From positions 62,001-126,000 of the forward strand of contig DAIDHW010000002.1 in assembly GCA_027451865.1 (NCBI GenBank): a DNA stretch of 64,000 nucleotides, read 5' to 3'. The position numbers and the translations under genes were made by a program. Within the stretch, counting starts at the first letter, position 1, and the number at the start of each line of letters is the position of its first letter. This stretch comes from Leptolyngbyaceae cyanobacterium clean351. GTDB taxonomy: Bacteria > Cyanobacteriota > Cyanobacteriia > DAIDHW01. Positions 1 through 64,000 of this stretch are shown piece by piece. The notes beneath the pieces were generated by a model. That model was not told the DNA's origin. It was given only the letters and a program-made list of their open reading frames with translations, and did no database searches.

Positions 1-1016
1 GGGATGTGGTGGCCGGGTATCGGATTGACACTGCCATCACGGTTGTACTTACCGATCCGCGGTCCCAGCACTGACGCCCCGGCAAAGGCGCACAGGCCCC
101 CTACAGCGTGCACGACTCCGGAACCGGCAAAATCCACGTAGCCGTGGCCCAAGCCAAAATTGGTCCCCAGCTGGGAAAGCCAACCTCCCCCCCAGGCCCA
201 GTTGCCGTACATGGGGTAGAGAATCATAGACATGAAAAAGCCGTAGATGTAGAAGGTTTTGAGATTCCAGCGCTCTGCCATGGCCCCGGTGGGGATAGTG
301 GCGGCTGTGTCCATAAAAACCAACTCAAATAGAAAGATGGTGTAGGTGCCCACATCGTAGACGTTACCACCTAAAAACCAACCCTGGGTGGCAAACAGGC
401 CAAAGGGTTTACCGAAAAGATTTATTACCACCTCGCTAGCAGGATTGAGGCCACCAGTTCCCCCCAATTGGGTCACGGGTTGGGCCCCGTACATGAAGGC
501 AAAGCCCACCATCCAGAACCCCGTTACGCCAATGACGTAGATGAGAAAGTTCATCAGCATGGTGTGGGAGGCATTCTTTGCCCGTGTAAACCCGGTTTCC
601 ACTAGGGCGAAACCCGCCTGCATGAACATGACCAGAAATCCGGTGACCAGGGTCCAGGCAATGTTGATGGATACTTGATTTTGGCCGACCACGTCCGCCA
701 GCTTAGCTGCTAGAGGCTCGCGGGCAACTTGGTTGATATATGCTTGATAAGCCTGTATCTGATCCGCCGGGGCGCCCGGGGGAGGCATCGGGACGCCCAC
801 TGATACCCCGGCTCCGTTGTGGGCATCAGTGGCCACGCCAGTCTGAGTCCCCCCCGGGTCTCCGGCCAGGGCCTGATGGGCAATCAGGACTAAACTGACG
901 ATCAAGACAACTGTAGTGAGGGTCCGGAGTGTAAACCGTCCCCATGCAGACTTGAGCTTAAATCCGGGTGCCCGGCGTGAGGACTGAGTCGGAGTTTCTG
1001 GCACAAATTTGGGCAT
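1..1016 (-). CDS. amt: Ammonium transporter (Amt/MEP/Rh), 3' end outside window
   Basis: Inner-membrane ammonium channel for nitrogen uptake. About 338 codons are visible from the ATG at 1016; the rest runs off the left edge. The N-terminus carries a basic stretch followed by a hydrophobic segment ending in AHQALA, which looks like a cleavable signal, and then an extra periplasmic-type stretch before the first Amt helix (VSINIAWTLVTGFLVMFMQA). Later helices carry typical Amt motifs such as FMDTAATIPTGAMAER, GNWAWGGGWL and DFAGSGVVHAVGG. The long N-terminal extension is common in cyanobacterial Amt1-type proteins. The gene is on its own, with about 180 bases of possible promoter upstream. Family assignment is firm; the paralogue is not. 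Confidence 0.95.
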   Translation of the reverse strand, partial: MPKFVPETPTQSSRRAPGFKLKSAWGRFTLRTLTTVVLIVSLVLIAHQALAGDPGGTQTGVATDAHNGAGVSVGVPMPPPGAPADQIQAYQAYINQVAREPLAAKLADVVGQNQVSINIAWTLVTGFLVMFMQAGFALVETGFTRAKNASHTMLMNFLIYVIGVTGFWMVGFAFMYGAQPVTQLGGTGGLNPASEVVINLFGKPFGLFATQGWFLGGNVYDVGTYTIFLFELVFMDTAATIPTGAMAERWNLKTFYIYGFFMSMILYPMYGNWAWGGGWLSQLGTNFGLGHGYVDFAGSGVVHAVGGLCAFAGASVLGPRIGKYNRDGSVNPIPGHHI

Positions 1017-1173
1017 TGGAAGTAATCTCCAACAGGTATACAAGACACGTAAAAATCACCAAAGCCGCACCCCAAAGCAAATTCGGCTCTATCCAGGGCT
1101 ATCTTTTAACACCCATTAGGCACAACTATTTCCCGGTGGCAATTATTAAAGCAACTAGGCACTCAGCAGTTTT

Positions 1174-1187
1174 GTGTCTAAATACAC
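1174..1187 (-). promoter_or_regulatory. Candidate NtcA-like operator upstream of amt
   Basis: A symmetrical GTG-N8-CAC lies 158 bases upstream of the amt start, close to the NtcA consensus GTA-N8-TAC. On the amt strand a TAATAA-like -10 box begins at about 1148, some 25 bases further on; the usual NtcA spacing is 22-23. NtcA control of amt is common in cyanobacteria, but the mismatched triplets and spacing keep this tentative. Confidence 0.25.
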
Positions 1188-1198
1188 TAATTCTTCCT

Positions 1199-1933
1199 TC
1201 ACAGTTCAATTATCCCAGCTACCAGTTTCCAGCATGACAGGGGTTCCGTAGGCCGGTCAGGGCGCTGCCAAGGCATGCTAAGGCTGATAGTTAGGAGATA
1301 GTTAGTGGCGGTAGGCGGTGGGCCCGCCTCTAGTCTGGCTATCCAGAAGGGGTCAGTTACATTAATGTCCGCGAGGGTTTGCCGGTAGGCCGTGGTGATA
1401 TCAGCCTTCCAGGAAGGCTTCTTGCTGGACTTTTGGTCGGAAGCTTCACCTCGTTCTAACCGCCAGGTGACGTTCTGGGCCCGGACTAACTGGAGTGTGG
1501 AGCGCTGAGGGTGAGATAAAGACTTCAGGTAGGCGTATTCAACGGAACGCCTGTGGTTATGCAGTACCAGCGGCTCGGTACAACAGTAGGGAATAAGACT
1601 AGCCGGGGTAGCCTTGCCAAGGCATCGCCACTCCCCAGACATAACTGATAAATTCTCACGCTCAAAGCCAAAGTTATTCCCCGTTGCTCCCAGGGGGATC
1701 TCCAGTATGTCTAGCAATTCCGGCTCCCGTTTAGTATCACCTACCTGCAGCCAACGAACGTGGGCTGGAATCCTGCCATCCTCCGGGTAGAGAATATCGC
1801 ACACCGGCCTCACCCAGGTACCTGTATCCACATCAATGCCGGCAATGCAGCGCTCCTCCAACTTCAAGGAGTTAGCCAAACAAATAATCCGCCGGTATCC
1901 TTCTAGAGGTGGCACAGGTTGATATTCCCCCAT
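1199..1933 (-). CDS. Dual OB-containing domain (DuOB) protein
   Basis: A 244-residue soluble protein resembling the dual-OB-fold (DuOB) family, which often lies beside DUF488 genes. The recognisable start is GYRRIICLANSLKLEERCIAGID followed by WVRPV, the typical opening of this family. OB folds usually bind nucleic acid, but no reaction is known for this protein. It is the last gene of the murG-DUF488-DUF488-DuOB run; its ATG at 1933 lies 31 bases inside the preceding DUF488 gene and has an AGG five bases upstream. A GTG at 1915 is an alternative start. No membrane segment is visible. The family call is from memory of motifs; the function is unknown. Confidence 0.7.
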   Translation of the reverse strand: MGEYQPVPPLEGYRRIICLANSLKLEERCIAGIDVDTGTWVRPVCDILYPEDGRIPAHVRWLQVGDTKREPELLDILEIPLGATGNNFGFERENLSVMSGEWRCLGKATPASLIPYCCTEPLVLHNHRRSVEYAYLKSLSHPQRSTLQLVRAQNVTWRLERGEASDQKSSKKPSWKADITTAYRQTLADINVTDPFWIARLEAGPPPTATNYLLTISLSMPWQRPDRPTEPLSCWKLVAGIIEL

Positions 1934-2349
1934 TTGACCTGTAGATATTCTGCCACCAGGCGGCGATGGCAGTGGTGGGGTTTATCTTCACTGCACAGTA
2001 GACAAGTATGGTCAAGGTCTTGGGGAGTGAACTGCTGCTCAACTTGTCGCTCACGCATCAGAGCTAAAAATCCCGCCTCGTAGCTTGACCAGTCCTGGGG
2101 ATTGCGTCGGTAAGCCTGCAGCAACTCCCTTGACGGGGCTAACATCAAGGTATGACAATATTCCATCTGATTAATGACCTGCAGGAAATAGGCCAAGTCA
2201 GGTTTTTTGCTAAATCCTGCTAATTGGGAATGGTTACCTAGACGAGTGTCTAGCACCCGCTTGACGCCAGCCTCCTTAAGGGTGCGGAAGAACTGCTCGG
2301 CACTCTTGCGGGTAAACCCAATCGTAAAGATGGTGATAGTTTCCTTCAA
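1903..2349 (-). CDS. DUF488 family protein (second copy), TTG start
   Basis: A 148-residue DUF488 protein. It shows the family's N-terminal strand (ITIFTIGFTRKSAEQF), a DTR motif (VLDTRLGN) and the C-terminal CSEDKPHHCHR motif, with paired Cys/His typical of DUF488. I chose the TTG at 2349 because the DUF488 fold begins five residues later, because AGGAAGAG stands just upstream, and because the TTG overlaps the TGA of the upstream gene (TTGA). A longer frame from 2469 would add 40 residues unlike the family. Its 3' end overlaps the DuOB gene by 31 bases. The molecular function of DUF488 is not established; the tight overlaps argue for co-translation with both neighbours. Confidence 0.8.
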   Translation of the reverse strand: MKETITIFTIGFTRKSAEQFFRTLKEAGVKRVLDTRLGNHSQLAGFSKKPDLAYFLQVINQMEYCHTLMLAPSRELLQAYRRNPQDWSSYEAGFLALMRERQVEQQFTPQDLDHTCLLCSEDKPHHCHRRLVAEYLQVKWGNINLCHL

Positions 2350-2945
2350 GGGCTCTTCCTGGGAGTGTAGGCGATTTGCTGGCCCTGCATTAGGTAAGCC
2401 TGTTGGATGATTTGCGGCGGAGTTTCTGCTTCCCAGAGGGACAACTGTCGGCCCATGACGAATCTCCACTGACTAACTAGACGGCTTTCCAGATGGGCTT
2501 GAGATTCTAAAGCGCCATCCCTCAGGATATGTCGAACCTGCCATTGGTATGTCTGCAGATGATAGCCTACCAAGATTGCTCGGTGGCATTGGAGGGGGTC
2601 TTGCTCCGAACACATGATGGCCGAGCGCTGAGCCTGTGCCAAAGCCATGAGAGCTTCAAGGCCCTGAATAAACCAGGGTTTCCTAGCCACGGTGGGAAAA
2701 TGTACCTTGCCCTGGACATAACAGCTGCCATCCTCGGGCCGTGCTCCTAATTTCTGACCCGCAAATTGATAGTTAATACCGTAGGTCTTAAGGCTGGCTT
2801 CTAGAACAAGTTGGTTGAAGTGGGGCAGATGACGACTCCAGGGATGGGAGCGCACATCCACCACCAGTTCGATCTGATGTTGCCTCAGCAGAGCTACAAA
2901 TCCGCTTACGGTGTGGGTAGAGTGGCCGATGGTAAAAATCTCCAT
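2346..2945 (-). CDS. DUF488 family protein (first copy)
   Basis: A 199-residue DUF488 protein with the N-terminal MEIFTIGHSTHTVSGF, the VVDVRSHPWSRHLPHFN motif (DVRS-P-S-R-P-F is the family signature) and CSEQDPLQCHRAILVGYHL towards the C-terminus. Its ATG overlaps the TGA of murG by one base (TGATG), and its TGA overlaps the TTG start of the next DUF488 gene. It has about 50 more C-terminal residues than the second copy. The two copies are clearly diverged paralogues, not a recent duplication. Function unknown. DUF488 proteins are sometimes found with DNA repair or defence genes; here the linkage to murG may be accidental. Confidence 0.85.
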   Translation of the reverse strand: MEIFTIGHSTHTVSGFVALLRQHQIELVVDVRSHPWSRHLPHFNQLVLEASLKTYGINYQFAGQKLGARPEDGSCYVQGKVHFPTVARKPWFIQGLEALMALAQAQRSAIMCSEQDPLQCHRAILVGYHLQTYQWQVRHILRDGALESQAHLESRLVSQWRFVMGRQLSLWEAETPPQIIQQAYLMQGQQIAYTPRKSP

Positions 2946-4009
2946 CAGACCAACCGGCGAATCCAGTCAGATACTAGCTCAGCGCTGTTAGAGACAGCAA
3001 GGGATTTGGCGGCAGTGCCCATGGCTTGACGTTGGTGCTCAGAGGCCAGTAACTCTAATACTCTAGTTCTTAGATAGTCCGGTGTCAAGGTGGCTTGAGG
3101 CAAAAGCACCGCTGCTCCGGCCGCCGCAAACACCCGGGCATTCCAGGTTTGATGGTCGTCAGCGGCGGTAGGCAAGGGAATGAGCACTGAAGGGGTGCCC
3201 GTCACGGCCAATTCAGTCAGGGCCCCTGCCCCGGCTCGGCTGACTACTAGGTCTGCCCGTTGTAACAGACCAGCCATATTGTGAAAAAAGGGTCTGGTGA
3301 TTAGTTGAGGAACTTGGAGACTGGGAGCTTCTGGGTCATTGCTGCCAGTTAGATGCACTACCCAGGCTCCGGCGGCAATCCAGGTAGGGATACAGAAGCG
3401 AGCCAGGCGGTTGAGGGCTACAGCCCCTTGACTGCCACCAGTAATCACCACCAAGGGCACTCCCTGGGGAATCACTAGGTCTTCTAAGGGGGCGGGAATA
3501 TAAAATTCCGGCCTGACTGGGGTACCTAACCAAGCTGTCCGCAGGCGAGGCGGCAGAAGGGTCTGGGTATCTGGAAAGCCCAGGGCTACTAGGTCACACC
3601 ACCCCCCTAACCATCGAGTTACTTTACCCGGCAAAACATTTGATTCGTGAAGGATGACGGGCAAGCCCAGGGAACGGGCAGCTAAAATAGCTGCTGCCGC
3701 CAAGTAGCCACCGGTGGTAAAGACCCCTTGTATACCCAGGGCCTGTAGCAAACAGCGCACTTCCCAGGTGGAGCGCACCAAACTCCCTAGGGCCCGAAAC
3801 AGCCCCCAACCCCGCGTCAGCCCCTCAAGCCTTGTAGTGTGGAGGGGATAACCTAGATTGGCTTGACGAGACTCGAGGCGGTCGGGTACTCCCAGCCAAT
3901 CAATACGATAATCTTTGAGGTGTCCTGCTACCGCTAGGGCCGGAAAGAAATGCCCCCCGGTGCCGCTGGTGGCGACTAGGAGGCGTTTGGGTGACAGGGA
4001 AAAGCTCAA
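2945..4009 (-). CDS. murG: UDP-N-acetylglucosamine--lipid II transferase MurG
   Basis: Peripheral inner-membrane glycosyltransferase (GT28) that adds GlcNAc to lipid I to make lipid II, the last cytoplasmic step of peptidoglycan synthesis. 354 residues, the normal length. The N-terminal glycine loop is LLVATSGTGGHFFPALAVA; the acceptor-domain motif reads HESNVLPGKVTRWL (more often HEQN); the C-terminal donor domain has VITGGSQGAVALN and VVSRAGAGALTELAVTGTPSVLIPLPTAADDHQ. First gene of a tight run with two DUF488 genes and a DuOB gene, and separated from apcC upstream by a terminator. Confidence 0.96.
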   Translation of the reverse strand: MSFSLSPKRLLVATSGTGGHFFPALAVAGHLKDYRIDWLGVPDRLESRQANLGYPLHTTRLEGLTRGWGLFRALGSLVRSTWEVRCLLQALGIQGVFTTGGYLAAAAILAARSLGLPVILHESNVLPGKVTRWLGGWCDLVALGFPDTQTLLPPRLRTAWLGTPVRPEFYIPAPLEDLVIPQGVPLVVITGGSQGAVALNRLARFCIPTWIAAGAWVVHLTGSNDPEAPSLQVPQLITRPFFHNMAGLLQRADLVVSRAGAGALTELAVTGTPSVLIPLPTAADDHQTWNARVFAAAGAAVLLPQATLTPDYLRTRVLELLASEHQRQAMGTAAKSLAVSNSAELVSDWIRRLV

Positions 4010-4019
4010 GGACTAAAGT

Positions 4020-4074
4020 CAAAAAAGTCAGCTGGGGAAAAGCGCACCGAGCTCCCCTCGAGGCTGCCCCAGCT
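4020..4074 (-). terminator. Rho-independent terminator of the apc operon
   Basis: On the minus strand AGCTGGGG (4074-4067) and CCCCAGCT (4037-4030) form an 8-bp stem around a 29-base loop. It is followed after GAC by a run of six T (4026-4021). It lies between the apcC stop and the murG start, so it should isolate the abundant phycobilisome transcript from the murG operon. Confidence 0.7.
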
Positions 4075-4084
4075 TTGCTCTCTC

Positions 4085-4288
4085 CTACAGCAGGCCAGTG
4101 TTAGTGCCCGGCCGGCCAGTGGTCAACTCTACCTTGAGAATTTTGCCACCCATCTTCATAATCCGCTGCTGTTCGCGGAACCAGTTCTCGTAGGCTACCA
4201 CTTTAGTAAAAAAGGTATTTTGCAGTTCTCTTTGGGTGCGGATACGGGTCTGGCTAGGGACGCAGGCAGTGATCTTAAAAGCGCGCAT
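4085..4288 (-). CDS. apcC: Allophycocyanin core linker ApcC (Lc7.8)
   Basis: Small phycobilisome core linker of 67 residues, which caps the allophycocyanin trimer and tunes its spectrum. The sequence runs from MRAFKITACVPSQT to RPGTNTGLL, a standard ApcC with the CpcD-like fold. The ATG at 4288 gives the normal 67-residue protein; the longer frame from 4378 would add 30 unlikely residues. It follows apcB after an unusually long 191-base gap, which may hold its own promoter or a processing site that lowers linker dose; I see no convincing terminator there (only a short CCCC/GGGG palindrome near 4462). Confidence 0.95.
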   Translation of the reverse strand: MRAFKITACVPSQTRIRTQRELQNTFFTKVVAYENWFREQQRIMKMGGKILKVELTTGRPGTNTGLL

Positions 4289-4479
4289 GGGACGAAGTTC
4301 TCCTGGCTGGGATAGGGGGTTGGCTATAAAGTTTATGGCGAACAAAGCTGGTAGAGAAAAACAAAGTCTGGGAAGCAACCGCTAAAGTCTAGACCGTCAA
4401 AACTCACATTATCTATGGTCTTTAACGAGCTAGGATCTTCCGTTTCACTTCCCAGACTTAATCCCCAAGGGGTAACGGA

Positions 4480-4965
4480 CTAGCTCAAGCCAGAGCTAAT
4501 GTAGTCGAAGTACACGCCCATTTCCTTGCCGGCGTCAGCACCCACCAGACTGGCGGTTACTTCCTTCATGGCTTGGATGGCTTGGACAGTGGAGGAGATG
4601 GGCACCCCTAAGGAGTTGTAGGTTTCCTTGAGGCCGTTGAGCACCCGCTCATCGAGGATGGAGGGGTCCCCAGCCAGCATGGCGTAGGTGGCGTAGCGGA
4701 GGTAGTAGTCCAGGTCGCGGATGCAGGCAGCATACCGACGGGTAGTGTACATGTTGCCGCCGGGACGGGTGACATCGGAGTACAGTAGGGACTTGGCTAC
4801 AGCTTCCTTGACGATGGTGGCTGCGTTAGCGCTAATGGTGGTAGCAGCCCGCACGCGCAGCTCACCGGTTTGGAAGTAAGCCTTCAGCTTTTCTAGGGCT
4901 GCGGTGTCCAGGTACTTGCCCTGCACATCAGAGGTATTGATGACAGCAGTAATGGCATCTTGCAT
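4480..4965 (-). CDS. apcB: Allophycocyanin beta subunit ApcB
   Basis: Beta chain of the allophycocyanin core of the phycobilisome, 161 residues. It has the expected start [20 protein letters not shown] and the chromophore region [20 protein letters not shown], where the Cys of AACIRDLDY carries phycocyanobilin by a thioether bond. It ends DYISSGLS. The ATG at 4965 gives the canonical length and has AAGGAAG about seven bases upstream. It lies 59 bases after apcA in the usual apcA-apcB-apcC order. Energy passes from phycocyanin rods through allophycocyanin to the photosystems. Confidence 0.98.
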
Positions 4966-5024
4966 TGGTTTTGCTTCCTTAAAATTGCGGTATCTAATGA
5001 ACTCAGACAACAGCAGGCTCAGGC

Positions 5025-5510
5025 CTACTGCATAGCCCCGATCACGTAGTCAAAGTAGGAGCTAGCTTCGGCGGCGTCTTCACCAGACAGCAAGGAGCTA
5101 GCGGCATTCTTCATGGCCCGGATCCCTTCCGCTACGGCCGGGATGGGGGTACCCAGGGAGTTGTACATTTCCCGCACGCCCACCAGACCAATTTCTTCGA
5201 TGGGGGTGACATCACCAGAGACGATACCGTAGGTGACCAGACGTAGGTAGTAGTCCAGGTCCCGCAGGCAAGTTGCGGTCATTTCCTCACCGTAGGCATT
5301 ACCTCCGGGGGAAACTACATCGGGCCGCTTTTGGAACAGCTGGTCACCAGCTTGCTTAACAATCCGCTCCCGAGAACCAGACAGGGTTTGGGCGATCCGC
5401 AGGCGGCGCTCCCCCGAGGTTACAAAACTCTTGATTCGGTCTAGCTCACCAGGGCTGAGGTAGCGAGCTTCGGCGTCGGCGTTAACGATAGCTTTTGTAA
5501 CAATACTCAT
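5025..5510 (-). CDS. apcA: Allophycocyanin alpha subunit ApcA
   Basis: Alpha chain of allophycocyanin, 161 residues, starting [20 protein letters not shown] and ending DYVIGAMQ. The bilin site is [18 protein letters not shown] (Cys of CLRDLDYY). I chose the ATG at 5510 because it gives the family length and has a strong GGAGG about nine bases upstream; an in-frame ATG at 5528 would add six residues. First gene of the operon. The upstream region 5511-5647 should hold a strong promoter, but I could not fix the -10 box with confidence. apcE is not adjacent. Confidence 0.98.
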
Positions 5511-5647
5511 CCTATTGGACTCCTCCAAAGAATCTAAAGCAGTAACCGGCTAGCCGGCTGAGCCACTTTCACCTGTTCATTTTCGGTCATGGGGTCACCA
5601 TTCTCGATCCCACTGTAATACTTTTTAATATTTATCCCGGGGAAATT

Positions 5648-6274
5648 CTAAGGAGCGAAACAACTAGTCAGCCAAAGGACCACCAGGGTGATACCAGTGA
5701 TCAGTTGGGGCTCCCCTACTCCCAACCCCCCTAGGGGGACTCTCAACCAACTGGCCAAAAAGCTGCCCAAAGCCAACCCAGCAAGCAAAGCCCCCAGGGT
5801 GACCAGAAATGCCCGCCCTAACCCTGGGCGGCGGCGGTTTAAAAAGAACAAGCTAAACCCGACTCCCAGGGCTAAGGGTACCTGAAGGATGTTAGGGTTT
5901 TGACCAGGAGCTAGGGTGCTCAAGGCCACTAGGGTACCAAATAGGACCGAGGGCCAAAAAGCCGGTGCTCCCTTCAGGGCGCGAGTCAAATTCCTTAGCC
6001 ACCCCCAGGGGGTCAGGGATGCGCCGGCACTCCCCGAGCCTACCCCAGGGATAGTCTGTTCCGGAAACCGTATCCGTTCCGGTACCTTGATCTTTCCCTC
6101 TTGGCGCAGGCGAAGCCGGTCCATTAGGACGGCGTCGTAGGCAGCTTCAATTTCCTGCAATCGCTTGGGGTCGCTTTTGTACTCTTCCCTGAATCGACGG
6201 AGGACCCCTTGGATCTCATCAAAGGATGCATCCTCAGCCACCCCTAGAGTTCCGTAGGGAAACTGTTCACTCAC
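5648..6274 (-). CDS. CPP1-like (DUF3353) J-like membrane protein
   Basis: A 208-residue homologue of the CPP1/CDF1 family (chaperone-like protein of protochlorophyllide oxidoreductase in plants). The first 75 residues form a J-like helical domain (PYGTLGVAEDASFDEIQGVLRRFREEY, later IEAAYDAVLMDRLRLRQEGKI) that lacks the HPD tripeptide of true DnaJ proteins. A proline-rich linker and three or four hydrophobic helices follow from about residue 100 (FWPSVLFGTLVALSTLA, ILQVPLALGVGFSLFFLN, FLVTLGALLAGLALGSFLAS). In plants it stabilises POR; its cyanobacterial role is less clear. Same strand as apcA, about 140 bases upstream of it. Confidence 0.88.
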   Translation of the reverse strand: MSEQFPYGTLGVAEDASFDEIQGVLRRFREEYKSDPKRLQEIEAAYDAVLMDRLRLRQEGKIKVPERIRFPEQTIPGVGSGSAGASLTPWGWLRNLTRALKGAPAFWPSVLFGTLVALSTLAPGQNPNILQVPLALGVGFSLFFLNRRRPGLGRAFLVTLGALLAGLALGSFLASWLRVPLGGLGVGEPQLITGITLVVLWLTSCFAP

Positions 6275-6318
6275 TGTCTGCTGTCCTCCTAAACTAACCT
6301 GGCTAGACTCACCCTTGT

Positions 6319-6335
6319 CTGGGGGCTAGCCCCAG
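6319..6335. other. Hairpin in the upstream region of the CPP1-like gene
   Basis: CTGGGG and CCCCAG enclose GCTAG, giving a 6-bp stem 45 bases upstream of the CPP1-like start. No T-run follows on either strand, so it is not a standard terminator. Between this and the TATAAT box at 6413 I see no gene. Confidence 0.35.
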
Positions 6336-6412
6336 GTTGGGGACTTAACGGGGAGAGGGAGTATCTTATGGCCATTGGCTTGGGTGGGAGTGATGATGAA
6401 TAAGGTTCAGGT

Positions 6413-6600
6413 TATAATCGTGTCGGACATAGGGATTTCCCTAATCGCCGCCGGTAAAAGCTCCAGCATTTCCCGCCCCCAGTGGGGATTAACTTAGTCT
6501 AAATCTAGCTCAAACAGTCAAGTCGTGGGAGTCCTCGTTCAGGGGACAAGCCTGACCAGAGGGGCTCATAAGGCCGAGCCTAGATAAGCCCCTGGGAACC
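6413..6600 (+). ncRNA. Candidate structured leader or small RNA before the response regulator
   Basis: A perfect TATAAT (6413-6418) predicts transcription from about 6425, some 250 bases before the response-regulator ATG. The -35 is weak (GTGATG at 6390). The stretch then holds four successive hairpins: TAGGG/CCCTA (6430-6443), CCCC/GGGG (6477-6487), TCAGG/CCTGA (6539-6555), and a two-tier stem AGGGGCT/AGCCCCT (6560-6593) enclosing AGGC/GCCT. It contains no convincing reading frame. It could be a long 5' leader of the regulator gene or a separate small RNA. I do not recognise it as 6S RNA, RNase P RNA, tmRNA or Yfr1. Confidence 0.35.
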
Positions 6601-6673
6601 ATGCTCTTAATACGTTTGATATTAGCAAATCAATTGTCGTCTGCCGGTTCTCTGTCCCAGGTTTTTCCCTACC

Positions 6674-7399
6674 ATGGTTGCCCTCAGGATTCTGATTGTT
6701 GAGGATGACCCGGCCATTGGGGAACTAGTCCGGCGGTTTCTGGCCAGCCAAGGCTACCAAGTTGACCGAGCCGTTAATGGTCAACAAGCTAAGGTGATGT
6801 CGGAAAGGTTCCGTCCCGATCTAGTCATCCTGGACTTAAATCTCCCGGACCTTAATGGTTATGAGCTTTGTCAGTGGTTGCAGCAACGCACCGGGGTCCT
6901 CGTACTGATGCTGACTAGTCGGGCCCAAGAGGAGGATTGGATCCAAGGCTTCCATCGGGGAGCGGACGATTACATGACTAAACCCTTTAGTCTCATGGAG
7001 CTGCGGATGCGCGTGGGAGCGCTCCTTAAGCGCCGGCGCGCCGGTAATCTTTGGGAGACGGCGCAGCTGGAATTCGGCGCCTTAGTTATTGACCCCCAAA
7101 GTCGCCAAGTGTCCGTGGCCGGGCAGGTAGTCCCCCTTACCCCATTGGAATTTAACTTGCTGTGGTTTCTGGCTAGTCATCCCGGTCAGATTTGGAACCG
7201 GGATGAGTTAATTCGTCAAGTCTGGAGCTACAACGCTGAGCATGTGGGTGATCCCAGGGTTGTTGATGTGCACGTCGGTCAAATTCGCAAGAAGATCCAG
7301 ACCCAAATAACCCCTGAATTAATAATCACCGCCCGCATTCAAACCGTGCGTGGTTTAGGTTATCGCTTTAGTGCAGACCCGCCCGCCCCCGGACTCTAG
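6674..7399 (+). CDS. OmpR/PhoB-family response regulator
   Basis: DNA-binding two-component response regulator of 241 residues. The receiver domain (about 5-120) has the acidic pair EDD at 10-12, the phosphoacceptor D54 in LVILDLNLPD, and KPF in YMTKPFS. A winged-helix Trans_reg_C domain follows (about 135-235), with VPLTPLEFNLLWFLASHPGQIWNRDELIRQVW and VDVHVGQIRKKI. All phosphorylation residues are present. No histidine kinase gene is adjacent. It does not match my memory of RpaA or RpaB, so I give no symbol. It is preceded by a 250-base structured leader, and its TAG stop shares CTAG with the stop of the convergent transglutaminase-like gene. Confidence 0.9.
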   Translation: MVALRILIVEDDPAIGELVRRFLASQGYQVDRAVNGQQAKVMSERFRPDLVILDLNLPDLNGYELCQWLQQRTGVLVLMLTSRAQEEDWIQGFHRGADDYMTKPFSLMELRMRVGALLKRRRAGNLWETAQLEFGALVIDPQSRQVSVAGQVVPLTPLEFNLLWFLASHPGQIWNRDELIRQVWSYNAEHVGDPRVVDVHVGQIRKKIQTQITPELIITARIQTVRGLGYRFSADPPAPGL

Positions 7400-9633
7400 C
7401 GTCCTCGGGACCGCCGCAGGTCCTTAAGCTGCTGTCGCAGGTTCTTCAGGTTAACCTCCTGTCGCCCGTAGCGCCAATTTACGTAGGCCCTAGAGATAGC
7501 TTCAATCACCCCTTTGAAGTACTTGTCGGGCAGGTGGGCTGCAAACTCTAGGGGGGTTTGGGTGGAGTGCTTGGGGAGTCCTTGATGGGCAAGCCAAAGC
7601 AGCATCTCTTGGTAGAGCTGCTCCATAGCTGGTAATCGCGCCAGGCGCCGACGCCGACGCCAACTCATCCAGGCCTGGTAAGCTAACCAGCCCAGAAAAC
7701 TGCCGCCTACTACCAAGAGTAGGGCCTCTATTACTCTGCCCCAACCCCGGAACAGCCAACCCAATAGGGTGACTAAGCCTGAAATCAGCCAGGTAAATAA
7801 ACTGGTCACTGGTGAGGGTAGCCACCCGGCTACCCAATGCCAGAACTGCTCTAGGACACTAAAGGTTTCATCTTCTTCCCCTGAGGGGGGGAACAGGTCA
7901 TGGCCGGGAATCGGATCAAAACTAAACCAGCCGTAGTCGGGAAAGTAAACCTCGGTAATGGCATGGGCGTCTGTGTTTTTGACCTCGTAGTAGCCAGTAA
8001 AAGGGTCAAAAGTCCCTGGATCAAAACCGACTGCTAATCGAGCTGGGATTCCCAGGGAGCGCAGCATCACAGTGAGAGCGGTGGCAAAGTGGTCGGGCAT
8101 ACCCCCTTTAAACTTAAACAAAAAGGCTTCTGTAAGGTCTTCGTGGGGGGCTAGGAAGGGCAGGTCAGGGATAATCTGATACCTTTGCTTCAAAGCTTGA
8201 GCTAGGAACAAGCTTATCTCATAGGGCTGGTGGGGAGGATGGTTAGCGGTAGCTAATAGTTGTTGGGCTAGGGGCTTGACCCGGGCTGCTACGGCCGGAG
8301 GCAACTGCAGGTAACGCTCGGTGATGGCCAGGGGATAGACCCGGGCCGCTTGATTGAGCTGGGTTTGGTCCCGATAGGGGACCTGGGAAATGACGGTGTA
8401 GGTCAGCCCGGTGGTCAAATCCACGGGGGAAATGAGACTGCCCGTAGCGTTGATAGCTATTTGGGGCGTAGGAAAGTAGAGGCTTTGGGGCCGTTCCAGT
8501 GTGGGAATTAGGTTGGGGAATTCGCTCACCACTGTGTAGGTCTGGATAATTTCCCGGGTGGAACTGTGGCTACCTAGCAGGGGGATAAGGAATTCGTAGG
8601 ACCAGGGGGGACGGTAGAGAATCTCCGCCTGGTGATTTTGGGATACATCCCAGCCCTGGCCAGAGTAGTGGTCAAAGGCTAGTACCCGCCAAAAACCCGC
8701 TGCCTGCGAGCGCACCCGCAGGACTAGCTGCGGCTGCATACTGCCTCGTAGGTTCTGGTTCATGTGGGTATTGAAGCCGTAGTAGTAGTTACCGTCCATC
8801 TGGCCGGGACTATCACTATCCCCGGATTGGGTCCCCCCCTGGACCAGGGTGCCTTGTCCAGCCGCCGCCTGGCCCCCACGGACATAGCCTGGGTTACTGA
8901 CACTGTTGGCATCGAACTTACCTTGGAAGTTGATGGCGGAGCTAACCGGAAAGGAGCGCAGCTGGTATCCAGGTAGGCGGGGGAGAAAGGCGAAAACTAC
9001 TAATCCCAGGGCGAGTACCAGGGCTAGAATCCCCCCCAGGTTGCGGGGGGTCAGGTCAGACTGCTGTAGGTGGGTGCGCCATGAGCGCGGGCCTAGGCCT
9101 AGATGGGACCGGTAATCAAGCACTAGGGCCGGCAGAGCTAAGGTTAAGAACAATAGTAGTACTATGCCGAAGCTGAGGGTTTGACTGAGGGTACCCGCTA
9201 CTCCTAGCAGGACCAGGCCAATCACCATCGAGTAGCCCAGGTCCTTGCGCCGGGGTAGGTCAAAACTGTGAAGCACCTGCAGTTGGATCAGTAATTGAGC
9301 TAGTACTAACCGGGTGTCATTCAGGGCCCCCACTAGGTGGGTAAAAAAGTTCCCCAGGGCCATCAGCATGGCGAAGGCTAGAATGAACTTAATGGTAATG
9401 TTGCGCTTGTGTCGTTGTCGCCAGCTCCACAAGGCCCCCAGGACGCTCAGGGGGATAGCCCACCAACTCATCTGGGTCCCTGCGGCCAGGTCCGTGGCCA
9501 GAATACCCAGAGCCACTAGAGCCTGGACCAACACCCTCAGCAGAATCGACTCCTCCACTTGGTCGGGGGGAGTGACTTGTCTGAGGCGGTTACCTACCCT
9601 TGCAAATAGCCCCGGGGTGGATGGAAGAGTCAT
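7396..9633 (-). CDS. TgpA-like transglutaminase-fold membrane protein lacking the catalytic Cys
   Basis: 745-residue membrane protein. About six N-terminal helices (residues 30-220, DUF3488-like) precede a periplasmic transglutaminase-fold domain, then another helix near 640 and a DUF4129-like cytoplasmic tail (about 680-735). In the core domain the expected GG-x-C-x-x-FA motif reads GGMPDHFATALTVML, so proline stands where the nucleophilic Cys should be. The rest is conserved: MLRSLGIPARLAVGF, the His in DAHAITEVYFPDYGW and the Asp in FDPIPG. I recall similar Cys-less forms in other cyanobacteria, so this may be a lineage pseudoenzyme. It starts seven bases after an epimerase gene and ends an operon with glycan genes. 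Confidence 0.85.
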   Translation of the reverse strand: MTLPSTPGLFARVGNRLRQVTPPDQVEESILLRVLVQALVALGILATDLAAGTQMSWWAIPLSVLGALWSWRQRHKRNITIKFILAFAMLMALGNFFTHLVGALNDTRLVLAQLLIQLQVLHSFDLPRRKDLGYSMVIGLVLLGVAGTLSQTLSFGIVLLLFLTLALPALVLDYRSHLGLGPRSWRTHLQQSDLTPRNLGGILALVLALGLVVFAFLPRLPGYQLRSFPVSSAINFQGKFDANSVSNPGYVRGGQAAAGQGTLVQGGTQSGDSDSPGQMDGNYYYGFNTHMNQNLRGSMQPQLVLRVRSQAAGFWRVLAFDHYSGQGWDVSQNHQAEILYRPPWSYEFLIPLLGSHSSTREIIQTYTVVSEFPNLIPTLERPQSLYFPTPQIAINATGSLISPVDLTTGLTYTVISQVPYRDQTQLNQAARVYPLAITERYLQLPPAVAARVKPLAQQLLATANHPPHQPYEISLFLAQALKQRYQIIPDLPFLAPHEDLTEAFLFKFKGGMPDHFATALTVMLRSLGIPARLAVGFDPGTFDPFTGYYEVKNTDAHAITEVYFPDYGWFSFDPIPGHDLFPPSGEEDETFSVLEQFWHWVAGWLPSPVTSLFTWLISGLVTLLGWLFRGWGRVIEALLLVVGGSFLGWLAYQAWMSWRRRRRLARLPAMEQLYQEMLLWLAHQGLPKHSTQTPLEFAAHLPDKYFKGVIEAISRAYVNWRYGRQEVNLKNLRQQLKDLRRSRGR

Positions 9634-9640
9634 AGTAACT

Positions 9641-10705
9641 TTAAGAGAGTCTTTGGGTTTGGGCGGTGTACATTTCCCCTAGAGTTCTTTCTAGGCTGTA
9701 CTCGTACTGCCAATCAGGATAGTGGGCCTGGAACTTGCGGACATCAGAAACGTACCAGATGTGGTCTCCGGAGCGGTTATCCTCCGTGTAGCTGTACTGA
9801 AGTTTCCTGCCGGCAATTTCCTCACACAGAGCAATAGCTTCAAGCATTGAGCAGTGGCTAAACCGTGAGCCCCCTAGGTTGTAGACCTCCCCCGGCCGGG
9901 GATTTTGGTAAAAGTGGTCAAAGGCACTGACTAGATCGTGGCTGTGGATATTGTCACGGACCTGTTTACCCCCGTAACCAAAAACCCTGTAGGGTGTACC
10001 GGTAATGGTGCATTGCATTAAGTAGGCTAGGAAGCCGTGCAGTTGGGTTCCTGAGTGGGCTGGGCCGGTCAGGCAACCGCCCCGAAAGCTGGCGGTTTTA
10101 AGCCCGAAGTAGCGTCCGTACTCCTGGACTAAAATGTCTGCTGCCACCTTGGCGGCTCCGAATAGGGAGTGCTTAGAGGCATCGATGGACATGGACTCAT
10201 CAATGCCCAGGTGGTAGGGGTGCTTAGGATCAATTTCCCAGCGAGTTGGCAGTTCCTGGAGGGGAAGGTAGTTGGGGGTGTCCCCGTAAACCTTGTTGGT
10301 GGAGGTGAAGATAAACACGGCCTGGGGACAGAACTGGCGAGCGGCCTCTAGAACTACCAGGGTGCCGTTGGCATTGACGGTGAAATCCGTGTGGGGGTCC
10401 TTGGCGGCCCAGTCGTGGGAGGGTTGGGCGGCGGTGTGGATGATCAGGGCAATATCTTCCCCGTGTTCCCGGAAGACCTGCTCTACTCCCGGACGGTCGC
10501 GAATGTCCAGGTTATGGTGGAGGTATTGGTCCCCGTAGCGGTCCTCAAGTAGCTGCCGATTCCAGTCTGTCGAGGCTCTGGGACCAAAGAAATAGGCCCG
10601 CATGTCGTTGTCAATACCGATAATCCGCCAGCCCTTAGCGGCAAAGTAGTGAACAGATTCAGAGCCAATCAGTCCTGCCGACCCGGTAATTAGGGCAGTT
10701 GCCAT
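9641..10705 (-). CDS. NAD-dependent epimerase/dehydratase (CDP-paratose 2-epimerase-like)
   Basis: Extended short-chain dehydrogenase of 354 residues acting on a nucleotide sugar. The N-terminal [21 protein letters not shown] is the NAD-binding glycine loop. The active site uses the S/T of [10 protein letters not shown] and YxxxK-like geometry around the [11 protein letters not shown] region. The motif NxVYGDTPN and the length resemble CDP-paratose 2-epimerase-type enzymes, but the substrate is not proven. I chose the ATG at 10705 because the Rossmann fold starts there and GGAG lies upstream; a longer frame to 10813 adds 36 unlike residues. It lies 120 bases after the second epimerase gene and seven bases before the transglutaminase-like gene. 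Confidence 0.88.
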
Positions 10706-10825
10706 ACTCAAAACTCCACCACAAAATATAACCAGTTGTTCGTGCGCTAATTCACGGGCTAACTGCTGCCTGCCCGCCAGCCAAGAATTGATAGGGATGT
10801 CCCTGCACCCCAAGCAAATTTAATC

Positions 10826-11887
10826 CTAACCGAGGATCCCCCGCAGTTGGGTTTCATGCTGCCGAATCCACTCGTAGATACCTTGCAGGGTTTCCCTGGG
10901 GGTCTGCCGAGGATGCCATCCAGTCCGCTGCTGTACCCGCCTAGCGTCGGTGATAAATAGAGGCACATCCCCGGGGCGGTTTTGCGGAACCGGTTGAATG
11001 GGGACTTGCCGGCCCGTAATTGCTTGGCATATCTCAGTTGTCTCGAGTAGTGATAGGCTGCCCTCTAGGCCCCCCCCCACATTGAACAATTCCCCGTCTA
11101 GCTCGGCAAAGTGCTCCAGCTGATAGTCGATGAGCTGGCACAGGTCTTCCACCGCCAGTAGGTCGCGCACCTGTTTGCCCGTGCCGCCGTAGCCAAGATA
11201 GCTGAGGGGTTTTTGGAAGTAGTGAGCGGCCATCCAGAGTACGAACACCCCTTGGTCCACCTTACCCATCTGCCAGGGGCCTGTGATCACCCCGCACCGA
11301 TTGATGACCGCTCCTACTCCGTAGGCCTGGTGGTACTCCTCGATCAGTAGTTCGGAGGCTAGTTTGGTGGCCCCGTAAAGAGAGCGGTATCCCCCTAGGG
11401 GAAAATCCTCACTAATCCCGGCCCCTGAGACCCCTGCTTGGTTTTGGGTGTCTAGGAGATGAAAGCGGCTAGGGCTCTCTGCCAAGGCGAGAGCTTCTAG
11501 GGCCCGGATCGGGTAGACACGGCTAGTGGAGAGAAATATTAGCCGGGCTTGGTGTTGCCGGGCCAACTCCAGGATATTGATCGTCCCCCCCAAGTTGGCT
11601 TGCAGGACGTACTGGGGAGAGCTGAACCCGGCTAATACCGAGGGCTCAGCTGAGCAGTCTAGGATTGTATCTACCCCGCCTACCTCTAAGTCTGCAAGAA
11701 AACGAATATCTCCGTGGATAAAATTTACCCCGGCTTGACTGAGACGGCTTAAGTTCAGCTCAGAGCCCCGCCGGCGGAGGTTATCTAGGCTGGTAATCTG
11801 CCAGTCGGGATGTGATGCGCGCAAACCCAGGGCAAGGGAACTGCCGATAAACCCTGCCCCCCCCAGGACTAGTACCCGCTCAACCAT
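10826..11887 (-). CDS. NAD-dependent epimerase/dehydratase (second, divergent)
   Basis: Nucleotide-sugar epimerase or dehydratase of 353 residues. The glycine loop is VLVLGGAGFIGSSLALGL. Further motifs are DCSAEPSVLAG (in place of the common HLAA), FLSTSRVYP, and the catalytic YGATKLASE (Tyr-x-x-x-Lys). It is clearly a different subfamily from its neighbour at 9641, although both belong to the extended SDR fold. The ATG at 11887 gives an 8-base overlap with the glycosyltransferase gene (ATGGTTGA); a GTG at 11917 is possible but would add ten low-complexity residues. Its place between a glycosyltransferase and an epimerase suggests synthesis of a cell-surface sugar; the substrate is unknown. 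Confidence 0.87.
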   Translation of the reverse strand: MVERVLVLGGAGFIGSSLALGLRASHPDWQITSLDNLRRRGSELNLSRLSQAGVNFIHGDIRFLADLEVGGVDTILDCSAEPSVLAGFSSPQYVLQANLGGTINILELARQHQARLIFLSTSRVYPIRALEALALAESPSRFHLLDTQNQAGVSGAGISEDFPLGGYRSLYGATKLASELLIEEYHQAYGVGAVINRCGVITGPWQMGKVDQGVFVLWMAAHYFQKPLSYLGYGGTGKQVRDLLAVEDLCQLIDYQLEHFAELDGELFNVGGGLEGSLSLLETTEICQAITGRQVPIQPVPQNRPGDVPLFITDARRVQQRTGWHPRQTPRETLQGIYEWIRQHETQLRGILG

Positions 11888-12629
11888 AGGACTTACTGCG
11901 GCTGCGGTGGTAGTCACCCCGGGAGAGGTTTTTCTCTAGCCAGACGTAGAGGACAATAAAGAGGTAGCGGCTGCCCATCTCCTTGATCTTGAGCTTAGAG
12001 ATGCCAGTCTTGCGGTTGTACCAGTTCATGGGAATTACTGTGTAAGTAAACCCCCGTACTACAGCCTTGAGAGGCAGTTCCACGGTTAGATTGAAGTGGT
12101 GACTGAGAATTGGCTGGACCCCCTCAATTACTTCCCGGCGATAGACCTTGAAGGCGTTGGTAACGTCGTTATAACCCAGACCAAAGATAATGTTAACAAA
12201 CCAGTTGGCCATGCGGTTGATCAGTAGCTTGTGGGCGGGGTAGTCCACCACCCTTGCCCCCCGCATGAACCGGGAGCCAAACACGCAGTCGTAGCCTTCC
12301 TGAAGTTTTTGGTAGGCTACCACTAAGTCCCGCGGGTCGTCGGAGGCATCAGCCATCATTATGGCTACCGCATCCCCCTGAAATACTTGCAGACCGCAGC
12401 GGACCGCAAAGCCAAACCCGTGAGGGGGCTGGTTGTGGATCAGGCGGACAGCCGGGTAAGTCTCCACTAGGCGGGCGCACACCTCGGGAGTGCGGTCGGT
12501 GCTGTTATCGTTGATGACTACAATTTCGTGGGGGATCTGAAATTCCTCTAGAGCTACCACTAGCAGTTGTACTGTCTCGTAAATGCAGCCCTCTTCATTG
12601 TGGGCCGGAATGACTACCGAAAGTTTCAT
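11880..12629 (-). CDS. GT2 glycosyltransferase (dolichyl-phosphate mannosyltransferase-like)
   Basis: Family 2 glycosyltransferase of 249 residues. It starts with the GT-A fold MKLSVVIPAHNEEGCIYETV, followed by VVINDNSTDRTPEVC and the metal-binding region IMMADASDDPRDL. Length and motifs resemble DPM1-type enzymes that load a sugar onto polyprenyl phosphate. A hydrophobic patch WFVNIIFGLGYNDVTNAF lies near the middle, but there is no clear C-terminal membrane domain. First gene of the run leading to two sugar-nucleotide epimerases and the transglutaminase-like protein. The activated sugar and acceptor cannot be told from sequence. Confidence 0.9.
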   Translation of the reverse strand: MKLSVVIPAHNEEGCIYETVQLLVVALEEFQIPHEIVVINDNSTDRTPEVCARLVETYPAVRLIHNQPPHGFGFAVRCGLQVFQGDAVAIMMADASDDPRDLVVAYQKLQEGYDCVFGSRFMRGARVVDYPAHKLLINRMANWFVNIIFGLGYNDVTNAFKVYRREVIEGVQPILSHHFNLTVELPLKAVVRGFTYTVIPMNWYNRKTGISKLKIKEMGSRYLFIVLYVWLEKNLSRGDYHRSRSKSYG

Positions 12630-12731
12630 CAGCCTAATTTAAAGGACGTCAGACCCCACTAGCCCTGACCCGGGTCGGGGTTTCCATGGGTGACTATCCC
12701 ATGATATCCCTCCTGGGGTAGCTCAGGCCCC

Positions 12732-12764
12732 AAAAAACAGCCTGGACGCTTGGCATACAGGCTG
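12732..12764 (-). terminator. Rho-independent terminator of the RHH-ycf46-ycf35 operon
   Basis: On the minus strand CAGCCTG (12764-12758) and CAGGCTG (12744-12738) form a perfect 7-bp stem, directly followed by six T (12737-12732). It lies just after the last ycf35 stop and upstream of the glycosyltransferase gene. This is the cleanest terminator in the window. Confidence 0.88.
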
Positions 12765-12794
12765 CTTAACAGCAAGGGCTAGATCTGGTTTGCT

Positions 12795-13145
12795 CTACTG
12801 AAGGAGCAGTTTAACGTTGGCGCCCTGTAGGCCGGGCCGCTTCACGTCGTTGAGGGTTTTGTTAACGGCGTACTTCTGATTAATGGTGTTGATCAGATCA
12901 GTTTGGTTGTGCTTCTTGGCCACGCCCCAAAGATCTGCTATCAGATCAAAGGAACCGTCCGTGTTCCGGCTCCAGCCCAAGTCGTAGTCCCCATCAAGGA
13001 CAGCTACCACATCGGCCCGCAGGCGCTGGCCATTGTAACCCCGGACGTCGGCGTCAGTCTTGACTACCATGCCCAAGTCCCGCAGGGAGGTTTGGAGAAT
13101 GGTGCTGTCAGTAATCTTGGTACGTAGAGTGCTAAAGTGAGACAT
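12795..13145 (-). CDS. ycf35: Ycf35 (DUF1257) family protein, downstream copy
   Basis: 116-residue protein of the Ycf35/DUF1257 family, known from algal plastids and cyanobacteria; its function is not established. The sequence starts MSHFSTLRTKITDSTILQTS and carries RADVVAVLDGDYDLGW, GSFDLIADLWGVAKKHNQ and INQKYAVNKTL, all conserved in the family. It is a tandem paralogue of the gene at 13275, about 88% identical by eye. It ends the operon before a strong terminator. One 74-base block (12981-13054) is identical to the other copy, although the flanks differ at many silent sites. Confidence 0.93.
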   Translation of the reverse strand: MSHFSTLRTKITDSTILQTSLRDLGMVVKTDADVRGYNGQRLRADVVAVLDGDYDLGWSRNTDGSFDLIADLWGVAKKHNQTDLINTINQKYAVNKTLNDVKRPGLQGANVKLLLQ

Positions 13146-13274
13146 GGAGTGACCTCTGCTAAAATCCCTGAGTCTGAAAACCTGACTATGGTTTCGTCCG
13201 GTATGGGATGGCCGGCAAGTCCAGAGACTGGCCCCCTAGGGAACCCCGACCAACCCGACCGGACCGTTATCTCC

Positions 13275-13625
13275 CTACTGCAGCACCAGCTTGACGTTAG
13301 CCGCTTGCAGGCCGGGGCGCTTCACCTCGCTGAGGGTTTTATTGACCGCGTACTTTTGGTGGATGGTATCGATCAGGTCGGCTTGATTGTGCTTTTTGGC
13401 CACCCCCCAGAGGTCTGCCACTAAGTCGAAGGAGCCGTCTTCATTTTGGCTCCAGCCTAGGTCGTAGTCCCCATCAAGGACAGCTACCACATCGGCCCGC
13501 AGGCGCTGGCCATTGTAACCCCGGACGTCGGCGTTGGTCTTAACTACCATGCCCAAGTCTCGTAGGGAAGTTTGTAGGATGGCGCTGTCGGTGATCTTGG
13601 TGCGCAGGGTGCTGAAATGAGACAT
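13275..13625 (-). CDS. ycf35: Ycf35 (DUF1257) family protein, upstream copy
   Basis: 116-residue paralogue of the gene at 12795, with the same length and no gaps. Differences cluster towards the C-terminal half (for example DLIDTIHQKYAVNKTLSEV against DLINTINQKYAVNKTLNDV). It lies 142 bases downstream of ycf46 on the same strand, and 129 bases separate the two copies. The C-terminal position of the differences suggests the copies are under slightly different selection. Function unknown; linkage to ycf46 suggests a shared process. Confidence 0.93.
   Translation of the reverse strand: MSHFSTLRTKITDSAILQTSLRDLGMVVKTNADVRGYNGQRLRADVVAVLDGDYDLGWSQNEDGSFDLVADLWGVAKKHNQADLIDTIHQKYAVNKTLSEVKRPGLQAANVKLVLQ
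13461..13534. repeat. 74-bp exact direct repeat within the ycf35 pair
   Basis: This block is identical base for base to 12981-13054, exactly 480 bases apart. Outside it the two genes differ every few bases, largely at third positions. The sharp edges suggest a recent gene-conversion tract rather than slow divergence. Confidence 0.9.
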
Positions 13626-13719
13626 TTTAGGTTTTCTCCCGTTGGTGTAAGGTCAACCGAAACAAGAACGAACGTTGCGAACAATCGTGGTGAAGAGCAC
13701 TTCGGACTTACGGACAACT

Positions 13720-13735
13720 GCTAGCTTGCGCTAGC
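13720..13735 (-). other. Tetraloop hairpin between ycf46 and ycf35
   Basis: GCTAGC, TTGC, GCTAGC: a perfect 6-bp stem that on the transcribed strand closes a GCAA (GNRA-type) tetraloop, 32 bases after the ycf46 stop. No T-run follows, so it is more likely an RNA-stability or processing element between cistrons than a terminator. Confidence 0.4.
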
Positions 13736-13767
13736 CCTTCCCCCTAGGATGTAGGGAAGAAAGCCTG

Positions 13768-15273
13768 TTAGAATTCCAACCGCTGGTATTCCGCGGTGGC
13801 GGTGGCCGCCGGCCGGGCCCGCTGTCTGGCCCAGTCTCGCAGGGCCGTAACCTGTTCACTCATGGTCTTGGACAGGGGCAGGGTGGCCTTGATGGCGGCG
13901 ATGATATCCAACTGGTTAAACTCTCGGTCCTGGGCGAAGGCTTCATACATGGCTGAGATCAAAGCCTGCTCAATCTCAGCTCCTGAGAAGCCATCGGCGA
14001 TAGTAGCCAACTGTTCCAAGTCAAAACGGCCGACCTCTCGGTGGCGCTTGTCTAGGTGGATCCGGAAGATGTCTTGTCGCTCGCCACTGTTCGGCAGATC
14101 GACAAAAAAGATCTCGTCAAATCGCCCCTTACGTAAGAACTCCCCCGGTAGCCGGTCGATGCGATTGGCAGTGGCCATGACAAAGACTGGGGAGGTTTTC
14201 TCCTGCATCCAGGTTAAAAAGGTGCCAAAGATCCGACTAGAGGTGCCACCATCGGAGTCGGCAGAGCCGCCAGTGCCCGCAAAGGCCTTGTCCAATTCAT
14301 CTATGAACAGGAGAGCTGGGGAGATGGATTCGGCGGTCTTCAGGGCCCCCCGCAGGTTGGCTTCCGAGCGCCCCACCAAGGAGCCGTCGTAGACCCGACC
14401 CATATCCAACCGCAGTAGGGGCAAGCCCCACAGCCGGGCCGTGGTCTTAGCGATCAGGGACTTGCCACACCCGGGCACTCCTAGAATCAGCATCCCCTTG
14501 GGCTGGGGCAGACCATACTCCCGGGCCCGGGCCGTGAAGGCGTTGGAGCGCTGCCGGAGCCACCGCTTCAATTCCTCTAGGCCTCCAACGGAGTCTAGGG
14601 TCTCATCTTCTTCGATGTAGTCAAGGATGCCATTGCGGCGGATCAGCTGTTTCTTTTCCGACAAGACAATTTCCACTTCATCCCCGGTCAGCCGGCCTCT
14701 AGTAACCTGGGCCTTACGGTAAACCTTCTCCGCCTCGTCCCGGGTCAGGCCTAAGGCTGCCCGCAGGAGTTTTTCCCGGGCCAAGGCCCCCAAGCGATTG
14801 GGGTGCTGGTCTGCGTACTGGGAGAGTACCTGATTGAGTTCGCTGAGGGAGGGGAGGGCAAAGTCTAGGACTACTACTTCCTTCTCCAACTCCACTGGAA
14901 TTTGCTGCACTGGGCCCATTAGAATAATTGTCTTTTGGGTGCCCTTAAAACTGGCGATGGCGTCCCGCAGCCAGCGGGTCACCTCGGGGGCGTCAATGAA
15001 GGGGTGGAGGTCCTTAAAAATAAACACCCCCGGCTCCCGTTGCCGGATCACCCATTCGATAGCCGCCTGGGGCGAAACAGTGTTGTGCTGCGAGGTGGTG
15101 CGAGGCTGACCGTACTCGACGATCCCGTGGGTGACTGTCCACAAAAACAACCGCCGGGGAGACTTACCTTGGGTGATGGCGGCGATAGCCTGCTCGGCCC
15201 GCTCCTCCTCTGAGGTCAAAAGCTGAACCAGAGGATACTGGGCTTGAAGCAGGATGCTGAGTTCTTCTTTCAT
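13768..15273 (-). CDS. ycf46: AAA+ ATPase Ycf46
   Basis: Soluble AAA+ ATPase of about 501 residues, found in cyanobacteria and algal plastids. The N-terminal half (about 1-230) is the Ycf46-specific region. The ATPase core follows: Walker A GVPGCGKSLIAKT, Walker B ALLFIDELDKA, sensor-1 FVMATANR and arginine-finger region LRKGRFDEIFFVDLP. A lid domain closes the protein. I favour the ATG at 15273 (MKEELSILLQAQYPLVQ); a GTG at 15282 and an ATG at 15279 are alternatives. It lies 27 bases after an RHH gene and upstream of two ycf35 genes. I recall a stress-responsive operon around slr0374 in Synechocystis with a similar gene; the substrate is unknown. Confidence 0.93.
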   Translation of the reverse strand: MKEELSILLQAQYPLVQLLTSEEERAEQAIAAITQGKSPRRLFLWTVTHGIVEYGQPRTTSQHNTVSPQAAIEWVIRQREPGVFIFKDLHPFIDAPEVTRWLRDAIASFKGTQKTIILMGPVQQIPVELEKEVVVLDFALPSLSELNQVLSQYADQHPNRLGALAREKLLRAALGLTRDEAEKVYRKAQVTRGRLTGDEVEIVLSEKKQLIRRNGILDYIEEDETLDSVGGLEELKRWLRQRSNAFTARAREYGLPQPKGMLILGVPGCGKSLIAKTTARLWGLPLLRLDMGRVYDGSLVGRSEANLRGALKTAESISPALLFIDELDKAFAGTGGSADSDGGTSSRIFGTFLTWMQEKTSPVFVMATANRIDRLPGEFLRKGRFDEIFFVDLPNSGERQDIFRIHLDKRHREVGRFDLEQLATIADGFSGAEIEQALISAMYEAFAQDREFNQLDIIAAIKATLPLSKTMSEQVTALRDWARQRARPAATATAEYQRLEF

Positions 15274-15299
15274 AACCATCACTTGGGTAAGGGGAAAGG

Positions 15300-15605
15300 C
15301 TAGCAGGTGATCAGACTTTCATGGGGGCCTAGCTGGTCCTGCACAACCAGACCCGAGGCGCCCTGAGAATTTAAGGGGAATAGCTCACCCTCGCGGATGA
15401 CCATGCTCTCCGTACAACTAGGACAAGTGTATACCCGGTGGGTGTGGCCATAGGCGGACTCCACCAGAGCCCCATGGGCCAGATAGAAACTAATGGCCCG
15501 CTCTGCCAGGTCCGACATTGGCACGCCGGTAGCGGCGGCATGAATCTTCAGCTGACGATGCAGATCGGCGGGGAGATATAAAGTTACTTTCTGTTTGTCT
15601 TGCAT
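15300..15605 (-). CDS. Ribbon-helix-helix protein with a CxxC motif
   Basis: A 101-residue protein. Residues 1-45 look like a ribbon-helix-helix (CopG/Arc-type) DNA-binding fold: VTLYLPADLHRQLKIHAAATGVPMSDLAERAISFYL. The C-terminal half has a single CPSC motif and a final Cys, a possible metal or redox site. It is the first gene of the ycf46-ycf35 operon and the promoter directly upstream is strong, so it may repress its own operon. That role is inferred from position and fold only. RBS quality is modest. Confidence 0.8.
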   Translation of the reverse strand: MQDKQKVTLYLPADLHRQLKIHAAATGVPMSDLAERAISFYLAHGALVESAYGHTHRVYTCPSCTESMVIREGELFPLNSQGASGLVVQDQLGPHESLITC

Positions 15606-15641
15606 ATACTTGCGGGTGGCTGTACTCCCTCATGGTAAATC

Positions 15642-15670
15642 ATCTTAAGTCTGGGAGCCTATGCTGTCAA
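15642..15670 (-). promoter_or_regulatory. Sigma70-type promoter of the RHH-ycf46-ycf35 operon
   Basis: On the minus strand a perfect -35 box TTGACA (15670-15665) and a -10 box TAAGAT (15647-15642) stand exactly 17 bases apart, some 37 bases upstream of the RHH start. It lies in the divergent space shared with putA. A CCAGC-GCTGG inverted repeat lies just upstream (about 15673-15686) and could be an operator. Confidence 0.75.
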
Positions 15671-15761
15671 GCCAGCTTGCTGGTATACCGGCAAAAGCGT
15701 AACATTAATTAACTTTAGAATCAGGCACAATTAGTTTGTCTCTCTCTACCCCTAGATCACC

Positions 15762-18647
15762 GTGGCGAATCATTCCAGTACTTACGAATCCTTAACCCAG
15801 GAAATTGGCCACCAGCTATTGACCGCCACTCAAGAAATGGGGGCTTTTTTCGGTTCCCTGCGCTGGGATGACAAACTCCTCGCCTGGGCTATGGCTCACC
15901 CTGGACTGCGGGTGCAACTATTTCGCTTCATCGACTGCCTCCCGGCCCTCCCCAACAAGACGGAGATTGCTAATCATCTCCAGGGATATCTAAGCAGCCC
16001 CGGAGTAGAGTTGCCCTCGGCCCTAAAAACCCTCTTGAATTTTCCCCAGGCTGACTCCCTAGCCGGAAAACTGGCCGCCACTACGGTGACAGGTGCGGTT
16101 TCTACCCTCGCCCAACGCTATATTGCCGGGGAGTCTATTCCTCAGGTGCGCAAGAATTTAGCCAAACTCCAGCAGGCAGGGATGAGTTTTACAGTCGACC
16201 TGTTGGGGGAGGCAGTGATTACCGAAGCCGAGGCTCAAGGATATCTGCAGAACTATTTACACCTCATGGAAGCCCTAGGCACCGGTCAAGTATCCGTGAA
16301 GTTGACTGCTCTTTACTCCCAATTTGACCCCTTGGACCGGGAGGGGAGTAGTCGCAAGGTCAAGGAGCGAGCTCGCCTGCTGCTGCGCCGCGCCCAGGAG
16401 TTGGGTGTACAGGTGCATTTTGATATGGAGCAGTACGCCTACAAGTCCCTGACTTTGGAGATTCTCCAGGAGCTGTTGTCGGAGGAAGAATTTCATGAGC
16501 GCACCGATGTCGGCATTACCCTCCAGGCCTACCTGAGGGACAGTGCCCAGGACCTCCATGACCTGCTAGCCTGGGGACAGCAGCGGGGCTACCCGGTAAC
16601 TGTCCGTCTTGTCAAGGGAGCCTACTGGGACCAAGAGACTATCCATGCTGCCCAGCAGAATTGGCCGGCGCCGGTGTTTGCCGCCAAAGGAACTACCGAC
16701 GCCAACTTTGAGCAGCTCACCCAGCTGCTGCTTGAGCATCACCACATCCTCCGGCCCGCTATCGGTAGTCATAATGTCCGCTCCCAGGCCTGGGCCCTGG
16801 CGGTTGCTACCCTCCGCCAAATCCCTCCTGCTCAGATTGAGTTTCAGGTCCTTTACGGGATGGCTGACCGCCTGGCCCAAGCCCTAGTCCGCCGCGGTCA
16901 ACAGGTGCGAGTCTACTGCCCCTACGGCGAGCTGATACCGGGTATGGCCTACCTGATCCGGCGCCTCCTGGAAAACACCGCCAATAGTTCCTTCTTGCGT
17001 CAAAGTCTGGAGAAGCGCCCTCCCCAGGAGCTGCTAGCCTCGCCCCAAGCCTCCGAGGTGGTTGCCCCTGGGCCTCAGGGGTTTACCAATGCCCCTAACA
17101 CTGACTACGCTGACCCCCACCAAAGACTAATTGCCCAGGAGGCCTTGGCCCAGGTCCGTGCGCAACTCGGCCAAACCTACTGGCCCCTAATTAGAGGGGA
17201 GTACCAAGTCTGTGGGACGGTAATTGAGTCGGAGAACCCGTCTCAGCCCGAGGAGATCATTGGTCGGGTGGGAATGGTGGGGATTGAGGAAACCGAAGTC
17301 GCCCTGCACGCGGCCAGAGCGGCCTTCCCGGAGTGGCGCTGTACCCCGGTGGCCGAGCGCAGTCGTATCCTGCGCCGGGCCGGGGAGTTGATGGAGTGCA
17401 GACGAGGCCAACTAGGAGCCTGGATTGCTCTAGAGGTAGGTAAACCCCTAGCGGAGGCGGACGCGGAGGTTTCGGAGGCGATCGACTTTTGCTACTACTA
17501 CGCCCAGGAGATGGAGCGCCTAGACCGGGGCCAGGCAGCGGACATTCCCGGGGAGACTAACCGTTACACCTACCAACCCCGCGGCCTAGTGGCGGTGATT
17601 GCCCCCTGGAATTTCCCCTTGGCGATCCCAGTAGGTATGACGGTGGCGGCCCTAGTGGCTGGTAATTGTGTTTTGCTCAAGCCGGCAGAAACCTCGGCGG
17701 TCATCGGGGCTCACTTTGCTGCCATCCTCCAGGAGGCCGGGGTGCCCGGGGGGGTGTTTCAGTACCTCCCTGGGGAGGGTTCCCTAGTGGGGGCCCACCT
17801 GGTCCGGCACCCCTGGGTGCACATGATTGTGTTTACGGGCTCCCAGGCCGTAGGTTGCCAGATCTACGCCCAAGCGGCTCAGCTCCAGCCCGGTCAGCAG
17901 CACCTGAAGCGGGTAGTCGCCGAGATGGGGGGCAAAAACGCCATTATTGTTGACACCAGCGCCGACCTGGACCAGGCAGTCCAGGGGGTAGTGAACTCGG
18001 CCTTTGGCTACAGTGGTCAGAAGTGCTCCGCTTGCTCCCGCGTGATTGTGCTTGAGACTATCTACGAGCGATTCTTGGCGCGTTTGGTGGAGGCTACCCG
18101 CTCTCTCACGGTAGGGGTAGCCACCAATCCGGGCACCCGGGTCGGCCCCGTGATCGACCGGGCGGCTCAAGAGCGGATTCAAGCCTGGATTGCCCGGGCC
18201 CCTCACCAGGGAGAGGTGGTGCTAGCCATGCCCAGTCCAGCTGGGGGATACTTTGTGGGCCCGGTAATTGTGGCTGGCGTAGACTCCCAGGCTCCCCTCG
18301 CCCAGGAGGAGATCTTTGGCCCTGTGTTGGCGGTGCTCCGGGCGGTAACCTTCTCCCAGGCGCTGGAAATTGCTAACGGCACCCCCTACGCCCTCACCGG
18401 GGGACTCTATTCCCGCACTCCCTGGCACATTGCTCAAGCTCAAACCGAGTTTGCCGTCGGTAACCTCTACATCAACCGCACCACCACCGGGGCAGTGGTT
18501 AACCGCCAGGCCTTTGGCGGCTTTAAATTATCAGGGGTGGGGTCTAAGGCGGGCGGGCCTGACTACCTGCTGCAGTTTCTTGAGCCGCGGGTGGTGACGG
18601 AAAATATTCAACGCCAGGGATTTGCGCCGATTCCGGGGACTGAATAA
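15762..18647 (+). CDS. putA: Bifunctional proline dehydrogenase / glutamate-semialdehyde dehydrogenase (PutA type)
   Basis: Oxidises proline to glutamate in two steps. 961 residues from a GTG at 15762. The proline dehydrogenase barrel (about 100-430) has SVKLTALYSQFDP, VHFDMEQYAYK, VRLVKGAYWDQE and the flavin-site region YCPYGELIPGMAYLIRRLLEN. The aldehyde dehydrogenase half (about 500-950) has APWNFPLAIP, EMGGKNAIIV and the nucleophile Cys in SGQKCSACSR. There is no N-terminal ribbon-helix-helix domain, so this is not the autoregulatory trifunctional form. Channelling between the two sites is usual in the family. It is a single gene; the divergent promoter of the RHH operon lies upstream. 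Confidence 0.96.
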   Translation: MANHSSTYESLTQEIGHQLLTATQEMGAFFGSLRWDDKLLAWAMAHPGLRVQLFRFIDCLPALPNKTEIANHLQGYLSSPGVELPSALKTLLNFPQADSLAGKLAATTVTGAVSTLAQRYIAGESIPQVRKNLAKLQQAGMSFTVDLLGEAVITEAEAQGYLQNYLHLMEALGTGQVSVKLTALYSQFDPLDREGSSRKVKERARLLLRRAQELGVQVHFDMEQYAYKSLTLEILQELLSEEEFHERTDVGITLQAYLRDSAQDLHDLLAWGQQRGYPVTVRLVKGAYWDQETIHAAQQNWPAPVFAAKGTTDANFEQLTQLLLEHHHILRPAIGSHNVRSQAWALAVATLRQIPPAQIEFQVLYGMADRLAQALVRRGQQVRVYCPYGELIPGMAYLIRRLLENTANSSFLRQSLEKRPPQELLASPQASEVVAPGPQGFTNAPNTDYADPHQRLIAQEALAQVRAQLGQTYWPLIRGEYQVCGTVIESENPSQPEEIIGRVGMVGIEETEVALHAARAAFPEWRCTPVAERSRILRRAGELMECRRGQLGAWIALEVGKPLAEADAEVSEAIDFCYYYAQEMERLDRGQAADIPGETNRYTYQPRGLVAVIAPWNFPLAIPVGMTVAALVAGNCVLLKPAETSAVIGAHFAAILQEAGVPGGVFQYLPGEGSLVGAHLVRHPWVHMIVFTGSQAVGCQIYAQAAQLQPGQQHLKRVVAEMGGKNAIIVDTSADLDQAVQGVVNSAFGYSGQKCSACSRVIVLETIYERFLARLVEATRSLTVGVATNPGTRVGPVIDRAAQERIQAWIARAPHQGEVVLAMPSPAGGYFVGPVIVAGVDSQAPLAQEEIFGPVLAVLRAVTFSQALEIANGTPYALTGGLYSRTPWHIAQAQTEFAVGNLYINRTTTGAVVNRQAFGGFKLSGVGSKAGGPDYLLQFLEPRVVTENIQRQGFAPIPGTE

Positions 18648-18654
18648 CTACCCC

Positions 18655-19323
18655 CTAGGGGCTAAGGTGACTGAGGTCATTAAACCGGTCAATCCGCCAA
18701 AGGCTAGGGTTATGGAGGTTCTCGCCGGTTATATGCCACCGCTGGCGGTCGAGGCTGAAGATAAAGCAGGCTGTAGGGGGGGGATCGAAGCCCCAAGTCC
18801 TGGAGGTACCTAGGATCTCGGCCACTAAATGTGGCAGCACGCCGCCGTGGGTGATAATCCAGAACCGGTCTGGGGTCCGGGAGCCCTCAATTAGGGCGGT
18901 AAGAAACCGCCGACAGCGGGCCCGGCCCTGGCTGGGGCTTTCGGCTCCAGGGATGGGCAACAGGTCACGGCTATTTTCTAGGCTCCTGCACAGGTCAGGG
19001 TAGCGCTGGCGAGCCTCATCCCAGGTCAAGCCAGTGAAGATGCCCAAGGCCAGCTCACTTAAATCTGCTGATTCCCCCAAGGGCGGCCTGGGGGTGTCTA
19101 GAGCGTCCCAGAGGAGGATTGCTGTTTCTCTGGCTCGCCGCAGGGGACTGCTATAGATGGCGGTGGGGGGTTGCTTGGCCAGAACTTGGGCGAGCTTTCT
19201 TACCTGGAGGATGCCCCCTTCAGAAAGGCCACAGTCCTGGTGACCTTGCATTTCCCCCCGTACGTTGCCCGTAGATTCCCCGTGACGGATCAGCACCAGC
19301 TGCACTCCTGAGGTTCCTGTCAA
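18655..19323 (-). CDS. Histidine phosphatase family protein
   Basis: Phosphoglycerate-mutase-like phosphatase of 222 residues. The catalytic motif is LVLIRHGESTGN (phospho-His in RHG), with SSPLRRARETA and the second His in IITHGGVLPHL. The substrate cannot be told; cyanobacterial members include sugar- and nucleotide-phosphate phosphatases. It overlaps the CbiX-like gene by four bases (ATGA), so the two are probably co-translated. It converges on putA with a 7-base gap. Confidence 0.92.
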   Translation of the reverse strand: MTGTSGVQLVLIRHGESTGNVRGEMQGHQDCGLSEGGILQVRKLAQVLAKQPPTAIYSSPLRRARETAILLWDALDTPRPPLGESADLSELALGIFTGLTWDEARQRYPDLCRSLENSRDLLPIPGAESPSQGRARCRRFLTALIEGSRTPDRFWIITHGGVLPHLVAEILGTSRTWGFDPPPTACFIFSLDRQRWHITGENLHNPSLWRIDRFNDLSHLSP

Positions 19324-20048
19324 GGGAGGGAGGGAAGCTTGAGGGCTTTGAGGATTAAATCTGCCAACCCTGGCTGATCTCCCAGGGGAGACTCCAGGTG
19401 CAAGGTGGCGCAGGTCTGAGACTGCAATTCCCGGACCAGGGCAGCGATGCCGTGGCTAAGATGACCACCAAAGAGAACATAGGGAAGAATACCAATTCTC
19501 CGGCACCCCTGCTGTTCCAAGGCTTGTACTTGATCGGCTAAGCTGGGTTTCCGGGTCCAAAACGCCACCTGCACAGCTAAGGAAGCGGCTAGGGCTTGCA
19601 CCGCCTGGTTGCCCTCCGACCGGTTGCTGCCGTGGGCAACTAGAATCCACCCCTCACAGGTGGCTTGGGCCATGGCTTTAGTCAATAGGGTGCTGATCTG
19701 GGGGTGGGCGCCCAGGTGAGGCCAAATCTCCAACTTCAAGGCGGGGGGTAATTTTGCCATAGCGGCGGCCATGGCGGCAGGAACGTCTTCCTTGACGTGT
19801 ACTCCAGGCAACAGAAATAGGGGAAAAACCCTTACTACCCTATGCCCCTGATGGTAGGCTCCTAGGGCGTGACCACAAGTCTGGAGGATTAAGTTATCGA
19901 CAGAGGGCTCGAGGACTGCTGTCCTCACCCAGGGGGTAAATTCCTGGGGGTTGAGGCCTGCCGTCACTTGGGCTGCTAGCTTCCCGAGGGCTAGCCGGAC
20001 CCGCCCGTCGGAGCTGCCATGGGATACAAGCAACAGGGCACAGGACAT
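19320..20048 (-). CDS. Sirohydrochlorin chelatase-like (CbiX) protein
   Basis: 242-residue protein of the CbiX/SirB chelatase family, which inserts Fe or Co into sirohydrochlorin for siroheme or cobalamin. It appears to be a tandem of two chelatase half-domains: LLLVSHGSSDGRVRLAL at the N-terminus and WILVAHGSNRSEGNQAV at about residue 130, each with the HGS motif; FPLFLLPGVHVKEDVP holds another metal-ligand His. Length fits two-domain forms rather than short SirB. It is the first gene of a two-gene unit with the histidine phosphatase. Confidence 0.85.
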   Translation of the reverse strand: MSCALLLVSHGSSDGRVRLALGKLAAQVTAGLNPQEFTPWVRTAVLEPSVDNLILQTCGHALGAYHQGHRVVRVFPLFLLPGVHVKEDVPAAMAAAMAKLPPALKLEIWPHLGAHPQISTLLTKAMAQATCEGWILVAHGSNRSEGNQAVQALAASLAVQVAFWTRKPSLADQVQALEQQGCRRIGILPYVLFGGHLSHGIAALVRELQSQTCATLHLESPLGDQPGLADLILKALKLPSLP

Positions 20049-20121
20049 CTGGGCAATCTACATAGGATCTCCATCCACTGTTAGTCTAGCCCGTTTTTCC
20101 TCAGTCCCCTCAAGGGTCTGC

Positions 20122-20127
20122 TATAAT
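20122..20127 (+). promoter_or_regulatory. -10 box upstream of the STAS gene
   Basis: A perfect TATAAT in the divergent region between the CbiX-like gene and the STAS gene; the expected start of transcription is near 20134. The -35 is weak. This argues against the earliest in-frame TTG (20141) as the STAS start. Confidence 0.5.
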
Positions 20128-20182
20128 TTGCGAGTCTTGATTGGCCCCCGGCCAATTGCCCTTACTTGAATTACTTGTAACT

Positions 20183-20494
20183 GTGAAAGTCTTACAGCCT
20201 TCTGGTATCTTGGACAGCTCTACCACTGCTGACCTACGCAATCAGATTGTCGCGGCGGTGGATGGGCAGGCCAAGTTTATCCTACTCGACCTTAAGAGCA
20301 TAGACTTCATTGACAGCTCTGGTCTGGGAGCTCTGGTTTCAGCGGCCAAAGCAGTCCGCCTCGCGGGAGGAGACCTGTATATCTGCTCCCTGACCAATCA
20401 AGTGAAGATGCTTTTCGATCTGACGCGGATGGACCGCATCTTTACGATTTTCGAAAACCAGGCGGATTGCTTTGCTCAGATCCAAGGCCAATAA
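20183..20494 (+). CDS. STAS-domain anti-sigma factor antagonist
   Basis: A small STAS protein of about 103 residues, SpoIIAA/RsbV-like, that would bind and sequester an anti-sigma/kinase partner when dephosphorylated. The phosphorylatable Ser sits in SIDFIDSSGLGALVSA. The start is uncertain: I chose the GTG at 20183 (MKVLQPSGILDSS) because the STAS fold begins there and the TATAAT box at 20122 leaves no room for the TTG at 20141; a TTG at 20156 is also possible. The next gene, 29 bases on, encodes a matching HATPase, so the pair forms a partner-switching module. Confidence 0.88.
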   Translation: MKVLQPSGILDSSTTADLRNQIVAAVDGQAKFILLDLKSIDFIDSSGLGALVSAAKAVRLAGGDLYICSLTNQVKMLFDLTRMDRIFTIFENQADCFAQIQGQ

Positions 20495-20522
20495 TCCTGG
20501 CACCCCTCACTGCCGCCTAGCC

Positions 20523-20960
20523 ATGAACCCAGCTCCCCAGCCGCCTTTACGAAGGATCCATCTGCAGGTGGAAACAGATTTCCGAGCGGCGGATAAGGTT
20601 CTGACATGGTTTGAAGACTTGAACAACCCGCCCCTGGCGGACCAACGGATCTGGTGGCAGTGCCAGACCGTGGTCAAGGAAATATTTGACAACGTGGTAG
20701 ATTACGCCCACCGCGAGCTGCCGACAGAAACGCCAATCGTGCTCGAGGCAGTCCGGTTTCCCGACCGCTTGGAACTGCGGATTTGGGACTATGGCCCCCC
20801 CTTTAACCTCCAGGGAAAGCTAGACCAAATGCTCACCCTGGAAGAGAATGACCAAGACCGGGGCCGAGGCCTGCGCATCATTGAGAAAATTGCTGATCAT
20901 ATTAGCTGTGAACGTACCCATGACAATCGTAACTGTTTTCTATTCGTCAAGTACTGCTAG
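20523..20960 (+). CDS. RsbW/SpoIIAB-like ATP-binding anti-sigma kinase
   Basis: HATPase_c protein of about 145 residues with N-box VVKEIFDNVVDYAH, G1 LRIWDYGPPFN and G2 DQDRGRGLRIIEKIAD, all as in RsbW-type serine kinases. Such proteins phosphorylate the STAS partner and may bind a sigma factor or another regulator. The chosen ATG at 20523 starts before the fold; an upstream in-frame ATG at 20472 overlaps the STAS gene and adds 17 residues. A phosphatase of the matching SpoIIE type is encoded at 36621, but pairing is not proven. Confidence 0.88.
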   Translation: MNPAPQPPLRRIHLQVETDFRAADKVLTWFEDLNNPPLADQRIWWQCQTVVKEIFDNVVDYAHRELPTETPIVLEAVRFPDRLELRIWDYGPPFNLQGKLDQMLTLEENDQDRGRGLRIIEKIADHISCERTHDNRNCFLFVKYC

Positions 20961-20994
20961 CTAGACCTCACCCCCCAGCAAGGGGGAGCTTCAC

Positions 20995-21444
20995 CTAGGC
21001 AGGGTGAGCCCGAAGAAAAGTCTGGATTTCTGCCAGGTCTGCTTCCATCTCATTTATATAGCCATATATACTGACAGGCCTGTCTCCCTCGAGGGCCACT
21101 TCAATCTGGCTAGCTAGGGCCCGCAGGCCAAACGCCCCAGCATTGGCAGTGGCCCCCTTGATTCGGTGGGCAATCCTCCGGAGAGCCGAGTCATCCCCTT
21201 GCTCTACCGCTGCCCTCAGGCCTCCGATCTGGGCCTGGAGATCTTCTACCAACAGCCGTAGAAGTTCCAGCTCAAATTCGGGGTCGTTTTCCGAGAGCCG
21301 ATGTAGGTAAGACCAATCCAAAACCTGGTCTAAATTGGTTGCGAAAGAATCTGGCATGAAAAGAGGCAATACAACCGAAGATTGAGTCTGGGGGGCGAAG
21401 TCTCCCTGGGGGAGCTCTCCTCGGCTTTTTGTCACAGTTATCAT
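20995..21444 (-). CDS. Hpt-domain phosphotransfer protein
   Basis: 149-residue protein with a C-terminal histidine phosphotransfer domain (about 60-149). The phosphorylated His is in RRIAHRIKGATANAGAFGL, the canonical HxxKG motif. Residues 1-45 are low-complexity and may be untranslated; an ATG at 21357 would start just before the fold. It would pass phosphate between a hybrid kinase and a response regulator; no such partner is adjacent. It converges on the RsbW-like gene. Confidence 0.88.
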   Translation of the reverse strand: MITVTKSRGELPQGDFAPQTQSSVVLPLFMPDSFATNLDQVLDWSYLHRLSENDPEFELELLRLLVEDLQAQIGGLRAAVEQGDDSALRRIAHRIKGATANAGAFGLRALASQIEVALEGDRPVSIYGYINEMEADLAEIQTFLRAHPA

Positions 21445-21492
21445 CCCGAGTATACCAAGACACCCGACTCTCCCGTCACAGAATCTGACTCC

Positions 21493-22320
21493 CTACTGTA
21501 GAAATGGCAGTGGCTGGGGAGCCGGCATCGCTTGAAGCACTTGACTCATAGCCTGGTGTAAATGCCCATTGGTGGCCAGAATCCGGCCAGAGCTTAAAAT
21601 TACCGGTGTCCCATCGTAGGCACTAGTTTGTCCCCCTGCCTCCCGGACTAGAACTATCCCCGCGGCAATGTCCCACGGGGATAACCCCCTTTCCCAGTAG
21701 CCGTCAATGGCCCCGTAGGCTACGTAGGCCAAATCCAAGGCGGCTGCCCCACAGCGGCGTACTCCCTGGGTGAGATGGGTGAAGCGACAGAACTCGGGGT
21801 AGTTATTATCGTTGGTTTCCCGGCGGTCGTAGGCAAAGCCCGTGGCCAGGAGGCTGTGGGCAAGGTTATCGGTAATGGAAACCTTAATTGGCTGATGGTT
21901 ACAGGTAGCCCCCAACCCGGCCGCTGCCTGGAATAGGTGGTCAGAAACTGGATTGTAAACCACCCCTAGCTGGGGGACTCCCTCAACTAATAGGCCAATA
22001 GACACTGCAAACCAGGGGTACTGGTGAGCGTAGTTAGTGGTGCCATCTAGAGGGTCGATAGCCCAGAGGAAAGGGCTCTGCTGCCTGCCTAAAAGACCGC
22101 TCTCCTCCGCCAGGATATCGTGGTCAGGGGCGTAGCGCCGCAGCACCTGAAGAATTGCAGCCTCTCCGTGCCGGTCAGCATCCGTCACCAGATCACCGGG
22201 TCTACCCTTCTCCCGGACCTCCTCCAGTCTTCCCCAGTATTGTCTAAGTACAGATCCCCCCGCCTGGGCTGCCTCTGTAGCTACTTCCAGCCAACTACCC
22301 AACTGGATATCAGACCCCAT
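21493..22320 (-). CDS. Inositol monophosphatase family protein
   Basis: 275-residue Mg-dependent phosphatase of the IMPase/SuhB family. It carries the metal-binding motifs LVTDADRHGE, DILAEESG and WAIDPLDGTTNYAHQYPW, and the C-terminal LSPWDIAAGIVLVREAGG. Likely substrates are inositol phosphate or related sugar phosphates; cyanobacterial members may also act on histidinol phosphate. It starts two bases after the ferredoxin gene, so the two are one operon. Confidence 0.94.
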   Translation of the reverse strand: MGSDIQLGSWLEVATEAAQAGGSVLRQYWGRLEEVREKGRPGDLVTDADRHGEAAILQVLRRYAPDHDILAEESGLLGRQQSPFLWAIDPLDGTTNYAHQYPWFAVSIGLLVEGVPQLGVVYNPVSDHLFQAAAGLGATCNHQPIKVSITDNLAHSLLATGFAYDRRETNDNNYPEFCRFTHLTQGVRRCGAAALDLAYVAYGAIDGYWERGLSPWDIAAGIVLVREAGGQTSAYDGTPVILSSGRILATNGHLHQAMSQVLQAMPAPQPLPFLQ

Positions 22321-22322
22321 AG

Positions 22323-22679
22323 TTACTCCTCATCTACCGGCAAGCCCCAGCGAGTTCTACCGCGGCCAAAATAACGACCAAACTGGAGCTCGTAGACCTC
22401 GTCCTCAGCTTGGGTTGACATTACTAAATCCGATTGCGCAAAACTGACGCACAACAAAGCATAACCCTGCCGCCGCAGGGCCGCCGACAAACCCATGGCC
22501 TCTGGTTGGCGGACCGACCCAGAGTGGATCTTAACTGCGCAGGTGGTACAAGCCCCATTACGACAGGAAAAGGGCAGCTGGACTCCTTGGGCCTCCAAGG
22601 CAGCCAGAATGTAATGGTCGTCGGGCACTTCTCCTGTGTAGGTATGCTGATGATGGTGGATACGAATTCGATACCCCAT
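22323..22679 (-). CDS. Plant-type [2Fe-2S] ferredoxin, FdC-like
   Basis: 118-residue ferredoxin with the cluster motif SCRNGACTTCAVKI and a fourth Cys in ALLCVSF, so all four ligands are present. A basic C-terminal tail of about 25 residues (ELQFGRYFGRGRTRWGLPV) extends beyond classic PetF, as in FdC-type low-abundance ferredoxins. It probably serves a dedicated electron acceptor. It is divergent from the methyltransferase gene at 22743 and precedes the IMPase gene. Confidence 0.92.
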   Translation of the reverse strand: MGYRIRIHHHQHTYTGEVPDDHYILAALEAQGVQLPFSCRNGACTTCAVKIHSGSVRQPEAMGLSAALRRQGYALLCVSFAQSDLVMSTQAEDEVYELQFGRYFGRGRTRWGLPVDEE

Positions 22680-22742
22680 GGCCTACACCCCGCTTTTGAT
22701 TAGGTGTCACCATACCAGCATATCCTGACTGACCGGCTCTCC

Positions 22743-23516
22743 ATGCTCACTAGCACCCAGAATTCCCTAGTCAAACAGATCCGCCGCCTCCACAGCTCCA
22801 GGGACAGGCATACCCAGGGTTTAATGCTCCTTGAGGGGACCCACTTGGTCCAGGCTGCCTTCGCGGCCCAGTGGCCCCTAGAAACCCTCTGCGCCACCCC
22901 CCAGTGGCAGAGTGACCATCCGGACCTGTGGGTTCAGGGCCAGGTCCAGCGTCGAGAACTAGTCAGCCCCGAAGTGCTTCAGGCCATGGCTACCACCGTC
23001 ACTCCCGTAGGTGTGGTAGCTACCGGGCCGCGTTCCCTAGGCCAGGCGGTACCCTTTACCCACCTGGGTCTAGCTCTAGAAACTATCCAAGACCCTGGCA
23101 ACATGGGGACAATTATTCGCACCGCCGCCGCCGCCGCCGCCGAAGGACTCTGGGTTAGTAATGATTCGGTTGATTTAGACCATCCCAAGGTCTTGCGGGC
23201 TTCGGCCGGACTGTGGTTCCGCTTGCCCATGCAGAAGGTGGAGGACCTACCCGACCGAGTCCGTACCTGTCAAGTCCAGGGTTTACAGGTGGTGGCTACT
23301 TTGCCGACGGGGGCCCTGAATTACTGGCAGGTAGACTGGCGGCGACCGACGGTAATCTTGCTAGGGAATGAGGGAGCTGGCCTTTCTCCTGGGATTGCTG
23401 CGCTTGCTGACCTACAGGTACAGGTGCCCTTAGCTCCAGGGGTAGAGTCCTTAAATGTAGCCGTGGTAGCCGCCCTAATGCTCTACGAGGCCCAGCGCCA
23501 GCGCACCACCCCCTAG
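22743..23516 (+). CDS. TrmH/SpoU-family RNA 2'-O-methyltransferase
   Basis: A 257-residue SPOUT methyltransferase that uses S-adenosylmethionine to methylate ribose in rRNA or tRNA. The N-terminal substrate-binding domain starts [22 protein letters not shown]. The knotted catalytic domain shows [28 protein letters not shown] and [22 protein letters not shown], the three SpoU motifs. I chose the ATG at 22743; a GTG at 22704 adds 13 residues. Residues after IIRT are encoded by six GCC codons in a row. Its TAG shares CTAG with the recA stop. Confidence 0.93.
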
Positions 23517-24598
23517 AGCCCCTCGAACTCCGCAACTTCTGCATCAGGGGGGTCGGCAGCTTCGCTCTTGGCCAGGGAGTTGGAGGAGACTACCACCCCG
23601 GTTTCTAGTTTTTGGCGGACCTGTTGTTCGATCTGCAGAGCGAGGGGGGGGGTTTCCTCAAGGTACTTAATGGCATTATCCCGGCCCTGGCTGATATTGT
23701 CGCCGTTGTAACTATACCAGGCTCCCCGCCGCAAAAGAATCCCCGTTTCCTCCGCTAAGTCTACAAGACAGCCTAGGACAGAAATCCCCTTACCGAAGAT
23801 GATGTCGAATTCGGCCACTCGAAAAGGAGGGGCGACCTTGTTCTTGGCCACCTTCACCTTGACCCGGATCCCGAACTCCTCGGTGCCCTTTTTCAGGGTC
23901 TGGATCCGCCGGATATCCAGGCGCAAGGAGGCGTAAAACTTGAGGGCGTTGCCACCGGTGGTGGTTTCCGGGCTGCCGTAGGTAACCCCAATCTTTTGGC
24001 GCAACTGGTTAAGGAAGATGACTGTGCACCCGGACTTACCGATGTTACCGGTGATCTTGCGCATGGCTTGGCTCATTAGGCGGGCCTGCAAGCCCACATG
24101 GCTGTCTCCCATCTCGCCTTCGATCTCAGCCCGGGGTACCAAGGCCGCCACCGAGTCTACCACCACAATATCAACCGCTGCCGAGCGCACCAGATGATCG
24201 ACAATCTCCAGGGCTGCCTCTCCAGTGTCGGGCTGGGAGACAAACAGATTTTCAATGTCCACACCAAGAGCCTTGGCGTAGGCTGGGTCTAGGGCATGCT
24301 CTGCATCTACAAAGGCGGCTACTCCCCCTGTCTTTTGCACCTCAGCCACGGCATGTAGGGCCAGGGTGGTTTTCCCAGAGCTTTCCGGACCGTAAATCTC
24401 CACTACCCTACCCTTAGGAATCCCACCCCCCAGGGCGAGGTCTAGGGTTAGAGATCCGCTAGGGATAGTCTCCACCTTCATGCGGGTTGCGTCGCCTAGA
24501 CGCATGATTGAGCCCTTGCCAAAGTTGCGCTCAATCTGAGTCAGGACTAGGGCTAGGGCTTTCTGCTTGTCGGAGGGTTCAGGTGCTTTAGAGGCCAT
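23513..24598 (-). CDS. recA: Recombinase A
   Basis: Homologous-recombination and SOS coprotease protein, 361 residues. Walker A is [13 protein letters not shown], with [17 protein letters not shown] (Walker B), [11 protein letters not shown]-type loop region [16 protein letters not shown] and L2 loop [19 protein letters not shown]. The C-terminus is acidic (EVAEFEGL). Length and order are canonical. The gene stands alone, tail to tail with the SpoU methylase. I did not find a convincing LexA box in the 80 bases upstream. Confidence 0.98.
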
Positions 24599-24679
24599 GG
24601 GTAGGGAGACTAAGAGAGCATTAGTTCCAAATTAACAGGCTATGCTCCCGATTTGCCAAGTCCCCCTAGCAGCCCTGTC

Positions 24680-25087
24680 CTAGGGATTACCTGTGGCCTT
24701 GACTAGCTCCACATGGCAGTCGCCCGGGTCGCTGGCCTGCTGGCGACATTTATCCAAGGCTCGGGCCCTAGCCCCGCCGTAGGAGGGAGACCAGCCCCAG
24801 GAGATGTAGTCAGACCCTGAGCGGACGATGGCAATGTACTCATCCCGAAACCAGTAACGGATGGTGCAGGAGCTGTTAGAGCCTCGGCATTCAGACAAAG
24901 CCGCCGCTTCGGCCCCTTGGCGTGTAGGCCAGTTCACGGAGTAGCCGTAGCCATTACCATGGGTTGCCACGGCAATCGCTCCCCAGGGACCAGACCCGGC
25001 CCGGGCCGGTCCGGCGATGCTGACTAGGGCTCCAGCTAGCAGAGTATAGGCTGCTTGTTTCAGAAGGGTGGGAGCAGATAACTTCAT
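24680..25087 (-). CDS. Secreted DUF4189-like protein
   Basis: 135-residue protein with an N-terminal signal peptide (MKLSAPTLLKQAAYTLLAGALVSIAGPARA, cleaved after ARA). The mature part has WGAIAVATHGNGYGYSVNW, EAAALSECRGSNSSCTI and ALDKCRQQASDPGDCHV, with four Cys likely forming two disulfides; this matches the DUF4189 pattern of exported proteins. Function unknown. It lies 120 bases downstream of recR on the same strand. Confidence 0.85.
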   Translation of the reverse strand: MKLSAPTLLKQAAYTLLAGALVSIAGPARAGSGPWGAIAVATHGNGYGYSVNWPTRQGAEAAALSECRGSNSSCTIRYWFRDEYIAIVRSGSDYISWGWSPSYGGARARALDKCRQQASDPGDCHVELVKATGNP

Positions 25088-25208
25088 AGAATTATTTAGC
25101 TGAAGTAATATTGCTCCAATACTTACCTTAAATTCTCCGGGAAGGCAAATCCTTTTGATGTTTCTTAATCGAGTCTTTTACTCAGCCTGGCTGGCTTTGC
25201 AATCCTCC

Positions 25209-25823
25209 TCACGCTCCTAGTTCTCGCCTTCCTTCTAGGGCCCGGGCTAAGGTTACTTCGTCCGCGTACTCTAGGTCACCGCCCATGGGTAACCCAAAGG
25301 CAATTCTCGTCACCCGGGTAAAGGGTTGCAGGAGGTGCCCCACGTAGAGGGTAGTGGTTTCCCCCTCCACACTTGGGCTAATGGCCAGAATTACCTCCTT
25401 AACCCCCGGTTGGCTGACCCTCTGCACTAGGGGCTTCAGGGCTAGCTGTTCTGGGCCAATCCCATCCATGGGTGATATCAGGCCACCTAGGACGTGGTAC
25501 TGTCCCCGGTACTCGCGGGTTTTTTCCAGGGCAATTACATCCCGGGAGTCGGCAACCACGCAAATGGTGTACTGGTCTCGACTTGGGGCGGAGCAGATCT
25601 CACAAACCGGCTCGGCGGACAGGTGAAAGCACACCGAGCAATAACCCACCTGGTGCTTAGCATCTATGAGAGCCTGGGCAAGGGCTTGCACATCTTCCTC
25701 GGACTGCTTAAGGAGGTGGAGGGCCAAACGCTGAGCAGACTTGGGACCAATACCTGGCAACCGCTGCAGTTGCTCAATCAAGCGGGCCAGGGGGCGGGTG
25801 TAGATCGTGGTTTTAGGCTCCAA
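25209..25823 (-). CDS. recR: Recombination mediator RecR
   Basis: 204-residue RecR of the RecFOR pathway, which loads RecA onto gapped DNA. It has the N-terminal helix-hairpin-helix [17 protein letters not shown], the C4 zinc finger [16 protein letters not shown], the Toprim segment [15 protein letters not shown] and the C-terminal [19 protein letters not shown]. All signature features are present. It lies 15 bases after the HIT gene, in the same direction. Confidence 0.97.
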
Positions 25824-25838
25824 TGGGGGACTTTCAGT

Positions 25839-26189
25839 TTAGCCTGGAGGCCACTGCAGTGGGCGACCAGCCAAAAGATGGAGGTGCAGGTGAGGTACGG
25901 TTTGGCCTCCATCCTGCCCCTGGTTGATCACGACTCGGTAGCCATTCCCTAGCTGCAACTGGTCTGCTACCCGCTTTAGGGTCAGCAACAGGTGCCCTAA
26001 CAAGGCGTGCTGGGCCGGACCACACTCTCCCAGGCCCGCTATGGGCTCCTTGGGTACGATTAGGACGTGAGTGGGAGCTTGGGGATGGATATCCCGAAAG
26101 GCAATGGCCAAATTATCTTCGTAGAGAATATCCGCCGGGATTTCCCGCCGGACAATTTTGCTAAACAGGGTGTCCTGGGACTGGCTCAT
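25839..26189 (-). CDS. HIT family (HINT-like) nucleotide hydrolase
   Basis: 116-residue histidine triad protein. It starts TLFSKIVRREIPADILYEDN and ends with the triad VPHLHLHLLAGRPLQWPPG, as in bacterial HinT purine nucleoside phosphoramidases. Full length. It is the first gene of the HIT-recR unit; the divergent DUF3352 gene starts 122 bases away, and the gap (26190-26310) should hold both promoters. Confidence 0.95.
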   Translation of the reverse strand: MSQSQDTLFSKIVRREIPADILYEDNLAIAFRDIHPQAPTHVLIVPKEPIAGLGECGPAQHALLGHLLLTLKRVADQLQLGNGYRVVINQGQDGGQTVPHLHLHLLAGRPLQWPPG

Positions 26190-26310
26190 GGATTAACACC
26201 TAGGCATATGTAGTTGATCATACCCCTGGGGGCAACCGCTCCTGCTACCCCTCAAGGAGAGGCAAATCGGTTGATAATAACAAGTGCTGGCCAGTTGCAG
26301 CGGGGTTTCC

Positions 26311-27822
26311 ATGAAGCAGTGTTTTCGTCTCTCCAGTCTGATCACAGCCGCGGCCCTAGTCTGGGTCCTCTGGGGGGGTCAGGTGTGGGCCGCGCCGCCG
26401 CCCTCTGCTTTCCTATTTATGCCTCGTCAAGCACCCCTAGTTGTTTCCCTTGAGCAAGGACGTCGCCTCCCACCGGCTATTGCCTCCTTGCCAGAGTTTT
26501 TGCTCAAACCCTTGGGTGTTGATTACCAAGCCATCCCCCCCTGGGCAGGTCCGGGGGTGGCTCTGGGTTTGACTAGCCTAGATGCAGACCATGACCCGAC
26601 CAACGGCCGCCAGCCGGGATACCTGCTCGCCGCCCCGGTCGAGTCCCCGGAGCGGGCCCGGAGGTTTCTGGTGAGCCTGGCCCGGGCGGGGGCAACCCCG
26701 GTAGCGGAAGACTTAGCCGGGGTGACCATGAAGTACTATTCCAGTCTATCCCTAGCCTGGGCCCTGGTGGCTGACCAATTTGTCCTCGTCGCAAATCATC
26801 CCCAAGTCCTACGGGATGCCCTCACCGCTGCCCAAGCCCCGGGCCTCAACCTCCAGGACTACACTCCCTACCAGGAGGCCTACCGCGGTTTGAGCCATGA
26901 CCCCCAGCTAATACTGTACTCCTACCTGCCCCAAGCTTTTTTAGCCCTAGGTGCTCCCTCGCCCGCCCCCTATACCTACCCCAGTTTGGTAGCCGGGGTA
27001 TGGCAGAACCGCCAGCACCTAGGGGCCGATCTAGCGTTGCTGGCCGCTGCAGTTGAAGGGGAGGTAACTCCTGCTCCCCCCGCCCCTCTTGGTAGCCTCA
27101 AGTACCTGCCCCAGGATAGTTTTTTGGTGGCCGCTGGCCAACACCTAGACCGGTTTTGGCCGGACTTGGACCAGACCACTAGAGGCTACCCGGGTCTGCA
27201 AAATTTGGTTTTCCAGGAGGCTGCCAGCCTGGAAAAGCGTTGGGGCCTCAACCTGGCCGAGGACATCTTGGCCTGGAATCAGGGAGAATATGCCTTTGCC
27301 CTGTTGCCTCGGGGTGCGAGTATTGATTGGCTCCTAGTCACCCCGAGCTCCCCGGCGGTCACCGCTGCCCTCGAGGGTTTGGGGGCGAAGGCCCAGGCCC
27401 AGGGTTATAGCTTCAGCCAGATCCCCCAGGGAGACCAGGTGATCGCTGCCTGGACCAGGTTGAACCCTAAGGGTGACCTGTCCCTAGAGACCCAAGTAGG
27501 CTTTGGCCACCTCCAGTACCAGGGCTACGAACTGCTGAGTAATTCTCTGCCAGCTTTGGTTGAGGCACTCCAGTCCCCGTCCCTGACCGATTCTCCCCGC
27601 TTCCGGGCCGCCATTGCTCCCCTGACAGGGGTAAGCGGCTACCTACACCTAGATTGGACCCGGGGGCGAGAACCGATCTTGCATGCTCTGCCGGTGCTGA
27701 AACTTGCCCGCCTCCTGGCACCGGACCTTTTCAAGCATTTGGGCACTATGACGCTGGGGGAAGTAGACCATCAAGGCTCTGGGGTGAGGTGGGCAGCCCT
27801 GAGTGTGGAACTAGCCAGCTAG
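26311..27822 (+). CDS. DUF3352 family exported protein
   Basis: 503-residue cyanobacterial DUF3352 protein. The ATG at 26311 opens a signal peptide or anchor (CFRLSSLITAAALVWVLWGGQVWAA). The body alternates hydrophobic strands with conserved features such as FMPRQAPLVVSL near the start, VADQFVLVANHPQVLRDAL, PQLILYSYLP, and DILAWNQGEYAFALLPRG, the last typical of the family. Function unknown; members are predicted to be periplasmic or lipoprotein-like. It is followed by pdxJ after a 72-base gap with its own TATAAT box. Confidence 0.85.
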   Translation: MKQCFRLSSLITAAALVWVLWGGQVWAAPPPSAFLFMPRQAPLVVSLEQGRRLPPAIASLPEFLLKPLGVDYQAIPPWAGPGVALGLTSLDADHDPTNGRQPGYLLAAPVESPERARRFLVSLARAGATPVAEDLAGVTMKYYSSLSLAWALVADQFVLVANHPQVLRDALTAAQAPGLNLQDYTPYQEAYRGLSHDPQLILYSYLPQAFLALGAPSPAPYTYPSLVAGVWQNRQHLGADLALLAAAVEGEVTPAPPAPLGSLKYLPQDSFLVAAGQHLDRFWPDLDQTTRGYPGLQNLVFQEAASLEKRWGLNLAEDILAWNQGEYAFALLPRGASIDWLLVTPSSPAVTAALEGLGAKAQAQGYSFSQIPQGDQVIAAWTRLNPKGDLSLETQVGFGHLQYQGYELLSNSLPALVEALQSPSLTDSPRFRAAIAPLTGVSGYLHLDWTRGREPILHALPVLKLARLLAPDLFKHLGTMTLGEVDHQGSGVRWAALSVELAS

Positions 27823-27851
27823 GATCCTTCCCCCGCCCAGTAACCATGCTA

Positions 27852-27857
27852 TATAAT
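27852..27857 (+). promoter_or_regulatory. -10 box of pdxJ
   Basis: A perfect TATAAT 38 bases before the pdxJ GTG. The predicted start of transcription is near 27864. The -35 region is poor. Confidence 0.5.
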
Positions 27858-27894
27858 CAAATCTGCCCGGATTTTCTATGGACATCCAGCCATC

Positions 27895-28614
27895 GTGACC
27901 ACCCTCGGGGTTAACATCGACCACGTGGCCACCCTGCGTCAAGCCCGCCGGACTACTGAGCCTGACCCGGTAACCGCTGCCGCTCTAGCCGAGTTAGGGG
28001 GAGCCGACGGGATTACGGTGCACCTGCGTGAAGACCGCCGTCACATCCAAGAGCGGGACCTGCTGCTGTTGCGCCAGACCGTCCAGACTCATCTCAACCT
28101 AGAGATGGCTGCCGTCCCCTCCATGGTCGACCTAGCTCTACAGGTTAAACCAGACTACATCACCCTGGTGCCGGAACGACGGGAGGAAGTGACCACGGAG
28201 GGGGGCTTAGACGCGGTAGCCCAGCAGGATTACTTGACCCAAGTGGTGGCCACCCTCCAGGGGGCAGGGATTCCTGTCAGCCTATTTATCGACGCCCAGC
28301 CTGCCCAGATTAAGGCTGCAGCCGCCTTGGGAGCCCAGTTCATCGAACTGCACACGGGCCCCTACGCCGGTGCTAGCACCGAGTCTCTTCGCCGGGAGCA
28401 GCTGCAGATTTTGGAGCAGGCCTGTGTCCTCGCCCAGGCCCAGGGGGTCCGAGTGAATGCCGGCCACGGATTGACCTACAAAAACGTCCGGCCGGTAACA
28501 GAGCTACCGGCAGTGGAGGAGTTAAACATTGGCCACAGTATTATCAGCCGGGCTGTGTTTGTGGGCCTAGAGCGTGCGGTGCGGGAGATGAAACAGGCGA
28601 TCAAGCTCGACTAG
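27895..28614 (+). CDS. pdxJ: Pyridoxine 5'-phosphate synthase PdxJ
   Basis: Condenses 1-deoxyxylulose 5-phosphate with 3-amino-2-oxopropyl phosphate in vitamin B6 synthesis. 239 residues from a GTG at 27895. Conserved motifs are [70 protein letters not shown] and the C-terminal [21 protein letters not shown]. Full length. ycf54 follows 43 bases on. Confidence 0.97.
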
Positions 28615-28657
28615 ATTGTTAGATAATTATCTAGTAGTAATCCAGGTAGATTGTTTC

Positions 28658-28987
28658 ATGCAGACGTACTATTTTGTCCTCGCTAGTCAAAGGTTTCTCT
28701 GTGAAGAAGAACCCCTCGACGAGGTCCTGCGCGAGCGGCGGCGTAACTACGAACATCAGGGTAAGGAGATTGACTTTTGGCTAGTGGTCCAGCCTGCCTT
28801 TCTGGAAAATGTTGCCTTCGCAGACCTCAAGACCCGCTGTCCCCAGCCGGCGGCCGCCATTATCTCCACTAACCCCCAATTCATCACCTGGCTTAAGCTG
28901 CGCCTCGAGTACGTAATCACGGGGGAGTTTACTGCCGCTCAAGTGGCCGAGCCCCTAGCCTCCCTGGCCAGCCTACCTATGCCCTGA
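28658..28987 (+). CDS. ycf54: Ycf54, Mg-protoporphyrin monomethyl ester cyclase accessory protein
   Basis: 109-residue Ycf54, needed for the oxidative cyclase step of chlorophyll synthesis (with AcsF/CycI). The sequence MQTYYFVLASQRFLCEEEPLDEVLRERRRNY, FWLVVQPAFLE and ITWLKLRLEYVITGEF is diagnostic. I chose the ATG at 28658 because it gives the family length. Its last 49 bases overlap the 3' end of the convergent GTPase gene. Probably co-transcribed with pdxJ. Confidence 0.95.
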   Translation: MQTYYFVLASQRFLCEEEPLDEVLRERRRNYEHQGKEIDFWLVVQPAFLENVAFADLKTRCPQPAAAIISTNPQFITWLKLRLEYVITGEFTAAQVAEPLASLASLPMP

Positions 28988-30351
28988 AGGGCAAAAGCTG
29001 GCAAATTTCTCCAGGCCCCCGGTCCCAAGCTTTGGCGCACTAATTCTCCCAGACGTTCTAGGCTGAGGGGATGGGCTGCAGGGAAGGGTGGTTGCTCCTC
29101 CAGGTAGGCGACCAGGCCTAGGGCTCCTAGGCGAGTTAGGTAGGCGGCGCTGAGGCCTTGGACCGCTCCCGCAGCCACGAAGGTGACCGCATTAGTTTTC
29201 AGGAAGCTTGTCACTACCTGGGTGGACACTTCCACTACCCCCAGCTTGAGCATCACCCCGGCGATGGTAGTGGTGATAGCCCGAGCCTGGTCCCGGCTAA
29301 AACCCTGGTGGTAAAGGTTGCCTAGATCCAGGACCAATTGAATGTTCACAGCCCCGGTAGCGAGCAGATCTAGCAGCGGCAGGGGGCTGACAAAGGCGGC
29401 TACCCCCGGCAGCCACTGGGCTTGGTCAATCAAGGCAAGGGCCCGGGGCCGACGCTCCTGGATGATAGCTTGGCAAATTTGCCCCTTGATCCGGGCTACC
29501 TGCCGCCGGGAGCGCCCTAAACGTAAGTCAGCTTCCTCTTGGGTCAAAACCCTTCTTAGTCTTTCCCGCAAGCTCTGCAGCTCGGGCTGAGGATAATCTG
29601 GGAATTCTTGGATGCTCCCGCCTTGCAAGTACTTTCGTACCATCAAGGGGTTAGGGGCGGCACTGGTGGCCACTACATCAGCGGAGGAAATCAGTCCCCG
29701 GAGGCGTGAACACAGCTGCTGCTGGATTAGGAATTGCTGCTGGGGGAGATGTAAGTCTTTTTTGTTGTAGACCACCAGGGTGCGGCGATCGGTGGCCCGT
29801 AGCTCTCGGACTTGGTTGAGTTCCCCCTCCTCTAGGTCGCCGTCCCCCACAAACAGAACCAGATCAACCGAGGGTGGTAGGCTCCCTAGGGAGCCGGTGG
29901 GGGGGTCCCAGACACGGTAGGTCGGAGCCAGAGCTTGCACGAGGGTGGTTTTACCTACCCCGGGACGGCCCCAAACCGCCAGTTGGATGGGGCTAGGGTC
30001 AGGACCTAGCTGCAGCTGGGCTAGTTGTTGCCGTAGCTGTTCTCCCGCCTGGGGGTTGGGACTTTCCTCTTGCCAGCGCTCTAATAACTCTTCAACTTCC
30101 CGCAGGGCAACTTCCAGGCTGATGGGTTTAGGGGGGGCAGCGGTGCCAGGCTTCCCCCACCACCACAGACCGGCTCCCGCTGCCAACAATCCAGTCCAGA
30201 GGACCTCATCAAACCAGGCCGGCAGAGCATTTAGTAGAAATACTCCGAGGCTGGCCGCTAGTAGGGATATGAGTACAGGCCGGAGGACAAGAGGTCTAGG
30301 CAAGGGCGTTACTCCAGGATCGCTGGGATAAATTTTATCAGGAATCACCAA
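28939..30351 (-). CDS. DUF697 family membrane-associated GTPase
   Basis: 470-residue GTPase. Two hydrophobic helices lie near residues 25-65 (VLISLLAASLGVFLLNAL, VLWTGLLAAGAGLWWWG). The G domain shows the P-loop AVWGRPGVGKTTLV, DLVLFVGDGD and the NKxD-like YNKKDLH. A C-terminal DUF697 region with further hydrophobic helices (about 330-420) follows. Cyanobacteria usually carry a family of such proteins; the role is unknown, with suggestions in membrane or envelope homeostasis. It starts three bases after nadB stops, in a psbU-nadB-GTPase unit. Confidence 0.87.
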   Translation of the reverse strand: MVIPDKIYPSDPGVTPLPRPLVLRPVLISLLAASLGVFLLNALPAWFDEVLWTGLLAAGAGLWWWGKPGTAAPPKPISLEVALREVEELLERWQEESPNPQAGEQLRQQLAQLQLGPDPSPIQLAVWGRPGVGKTTLVQALAPTYRVWDPPTGSLGSLPPSVDLVLFVGDGDLEEGELNQVRELRATDRRTLVVYNKKDLHLPQQQFLIQQQLCSRLRGLISSADVVATSAAPNPLMVRKYLQGGSIQEFPDYPQPELQSLRERLRRVLTQEEADLRLGRSRRQVARIKGQICQAIIQERRPRALALIDQAQWLPGVAAFVSPLPLLDLLATGAVNIQLVLDLGNLYHQGFSRDQARAITTTIAGVMLKLGVVEVSTQVVTSFLKTNAVTFVAAGAVQGLSAAYLTRLGALGLVAYLEEQPPFPAAHPLSLERLGELVRQSLGPGAWRNLPAFALQGIGRLAREARGSAT

Positions 30352-30354
30352 CTA

Positions 30355-31998
30355 TCAAGATTCACTGACCGTATCGGCACCCAAGGGGGTGGGGCTCCAG
30401 TGCTCCCCGACAATGCTGGTATGGACTTGCCAAGCAGGATCTGTAGCTGGATAGTCACGCCGGTAGTGGCCCCCCCGACTCTCCCGGCGAAAACTGGCAC
30501 TTTTGAGGATCAGTAGGGCTATGTCGAGGAGATTACGGGTCTCGCCCCAAAACCTGAGGGGAGTGTCTGTGGCGACTGCGGTGCCAGGAGAAATACTGGC
30601 TAGGGCCTGGGTGGTGGGGTCTTGGGCAAATTCTGTGCGCCAGCGGCCTACTTGGGCAATTGCCTTCTCCAGGGAGTCCTGGGCACGAGAAATGCCGGCG
30701 GATTGCCACAGCAGGCGAGGAAGTTCTCGGCGAATTGTCTGCAGGCGGATTTGAACTTCGGGAATAGTTATGTTCCGGTCTAGGTGATTGGCCACTCGGT
30801 CAAGGGGGCGAGGCACTAACCGGCCGATGGCTTGCGCAAATACTAGACACTCAAGGAGAGAGTTGCTAGCAAGGCGGTTAGCGCCGTGGACGCCGGTACT
30901 GGCAGTTTCCCCTAGGGCGTAGAGACCAGGAATGGTGGTTTCCCCTGACAGATTAGTAGTGATTCCTCCCATCCAATAGTGGGCAGCTGGAGAGACAGGT
31001 ACTAGCTCCTGCCGGGGGTCGATGCCCCAGCGCTGGCACACCTGCAGGATGTTAGGAAAGCGATGGGCTAGGGTGGTGGCTGGAATAGGCCGCAGGTCAA
31101 GCCAGACGTGGTCGGGGGAGGTGGGGTGCTGCTGGAGATGCGTAAAAATTGCCCGGCTGACTACATCCCGTGGGGCTAACTCCCCATCCGGGTGGTAGTC
31201 AAATAAAAAGCGCCTGCCCTGGACATCTACTAGGTGGGCTCCTTCCCCCCGCACTGCCTCACTGATGAGGAAGCGGGGGGCTCCCGGTTTGGTTAGAGCT
31301 GTGGGATGAAACTGAAAAAATTCCAGATCTCGCACCTGGGCACCACCGCGCCAGGCAATCGCTACTCCATCACCGGTACTAGCCGCTGGGTTGGTTGTCT
31401 GAGAGTACACCTGAGCTCCACCTCCGGTAGCCAGGACTACAGCGCCGGCCTGCAGCCAGGTTACCTCTCCTTGCCAAGCTAGACTTACCCCCTGACAACC
31501 AGCAGCCGTCAGCCACAAGTCTAGGACAAAAGCATTAGGAAACACTTCGATGTTGGGTTGCTGCATTACTTGCTCAGCCAGACGGGTGACTATTGCCCGG
31601 CCGGTCGTGTCGGCGGCATGCAGCACCCGCCGATGGGAGTGAGCGGCTTCTAGGGTCAAGGCCAATTGGCTCCCCCGATGGTCGAAGGCCACCCCTAGCT
31701 CCACTAGCTCGGCGATGCAGTTGGGTGCCTGGTAGACTAACTGCTCAACTGCCCGAGGCTCACACAGACCTGCTCCGGCCTTGAGAGTGTCCTCGAGGTG
31801 AGCCTGGGGGGAGTCTTGGGGGTCGATGGCTGCAGCGATACCTCCCTGGGCCCAGTCACTAGCGGAGATCCTCAAGGAGTCCTTAGTTAGCAGGGCTACC
31901 CGCCAATGACGCGGGAGGGAGAGGGCCGCGTACAAGCCAGCCGCTCCCCCTCCCACAATTATCACGTCGAACAATTGCTGGCCGGTCAGTATGGTCAA
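30355..31998 (-). CDS. nadB: L-aspartate oxidase
   Basis: First enzyme of de novo NAD synthesis, oxidising aspartate to iminoaspartate with FAD. 547 residues. The FAD loop is DVIIVGGGAAGLYAALSL; the fumarate-reductase-like capping domain carries EFFQFHPTAL, the active-site RGEGAHLVD and SPAAHYWMGGITTNLSGETTIPGLYALGETASTGVHGANRLASNSLLE. The C-terminal helical domain is present. Lies 14 bases downstream of psbU. Confidence 0.96.
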   Translation of the reverse strand: MTILTGQQLFDVIIVGGGAAGLYAALSLPRHWRVALLTKDSLRISASDWAQGGIAAAIDPQDSPQAHLEDTLKAGAGLCEPRAVEQLVYQAPNCIAELVELGVAFDHRGSQLALTLEAAHSHRRVLHAADTTGRAIVTRLAEQVMQQPNIEVFPNAFVLDLWLTAAGCQGVSLAWQGEVTWLQAGAVVLATGGGAQVYSQTTNPAASTGDGVAIAWRGGAQVRDLEFFQFHPTALTKPGAPRFLISEAVRGEGAHLVDVQGRRFLFDYHPDGELAPRDVVSRAIFTHLQQHPTSPDHVWLDLRPIPATTLAHRFPNILQVCQRWGIDPRQELVPVSPAAHYWMGGITTNLSGETTIPGLYALGETASTGVHGANRLASNSLLECLVFAQAIGRLVPRPLDRVANHLDRNITIPEVQIRLQTIRRELPRLLWQSAGISRAQDSLEKAIAQVGRWRTEFAQDPTTQALASISPGTAVATDTPLRFWGETRNLLDIALLILKSASFRRESRGGHYRRDYPATDPAWQVHTSIVGEHWSPTPLGADTVSES

Positions 31999-32012
31999 GT
32001 CTGGTTGCCGTA

Positions 32013-32420
32013 CTAATAAATCCCGTTGTTGAAACGGTCTTCCCCTTCTACCAGAGCCTCTTCTGGTTGAGAGACCGTAAAGTGCTCCTGGTTGTCCTTC
32101 AACAGTTGTTTCTGCTTTTCCGTCAGGCCTGGAATTTGCAGAACATCATCTAGGGAGGTGTAGGGAGCGTGCTCAACAATGGTCCGAGCTAGGGTGGGGT
32201 AGAGGCCTGGGTACTGGCGGAAAGCGCGGACGTTGGTATTATTAAGATCGATCTTTTTGCCAAATTCCGTGGCCAGCTTATCATCGACCACGTTACGCAG
32301 GGGCGCTTCGGCGGCCAGGATCAAACTGGGGGAAGCATAGGCAGTAGCCGGGAAACCCACCCATCCCAGCAGACTAATAGTCAAAACTAAAACGGCGATT
32401 AGAGGCAGGAAACGTCTCAT
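32013..32420 (-). CDS. psbU: Photosystem II 12 kDa extrinsic protein PsbU
   Basis: Thylakoid-lumen protein that shields the oxygen-evolving cluster in cyanobacteria and red algae. 135 residues with a signal peptide ([29 protein letters not shown]). The mature part has two helix-hairpin-helix units, for example [50 protein letters not shown] lies about eight bases before the ATG. First gene of the psbU-nadB-GTPase run. Confidence 0.96.
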
Positions 32421-32514
32421 ATGTCAATCCTTCCGGCTCATTATTTAGAACTTATCCAAGGGCATTAGTCTAAAGCCTAGCATCATACCGGACCAAACCC
32501 AGAAAATTTCCCCT

Positions 32515-33807
32515 CTAGGTGGGAGACTCAGCCAACACCCGCACCATAGTTGCTACCTGGTGGACTGGTTCTAGGTGACGTAGGGCAGTTAGGGCAGCCT
32601 GGAAATGCTTCTCCCTCACGTTATGGGTGACCAGAACAATTTCTGCTAAGCTACCGAGAAAACCGGTTTGTACTACTGATTCCAGGCTCACCCCGTGGCT
32701 GCCGAAGCAGGTCCCCAGACTGCCGATTACCCCAGGGGAATCTTGACTAAGGATGCGTACGTAGAAACGGCCCACCAAATCCGCCATCGGGGCGACGGAG
32801 CAGGGGTTAGCAAAGCGCCAACTGCGTAGGGGGTCAAGGCCCGCTCCCACCTGGACTAGGGCTGTTAGATTCAACAGATCCGCCACCACCGCACTGGCGG
32901 TTGGTCCGGCCCCGGCCCCGCGGCCGAGGAACATCACCTCCCCTACCGGGTCTGCGTCCACGAGCACGGCGTTGTAAACATCGTTAACGCTGGCGAGGGG
33001 ATGGGCTTGGGGCACTAGAGTGGGATGGACGCGGACTTGAATTTGCTCTCCCTGGCGCTGGGCAGTTGCTAGGAGCTTGATCCGAAAGCCCAATCTTTGA
33101 GCGTAGGCGATGTCAGCCGTCTGGATGTGGCGGATTCCCTCACAGTAAACTTCTTCCCGGTCAACTTGACCACCGAAACCCAAGGAGGCCAAGATGGCAA
33201 TTTTGTCGGCAGCATCCAAGCCGTCAATATCCGTGGCCGGGTCTGCCTCGGCGTAGCCCATAGCTTGGGCTGCCGCCAGAACAGCGGCAAAATCTCCCCG
33301 GCCCTCACTCATCTGACTGAGGATGTAGTTGGTGGTACCGTTGAGGATGCCAGTGATGGTTTTGATCCGGTTAGCCCCTAGGGATTGTTTTAAAGGCTCG
33401 ATCACGGGGATTCCTCCCGCTACGGCTGCCTCGAGAAACACGTAGACCCCCGCCCGGGCCGCGGCGGAAAATATTTCTGATCCATGGCGGGCGATCACTG
33501 CTTTATTGGCCGTGACCACGTGTTTACCCCCTTGAATAGCCTGGAGGATCAGGGTCCGGGCCGGCTCTAACCCCCCTAGCACCTCCACTACCACATCCAC
33601 CTCTGGGTCGGTGACAATTTGCCCCAGGTCAGTGGTCAGCAAGCCAGGATCAAGGCACACCCGCCGGGACTTAGCTAGGTTGCGCACCCCCACCCGCCAA
33701 ATTTGGAGTTCTTGCAGGAGGGGATGGCGGTCCCGGGGGTCTGAGAGGATCTCTACCGTTCCTGTGCCGACTGTGCCCAGCCCAAGTAGGCCTATCTTAA
33801 ATACCAC
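32515..33807 (-). CDS. hom: Homoserine dehydrogenase
   Basis: NAD(P)-dependent reduction of aspartate semialdehyde to homoserine, towards threonine and methionine. About 430 residues. The nucleotide loop is FKIGLLGLGTVGTGTVEIL; the catalytic region has GILNGTTNYILSQM, YAEADPATDIDGLDAADKIAILA and FLGRGAGAGPTASAVVADLL. A C-terminal ACT domain starts near 345 (FYVRILSQDSPGVIGSLG). I chose the GTG at 33807 to give the usual start MVFKIG; longer frames to 33864 add 19 unlike residues. Divergent from the cyclase gene. Confidence 0.95.
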   Translation of the reverse strand: MVFKIGLLGLGTVGTGTVEILSDPRDRHPLLQELQIWRVGVRNLAKSRRVCLDPGLLTTDLGQIVTDPEVDVVVEVLGGLEPARTLILQAIQGGKHVVTANKAVIARHGSEIFSAAARAGVYVFLEAAVAGGIPVIEPLKQSLGANRIKTITGILNGTTNYILSQMSEGRGDFAAVLAAAQAMGYAEADPATDIDGLDAADKIAILASLGFGGQVDREEVYCEGIRHIQTADIAYAQRLGFRIKLLATAQRQGEQIQVRVHPTLVPQAHPLASVNDVYNAVLVDADPVGEVMFLGRGAGAGPTASAVVADLLNLTALVQVGAGLDPLRSWRFANPCSVAPMADLVGRFYVRILSQDSPGVIGSLGTCFGSHGVSLESVVQTGFLGSLAEIVLVTHNVREKHFQAALTALRHLEPVHQVATMVRVLAESPT

Positions 33808-33891
33808 GCAGCACCTAAATCGAGAGTTTGTCCTTTGATTATTGTTACCCATATTTGCTAGCATCGGCCCAGAGTTGGGTATTAATAGCCG

Positions 33892-35850
33892 GTGAATAAT
33901 CCCCGCCGGGACCGGACGGGCAAGAGATTCCGGTTCGACCTAGAGGAGTGGATCCCTTTTCTGGTAGGCAGTTTAGTGGTTGGTGTCGGAGTTTTGGCCC
34001 TCCGACACTTGGGGATTTTCCAACCTGCAGAACTAATGGCCTATGACCAGATGGTGGCTCTGCAACCAGACCAGGGTCCTGACCGGCGCCTGCTCGTGGT
34101 TGGAATCTCGGAGGGAGATATTCGGGCTGTCAACCAATGGCCCTTCCCCGACGGGGTAATCGCCCAACTGCTTGCCAAACTCCAGGCTGACCGGCCGGCG
34201 GTGGTCGGTCTAGATCTGTACCGCGATGTCCAGGATGGCTCCCTAGCTGGTCACACAGCTTTAGTGCACCAGTATGCTAACCCTAATGTCTACGTAATCA
34301 CCCGGATTGGCTATGCCCTCCCGCCTCCCTTCTTCAAGGCTCACCCCGACCGAGTAGGCTCCAATGATGTCGTAGTGGACCCGGACGGGGTGCTGCGGCG
34401 GAATTTGCTTTTTCCCTCCCTCAGTAGTCCCCAGCAGGCTCCCCAGTTTTACCCCTACAGCCAAGATGGAGTCTTCTACTCCTTTTCCCTACGGCTAGCT
34501 CTAGCCTATCTTGCTCACCAGGGGGTGTTTCCTACCCCCAACCCAGCCGACCCAGAGGAACTTAAACTCGGCCCTACCGTGTTCGTACCCCTACCGCCTA
34601 ATGCCGGCGGCTATGAAAATATTGATAACCACGGCTATCAAGTAATTTTACACTACCGTTCGGCTACCCACCCAGCCCGGGAGGTGTCCCTCGAAGAGGT
34701 ACTTAAAAACCAGGTACCACCAGCTTGGATCGAGGGTAAAATAGTTTTAGTCGGGGTAGTTGGTCCGACGGGTAATGACCTGCTGCTGACCCCCTACAGT
34801 CGCTTTCTCAACGCCCGGGCCCGGATGCCGGGGGTACTTATCCACGCCCAGTCCGTTAGCCAGATCCTTGATGCAGCCGCTGGTCAGCCGGCCCTGTGGA
34901 ATTTCTGGCCCCAGGGGTGGGTGATAGCCTGGATCCTATTCTGGACCCTCGGGGGGGGGTGCCTGGGCTGGTGGTGTCGCCACCCCTTGATAGTGGGGGG
35001 TGGCGGCCTAGTCTTGGTTACAGGGGAGCTAGTCATTGGCTTGCTCCTGTTTAGTCATCAGGTCTGGGTGCCTGTGATCGCCCCAAGTGTGGGCGCCATG
35101 AGTTTAGGAGCAGTTTTGGTAACCATTCGGGCGTACCAGGCCCAGCAACGTCAACAGATGGTCATGTCCCTACTGGGGCAAAATGCTTCCCCGGAAGTGG
35201 CCCAAGCCCTGTGGAAGGGACGTAATTTCCTCCTTAAGGCCGGCAAACTCCCTGGTCAGCGCCTGACCGCCACAGTTATGTTTACGGACATTCGAGGGTT
35301 TAGTGCCATCTCCGAAACTACAGCTCCGGAATCCCTGCTGGAGTGGTTGAATGAGTACCTAGATATGATCACCCAGGTGGTGCAAACCCATGCCGGGATC
35401 GTGAATAAATTCACCGGTGACGGCGTGATGGCTGTGTTCGGCGTGCCTGTTTCCCATCCTGATGAAACGGGCATCGCCGCCGATGCAGTTAATGCCGTGC
35501 GTTGTGCCCTGACTATTCGGCAGCGCCTAGCCCAACTCAATCAAACCTGGAATGACCAAGGGCGATTTACCGTCCAGATGCGAGTGGGTATATATACTGG
35601 TCCACTAGTGGTCGGTAGTCTGGGAGGTCGCGAGCGCTTGGAGTACGGTGTCATCGGGGACAGCGTCAACATAGCCTCCCGCCTCGAAAGCTGTCTTAAG
35701 GAGCGGCAGGTTGACCCTTGTCGCATCCTGATTGCCGAGGAGACTGCCGCCTACTTAACCGACACGTTTCTTTTAGAGGCCTGGGGGCCCCTAGAACTCA
35801 AGGGTAAAAGCCAAACCGTTGAAGTTTTTCGGGTCCTTGGTCTAGCCTAA
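33892..35850 (+). CDS. CHASE2-domain adenylate/guanylate cyclase
   Basis: 652-residue class III cyclase from a GTG at 33892. A transmembrane helix near 25-45, a periplasmic CHASE2 sensor (about 45-335), a cluster of three helices (about 345-420) and a cytoplasmic catalytic domain (about 455-640). Catalytic features: the metal-binding MFTDIRGFSAISE, then NKFTGDGVMAVFGVPVSHPDE, and VGIYTGPLVVGSLGGRERLEYGVIGDSVNIASRLES with the transition-state Asn/Arg region. It should make cAMP in response to an envelope signal. The neighbouring DUF928 gene is a common partner of CHASE2 proteins in cyanobacteria. Confidence 0.94.
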   Translation: MNNPRRDRTGKRFRFDLEEWIPFLVGSLVVGVGVLALRHLGIFQPAELMAYDQMVALQPDQGPDRRLLVVGISEGDIRAVNQWPFPDGVIAQLLAKLQADRPAVVGLDLYRDVQDGSLAGHTALVHQYANPNVYVITRIGYALPPPFFKAHPDRVGSNDVVVDPDGVLRRNLLFPSLSSPQQAPQFYPYSQDGVFYSFSLRLALAYLAHQGVFPTPNPADPEELKLGPTVFVPLPPNAGGYENIDNHGYQVILHYRSATHPAREVSLEEVLKNQVPPAWIEGKIVLVGVVGPTGNDLLLTPYSRFLNARARMPGVLIHAQSVSQILDAAAGQPALWNFWPQGWVIAWILFWTLGGGCLGWWCRHPLIVGGGGLVLVTGELVIGLLLFSHQVWVPVIAPSVGAMSLGAVLVTIRAYQAQQRQQMVMSLLGQNASPEVAQALWKGRNFLLKAGKLPGQRLTATVMFTDIRGFSAISETTAPESLLEWLNEYLDMITQVVQTHAGIVNKFTGDGVMAVFGVPVSHPDETGIAADAVNAVRCALTIRQRLAQLNQTWNDQGRFTVQMRVGIYTGPLVVGSLGGRERLEYGVIGDSVNIASRLESCLKERQVDPCRILIAEETAAYLTDTFLLEAWGPLELKGKSQTVEVFRVLGLA

Positions 35851-35909
35851 GGCTCCTGAGATCCCCTTGCCAAGCCCCTAAATCCAGTTTCCATCACCCA
35901 CCCTAACCC

Positions 35910-36659
35910 ATGGCCAACCTCATGTCCTCCTGCCGCTTTGCCTGGGGCAGCTTAGCTAGCTTCCTTCTCTTGACTAGCCCCGCTTTCGCCCAGCAATTTG
36001 TCCCCCCTCACCCGGGGTCCTTTAGACCTCCCAATACTGGAATCCCCCGGCGCACCGAGGGAGCTGGGACTCGGGGTCCCTGTATTACTGGGGACCAAAG
36101 CTTAGTGCCCATTGTGCCGACGAATAACTTTTCCCTCACCACCCAGGCTCGCCCGACCTTCTTCCTCTACATCCCTCCTAGTAAGGCAACGGCAGTCGAA
36201 TTTGTTCTTCTAGATGAAACTGAAAAGCCGGTCTACCAGGGCTATGCTCCTCTGCCGGCGGGGTCGGGTATCGTCGGCTATACCCTAGGGCCGGGCAGTG
36301 AGCCCTTGGTGGTGGGCAAAACCTATCATTGGCAAGCCACCCTGGTGTGTAACGCCCAAGACCCTTCGGAAAATCCGTTTGTAGAAAGTTGGGTCCAGCG
36401 GGTCCAACCGAGTACCCAACTAGCTACAGACTTGAGCCAGGCAGACCCCCAAACGGCCTCGGACCTCTACGCAGCTAACGGAATCTGGCAGGATGCCCTC
36501 AACACCCTGGCAGTTCTGCGCCAGGCTAACCCCCAGGTCCCGAACTTGGCAGCTGACTGGCAGACTCTCCTCACTTCTGTGCAGCTGCAGAGCCTAACCG
36601 GTGTGCCCCTAAGTCAGCCCCTAGTCCTTTCCCGTAGGGACCACCTGCAGAACAATTAG
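35910..36659 (+). CDS. DUF928 family exported protein
   Basis: 249-residue protein with a signal peptide (about residues 1-27, ending SPAFAQQ). The body shows DUF928 features: GIPRRTEGAGTRGPC, LVPIVPTNNFSLTTQARPTFFLYIPPS, FVLLDETEKPVYQGY, and a Cys in WQATLVCNAQD. Two Cys could form one disulfide. These proteins commonly follow CHASE2 genes in cyanobacteria. Function unknown; a periplasmic accessory of the sensor is a guess. Its last 39 bases overlap the convergent SpoIIE-type phosphatase. Confidence 0.88.
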   Translation: MANLMSSCRFAWGSLASFLLLTSPAFAQQFVPPHPGSFRPPNTGIPRRTEGAGTRGPCITGDQSLVPIVPTNNFSLTTQARPTFFLYIPPSKATAVEFVLLDETEKPVYQGYAPLPAGSGIVGYTLGPGSEPLVVGKTYHWQATLVCNAQDPSENPFVESWVQRVQPSTQLATDLSQADPQTASDLYAANGIWQDALNTLAVLRQANPQVPNLAADWQTLLTSVQLQSLTGVPLSQPLVLSRRDHLQNN

Positions 36660-37994
36660 GGTCATGTCGTCGTCACACACTCCCGATCCAGTAAACCGCC
36701 TGACTTGATCGAAGAGGCGGTCCAAAATTGCCTGGGGACCAGAGCAATTGCGACAGGCCCAGTCTACGGCGGTGATCAAATTCTCCTCGTCAAAGCGCTG
36801 CCCCGTAGGGCTAGGAGCATCGGTGAAGCCGTCGGTGTAGTAAATGATGGTATCCCCGGGAGCTAATTGGATCTGTGCGTCTTCGTACTTGGCGTGGGCA
36901 TCCAAGCCGATCAGGGTGCCTAGGGTGTCTAGGCGCTGGATAGTCTGGGTCCCGGCCTGCCACAGAAGCGGAGGATTGTGGGCTGCGTTACTGTAGGTGA
37001 GGGTGCGCGTGGCCGGGTCGTACTCAGAGTAAAAGAGGGTGACAAACCGGTGGGAGTTCTCCAAGTCCCCATAGTACACCAAATTCAAGTGCTCGAGAAT
37101 CTGGGCTGGAGAATGGCCATTGAGGACTTCCGTCCGCAGCATCCCTCTAGTCATAGTCATAATCAAGCCTGCTGGCACCCCTTTACCCATAACATCGCCG
37201 ATGGCGATACTCCAGCGCTCTAGACTGCCATCCTCCCCCCGAGCGGGGATGGGAATAAAGTCGTAGTAGTCTCCCCCCACTTGCTGAGCAATCTTGCAGC
37301 GGGCCGCCAAGCCCAGGCCGCTAATTTGGGGACACTGGCGAGGAAACAGCTGTCGTTGGATCTCAGCCCCAATCTCCAGCTCTCGGTCTAAGTGCTCCTT
37401 TTTACTTAGCTCCAGGGTCAGTTCATTGTTTTCGATCGCCACCGCTGTTTGGTCTGCCACTAACTGAGCCAACTTTTGACGGGTTTGAGTCCAGTGATAC
37501 GCTGGATCACTGCTGAAGATGTATAGTCTGCCCCGCTCGACGGTTTTCAGCCAAATTGCGGTCCCGAATACCTGGACTTCCTGACCTAGGTAATGCTGAA
37601 CCTGGTAGTCCAGGGCTGTGGTGTTAGCCCGGGTGGCTGGCCGGGGTGGAGTGGGTGAAACCTGACGACCGGCAGTCTCTAGGGCTTGACGGATGGCTTG
37701 GCCTTGGGGCCCTTCCTGACAGTGCAGACGGGCTAAACTGATTTGACCGTCGGCATTGAACAGAAATAAAGCTCCTCCATCCGCATCCGTCAGCCGGGTA
37801 GCCATGAAGGGAATTAACTCCAAGAACTGATTGAGGTTAGTTGAGCTACGCAGGGCATAACCTAGAGAGCTCAACAGGTCCTGAATCTTGTGTTGTCCTT
37901 GGTGGTAACGAGCCAGAAGTTCCTTCAGGGCCTTCAAGGCAGCCAGATCTAAGTTACCAGAAGGTTCGGAGAAAGGCTGGGGGACAATAGGCAT
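36621..37994 (-). CDS. GAF-SpoIIE (PP2C-type) serine phosphatase
   Basis: 457-residue regulator: a GAF domain (about 45-195), a short helical linker (ELTLELSKKEHLDRELEIGAEIQRQLFP, the usual signalling helix), and a SpoIIE/PP2C phosphatase (about 225-455). Metal-binding residues appear in VGGDYYDFIPI, AIGDVMGKGVPAGLIM and DDDMTLIVLQ, and the rest of the fold in YSNAAHNPPLLW and IIYYTDGFTDA. Such enzymes dephosphorylate STAS proteins. It lies 47 bases after the CheA-type gene on the same strand, so it may be the last gene of the chemotaxis-like operon. The STAS protein at 20183 is a possible substrate. Confidence 0.93.
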   Translation of the reverse strand: MPIVPQPFSEPSGNLDLAALKALKELLARYHQGQHKIQDLLSSLGYALRSSTNLNQFLELIPFMATRLTDADGGALFLFNADGQISLARLHCQEGPQGQAIRQALETAGRQVSPTPPRPATRANTTALDYQVQHYLGQEVQVFGTAIWLKTVERGRLYIFSSDPAYHWTQTRQKLAQLVADQTAVAIENNELTLELSKKEHLDRELEIGAEIQRQLFPRQCPQISGLGLAARCKIAQQVGGDYYDFIPIPARGEDGSLERWSIAIGDVMGKGVPAGLIMTMTRGMLRTEVLNGHSPAQILEHLNLVYYGDLENSHRFVTLFYSEYDPATRTLTYSNAAHNPPLLWQAGTQTIQRLDTLGTLIGLDAHAKYEDAQIQLAPGDTIIYYTDGFTDAPSPTGQRFDEENLITAVDWACRNCSGPQAILDRLFDQVRRFTGSGVCDDDMTLIVLQVVPTGKD

Positions 37995-38041
37995 AGGGTG
38001 GAGTCAGGGGGCCCAAGCTGGCCAGGTGGACCCGAGAGATT

Positions 38042-41000
38042 TTACGATTCGCTGGCTTTAGTAAGCAAGATTTCCCCACGCAGCATCCGGGCTGCCCCGT
38101 CCAGCAGAGCTTCTTCCAGGTAGGGCTTGGTAAAGTAACCTTTGGCTCCCAGTTGGGCCGCCACTTGTCGGTGCCGGTCTGCCCCCCGAGAGGTGAGCAT
38201 GGCTACGGGCAGGTGACTAAGGGTTTCGTCTTTTTGCAGTCGGGAGAGCAATTCTAAACCATCCATGCGGGGCATTTCAACGTCACAGAAGATAATATTG
38301 CAGGGTAAACCTTGTCGGAGTTTCTCCCAGGCTTCTAGTCCGTCCCGAGCTTGTTCGACCCGGTAACCCATCTTGCTGAAGGTCATCTTCAATAGCTCGC
38401 GAACCATGATCGAGTCATCGACGATTAGCACTAGCGGGCTATTACTGACGCTGGGTTCAGGAACCGCCGGGGGTGCAGAGCTCCAGGTATCTAACTGGTC
38501 ACGGCCAGTCATCAGGTCAGTAAGTTCTAGGACGTCGACGATCGGCATCACCCGACCATCTCCGAGCACTGTAGCGCCGGAGATGCCTCGGGGCTTGGGG
38601 ACTGGACTTTCCAGCTGCTTAATCACGATTTCCTGCTCCCCGATCACCTTATCTACCTGCACGGCGACCTGACTGGTGCTAGAGCGCAGGACGATCACAA
38701 AGATTTTGTCTTCGTCGACCGCTGCACCATAAACTCGGCTACGGCCCGCCTGACGGTTGTAGCGCAGGATTTGGGACAGGGGGCGAAAGGGAATGAGGGT
38801 GTCGCGCCAAGGTACGCAGGTTTGGCCTTCAGCGTTCACCTGAATTTCTTCCTTGGGCACATCTATCATGTCCTCAACCCCGTCCATGGGGAAGGCAATC
38901 TGGGACCGGTCACTGATGCAGCACAGGGCCTGGGTAATGCTGAGGGTGAGGGGAAGCCGGATGGTAAAAGTAGTCCCTTTGCCGTAGGTGGAGTCAGTGA
39001 TAATGTCGCCGCGAATCTCCTTGACCCGGGTGCGTACCACATCCATGCCTACCCCCCGGCCGGCCAACTGGTCTGCCTCCGTGCGGGTGCTAAAGCCAGG
39101 CTTGAACAGCAGCTCGTAGGCTTCCGACCGACTAATGTTATTGGCCTTAGCCGGGTCTAACAGTCCCACTTGAATCGCCTTGCGTTTGACCGCGTTCACG
39201 TCAATCCCAGCCCCGTCATCACTGGTGGCGATCACTGCCTGGTTACCTTGGTAGAGGGCTCGGACGACGATCCGGCCTACTGGGGGTTTGCCCGCTGCTA
39301 CCCGGGTAGCTGGGTCTTCAATGCCGTGGGCAATGGCATTGTTAATCATGTGGTCCATGGGGCTGTGCAGCTGGTCGAGGATCATCTTATCGATCAGAGT
39401 ATCTCTCCCCTCAACCACTAGTTCCGCTTGCTTACCACAGCGAATTGAGACTTCCCGCACGGAACGGGGTAGGCGGTCAGCTAGCTCAGCGAAGGGGACC
39501 ATCCGGGATCGGTTGAGTCCTTCTTGGACTTGGGTGGAAATCTGCCGCAGTTGGCGAGTGTCTTGCTCGGAGGCTTCCACCACAAATTCAATGTCCGCCG
39601 CCGCCTCCCGTAGGCGCACGATCGGCTCCAACATTTCCTGGGCAACGCTGTGGAACTCAGAAAACCGGTCTAGTTCAACCGCCTCAAACCCCACATCCCC
39701 AAGGTAACCCTGGCTTCCCCCGCGGGAGTTGCTAGGAGCAGTGGCTGGGGAAGCTTCCCGAGGCAACAGGGAGCTTTCCAGCAAAGAGCGTTCGTAGAGG
39801 TCCTGCATCTTCTGGCCTACATCCTGCAGCTGCAGAAGGCGGGAGATCAGGTTGTCGAGAAACTGGCGCAGGCGCCGCTGGTTTTGCTCGAGGCTATTGC
39901 GGTTGACTACCAGTTCCCCAACTAGATTACTCAAGTTATCCAGTTGTTTAACCGGCACCCGCATGGTTTGGGTTCCCAGGGAGGGACGCCGTTGGGGTAG
40001 GGGAGAGGGCTCAGCTTTGGGGCCAGCAGTGTTGAGGATGGCCTCAATGTCCGCAAAGTCATCGGTCTGGGCAGGAGGCTGGGCCAGAATTGCTTCTAGG
40101 TCTTCTTCCAGACCCCCAGCGCTTCCTACCTCCAAAGGAGGTGTGGAGGCGGGAATAGAACTGAAAACTACCTCTCCCTGCTCCGGAACTAAGGGGGCTC
40201 CCCCAAACATATCTCCCAACTGTTCTAAGCCTTCAACTACCGCCGCCGGCGCCGCTGCAGAACTCTCCTGGAGAAGTGCCTCTAGCAGGTCATCACCTGC
40301 GGCCAAGTCGTTACCTGCCCAGGACGGTTCCGAGGAAGTACTCTCTTGGAGGAACTCTTCTAACACGTCATCACTAGGGGCAAAGTCCAAGGCATTGGTA
40401 ACATCTGGCTCCAGAGAGCTCTCTTGGAGAAATTCCTCCAGGGAATCATCCCCGAAAGCCATGAGGTTCTCTGCCCCTAGTTCCGGTGTAGCGACGGGGG
40501 AGGAGGTAGCAGCAGCCTGCTCGAGGAACAGATCCAAGGCTTCCTCAGTGACCGGAGAGGTAGAGGTTTCCTGGGGCAGAAGGGTTTCTAGGAAATCATC
40601 CTTGAGGGACTCTACCCCAGCAGCATTCACTAGGGTTAGATCCTCTAACCAAGCCTGGTCTTCTGTGTCCCACGGGTTTCCCGTGTCTACTACCGCGGGG
40701 CTTTGCTCCTGGAACCACAAATCCTCTCCTTCCTCGGGAGTATTGAATAGGTCTTCTAGGTTACTCGTGGGAGCCGGGCTGCCAAGGTAATCGCTGCTGA
40801 ACAGGTCGCCCCACTCATCCGCCGGCACCAAGGGGGGTAAAAGCTGCAGATCGGTTTCCCGGCCCGCAAGAACAAGGGTTTGGGCTTGCCTCAGTTGGGA
40901 AATGATGGTGCTACCCAGGCGGTTCAGGGGCTGGCTGCGGTCATCGACTAGGGATAGGATCCTCTCTAGGAGTTGATTCCAGTGATTTAGATCAAAAGAT

Positions 41001-41617
41001 CTACCCACGTGGACCAATTCCCAGCACCGCTGGCGAATCTCCTCGCGGGTCTTAGGGTGGTCCGGGTTACTAAATAGAGTTTCTAGGGCCTCGATCACCT
41101 GCGGTACATCAGAGCCGAACAGTAACCGTAGGGCCCCGTCTTCCGTCAAACTACCTGCCACTGGTACCGGCTCATCAGACCGCTCAAAACCAGAACTACT
41201 AACAGGAGTTGTTGAGGGAGCCGGCAACTGCTGAAGGTGGCACTCTAGCTGGTGCATAGCTGCATCTAGACCGGCGGATTCTGGATGGTGGCTGCCAGAG
41301 CACACCTGGTCTAGCATGGTTTGCAAGTGGTTGCAAACCTCGACTAACAGGGTTTCTAGGGGTTGGTCAGCCATAGCTGTACCATCCCGTAGTTGCCTGA
41401 AAGTCTCTTCGAGGAGCCTGGCGGGCTGATGGATCCGGCCAAACTCAAGCATGGCTGCCCCCCCCTTGATCGAGTGGGCGGCCCGAAAGACCTCCTGGAG
41501 AGTCTCCGGATCGGTCAGGGTCTGGGGGAAGTGTGATAGACCTTGGCGAATCGTGTCTAGGTGCTCTTGGGCTTCTTGGATAAAGTAGCCAATGATGCGC
41601 TCTTGATCTGTTTGCAT
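38042..41617 (-). CDS. Hybrid CheA-type histidine kinase with C-terminal receiver (PilL/HmpE-like)
   Basis: 1191-residue kinase. Hpt domain at 1-110 with phospho-His H48 in RAAHSIKGGAAML; a second, less clear Hpt-like segment at about 150-240; an acidic region (about 330-455) with repeated DDxLEEFLQES units; a dimerisation and ATPase core (about 545-890) with HGIEDPATR, DDGAGID and GRGVGMDVVRT; a CheW domain (about 900-1035); and a receiver (about 1060-1180) with Asp in IIFCDVEMPRMDG. This architecture is that of cyanobacterial PilL/PixL/HmpE kinases that direct type IV pilus motility. It belongs to a PATAN-CheW-MCP-CheA gene run and is probably followed by a phosphatase gene. Confidence 0.94.
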   Translation of the reverse strand: MQTDQERIIGYFIQEAQEHLDTIRQGLSHFPQTLTDPETLQEVFRAAHSIKGGAAMLEFGRIHQPARLLEETFRQLRDGTAMADQPLETLLVEVCNHLQTMLDQVCSGSHHPESAGLDAAMHQLECHLQQLPAPSTTPVSSSGFERSDEPVPVAGSLTEDGALRLLFGSDVPQVIEALETLFSNPDHPKTREEIRQRCWELVHVGRSFDLNHWNQLLERILSLVDDRSQPLNRLGSTIISQLRQAQTLVLAGRETDLQLLPPLVPADEWGDLFSSDYLGSPAPTSNLEDLFNTPEEGEDLWFQEQSPAVVDTGNPWDTEDQAWLEDLTLVNAAGVESLKDDFLETLLPQETSTSPVTEEALDLFLEQAAATSSPVATPELGAENLMAFGDDSLEEFLQESSLEPDVTNALDFAPSDDVLEEFLQESTSSEPSWAGNDLAAGDDLLEALLQESSAAAPAAVVEGLEQLGDMFGGAPLVPEQGEVVFSSIPASTPPLEVGSAGGLEEDLEAILAQPPAQTDDFADIEAILNTAGPKAEPSPLPQRRPSLGTQTMRVPVKQLDNLSNLVGELVVNRNSLEQNQRRLRQFLDNLISRLLQLQDVGQKMQDLYERSLLESSLLPREASPATAPSNSRGGSQGYLGDVGFEAVELDRFSEFHSVAQEMLEPIVRLREAAADIEFVVEASEQDTRQLRQISTQVQEGLNRSRMVPFAELADRLPRSVREVSIRCGKQAELVVEGRDTLIDKMILDQLHSPMDHMINNAIAHGIEDPATRVAAGKPPVGRIVVRALYQGNQAVIATSDDGAGIDVNAVKRKAIQVGLLDPAKANNISRSEAYELLFKPGFSTRTEADQLAGRGVGMDVVRTRVKEIRGDIITDSTYGKGTTFTIRLPLTLSITQALCCISDRSQIAFPMDGVEDMIDVPKEEIQVNAEGQTCVPWRDTLIPFRPLSQILRYNRQAGRSRVYGAAVDEDKIFVIVLRSSTSQVAVQVDKVIGEQEIVIKQLESPVPKPRGISGATVLGDGRVMPIVDVLELTDLMTGRDQLDTWSSAPPAVPEPSVSNSPLVLIVDDSIMVRELLKMTFSKMGYRVEQARDGLEAWEKLRQGLPCNIIFCDVEMPRMDGLELLSRLQKDETLSHLPVAMLTSRGADRHRQVAAQLGAKGYFTKPYLEEALLDGAARMLRGEILLTKASES
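40261..40602 (-). repeat. Degenerate DDxLEEFLQES repeat in the CheA linker
   Basis: Read on the minus strand, five short acidic amphipathic units follow one another: DDFLETLLPQE (40602-40570), DLFLEQAA (about 40541), DDSLEEFLQESS (about 40450), DDVLEEFLQEST (about 40374) and DDLLEALLQESS (about 40295). Spacing is 20-30 residues, filled with Pro/Ala/Ser-rich sequence. They could be docking motifs for a partner; no binding partner is known. Confidence 0.7.
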
Positions 41618-41654
41618 GGTGGAGTCCTAATCCTGGGGGTCTTGTCAGGCAGGT

Positions 41655-43883
41655 CTAGCGTGGCTCCTGGCGCTCTACTCGGAACTGTTCTACGGAGTTG
41701 AGCAGGTCTCGCGCTACCCCCACCAGATTTTGCAGGGAAGCAGACACCCGCTGAGACTCTTGGGAGGTTTCCTGAGCTGCCAACTCTACGGACTGCATAA
41801 CTTGGGACACCTGGCGCGATGCATCAGTTTGCTCAACGGTAGCCGCGGTAATTGAGCTTACCAAGCCGTCAATCTGTTGAGACACCTGAATGATCTTATC
41901 TAGAGACCGCTTGGCATCTTCTGCCAGGCGCGTCCCCTGAATGACCTGCTGGGTACCTTCTTCCATGGCGGTCATCACCGAGCCGGTCTCACTTTGGATC
42001 TGGAGTACGATCTGCTCGATTTCCCGCGAGGACTTAGACGCGCGGTCCGCTAACTGCCGCACTTCGTCGGCCACAATTGCAAACCCCCGGCCCGCGTCTC
42101 CGGCTCGGGCTGCCTCAATACTAGCGTTGAGGGCTAGCAGGTTGGTGCGGGAGGCAATCTGGGAGATCAAACCCACAATTTTGGAAATCTCCTGGGAGGA
42201 TTCTGCGAGGCGCTTCACCTGGCGCGTAGTCTGGGCTACCGTTTCACGGATCTCAAGAATCCCAGCCACTGTCCGGTCTACCGCTTCTCCACCCTGAAGA
42301 GCAGTCAAGGAGGCTACCCGGGCCACCTCCTGAGCCTCCTGGGCGCTGCTGGCAACCCGTTGAATCGAGTTGGTGAGCATCTGAATCGAGTTGAGAGTTA
42401 CCGCTAACTCCTCGGCTTGCCGGAGAGCATCGGAGTTGAGGGCGCGGGCAAAGGTTTCGTTTTCCCCGGCCCCGCGGTTCACTTGCCGAGCTGCCTGCTT
42501 CACCTTCTGGACGATTTCCCGCAGGTTCTGAATGGTTAAGTTGAAGGAGTCGGCCACGGCCCCGAGTACGTCAGCAGTTACCTCCGCCTGGACCGTCAAG
42601 TCTCCCCGTGCGGCCCCTTCCACATCGTCCAGCAACCGAATTACCTGGCGCTGGAGATTTTCCTTTTGTTGTTCTTGTTCTTCCGCGCGCCGCTTAAACT
42701 CCCGGGTGGTGGCCAAGAAGGACCGAGTCATCTTGTTAAACTCAGAGGCTAACTGTCCCATGGCATCTTGAGAGGTGACAGGGGCTTGCACCTCTAGGTT
42801 TCCCTGGGCCGCCTGGGCCAGTAGTTGCTTTAGGGCCTCAGTGTCCCGCTTTACCTGACCGGTCATTGCTTCCCCAAGACTCCAGGCGGCCCCCCCGGCC
42901 ACCAGGCCAGCGGCCAGAGCTTCACCCCAAGTGACCGGGTTGCGCAGGGTTTTATCCCCGGGGGCTAGGCCCTGGGAAACTACCAAGGCGGCCGCCGCGG
43001 CCAGAAACCCGGTTAAAACTCCGGTAATCCGAGTTTTTCTTTCTAGGGGAGCATTCGCAAAAAAGGCTATTGCCCCCTGGCGAGGCGTGGCGGGCTTCGC
43101 GGGGCGGAGGGGGGAGCGTTCGACCACTACGTAGCGGGAGGAGTGGGGGGCCGGGGTGCCTCCGGGGGCAGACTGGGGGCTTGCTTGGTCCTCCGATAGA
43201 AATTGGTTATCGGCTAGGACGTCCGCCACTGGACTCTGACCAGTACCTGCAGTTGCCCTGGTACTATCCAAGTCTGACAGGAAGTTGGTGGCCTCTAGGA
43301 TGTCACTGGCACTCTCCCTGGGCGCTCCCTGGGTCGAGGACTCGAGAGTGGTGGTGAAGGCAAAGTCGTGGGCTTCGGGAGCAGACTGGTTCGTCACCAA
43401 TTCCTCGTTGTGGACAAATAGGGTCACATCTCCGTCCGTAGGGGGGTCCCCAGCCCCGGGCCCTAGGGGCTCCCAAATGGAGGTAGCCATACCTTCCGAG
43501 TCTTGTAAGCCCCCGGGCATCACCGGTTCACCGAACGGGTCAAACCCAAGCTGGTCATTTTTAGCGGATACAGCTTCGCCCAAGGGTTCTGGTTGTGGGG
43601 CTTCCCTCATTAGTTGTTCAATCGTCTCCAATCCTGCCTGGGCATACTCAACCAAGTCTGGTTCCCTAGTCAGGTCGAGTACGGCTTGGTAGTGGTGGCG
43701 GGCTAAATCGTAATTCTGAAGCCCATAGCAGCAGATATGTCCTCTGAGCAAGTGGATATTTGGGTCCTGGGGCCGAGACTCCACCAGACGGTCTGCGATC
43801 AGGGCTGCTTCAGCATAGTTACCTTGGACGTAGGCCTTTTCCGCCTGTTTGTACTCCGCTGCATAATCGGTGCCAGATGTCAT
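41655..43883 (-). CDS. Methyl-accepting chemotaxis protein with TPR N-terminus (PilJ/HmpD-like)
   Basis: 742-residue receptor. Residues 1-75 form a TPR-like helical repeat ([38 protein letters not shown]). A long acidic linker follows (75-270), then two transmembrane helices (about 280-335: [21 protein letters not shown] and [18 protein letters not shown]), HAMP-like segments (to about 475), and a signalling domain with the conserved tip [37 protein letters not shown]. There is no GAF or phytochrome-type domain, so it is PilJ/HmpD-like rather than PixJ-like. The input TPR is cytoplasmic, so the signal may be internal. Confidence 0.93.
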
Positions 43884-43932
43884 TTACCTTCTCCTGATTA
43901 GGTATCCCCCTGTGATAGCCGTGCCGCCTCCC

Positions 43933-44466
43933 CTAGGCTCCCCAGCGAGCCGACTGCATAATCTGGGTCTGATTTAGTAGTTTCAAGGAACATCCCCGGT
44001 CAGCATCGGTGGACCACTCCCCCGACAAAAAAGGAGCAACACCGTCTTGGAAGTCGCTAGCCATTTGTACGGCACTCATGTCAAGCCAGTCCATACCCAC
44101 CACCCGGTCTACAGCCAAACCAAGTAGCATGTCCTGATTTTCTACAGCGACTATGGAAATTTCCGGCCTGTCTGTATCCAAGATACTACTCTGATCTAAA
44201 AATTGTGCCAAGTCCGCCACCCATATCACTCGGCCCCGCAGGTTTAATGCCCCCAGAAGGACGGGAGACACGTTGGGAATGGGAGTAATACGGTCTGGCG
44301 CAATGGAAATTACTTCCCGAATCCCCTCCGCAGCTAAGGCAAACTCCTGGCCCTCAGGCTGTAGATAGAAACGCAGGTGCAATTCCCCTTCCCGCTTTTC
44401 CAGGCTTTGAACTTGTGCTGCCTGCTCCTCCCGGTCATCTGCCCATGAATCTGGATTGTCTGCCAT
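43933..44466 (-). CDS. CheW-like adaptor (PilI/HmpC-like)
   Basis: 177-residue CheW-domain protein that would couple the MCP to the CheA kinase. After a polar N-terminus it shows LRFYLQPEGQEFALAAEGIREVISI, ITPIPNVSPVLLGALNLRGRVIWVADLAQFL and VGMDWLDMSAV, the SH3-like CheW pattern with the conserved NLRG. It lies 153 bases downstream of the PATAN-REC gene and 49 bases upstream of the MCP gene. In the canonical cyanobacterial order a stand-alone CheY (PilH) gene precedes this one; here there is none. Confidence 0.93.
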   Translation of the reverse strand: MADNPDSWADDREEQAAQVQSLEKREGELHLRFYLQPEGQEFALAAEGIREVISIAPDRITPIPNVSPVLLGALNLRGRVIWVADLAQFLDQSSILDTDRPEISIVAVENQDMLLGLAVDRVVGMDWLDMSAVQMASDFQDGVAPFLSGEWSTDADRGCSLKLLNQTQIMQSARWGA

Positions 44467-44619
44467 CCCTACCTCCCCCCTAGAACCCCTTAGAAGCTGC
44501 TTGATTGTAACTACAATTCCCCTGGGATAGTGCCCATTCTAGATTGACAGGACTGAAAAAATTGCTGCCCCCAACACAATCGGTCGTCTAGTTTGCCCCA
44601 GTGGGCTAGCCAATTGGCC

Positions 44620-45735
44620 CTAAGTATATCGCTTGACTAGGGTAACTAGTTCTAGCTCCTGAAAAGGTTTAGTCAGGTAGTCGGTAGCCCCGGCAATCCG
44701 AGCTTGGGCCCGGTCGAGTAGACCTTCGTGGCTAGTAAGCATTACTATGGGAGTCCGGCGAAACTGGACAGATTGACGCAGCATAGCGCACAACTGGTAG
44801 CCATCTAATTCCGGCATGGCAATGTCGCACAGGATTAGGTCTGGTTTGAGCTGGAACAGGAGATTCAGGGCCCGCAGCGGACTGGCAATGCCGGTCACCT
44901 CATAACCCTTCTGCTCCAGAATGCACTCCACCACTTTACAGATGGCATGGCTGTCATCCACGCAGACTACCCGCAGTTTTTTGAGGGAGCCGTAGTTGCC
45001 GTTGCGCTGGCTAGCAGCAGGATGGGTGGACACATCCTCCGTAGCCTGAATAATTTGTTTGGAAATGTAAGGGTACAAGGTCTTGGCCACTGTGGTCGTG
45101 TCACGACCTAGCTGGCGCGCTAGTTGTCGGATTGAAGGTTTGCGACGAATTGCCTGGGCCAGAAACTGGAAACTAGGGACGGACAGGGAGCTTTCTAGGG
45201 CTGCGCTTCGCCTCAGCAGCAGATGCTGGTCTGGGGACTTAATGTAGGGGTCAAATTTTTTCCACTCCTGGGCCTCATGGACTAGGGAGCTCACCAGGGG
45301 AAGCAAGTCTAGTTGGATAATCTGTGGGGTGAGGGCGTGGGAGACTTGAAAGACAAAGTCGCCACTGTGGAGACCGATAATGTCTAGTAGACTCTCATGG
45401 ATCATCTTGGCAGCCAGGTGGCGTCCCTGGTCTGGGGAAAGCAGGCCTTGGCCTAGTAGGGACCATAGATAGCTATACTCGGAAACCCCGGGCTCCGGGG
45501 CGGGGAAGGTTTTAGTGCCCTCCTCCGTGCGGCGGCGGTAGTAGTAGAGGTAGTCCTGGAGGCGCCGGGGCCCGGTCTTGGAACCGGTGGCGTAGACTAC
45601 CCTCCCCTGATCAAAGAAAACAAACCAGGACTGCACTTTGGTGGAGGAAACCACCAATAATTCACCCGTCCGCTGACCGAGGGCGACTAGCTGGAGCAGA
45701 CTGCGGATATCTATCTCTTGGAGGTTACCCTGCAT
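44620..45735 (-). CDS. PatA-type response regulator (PATAN + receiver; PilG/PixG-like)
   Basis: 371-residue regulator. The N-terminal PATAN/DUF4388 domain (about 1-240) starts MQGNLQEIDIRSLLQLVALGQRTGELLV and contains WFVFFDQGRVVYATGS. The receiver (about 255-371) has VVCVDDSHAICKVVE, the phosphoacceptor in LILCDIAMPELDGYQ and DYLTKPFQ. Proteins of this type (PixG, PilG, PatA, HmpA) control phototaxis, piliation or heterocyst pattern by protein contact rather than DNA binding. First gene of the chemotaxis-like operon. Confidence 0.93.
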   Translation of the reverse strand: MQGNLQEIDIRSLLQLVALGQRTGELLVVSSTKVQSWFVFFDQGRVVYATGSKTGPRRLQDYLYYYRRRTEEGTKTFPAPEPGVSEYSYLWSLLGQGLLSPDQGRHLAAKMIHESLLDIIGLHSGDFVFQVSHALTPQIIQLDLLPLVSSLVHEAQEWKKFDPYIKSPDQHLLLRRSAALESSLSVPSFQFLAQAIRRKPSIRQLARQLGRDTTTVAKTLYPYISKQIIQATEDVSTHPAASQRNGNYGSLKKLRVVCVDDSHAICKVVECILEQKGYEVTGIASPLRALNLLFQLKPDLILCDIAMPELDGYQLCAMLRQSVQFRRTPIVMLTSHEGLLDRAQARIAGATDYLTKPFQELELVTLVKRYT

Positions 45736-45835
45736 AGGTTGGTTGGGGACCCGAAGGCTATCAGCAGTTTAAGCCAGCCACCCGGAGGTATGGCTATAGG
45801 TTACTCCAAAAGCTGCCAGGGTTTGGGGAGTGCCC

Positions 45836-46927
45836 TTAAAGCAACAGATTACACTGACCCTGATGGCGGATTAGATGGTCACAAAGTACTAGGGCTACCA
45901 TCGCCTCTACCATGGGCACGGCCCGGGGGAGTACACAGGGGTCGTGGCGGCCCCGGGCTTTCAAGACCGTTTCCTCTCCTGCTACGGTCACGGTTTGCTG
46001 CTCCTTGCGAATTGTGGCCGTAGGCTTGAAGGCTACCCGTAGGAGGACTGGTTCACCGTTGGCAATGCCCCCTTGAATGCCGCCGGAGCGGTTGGTGCGG
46101 GTAGCGAAGTCTCCCTCGTCATTGATGTAGAATTCGTCATTGTGCTCACTGCCGGTGAGGAATGTACCGGCAAAACCCGAGCCCACCTCAAATCCCTTGC
46201 TGGCTGGTAAAGACATCACTCCCTTAGCTAGATCTGCCTCTAGCTTGTCAAATACTGGCGAGCCTAACCCCCGGGGCACTCCCCGCGCCACACACTCGAC
46301 TACTCCGCCTAGGGAATCCCCCGCCTGGCCGACCGCCTCAATGCGTGCGATCATCCGGGCTGCTACTTGCGGGTCTGGGCAGCGAACGATGTTGGCTTCA
46401 ACCTGTTCGCGGCTAACGGTGCTGGGGTCGACGAGCGCCTCGAGGTCCTGGACGCGACTCACGTAGGCGACGATTTCCACCCCCGCTACCTGCCGGAGAA
46501 TCTTCTGGGCGATGGCCCCTGCAGCCACCCGACCGATGGTCTCCCGGGCTGAAGCCCGCCCTCCCCCCTGCCAATTGCGCCGGCCGTACTTGGCTTGGTA
46601 GGTGGCGTCAGCGTGGGAAGGGCGGTAGGTGGTGGCCATCTCCGCGTAGTCCTGGGGGCGGGCATCTTGGTTGCGCACTAGCAGGCAAATCGGGGTACCG
46701 AGAGTTTTACCCTCAAATATCCCCGATAGGACTTCGCAGGTGTCAGTTTCTTGGCGGGGAGTAGTAATTTTGCTCTGGCCAGGTCGCCGCCGGTCTAGCT
46801 CTTTTTGGATTTCGGCGAGGGAAATCTCTAGTCCCGGCGGACAACCGTCGATCACCACCCCCACCCCGCCCCCGTGGGATTCCCCAAAGGTAGTTACCCG
46901 GAAGGAGTGGCCAAAGGTATTGCCCAT
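45836..46927 (-). CDS. aroC: Chorismate synthase
   Basis: Last step of the shikimate pathway, needing reduced FMN. 363 residues from the ATG at 46927 ([32 protein letters not shown]). Further signatures: [74 protein letters not shown] and [17 protein letters not shown]. All family motifs are present. Its ATG lies one base after the stop of the esterase gene, so the two are translationally coupled. Confidence 0.98.
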
Positions 46928-46928
46928 G

Positions 46929-47555
46929 CTACTGAGAAGAAAGAATAGGGGCCTGTTTAGTGACAAAACTTTGAATCAAAGCTAGCACCTCTGGGCGGAT
47001 TTCGTGCTCCATGGGGAACTCTTGGTACAGAACTGTAATCCCCAGGCTGGTCAGGGTGTCGCGGGTGTGATGGGCGGCGGCTAAGGGGACCACTGCATCC
47101 TGGGTGCCATGGACAATCAACACTGGCGGCGCTGACTCAGGGGACCGTTGGATCGGGTGGAGATAACCACTGAGGACAATAATTCCTGCTAGGGGCAAGG
47201 TTAAGCCCACCTCTAGGGCCATGGCTCCCCCCTGGGAAAAACCGCACAGAATGGTTTGTTCTAGGGCTACCCCGGTGTGCTCCGGGAGGCTATTGAGCCA
47301 GCTTGAGAGCAAACCGGCGCTGGTGTGGGCCTTCTGGTCGCGTTGCTCATCGAAGTCATACCACATGAAGCCCCCAAGCACCCGGGGATGGGGGAAGGGA
47401 GCATTGGGAAACAAGTACTGAAACCCCGGCAGGTCCAAAGCGGGCACGACTGCTTCGAGCTCCTTGGCATTTCCTCCCCAGCCGTGGAGACCCACTAGCA
47501 GTTTTTGGGGGGGTGGGGTGGGTTGGGGTGGCACGGCAATGATATCTAGGGTCAA
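46929..47555 (-). CDS. Alpha/beta hydrolase, phospholipase/carboxylesterase family
   Basis: 208-residue serine hydrolase like LYPLA-type esterases. The oxyanion region is [16 protein letters not shown], the nucleophile elbow is [12 protein letters not shown], with Asp in [10 protein letters not shown] and His in EFPMEHEI completing the triad. No signal peptide, so it is cytoplasmic. The substrate is unknown. It is the first gene of a pair with aroC. Confidence 0.92.
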
Positions 47556-47768
47556 GTAGCTTAGCTCCTAGGGGGGTTAGAGGCCAGACGAGATTATTAT
47601 CACCGATCCGGCCAACCATAAGCATCCCCCCGGGGCCCGTTACTGGCCTGGCTGGGGTCGCCCTTTGAGGTAGATTAGACAACTAGAGAGCCTCCAAGTC
47701 CTGAATCGGGGGGAGCTGGGTTTGGATCCCATAGGCCTCCTGTCCCCCTTTCCTCCTGTCCCCGCCCC

Positions 47769-49184
47769 ATGCCACTCCACCTCACCAACACTGCTACTGG
47801 CCGAAAGCAACTCCTAGAACCCCTCCAGCCCGGGCGGGTGTCCGTATACTGCTGTGGGGTGACGGTTTACGACTACTGCCACCTGGGTCACGCTCGTTCC
47901 TACCTGACCTGGGATGTGCTCCGGCGCTACCTCCAGAGCCAGGGTTATCAGGTGGACTACGTGCAGAACTTCACGGACATTGACGACAAGATCCTGCGCC
48001 GGGCTAAGGTGGAAGGCCGGTCTATGGAGGCGGTGTCCCAGGAATTCATCCAAGCCTACTTCGCCGATATGGCCGCCCTGAATATCCTGCCGGCCACCCA
48101 CTATCCCCGGGCCACAGGGGTAATTCCGGCGATTGTGGAATTGATTCAAGTCCTGGTGGACCGGGGCTACGCCTACCCGGCCGGCGGAGATGTGTACTAT
48201 GCAGTGGAGCGCTTTCCCCCCTACGGTTCCTTGAGTGGGCGACGCCCGGAGGCCCTAGAGCCATTAGGCCCAGAGGAATACCGCAAGCGTCACCCCCTGG
48301 ACTTTGCCCTCTGGAAAGGGGCCAAGCTTGAGGAACTAGGCGCCTACCAGCCCTGGGATTCTCCCTGGGGGCCAGGCCGCCCCGGCTGGCATATTGAATG
48401 CTCGGCTATGGTGCGCTCCTACCTAGGGGATCAAATTGACCTGCACTGCGGCGGTCAAGACTTGATTTTCCCTCACCACGAAAATGAAATTGCCCAGTCG
48501 GAGGCTGTTACTGGTAAAACCCTAGCCCAGGGGTGGCTCCACAACGGCTTTGTGAATATTCTGGGGGAGAAGATGTCCAAGTCCCTGGGTAACTTCACGA
48601 CCATCCGGGAACTTTTGCGGGTCTACGACCCCAATGCCCTGCGCCTATGGGTTTTGCAGAGTCACTACCGTAAGCCGATGGACTTCACCCCTGAAGCTTT
48701 GGCGGCGGCCGAGGGGGGGTGGCAGACCCTCCAAGAAGGCTTAGCCAGCCGTCCTGTGGGGGAAGGTCAGATCCAACCCCAGGCCTACCAGCGCTTCCAG
48801 GCGGCCATGGATGATGACCTCAACACTCCCCAGGCCCTAACGGTGCTGTTTGAGTTAGCCAAGTCCCTCCACAAAGCCGCTAACCGCCGCCTTCATCAGG
48901 GAGAGGAAGCCTCCCCCCCCGGGCTTATTGACCAGTGGCAGACCCTAGCGCACCTGAGTGAGATTCTCGGCTTCAAGGTCCCAGAGAGTCCTACGTCCCC
49001 AGAATCCGGCCAGGACCAAGAAGCCCAGATCGAGGCCAAGGTGGCCGAGCGCCAAACAGCCCGTCAAATCAAGGACTACCAGCGAGCTGACCAGATCCGT
49101 CGCGAACTGCAACAGATGGGTATTTCCCTGGTTGACCAGCCTGGAGGGGAGGTGAAGTGGTATAAAACTTCCCGACAGCCCTGA
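47769..49184 (+). CDS. cysS: Cysteinyl-tRNA synthetase
   Basis: Charges tRNA-Cys. 471 residues, class I. HIGH motif as CHLGHARSYLTWD; zinc ligands in YCCGVTVYDY, WHIECSAM and the HHENE of LIFPHHENEIAQSE; KMSKS as GEKMSKSLGNF. The C-terminal anticodon-binding region ends QQMGISLVDQPGGEVKWY. Full length. It ends directly against the convergent infC gene with no spacer base. Confidence 0.98.
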   Translation: MPLHLTNTATGRKQLLEPLQPGRVSVYCCGVTVYDYCHLGHARSYLTWDVLRRYLQSQGYQVDYVQNFTDIDDKILRRAKVEGRSMEAVSQEFIQAYFADMAALNILPATHYPRATGVIPAIVELIQVLVDRGYAYPAGGDVYYAVERFPPYGSLSGRRPEALEPLGPEEYRKRHPLDFALWKGAKLEELGAYQPWDSPWGPGRPGWHIECSAMVRSYLGDQIDLHCGGQDLIFPHHENEIAQSEAVTGKTLAQGWLHNGFVNILGEKMSKSLGNFTTIRELLRVYDPNALRLWVLQSHYRKPMDFTPEALAAAEGGWQTLQEGLASRPVGEGQIQPQAYQRFQAAMDDDLNTPQALTVLFELAKSLHKAANRRLHQGEEASPPGLIDQWQTLAHLSEILGFKVPESPTSPESGQDQEAQIEAKVAERQTARQIKDYQRADQIRRELQQMGISLVDQPGGEVKWYKTSRQP

Positions 49185-49718
49185 CTATTTCTTGGGGGTA
49201 AGGAGCATCATCATGTTACGGCCCTCCTTCTTAGGAGCCTGCTGGATCTCGGCTAACTCCTTGAGGTCGTCCGACATGCGTCGCAACAGATCCTCAGCTA
49301 GGTTACTGTGCTGCACTTCCCGGCCCCGGAATGTGATCGTGGCTTTAACCTTATCTCCAGCCTTGAGAAATCTCTCGGCCTGATTGATGCGCACCTGGTA
49401 GTCGTGCTCTTCGATTTTGTAGCGCATCTTCACTTCTTTGACATCAGCGGTATGCTGTTTCTTTTTGGCCTCCCGTGCCTTCTTTTCCTGCTCAAACTTG
49501 AACTTACCGTAGTCCATAATCCGGCAGACAGGGGGGTCCGCCTTATCACTTACCAACACTAAGTCCAGCTCCTTCTCTTCAGCTAGGCGAATCGCCTCCC
49601 GGGGAGAGAGGATCCCCAACTGCCCGCCGTCCGTGTCAATGACCCGGATCTTGGGGAAGCGGATGTTCTCATTGATAGCAGGCAAGTCTCGGCTTTGTCG
49701 TTTTTCAATCCCAGGCAT
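49185..49718 (-). CDS. infC: Translation initiation factor IF-3
   Basis: 177-residue IF-3, which prevents premature subunit joining and proofreads the initiator tRNA. It starts [28 protein letters not shown] and shows the linker [32 protein letters not shown] and the C-terminal [15 protein letters not shown] chose the ATG at 49718 from family alignment; an in-frame ATG at 49742 adds eight residues. A minus-strand TATAAT lies upstream. rpmI and rplT do not follow. Confidence 0.95.
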
Positions 49719-49805
49719 GTGTGGTAAGGTAAGTTTGAGCAAGGCAGTCTCAAGGCTACAGGGTTAGTGCTCACCCTAGGGGGCGCCTTCCCGGCCAGGA
49801 TTGCA

Positions 49806-49811
49806 ATTATA
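49806..49811 (-). promoter_or_regulatory. -10 box of infC
   Basis: TATAAT on the minus strand, placing the transcript start near 49799 and leaving a leader of about 80 bases before infC. The -35 is not clear. Confidence 0.45.
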
Positions 49812-50090
49812 GTCATTTTACTGCAGGGCTGATAGATTTTAGGTTACAAAAGATGCTGTCCCTGGACGCGGGGGTTCATCGTGATTCGTGATTGGGTAGG
49901 TTGTCAATAACATTCCCGCCGCCTTGTTTATTGGTTAAGCCCTAGTTTTAACGCCATTGCTTTTGAAGTTTAGACTCAGGTTTAGTACCTTACCCCACGG
50001 GCCAGCAATACTCCTGGGGACAGGGCAGGAATCCTAGTCTACCGGTTTGTATCCCTATCCTGAGTCCGGCTCAACCTTTGCTCACTGCCC
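49812..50090. other. Intergenic region between infC and the synthase
   Basis: About 370 bases separate infC from the first synthase gene (49719-50090). I see no gene or RNA. A TTGTCA at 49900-49905 could be a -35 element for the synthase, but no well-spaced -10 box follows. No good Shine-Dalgarno precedes the ATG at 50091. Confidence 0.4.
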
Positions 50091-53000
50091 ATGGGTTCTT
50101 TCACCTGCCTGTCCTTGAGTCCCATCTCCGTAGGTTCCCTTGGTGTTGCCCTGGCCACCAGTCAAGCTGGGGGCGTCGGTTGTCTGGACCTGGAGTTTGC
50201 TCCTGATCCTAGTTGGGCAGCATCACTGTTGACTAGGTTTTGGGGAGAACTAAAGCCCGGGGAGCGAGGGGGTGTTCGACTGTGGGCTGAACAAATCCCC
50301 GCCTATCACCCCTGGATTAGCGAGATCCGTCCCCATTGGCTGATCCTAAGTCACTGGGACCTAGACACCTTGGAGCTGAGTTTGGAGATGCTGGGGAATT
50401 GCCCTGGCCGGACCCTGTTGCTTGAGGTTCTAGATTCTCGGGTCACCCTCCCAGACCAGTTGCCTATTCAGGGAGTAGTCGGCCGGGGGCACGAAAGTGG
50501 TGGCTGGGTCTCCAACGACTCGGCCTTTATCCTGACCCAGAAACTCCTAGCAGCCGGTACTTACCCGGTCTATGTCCAGGGGGGGATGGGGGTGTTCACG
50601 GCCGCTGCCTGTCGCGGGGCGGGGGCAGCGGGAGTGGTTCTGGATGATTGCCTGTGGTTAATGCCCGAGACTAACCTATCCCAAGACTGGCAACATCACC
50701 TAGAGCGTCTCAGTGGCCAGGAGGCTACGGTGCTTGGGGAGAGACTTGCCCCTTGTCGAGTGCTGGTCCGGCCTGGCTTGGCGGCAGCAGCTAGGCTGGA
50801 GCGCTTGGCAGACCAAATTGAGGTGGACACTGAAGGGACCGGGGTCGATCGCTGGCGGCGGGAAGCCCAGCCCTGGCTGGGTTGGCAAGACCCTCAGCAG
50901 ACTGCCTGGCCCCTAGGACAGGCCGTAGGGCTGGCGGCCACCTACCGGGACATCTATCAAACTACCGGCCGCCTGGTGCGGGCTCTGTTGCGCAATAGCC
51001 AGGACCTGACCAGTGTGGCCCATCACCACGCCCCCCTAGCTCCCCATAGCCCCCTAGCCCTTTCCCACCGCACCACGTACCCAATCGTTCAGGGGCCCAT
51101 GACCCGGGTCAGTGACACGGCCGAATTTGCCCAGGCGGTGGCCCAAGGGGGGGGCCTACCCCTGTTAGCTCTGGCTCTGATGCCTGGACCCCAGGTCCGC
51201 CAGCTGCTGGCCAAAACCCAGGCCCTACTCGGGGGCCTATCCTGGGGGGTGGGGATGTTGGGCTTTGCCGATCCCGGCCTGCGGGAGCAGCAACTAGAGG
51301 CGGTATTGGCGGCCCATCCCCCCTTTGCCCTGATTGCCGGCGGCCGGCCTGACCAGGCGGCCCACCTAGAGCGCCAAGGTATTGCTACCTACATCCATGT
51401 GCCGGTGCCCCAACTGTTGCGAATGTTTTTCGCCCAGGGGGCCCGGAGGTTTGTGTTTGAGGGCCGTGAGTGTGGAGGACACATCGGCCCCCTCTCGAGC
51501 TTTGTACTTTGGGAGAGCATGATCACCACCCTGCTCGAGATTGTCCCTCCGGAGGCTGCTCCTGAGGTACACATCCTGTTTGCCGGTGGGATCCACGACC
51601 GACTCTCCGCCGGTTTAGTAGGGGTTCTGGGGGCCCCCCTGGCTGCCCGCGGCATGAAGATTGGGGTGTTAATGGGCACGGCCTACCTATTCACCCGGGA
51701 GGCGGTAGCCTGTGGAGCCATTCAGCCAGGCTTCCAGGCCCAGGCCCTCGCCTGTCGGGAGACCGTCAACCTAGAAACTGGTCCTGGTCACGCCAGCCGC
51801 TGTGTGGATACCCCTTTTGCCCGGGAATTCTACCGTACCCGGCGGCAGCTAATCGCCCAGGGTCGCTCGGCGGAGGAGGTGAAGAACGCCCTAGAGGAAC
51901 TGAATCTAGGCCGCCTGAGAATCGCTGCCAAGGGCCTAAATCGTAATTCCCGGGGGGAAATTATCCCCGTCAGTCCCCAGGACCAACTCACCGAGGGGAT
52001 GTACATGATCGGCCAGGTAGCTACCCTACCCCACCAGGCCGGCTCCATTGCTGACCTGCATGTCCTAGTGTGTGACCAGGAAGTAGCACCCCCTGTTTCT
52101 AACTCCCCCCGCCCGGCCGACGTGGCAATTATCGGCATGGCTACCCTGGTGCCCCAGGCTGACAGTCCCTCCCAGTTTTGGCAAAACATCCTCCAACAGG
52201 TTAATGGTCTAACCGAGATTCCTGCCCACCGGTGGGATTGGCACCTCTACTACGACCCTGACCGCAACCGCCGCGACCACATCTACTCCAAGTGGGGTGG
52301 TTTTTTACCGGAGACCCCCTTTGACCCGGCCCGCTTTGGCATCCCCCCCCGCTCCCTCCCCTCTATTGAGCCGGTACAGTTGTTGACCCTGGAGGTGGTC
52401 CGCCGGGCCCTAGAAGATGCGGGCTACGGCACCCGAGACTTTGACCGTGAGCAAACCTCGGTGATCCTGGGGGCCGGGGGCGGCATTGGTGACCTAGGGG
52501 GCCTCTACGCCACCCGCTCAGCCCTACCGAGTGTCGTGGCAGACCCCGACCCCCTAGCCTGGGACCGCCTGCCCGAGTGGACAGAAGAGAGCTTCCCGGG
52601 GCTTTTGCCCAATGTGGCCGCCGGCCGGGTCGCCAACCGCTTCAACCTCGGCGGACGTAACTTCACCGTAGATGCCGCCTGCGCCTCCTCCCTGGCCGCC
52701 ATTGACCTAGCGGTGCAGGAGTTAGAAACTGGCCGCAGTAACCTGGTAATTGCCGGGGGCATTGACACCGGCCAAAGTCCCTTTGCCTACTTCTGCTTTA
52801 GCAAAACCCAGGCCCTCTCTCCCCAGGGCCAACCCCGTCCCTTCGATAAAAATGCTGACGGTATTACCATCAGTGAGGGGATTGCCATCCTTGTCCTCAA
52901 ACGCCTCTCGGAGGCGGAGCGGGATGGAGACCGGATCTATGGGGTGATTAAAGCAGTAGCTGGCTCTAGTGACGGCCGGGCCCTGGGAATGACTGCTCCT

Positions 53001-55655
53001 CTGCCTGCCGGGCAGCAGCGTGCTCTGCAGCGGGTTTACGCTAAAGCGGGCTACTCCCCCCACACCCTGGGGCTGTACGAGGCCCACGGCACAGGCACCG
53101 TAGCTGGAGACCGGGCAGAACTAGAGACCGTTTGCCATACCCTGGCCGGGGCACCTCCCCAGACCTGCCTGATTGGCTCGGTTAAAAGCCTAGTTGGGCA
53201 CACCAAAAGTGCCGCCGGGGTAGTGGGGCTTACCAAGGCAGTCCTAGCCTTGCACCACCAGGTCCTCCCCCCCCACTACGGGGTTGAAGAACCCCTCGAC
53301 CCCTGTACTGACCCGACTAGCCCCGTTTACCTCCTACGGGAGCCCCGCCCTTGGCTAGCTCCCCCGGGCCATCCCCGCCGGGCGGGAGTTAGTGCCTTTG
53401 GTTTCGGGGGCACAAACTTCCATGTTGCCCTAGAAGAGTACCCCCAAGCAGCGCTCCCGGGGGCCCAGGCTTGGCCATGGGAACTAGTGTTACTCTCTGG
53501 CCAAGACCAGGTAGACCTCAAGGGTCAGGTCCAGCGCCTCGGGGCCCAGCTCCAAGCAGGGGCTACCCCAGATCTGGCGGACCTAGCTTATACCCTGGCC
53601 CTAGTGCCGCCGGGGCCGGCGCGAGTGGCCCTGGTGGTGTCTACCCTAGCCCAGCTCCAGACTACCCTAACTGCCCTAGAAGCACACTTAGCCGATCCAG
53701 TGCGTTCCCCCCTCCCCCCGGAAGTGCGGCTAAATCTCCAACCCCTAGCCCCCGGGAAGGTGGCTTTTCTGTTCCCGGGTCAGGGGTCCCAATACCCGGC
53801 TATGGTCCGGGAACTGGCCCTGTATTGTGGGGAGGTGCGCCGAGCCCTGGAGCTGGCGGACCGGGAGCTAGGGCCTGAACTACCCCGGCCCCTCAGTCAG
53901 TACGTTTACCCCCCGGCTAGTTTTACTCAACAGCAGGAGCGTTACCACCAGCAGGAGCTCACCCAGACCCAGATTGCCCAGCCAGCGATTGCCGCAGTGG
54001 AGATGGGTTTACTTGACCTAGCCACGCGGTTGGGGATGAGCCCTGATTTATTGGTGGGCCATAGTTTAGGGGAGTACGCAGCCCTCTACGCCGCCGGAGT
54101 CTTAGCCGGGCCTGACCTACTGCGTCTAGTCCGGGCGCGCAGCCTGAGCATGGCCAGTGCCGGGGCCCAGGTGCCGGGCATGATGGCGGCAGTGCAAGTT
54201 TCCCGCGACCAGTTAATGACCATGCTTGAACCAGGTGTGGTGCTAGCCAACCACAATGCCCCCCTGCAGTCGGTGGTTTCTGGCCCCTTAGACCTAGTAA
54301 CGCGTCTGGTGGAGAAGTGGCAAAGCTTGGGGATTAATGCCCGGCTCCTGCCGGTTTCCGGGGCCTTTCACTCCCCCCTGATGGCTGGGGCACTGCCTGA
54401 ATTGACAGCTGCCATCGCTGAGACTAAATTCACCACCCCCCGGCTGCCAGTGTATGCCAATGCCACCGCCGTTCCTTATCCCCCGGACCCGGCTAGCATC
54501 CAGGCTCATCTGCTGGAGCACCTCACTGGCCCCGTGGCCTTTGTAGACCAGGTGGAAGCTCTTTACCAAGCCGGGGCTCGGGTGTTTGTTGAGCTTGGCC
54601 CCAAGGCCATCCTGACCAAGCTAGTCGGCCAGATCCTCGCCCAGCGGCCCCACACTGCTGTCGCCTTTGAGGGTCAAGGAGAAGGGTGGCGGGGTTTCCT
54701 GGGCACCTTGGGTACCCTGTTTATCCTAGGGGTAGTCTGGGACCCCCCCGCCCTGTTTATGGGTCGCCGCCGCCGGCGCCTAGACCTGGCTCGGCTGGTA
54801 GACCTGACCCGCCCCTCACCCCTCACCCCCACTACCTACATGGTAAGTGGGGCAGCTGTCCGGTCTCCCCAGGCTCCCTCAGCTTCCCTCGGCCAGCGGC
54901 CACTACTGACCCAAGCCCAGCCCCTTAAGGCTCCCTTGCCCTCCGCTCAACTCTCTCCCATGGACTACTCCCCTGTATCTATTAGCCCTCCGACTTCCTC
55001 GAATGGCTCCCCTGAGGTGCTCCTAGCCCTCTACCAGGCTTATCAAGCCGCCATGGGTCAGTTTCTCCACAACCAGGAGCGGGTGACAGGCCAATTCCTC
55101 CGTGCCCTCACCTCTAGCCCTAATGATCATCGTTCAGCCAACCTACCCGCCCCCGCCTATCAAAATGGCGCCCTCCCCCCAGCTGTTCCCACTCCAATGG
55201 CGGCTCCAGTTGCCCCGCCGGTGGTGGCTGCCTCAATACCCGCTCCAGTTGCCCCGCCGGTGGTGGCTGCCCCAATACCCGCTCCAGTTGCCCCGCCGGT
55301 GGTGGCTGACTCGATACCCGCCCCGGTCGCCCCGCCGGTGGTGGCTGCCCCAGCCCCCCCGGACACCCTGGACCGGCCTACCTTAGTACAGATACTGGTG
55401 AACCTAGTCAGTGACCGGACTGGCTATCCGCCGGACATGCTGGGATTGGACCAGGACCTAGAGGCTGACTTGGGTATTGATTCAATTAAGCGAGTGGAGA
55501 TCCTCGGCGCCCTCCAAAAGGCTTTACCCACGGGCCTGCGGGGGTCAGTTCAGCAGGACATGGAGCAGTTTACCCGAGTTAAGACCCTCAACGTCCTGGT
55601 TGATCAGATCCTGCAACTTGTCACCCCGGATACCCCTCGCCTGGGAAAGCCCTAG
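50091..55655 (+). CDS. Pfa/Hgl-type synthase, part 1: enoyl-reductase-like, KS, AT, ACP
   Basis: 1854-residue megasynthase subunit. Residues 1-660 look like a flavin-dependent enoyl reductase of the nitronate-monooxygenase/PfaD type: a degenerate first half, then YPIVQGPMTRVSDTAEF (about 330) and RECGGHIGPLSSFVLWE. Ketosynthase about 677-1110 with Cys864 (DAACASSL), His999 and His1037. Acyltransferase about 1215-1530 with LFPGQGSQ and Ser1325 (VGHSLGEYAAL). A Pro/Ala repeat linker (1705-1756) leads to one ACP (about 1760-1835) with Ser1798 in DLGIDSIKRVEIL, the ACP type of PUFA synthases. It ends at a TAG right after GGGAAAG; the next frame continues the homology. Likely makes a long-chain fatty acid or hydroxy-lipid; the product is unknown. 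Confidence 0.9.
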   Translation: MGSFTCLSLSPISVGSLGVALATSQAGGVGCLDLEFAPDPSWAASLLTRFWGELKPGERGGVRLWAEQIPAYHPWISEIRPHWLILSHWDLDTLELSLEMLGNCPGRTLLLEVLDSRVTLPDQLPIQGVVGRGHESGGWVSNDSAFILTQKLLAAGTYPVYVQGGMGVFTAAACRGAGAAGVVLDDCLWLMPETNLSQDWQHHLERLSGQEATVLGERLAPCRVLVRPGLAAAARLERLADQIEVDTEGTGVDRWRREAQPWLGWQDPQQTAWPLGQAVGLAATYRDIYQTTGRLVRALLRNSQDLTSVAHHHAPLAPHSPLALSHRTTYPIVQGPMTRVSDTAEFAQAVAQGGGLPLLALALMPGPQVRQLLAKTQALLGGLSWGVGMLGFADPGLREQQLEAVLAAHPPFALIAGGRPDQAAHLERQGIATYIHVPVPQLLRMFFAQGARRFVFEGRECGGHIGPLSSFVLWESMITTLLEIVPPEAAPEVHILFAGGIHDRLSAGLVGVLGAPLAARGMKIGVLMGTAYLFTREAVACGAIQPGFQAQALACRETVNLETGPGHASRCVDTPFAREFYRTRRQLIAQGRSAEEVKNALEELNLGRLRIAAKGLNRNSRGEIIPVSPQDQLTEGMYMIGQVATLPHQAGSIADLHVLVCDQEVAPPVSNSPRPADVAIIGMATLVPQADSPSQFWQNILQQVNGLTEIPAHRWDWHLYYDPDRNRRDHIYSKWGGFLPETPFDPARFGIPPRSLPSIEPVQLLTLEVVRRALEDAGYGTRDFDREQTSVILGAGGGIGDLGGLYATRSALPSVVADPDPLAWDRLPEWTEESFPGLLPNVAAGRVANRFNLGGRNFTVDAACASSLAAIDLAVQELETGRSNLVIAGGIDTGQSPFAYFCFSKTQALSPQGQPRPFDKNADGITISEGIAILVLKRLSEAERDGDRIYGVIKAVAGSSDGRALGMTAPLPAGQQRALQRVYAKAGYSPHTLGLYEAHGTGTVAGDRAELETVCHTLAGAPPQTCLIGSVKSLVGHTKSAAGVVGLTKAVLALHHQVLPPHYGVEEPLDPCTDPTSPVYLLREPRPWLAPPGHPRRAGVSAFGFGGTNFHVALEEYPQAALPGAQAWPWELVLLSGQDQVDLKGQVQRLGAQLQAGATPDLADLAYTLALVPPGPARVALVVSTLAQLQTTLTALEAHLADPVRSPLPPEVRLNLQPLAPGKVAFLFPGQGSQYPAMVRELALYCGEVRRALELADRELGPELPRPLSQYVYPPASFTQQQERYHQQELTQTQIAQPAIAAVEMGLLDLATRLGMSPDLLVGHSLGEYAALYAAGVLAGPDLLRLVRARSLSMASAGAQVPGMMAAVQVSRDQLMTMLEPGVVLANHNAPLQSVVSGPLDLVTRLVEKWQSLGINARLLPVSGAFHSPLMAGALPELTAAIAETKFTTPRLPVYANATAVPYPPDPASIQAHLLEHLTGPVAFVDQVEALYQAGARVFVELGPKAILTKLVGQILAQRPHTAVAFEGQGEGWRGFLGTLGTLFILGVVWDPPALFMGRRRRRLDLARLVDLTRPSPLTPTTYMVSGAAVRSPQAPSASLGQRPLLTQAQPLKAPLPSAQLSPMDYSPVSISPPTSSNGSPEVLLALYQAYQAAMGQFLHNQERVTGQFLRALTSSPNDHRSANLPAPAYQNGALPPAVPTPMAAPVAPPVVAASIPAPVAPPVVAAPIPAPVAPPVVADSIPAPVAPPVVAAPAPPDTLDRPTLVQILVNLVSDRTGYPPDMLGLDQDLEADLGIDSIKRVEILGALQKALPTGLRGSVQQDMEQFTRVKTLNVLVDQILQLVTPDTPRLGKP
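55203..55358 (+). repeat. 39-bp tandem repeat coding for a Pro/Ala linker
   Basis: Four copies with a 39-base (13-residue) period, starting near 55203, 55242, 55281 and 55320. Each encodes APVAPPVVA followed by a short variable end (ASIP, API, DSIP). It forms a flexible linker between AT and ACP. Near-identical copies suggest recent expansion and possible length variation between strains. Confidence 0.9.
55643..55649 (+). other. Candidate -1 programmed ribosomal frameshift site (GGGAAAG)
   Basis: The zero-frame codons GGA AAG sit in the heptamer G GGA AAG, which matches the X XXY YYZ rule and is the phage lambda gpG/gpGT slippery site. The zero-frame stop TAG follows two codons later (55653-55655). 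A -1 slip changes the end from LGKP-stop to LGKALEVPRYQIQAYRAP and enters the KR-DH frame. GGTCC (55657) can pair with GGACC (55700), a weak stem starting eight bases after the heptamer; a competing stem TCCAAG/CTTGGA (55674-55702) is also possible. A one-base loss from GGGAAAAG would leave the same sequence. Confidence 0.55.
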
Positions 55656-55726
55656 AGGTCCCTCGTTACCAGATCCAAGCCTATCGGGCTCCTAACCTTG
55701 GACCGGGAGAGGCGCTCCCCGGGGGA

Positions 55727-58027
55727 TTGGTTCTGATCACTAGCCAACCTCAGACCCAGACCCTAGCCGAAGAACTAGTCAGCCTGCTATCAGAGCAGGG
55801 GTATACCCCCCGGGTGGTACCTGTTTCCCTCTTGGCGGATCCTGAGAAGCTGCCGGCCCAACTGTATCAGTGGCGTCAGGAGTTAGGTAAAGCTCAGGGG
55901 GTAGTCCACCTACCGGGTCTGGCTACTGTCACTCCCCCAATTAATCTAGAGGAGTGGCGCTATCAAAGCCAGATCCAGGTTAAGAGCCTATTCCAGATTC
56001 TCCAGGTTTACGGGCCTGATCTCCGGGAGGGGGGCTGGGTCCTGAGCGCTTCCGCCTTGGGGGGAGCCTTTGGGCGGGATGGGTCAGGGGGGACTGGCCT
56101 AGTTCTAGGGGCGGCAGCCGTGGGGCTCCTGAAATCCCTGCAGAAGGAGTGGCCGCGGGTGCGGGTGAGTGCCGTTGATCTAGACCTCCAGCACCCCCCC
56201 GCCCAGGTTGCCTCCCTCCTCCTCCAGGAAGCCTACCAGGCCCGCGGGCCCATTGAGGTCGGCTATCCCCTGGGAGTGCGCCACTACTTCCGGGCGGTGC
56301 CGGCCCCCCTCACTCCCCGGCCCCTGGATCTAGACCCCCAGATGGTAGTGCTCCTGACCGGTGGTGGTCGGGGGATAACCGCCGAGGTCGCTTTTGATCT
56401 AGCTGCCCAGGGGGTCACCCTGGTGCTGGTGGGCCGCTCTCCCCAGCCTGCCCCCGAATCCCCCCAGACTAGCCATGCCCGGGACGCTTCTGAACTCCGC
56501 CAAGTCCTGTTACGGGCGGCCCAGGCTGCCGGCGAATCCCCTACCCCAGCGGTGATTGAAGCGCGGGTTAGGCAGATTCTCGGCCAGCGCCACCTGAGCC
56601 AAACCCTCGACCGGCTGCGGCGGGCCGGAGCTGCCCGGGTGGACTACCGCAGCGCCGATGTGCGTCAGCCAGACCAGGTGAAATCCCTCCTAACGGAGAT
56701 TTACCATCGCCATGGCCGCTTGGACGGGGTAGTCCACGCCGCCGGAGTGATTGAGGACAAGCTAGTAATGGATAAAAGCCTAGCTTCCTTTGAGCGGGTT
56801 TTTGACACCAAGGCCGACAGCGCCTTTTTGCTCAGCCAGGGGGTTAAGCCCGCTGCCCTCAAGTTTTTCGTCTTCTTCAGTTCCGTGGCCGGCCGCTTTG
56901 GTAATCGGGCCCAGTCCGACTACGCGGCCGCTAACGAGACTCTCAACCGCCTAGCCTGGCAGCTGCACCACCAGTGGCCCCAAACCCGGGTGGTGGCAAT
57001 TAATTGGGGCCCCTGGGCCAGTCTGGGTATGGCCTCCCCGGAGGTTTTAGCGGGGTTTGAACAGCAGGGGATCTTGCCTATCCCCCCCGCTGCTGGCCGG
57101 GCCTTTTTCCGCCAGGAACTAGGGGCCCCTTCCCAAGACCAGGTGGAGGTGGTGGCCGGGGTTGGTCCCTGGGAAAATCCCCCTGAGGAGCGCCCAGCCC
57201 CCCGCCTTACCCTGATTTCCCAGCCCCCCACCCTCCAGGGCGAAGAATTCACCCTCGAGCACACCTTCAGCCTGGCCCAGGAACCCTACCTGCAAGACCA
57301 TTGCCTACTGGGCAAGCCCGTAGTGCCGGCCGCCCTAGCCCTGGAGTGGCTAGCCCAGTTGGTGCAGCAGGCTTGGCCCCAGTGGTTGGTCACTGCTGTC
57401 TGTGACCTGCAGGTCCTGCGGGGGGTGGTCCTCGAGGCTCCCGAAAGGCTAGTGTGCTTCCAAGCTCGCCCCCTGCCCGGCCCTGGTCTTCAGGTACTCG
57501 CCCAGATCCTTGATCCGGCTGGTCGCCCCTACTACCGAGCTCGGGTACTCCTCGGAGCTGCCTTGCCGGTGGCGCCTAAGACTGACCTCCTCGACCCCCT
57601 CGTTGGTGGCCAAACCCTTGACCCGGCGGCTACCTACCGGCAATACCTGTTCCACGGCCCGCGCTTTCAGCTCCTAGAGGCCATCCCCCGGGTCAGTCTC
57701 CAGGGGATCGACGCTACCGTCCGGACTACCCTGGGGGATTGGCTGTTTGACCCCTTTTGTATTGATGTGGTGCCCCAGCTGGCAATCGTCTGGGCCCGTC
57801 AGTATTGGCAAACTACTCCCTTGCCTGTCCGCTGGGGTAAGATCACTCGTCACACGGAAACTCTTCCCCTCGGTCCCCTACAGGTCCATATGCGGATCAC
57901 CTCTCCCACCCCTGGTCCCTCCCTGGCCTACGAGGCCCTAGTCTGGCATGGGGCTACTGGTCAGGTGTGCTTCCACCTGCAGGACCTCGAAGGGGCCTGT
58001 AACGCTGCCCTCAATACCTCCCCATGA
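55727..58027 (+). CDS. Pfa/Hgl-type synthase, part 2: ketoreductase, dehydratase
   Basis: If translated on its own this is 766 residues from a TTG at 55727. The open frame starts at 55604 but has no ATG or GTG, and its coding sense reaches back to 55649, right at the slippery site. A structural KR half (about 1-190) precedes the catalytic KR (206-450) with VVLLTGGGRGITAEVA, HAAGVIEDKLV and Tyr399 in SDYAAANETLNRLA. A dehydratase double hotdog (about 500-760) follows with His525 in YLQDHCLLGKPVVPAALALEW and a FHGPRFQ motif. By analogy with PfaA this should be fused to part 1, giving about 2645 residues. Its stop overlaps the next ATG (ATGA). Confidence 0.85.
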   Translation: MVLITSQPQTQTLAEELVSLLSEQGYTPRVVPVSLLADPEKLPAQLYQWRQELGKAQGVVHLPGLATVTPPINLEEWRYQSQIQVKSLFQILQVYGPDLREGGWVLSASALGGAFGRDGSGGTGLVLGAAAVGLLKSLQKEWPRVRVSAVDLDLQHPPAQVASLLLQEAYQARGPIEVGYPLGVRHYFRAVPAPLTPRPLDLDPQMVVLLTGGGRGITAEVAFDLAAQGVTLVLVGRSPQPAPESPQTSHARDASELRQVLLRAAQAAGESPTPAVIEARVRQILGQRHLSQTLDRLRRAGAARVDYRSADVRQPDQVKSLLTEIYHRHGRLDGVVHAAGVIEDKLVMDKSLASFERVFDTKADSAFLLSQGVKPAALKFFVFFSSVAGRFGNRAQSDYAAANETLNRLAWQLHHQWPQTRVVAINWGPWASLGMASPEVLAGFEQQGILPIPPAAGRAFFRQELGAPSQDQVEVVAGVGPWENPPEERPAPRLTLISQPPTLQGEEFTLEHTFSLAQEPYLQDHCLLGKPVVPAALALEWLAQLVQQAWPQWLVTAVCDLQVLRGVVLEAPERLVCFQARPLPGPGLQVLAQILDPAGRPYYRARVLLGAALPVAPKTDLLDPLVGGQTLDPAATYRQYLFHGPRFQLLEAIPRVSLQGIDATVRTTLGDWLFDPFCIDVVPQLAIVWARQYWQTTPLPVRWGKITRHTETLPLGPLQVHMRITSPTPGPSLAYEALVWHGATGQVCFHLQDLEGACNAALNTSP

Positions 58028-61000
58028 ATCCCCCGATCGCCATTATTGGCCTAGCTGGTATCTTTCCGGGGGCGGCCGATGTGGCTGCCTACTGGCAAAA
58101 TATCCTCACCAAGACCTGCTCTCTCCAGGAGGCTCCCCCGAGCTGGAGTAGTCCCTACCTAGACCCGGACAGCCGCGCCAACAACCGGATCTACTCGGCT
58201 CGGGGTGGGTTTCTCGGTCCCCTGGCCCAGTTTAATCCTCTGGAATTTGGCGTGGTGCCCAATTCCGTAGAAGGGGCTGACCCGGACCACTTTTTAGCCC
58301 TGAAGGTGGCCCGGGACGCCCTGGCCGATGCGGGCTATCTGGAGCGCCCCTTTGACCGGGAAAAGGCGGGGATCATCTTGGGCCGAGGTACCTACATGAA
58401 CCGAGGCTTCGGCAACTGGATCCAGCACGGCCTGGTGATCGACCAGACCATCGATATCCTCAAGCAACTCCATCCCCACCTCGATCTCGAAACTTTTGAT
58501 CTAGTCCGTCAAGACCTTCAGGCCCACCTCCCCCCCTTCAACGCCCAGATGTCCACCGGTTTAGTTCCTAATGTGGTTACCGGGCGGATTGCTAATCGCC
58601 TGGACTTGATGGGAGTTAATTACCTGGTGGATGCGGCCTGCGCTTCTTCCCTAATTGCCGTGGCCCTGGGAATCGAGGAGCTAGTCACTGGCCGCTGTGA
58701 CCTGATGTTAGCCGGGGGAGTTCAGGCCTCTACGCCCCCTCAAGTGCTGATGATCTTTTCTCAGCTGGGGGCCCTCTCCCCCACCACCATTCAGCCCTTT
58801 GGCAAGGGGGCCGACGGGACCCTCTTGAGTGAGGGGTTAGGGGTCCTGGTGCTCAAGCGCCTCTCGGACGCCCAACGGGATGGCGACCGGATCTACGCCC
58901 TGCTGCGGGGGGTAGGGGTGGCCAGTGATGGGCGGGGTTTAGGTCTGTTGGCGCCCCGCCAGGCTGGGGAAATGCTCTCCCTGGAGCGCGCCTACGCCCA
59001 GAGTGGGGTCAACCCCCAGACCATCGGGTTAGTGGAAGCCCACGGCACGGGTATGCCCCTGGGGGACCAGACAGAAATTGCAACCCTAGGAAAATTCTTT
59101 GGGCCCCGGCCGGGTTTAATTCCCCCCCGAGCCCTAGGCTCGGTCAAGTCCATGATTGGCCACTGTATCCCGGCCGCCGGAGTTGCCAGTCTGATCAAAA
59201 TGGCTCTATCTCTCTACCACCGGGTTTTGCCTCCCACCCTGTGCACCGAAGTCAATCCGGATCTGGAGCTTGAAAAAACCAGTTTCTACCTCAATACCGA
59301 AACCCGCCCCTGGATTCAGGCTGACTCTGTCCGGCGCGCAGCCGTCAACGCCTTTGGTTTTGGGGGCATTAATGCCCACGCCATTCTAGAGGAGTACCCC
59401 CAGGCTGACCCCCCGAGCCTGGGTGCCCATTGGCCCTCGGAACTGCTACTGTGCTCCGGGCCTGATGCCACCGCTGTGCTCACCTTGATTGACCAGATCC
59501 AGGCTTGGCTTACCCGGCATCCCCAATCCCCCCTCGGGCCCCTCGCCTGGACCCTCAGCCAGGGGGAGTCTCACCCCTGTCGCCTCGGGATTGTCGCCCG
59601 GGATGGGGGGGATCTGGCCCTTAAGCTGGCCACAGCTCGGGAGAAGATCGCCGCCGGCCGGCACCAGTTTCAGGTGCGCAGTGGCATCTTCTACAGCAGT
59701 CTTGAGCCGGACCCCGCTCCGACCGCCTTTCTCTTCCCTGGGGAGGGGTCCCAGTACCCCCAAATGCTGGCAGACTTGGCCTTGTATTTCCCGGGAGTGC
59801 GCCGCTGGCTAGATTTTGCCGACACCATTTTTGCCCCGGCTCCCCATCTACCGAGTCAGTACCTATACCCGCCCCCCCTGGGACTGACTCCCGCGGAACG
59901 GGCCCAGGCTAAGGAAGAACTATTTAGCCTTGAATTTGCCACGGCCCTAGTATTCACTTCTAGCATGGCTCTCTACGAGCTGCTGCAGGAGTTGGGAATT
60001 CAGCCCACGGCTATGGTGGGCCATAGCACAGGGGAGAATACTGCCCTGGTGGCTTCAGGTATGGTGCGCCAGGGAGAGCAAACTAAGCCTCTGCGGGAGA
60101 TCCGCAATCTCCTCGCTATCTACCGCAACCTAGAACCCCTCCAAACCATCCCCCGGGGGCAACTGCTTGTGGTGGGGGCCCTAGAAGCCCAGGCCCTAGA
60201 GGAGCTCCTTGCGGATCTGCCCCTGTACCTGGCCATGGATAACTGTCCTAATCAGGTGGTCCTGTTTGGGGAACCCGCGGTGATTGACCAAGCCGTCGAG
60301 CAGGTCCAGGCCAAGGGGGGTATTAGCACTCGCCTCCCCTTTGACCGGGGTTACCATACCCCCCTGTTCCAGCCGGTAGCTGAGGCCCTCAGACCCCACT
60401 ACCAAGCCATGGACTTGGGGCCCGGTCACACCCCAGTCTACAGTTGTGCTACCGCTGCGCTATTCCCGGCGGAGGCGGAGGCAATCCGGGAATTAGCCCA
60501 GCGCCAATGGGCCCAAAAGGTCCAGTTCCGGGCCACCATCGAGCACCTGTACGACCAGGGATTCCGCACCTTTATCGAAGTGGGCCCGAGTAGCAACCTG
60601 ACCGGCTTTGTCGATGACATTCTGCGGGGCCGCGAGCACCTGGCCCTAGCTAGCAATACCCAGCGCCTCCCAGGCCTGGAACAACTCCAGCAACTCGTCG
60701 CCCGGCTGTTCGTGCGGGGTATTCCCTGTAACCCCCAGCGGCTCTACCAGGGTCGGGGTCTAGATCCGGTGGATCTAGAGGCTCCAACTCCCCCGAGCCC
60801 CCCTCCTGCCCCGGTGTTAAACCTGACTATGCCGGTGATGAGCTTGAGTCCTCAGGTAGTGGCAGCTCTGCAGCAGCAGCTAGCCCCGTCCGGACCTCCT
60901 CCCGCCGTCCCTGGGAGTCCCCCTCCCCTTGTCCCCGAGCAGTTCCCCTTCCTCGGGGAGGTCCTGCAGGCTACCCCCTCTCTCCTATACAGTCAGCGTT

Positions 61001-62265
61001 GCTTCCAGGCTGGCACCGATCTATTCTTCCAGGACCACACCATTGGGCCCCGGCCTTCTCCCCGCCGGCCAGAGGCCATGTCCCTGGCGGTGATGCCCTT
61101 CACCATGAGCTTGGAGATCCTGGCCCAGGCGGCCACCTATCTAGGGGGGGGTGTCGTCGTTTCCCTTGACCAGGTACGCAGTCATGGGTGGCTGTCCCTC
61201 GAGCAGGGGGAGTTGTGGCTGGACATTGTGGCCCAACGCCCGGGGCTCACTGACCCGGTCACGGTGCAACTGTACGAAATTGCCCCCCAGCAACCGGAGA
61301 AACGCTCCCTGGTGTTCTCCGGTCGGGTGCATCTGGCGGCTGGCTATCCCCCCCTGTCCCCCCCTGTCCCCTGGTCTCCCCTGGATCAGGCCCGCCCCTA
61401 CCCCTGGGATGACTCGGAAATCTACACCACGGGCATGTTCCACGGGCCCCGCTTCCAAACCGTCCGCAGCATCAAGGCTGTCAGTGACCAGGGTATTCAG
61501 GCAGAGTTACTCACCCTGCCCACCTGCGACCACTTCCAGGCTATTTCCCAACCCCAGTACCGCCTTGATCCGGCCCTTCTAGATGCGGCGGCTCAACTGG
61601 TGGCTTTTTGGGTTGCTGACCGGGTGGGGGTTTGTTTCCACACCTTCCCCTTTCAGCTAGAAAGCTGCGAACAGTTTAGCCACCCCTTACCCCCGGGTAC
61701 CCGGGTCTCCTGTCGGGGTTCCATGGAATTTACCCAGGCGCGGCAGATTACCTCCAGGTTTGAGTTTTTTGATGATCAAGGTCACCTCCTCACGCGGATG
61801 CAAGGACTGCGGGAGGTGTTTCTGCGGGTCCCCTACAAGTACCGGCAGTGCTTCTTTGCCGCCCCGACTACCTTCTGGTCCGAAGCGATATCTGATGCTG
61901 ACCGGATTTGCCGGCGGATCTCCCCTCTGCCCCAGGATTTTTGGTCTGAGCTGGGTGGGGTGACGGAGAAGGTGGTAGCCCACCTGGTACTCACGGCTGC
62001 GGAACGGCAACGCTGGCAACAAGTTAGCCCCCCCGATCGCTCCCTCTGGCTCCTCGCCCAGATCGCCGCTAAGGATGCCCTGCGCCAATTTGCCCGGGAC
62101 TACTTGTATCTAGATCTAGCCCCCGTTGACCTAGAGCTTACCCCCGGGGAGGGGGGAGAGGTACTATGCTCCTGCCCGGAACTGGCCTTGGTTTCCCCCT
62201 TCCCCCGGGTATTCATCCATACCGCAGAGGACGGGGTGTGGGCAATTCTGAACCTCCTGGGGTAG
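58024..62265 (+). CDS. Pfa/Hgl-type synthase, part 3: KS, AT, DH and PPTase-like tail
   Basis: 1413-residue megasynthase subunit, translationally coupled to part 2. Ketosynthase about 1-440 with Cys206 (VDAACASSL), EAHGTGMPLGD and SVKSMIGHCIPAAG, so the catalytic triad is intact. Acyltransferase about 560-870 with FLFPGEGSQ and Ser668 in VGHSTGENTAL. Dehydratase about 985-1270 with His1005 (FQDHTIG), FHGPRFQ and Asp1187 (LDPALLDAAAQL). The last 110 residues (RSLWLLAQIAAKDALRQFAR ... FPRVFIHT) recall a 4'-phosphopantetheinyl transferase, but key acidic residues look altered. No thioesterase or sugar transferase is linked, so product release is unclear. Confidence 0.9.
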   Translation: MNPPIAIIGLAGIFPGAADVAAYWQNILTKTCSLQEAPPSWSSPYLDPDSRANNRIYSARGGFLGPLAQFNPLEFGVVPNSVEGADPDHFLALKVARDALADAGYLERPFDREKAGIILGRGTYMNRGFGNWIQHGLVIDQTIDILKQLHPHLDLETFDLVRQDLQAHLPPFNAQMSTGLVPNVVTGRIANRLDLMGVNYLVDAACASSLIAVALGIEELVTGRCDLMLAGGVQASTPPQVLMIFSQLGALSPTTIQPFGKGADGTLLSEGLGVLVLKRLSDAQRDGDRIYALLRGVGVASDGRGLGLLAPRQAGEMLSLERAYAQSGVNPQTIGLVEAHGTGMPLGDQTEIATLGKFFGPRPGLIPPRALGSVKSMIGHCIPAAGVASLIKMALSLYHRVLPPTLCTEVNPDLELEKTSFYLNTETRPWIQADSVRRAAVNAFGFGGINAHAILEEYPQADPPSLGAHWPSELLLCSGPDATAVLTLIDQIQAWLTRHPQSPLGPLAWTLSQGESHPCRLGIVARDGGDLALKLATAREKIAAGRHQFQVRSGIFYSSLEPDPAPTAFLFPGEGSQYPQMLADLALYFPGVRRWLDFADTIFAPAPHLPSQYLYPPPLGLTPAERAQAKEELFSLEFATALVFTSSMALYELLQELGIQPTAMVGHSTGENTALVASGMVRQGEQTKPLREIRNLLAIYRNLEPLQTIPRGQLLVVGALEAQALEELLADLPLYLAMDNCPNQVVLFGEPAVIDQAVEQVQAKGGISTRLPFDRGYHTPLFQPVAEALRPHYQAMDLGPGHTPVYSCATAALFPAEAEAIRELAQRQWAQKVQFRATIEHLYDQGFRTFIEVGPSSNLTGFVDDILRGREHLALASNTQRLPGLEQLQQLVARLFVRGIPCNPQRLYQGRGLDPVDLEAPTPPSPPPAPVLNLTMPVMSLSPQVVAALQQQLAPSGPPPAVPGSPPPLVPEQFPFLGEVLQATPSLLYSQRCFQAGTDLFFQDHTIGPRPSPRRPEAMSLAVMPFTMSLEILAQAATYLGGGVVVSLDQVRSHGWLSLEQGELWLDIVAQRPGLTDPVTVQLYEIAPQQPEKRSLVFSGRVHLAAGYPPLSPPVPWSPLDQARPYPWDDSEIYTTGMFHGPRFQTVRSIKAVSDQGIQAELLTLPTCDHFQAISQPQYRLDPALLDAAAQLVAFWVADRVGVCFHTFPFQLESCEQFSHPLPPGTRVSCRGSMEFTQARQITSRFEFFDDQGHLLTRMQGLREVFLRVPYKYRQCFFAAPTTFWSEAISDADRICRRISPLPQDFWSELGGVTEKVVAHLVLTAAERQRWQQVSPPDRSLWLLAQIAAKDALRQFARDYLYLDLAPVDLELTPGEGGEVLCSCPELALVSPFPRVFIHTAEDGVWAILNLLG

Positions 62266-62713
62266 GAACTTGGGTAGGTAGACAGACTGGCCAGGTATTT
62301 ACACTACTATATCCAATGTAGTTTAAATATATTAAATAGTACTTGGTAAACGCTATTTTGACATCAAGTAATAAGTACATTTAAACTAAATACTATAACA
62401 AATAGTATGTTAGATAGCTTAGAGAGTCATCCTAAGACCGTAGCCCACGCCAGGGCGCCAAAGTAAACCAGTGCCCTGCAACCCATCTCAACCCCTGCCG
62501 TCCTCAAGTCCAAGGTAAGCCTTAAACCAGCGCAGGCGTACTTACTCACCTTTCCAGTCCAGCCAGAAAGCAACCCGCCTCTACTGGAGGTCCTGCCCCA
62601 CCGCTCAAGGGGCCCTCGCCACCTTTACCCATCAAAACGAGTCAACCGCTCGGCATCGGGGAGTGTCAAGCTGCACCCGGGCAGGGGGGCTCACCACCTG
62701 AGGGTTGAGGGCA
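62266..62713. other. Gene-free junction downstream of the synthase
   Basis: No intact gene. The first part (about 62290-62410) is strikingly AT-rich against a GC-rich background and holds nested inverted repeats (listed separately). From about 62410 composition returns to normal. On the minus strand 62440-62713 is open over short stretches but I recognise nothing in it; it may be decayed sequence from the neighbouring pseudogene. Confidence 0.6.
62319..62408. repeat. AT-rich nested inverted repeats
   Basis: TAGTTTAAAT (62319-62328) pairs with ATTTAAACTA (62379-62388). Inside, TACTTG (62340-62345) pairs with CAAGTA (62365-62370), together giving a long imperfect hairpin of about 24-27 bp per arm. 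Directly after it ATACTAT (62390-62396), AACAA, ATAGTAT (62402-62408) form a second, perfect 7-bp hairpin. This could be a transcription stop, an integration scar or a protein-binding site. Confidence 0.7.
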
Positions 62714-64000
62714 TCACTCCCGGCGCCCATTCTCTGCTAGCAACCGCGCCAACACCGCAAACCTCACCTCATCGCGCCACCGTTACCGACGCTTAACCTT
62801 GCCTCCACTCTCCTCCCCGTCAGTGTTCTGTTCCCCATACTCCGGGTAAAAGTCACAGGCCGTATCCAAATCCCCCCCCCGTAAGCCTGCAATACCACCT
62901 GGTCCAGCTGCCCTTGGAGCACCCTCAACCTCTCCACGTCCCCATCACGCTGACCCCAATCATGGAAACGGTTGTAAACCTTAGTCATGCCCTCATTTTT
63001 CTTCACCATCATCTAGGCCCGGTGTTGGTAGTACTCCTCCCCGATTATCCCTAGGGCTGCTTTGGCTTCCGGGGTGAGATTGGTGGGGAAGGGGAAGGTT
63101 TGAAAGCAGTCTGTAGGGGAACATCTCAAGTTATTCTTCATACTCGAACTAAAAAACCAGGCCCAGACTTCGTGAATCCGAGACTGTAAGATAGCAAAGT
63201 CTTAGTAGGACGCTAGAGGCAAAACAACGAGGGGTTTCTGCCTAGGCCATATTGCTCGGCAAAAAGGTGCAGGCCACATAGCTAGTGAATCAGTAAATGG
63301 CTAATACCCGTTCACAATTTTCCACGGACTTGAAGAGAGCGGGTGTATATCTCCCCCACAGCCACCAATGCTTCTTCCGTTGCATGCCGTCGGAATTATC
63401 CTTCAATTTCTCCCGCTCCGGCCTCACCCTCTTCTCCACAATCCCCATCAAGTCAGGCCAAGCCCGAGCTTGCTGTTCACTCATTTGGCCGAAGCGGGGG
63501 TCTTTAGCGAGGAGACGCTGCATCTACGCGATGGAGGTGGCAGCGGGATTGGTGTCATCAAAGGTGAAGCCCATCCCCAGCACCATGCTTCCCTGAAAGC
63601 TCTTCCCTTCATTGGCCCTTAAGGGTTTGGGGTCTGTGTGGCCCCCAGCGTGAAACAGGAAGGCGGGTCTACTGGTTGCCCGTCAAGGTAGCGAACCGGC
63701 GGCACTTCCCCGCCGGGACTGGGTTTGAGTATGTGGACCACGCTCACCACCACCGCTGCCTTGCCTGGCCAGGGCAAGCGTTTCAGGGCCCGGTATATCA
63801 CTCCCCCCTGTTCACAAATCCATTTCAGGCCAGTATTGCGGGTATCCCCTTGGTTGATGGTGTTCGTGGCAATCAAGCCTAGGGTACCGCCAGGCTGCAG
63901 GAGGTCCTAGGCGCAGCGGAAAAAATAGGCCGACAGGTCGGCATTGCCGTGGGATTGTGGGTACTGCTGCTTTAGGTAGAGCAAATAATCATCCCCGTTG
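62714..64000 (-). pseudogene. Decayed MmeI-like (type IIL) restriction-modification gene, 5' end outside window
   Basis: Remnant of a large DNA methyltransferase/restriction protein read right to left. Recognisable pieces: GLIATNTINQGDTRNTGL and WPGKAAVVVSVVHI (methyltransferase), NEGKSFQGSMVLGMGFTF, DPRFGQMSEQQARAWPDLM and HWWLWGRYTPAL (target-recognition domain), LQSRIHEVWAWFFSSSMKN, SPTDCFQTFPFPTNLTPEAK, NEGMTKVYNRFHD and RWRDEVRFAVLARLLAENG (C-terminus, stop at 62714-62716). Decay: in-frame TAG at 63907 and 63524, a stop and frameshift at 63619, more stops around 63190-63310, and a frameshift at a run of about nine C (62872). The gene is dead in this strain. Confidence 0.85.

Follow-up and report, generated by a model that had tools for sequence, protein, structure and literature searches.

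The cyanobacterial operon slr0373-slr0374-slr0376 is reportedly treated in Singh and Sherman 2002 and in Jiang et al. 2015. In one account it figures as an operon of unknown function that responds to stress, namely to high light, blue light, salt, oxidative stress and a shortage of iron, sulfur or nitrogen, and its gene slr0374 is called Ycf46 (PMC7496141); in another, slr0376 is reported to be transcribed either as the final gene of this operon or independently, from a promoter of its own (PMC7283877). The ycf35 gene is placed, in the relevant section of another paper, in a cluster g with the order DUF2997-ycf35-fed7 (PMC4284462). Gene conversion, finally, is a process described in parts of PMC6053082 as homogenising paralogues within one genome.

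The locus considered here lies in a 64,000-nt stretch of the genome of Leptolyngbyaceae cyanobacterium clean351 (the window, meaning this whole stretch at its full length), where four genes follow one another on the minus strand: a gene for a ribbon-helix-helix (RHH) protein of slr0373 type as the first operon gene (15300..15605; NCBIfam NF052617, 120 bits against a cut-off of 100), an AAA ATPase gene of slr0374/Ycf46 type (13768..15282; Pfam AAA, E 6.8e-28), immediately 3' of it copy B of a DUF1257 gene (13275..13625; Pfam PF06868, E 1.3e-21) and, as the final gene in the run, copy A (12795..13145; PF06868, E 1.7e-21). Both copies are intact ORFs of 116 codons, their PF06868 scores are 76.8 and 77.2 bits (cut-off 22.2), and together they form a single direct-repeat family with a spacing of 480 bp. 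An earlier note on this DNA had spoken of two ycf35 genes 480 bases apart; the two copies and the 480 bp between their starts stand, the gene name does not. A and B are flanked by a glycosyltransferase gene and the AAA gene, not by the DUF2997 and ferredoxin genes that mark ycf35, and the true ycf35 of this genome is found at a third locus (L003 1435-1821, contig C1), with a DUF2997 gene on one side and a 4Fe-4S ferredoxin gene on the other. Given these operon neighbours, the separate ycf35 cluster and the sides taken in the tree, A and B are on sequence grounds slr0376-type DUF1257 genes, relatives of ycf35 that end an slr0373-slr0374(ycf46)-slr0376 operon.

The tree places 35 slr0376-type sequences on one side of a branch with an SH-aLRT of 89, which is below the 95 required for a star (99 when L149 is added), and eight ycf35-type sequences on a side of their own with an SH-aLRT of 90, likewise below 95 and with long branches flagged; A and B fall outside the latter group. 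An AAA homologue is present at 92 of 97 loci, some of which represent the same place, and is missing from five, L003 with its ycf35 gene and the four loci L094-L097, which carry non-adjacent copies. The order RHH-AAA-DUF1257 recurs at all six loci for which longer flanks were available (L004-L009), Synechocystis salina included. The name is thereby corrected: DUF1257 proteins beside a Ycf46-type ATPase are not Ycf35. DUF1257 and AAA form a recurring gene pair, since a third kind of DUF1257 gene occurs at two further loci (L152 in G121, L154 in G417) with a second AAA gene close by, whose protein is 44-48% identical to that of the window. Outside cellular chromosomes, the only match among phage records is a DUF1257-like protein of Microcoleus phage My-WqHQDG (OR578707.1 12504-12848), which shares 32% identity with B along its whole length; in plasmid records there were two distant DUF1257 matches, and a pattern scan of viral contigs returned 46 matching stretches, none of which was confirmed as a relative.

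Some further features of the window may be recorded here. A promoter and terminator scan yielded 3 and 5 sites, against 1.2 and 3.1 expected from shuffles; the only PADLOC matches were to IetA and fall in the ATPase region of this operon's AAA protein; and no tRNA genes were detected in the 64,000 nt. Tandem repeats of 39 bp (55175-55330), encoding Pro/Ala/Val-rich repeats, lie within a large ORF (50091-55655) that looks polyketide synthase-like by eye and is one of three large ORFs extending up to 62265 in this 2.5-Mb genome.

The two copies differ at 61 of 351 nucleotides and share 90% amino acid identity, and these differences are distributed very unevenly. All 50 differing codons, 38 of them silent and 12 with a replacement, lie outside codons 32-55, where a block of 74 nt (gene nucleotides 92-165) is identical at every base, as the earlier note had claimed, along with its observation of many silent differences in the flanking codons; the block occupies 12981..13054 in A and 13461..13534 in B, both on the minus strand. 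The second longest identical run between the copies measures 17 nt, and a run of 74 nt was reached in 0 of 20,000 shuffles under each of three schemes (uniform, codon-phase-preserving, whole-codon). Using a codon-usage expectation drawn from 15 long ORFs of the window, synonymous codons outside the block match in 38 of 76 cases (29.7 expected, z 2.0), whereas inside it 24 of 24 match (9.5 expected), so that the silent sites of the two genes are nearly saturated except in the block. Outside the block, dN amounts to 0.06-0.07 and estimates of dS range from 2.2 to 3.6; a codon-based dN/dS is undefined for some segments, in which dS is saturated or zero.

Comparison with other genomes was based on 95 homologous sequences from 93 loci (own-genome loci L001-L003 and L065 excluded), 92 of them distinct, of which 91 passed filters on length, the start MSHF, 60% identity to B and absence of N; both copies of genome G346 (see below) and the four non-adjacent paralogues L094-L097 are among these 91. 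Representatives numbered 65 for the Sawyer-type test, 33 for the protein tree and 52 for the block-omitted trees, all trees being quick IQ-TREE searches with SH-aLRT support only. In a Sawyer-type permutation over 113 polymorphic third positions, the gene-conversion test that the earlier note had proposed, 3 of 100,000 permutations reached the score of the A-B pair taken alone; with the highest score among all 2211 pairs of the alignment as the measure, the figure was 34 of 1000, with A-B ranking first and one between-species pair scoring 11.8 against 13.4 for A-B. The significance is therefore strong for a pair named in advance and modest once all pairs are taken into account. Among the 1760 homologue pairs with a nucleotide divergence of 14-21% (a subset of the 4095 pairs that the 91 homologues form), none carries a run of at least 74 nt, the longest being 60.

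The block is, moreover, not generally conserved DNA: used as a query against 388 genomes of the class it matched 53, its own included, and identity over the length of the block does not exceed 82% outside its own genome, three higher values being pieces of 25-35 nt, while the mean share of A/B synonymous codons found in the 91 homologues is lower within the block (0.29) than outside it (0.43). Conservation of the block at the DNA level in other species, which the earlier note had named as a finding that would speak against its reading, was rejected on these grounds. It should be noted that the homologues are distant and come from other orders, with a mean nucleotide identity to the block of 70%; the window genome is the sole member of its order in the sample; GC3 is alike in both copies. 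The tract is thus longer than chance would give and is not explained by general conservation, and the proposal that gene conversion homogenises the core of the two genes gains support on both counts.

With respect to their origin, A and B are each other's closest relatives, grouping as sisters with an SH-aLRT of 97 in the protein tree and of 99 in a DNA tree computed without the block; in the protein tree the grouping carries no starred value once the block is omitted, and over codons 56-116 the nucleotide identity of A to its best homologue (78.1%) is on a par with that to B (75.4%). Six residues are common to A and B and absent from 87 homologues (the 91 after removal of L094-L097), five of them outside the block (Q18, M26, V27, D83, T87) and one inside (V46). 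The idea that one copy was acquired from a different lineage was rejected in view of the sister relationship, weaker as it is in some trees and segments. Rejected as well was a recent duplication of the whole gene, as synonymous sites outside the block are near random and the spacers are dissimilar: the 129-bp spacer from B to A (13146..13274, minus strand) has no similarity to the one upstream of B, blastn with word size 7 returning matches of 9 nt at most.

The expectation that most cyanobacteria keep a single copy holds for the slr0376-type gene: at E<=1e-35, 310 of the 388 class genomes matched, 284 of them with one copy and 26 with two or more, and in 24 of these 26 the copies are far apart or on different contigs. 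Tandem copies occur in two of the 310 only, the window genome (G000) and G346. In the family of the latter, 37 of 38 genomes match and G346 alone has two copies; in another family, where 215 of 217 genomes match, two copies occur in 11 genomes at E<=1e-42 and are never in tandem. The G346 copies follow the same AAA gene at a spacing of 582 bp and differ at 11 of 348 nucleotides, again as a mosaic, with one difference in the first 269 nt and ten in the last 79 (scan test 2/20,000). As blastn detected no similarity between these two copies in the 150 bp upstream or in the 150 bp downstream, a fresh duplication of the region does not easily account for their near-identical part. Non-adjacent pairs (26 in 24 genomes, made up of 25 first-second pairs and one second-third pair in G328) have longest identical runs of 9-27 nt at 61-72% nucleotide identity; they are an imperfect control, being more diverged than A and B, which makes long runs less likely anyway. 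Some of the non-adjacent second copies are not free proteins, as the slr0376-like DUF1257 domain lies at or near the C-terminus of ORFs of 430-557 amino acids (L179 102-1775 in G097, L180 481-1773 in G602, L181 506-1885 in G585), whose N-terminal parts gave no Pfam match above the cut-off and weak HEAT and TPR matches in one. Of three genomes of 2.8-3.1 Mb, two (G183 and G268) have an slr0376-type gene with stop codons, the AAA match of G183 being fragmented too, and the third (G147) has no DUF1257 match, while G143, with 4.8 Mb and of the same genus (g45), has the gene without stops (comparison including loci L150 and L151); this looks like operon decay in reduced genomes.

Could the mosaic have arisen by other means than recombination? 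An assembler crossing the 74-nt repeat might have swapped the halves of the copies or joined the genes of two strains; the genome is in 48 contigs, and a length of 74 nt is in line with the word sizes commonly used in assembly. Yet the copies differ at 61 sites, each has its own spacer, and they lie about 75 kb inside a contig of 227 kb; even after a swap of halves both copies would be there, with the block identical in each, and the tandem pair of G346 sits in an assembly of about six contigs, so that we consider an artefact quite unlikely. Chance is scarcely credible as an explanation: about half of the codons in the block are indeed those the window prefers, and a shared preference could in principle have produced 24 identical synonymous codons in a row, but the probability of this under the window's codon usage is 4.6e-11, the less favoured codons CTT, GTA and GCT also stand in the block of both copies, and pairs of homologues at equal divergence offer no equal run (0 of 1760). 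Chance codon preference was rejected on the strength of that probability.

Selection on DNA or RNA in this lineage only, through an embedded element, a structured RNA or an overlapping gene, could likewise have kept the block identical, and with close relatives absent from the sample a constraint confined to one lineage is conceivable. What speaks against it, and makes it highly improbable in our view, is that the synonymous codons are not conserved with homologues; RNA folding z-scores for the block and its surroundings are -0.30 to 0.40 and no Rfam match reaches the gathering score within 12600-15800, which led us to reject a structured RNA, and an opposite-strand ORF over the block of A (12903-13127) has no counterpart of at least 60 amino acids over that of B among the ORFs listed, for which reason an overlapping gene was rejected.

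The mosaic of A and B is thus very probably the product of recent short-tract gene conversion, without crossover, after an old tandem duplication. An ancient tandem duplication in this lineage would have doubled the last gene of the stress operon, and the two copies would then have drifted to near saturation at synonymous sites while purifying selection continued to act on their proteins. More recently, homologous recombination between the two genes, within one chromosome or between chromosome copies, would have overwritten one gene with the other, without crossover, over the 74 nt between the differences at nucleotides 91 and 166; the boundaries of the tract are sharp because its flanks are near-saturated. 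We infer RecA-type gene conversion as the agent, its recency and the use of both copies.

The suggestion that the copies differ mainly in the C-terminal half is true as a count, the replacements numbering 2 in codons 1-31, 0 in codons 32-55 and 10 in codons 56-116; per site this gives 0.065 on the left and 0.164 on the right (homologue averages 0.133 and 0.078), and left and right do not differ significantly (Fisher test, p = 0.33). In the protein tree the branch of B (0.094) is longer than that of A (0.038). The residue commonest among homologues is replaced in B alone at positions 60, 69, 82, 86 and 89, in A alone at 100 and 114, and in both copies at 15, 31, 62, 99 and 108; T82, N86 and N89 are present in A and in 87 of 87 homologues, where B has A, D and H. 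The pattern would agree with C-terminal changes specific to one copy or the other, which need not mean selection, and the idea that selection may keep two variants would fit the low dN together with the copy-specific replacements. Should the copies have specialised, the changes of B at invariant positions would point to a part of slr0376 that may be relevant in the stress operon. An AlphaFold model of copy B, built from 8 sequences, has a mean pLDDT of 56.3, a quality too low for a fold search; among solved structures, the protein had no relative at E<=0.1. A mosaic is present in both tandem pairs found, that of this genome and that of G346, which belong to different lineages. It is a rather doubtful speculation from sequence comparison that tandem slr0376 copies, wherever they arise, might undergo domain-limited concerted evolution, keeping the upstream part or core in common while the C-terminal part diverges, so as to provide two partner versions for the Ycf46 AAA ATPase.

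A literature search on these genes and on cyanobacterial gene conversion showed no report of the A/B tandem pair among the papers listed. Known systems provide points of comparison. Ycf35, encoded in the DUF2997-ycf35-fed7 cluster, has the Pfam DUF1257 family in common with A and B, but its type forms a separate branch and is only about 33-34% identical to theirs. For the slr0376 operon of Synechocystis PCC 6803 the comparison was made with the related Synechocystis salina (L006), which has the same order of RHH, AAA and DUF1257 genes, an AAA protein 78% and a DUF1257 protein 76% identical; the slr gene numbers, which refer to PCC 6803, were taken from papers, and the sequences compared are those of S. 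salina. S. salina has one slr0376-type and one ycf35-type gene, whereas the window genome carries the last operon gene twice in tandem. As to the process, the likeness to the paralogues in the portions of PMC6053082 concerned is that gene conversion homogenises copies within one genome, and the difference is one of extent: there, whole paralogues cluster by species over long times, whereas in A and B a single tract of 74 nt stands within genes that are near-saturated elsewhere. The A/B tract is a new example of a known process, a real and ordinary event, and the pair offers, in compact form, a natural illustration of gene conversion over a short tract in a cyanobacterium.
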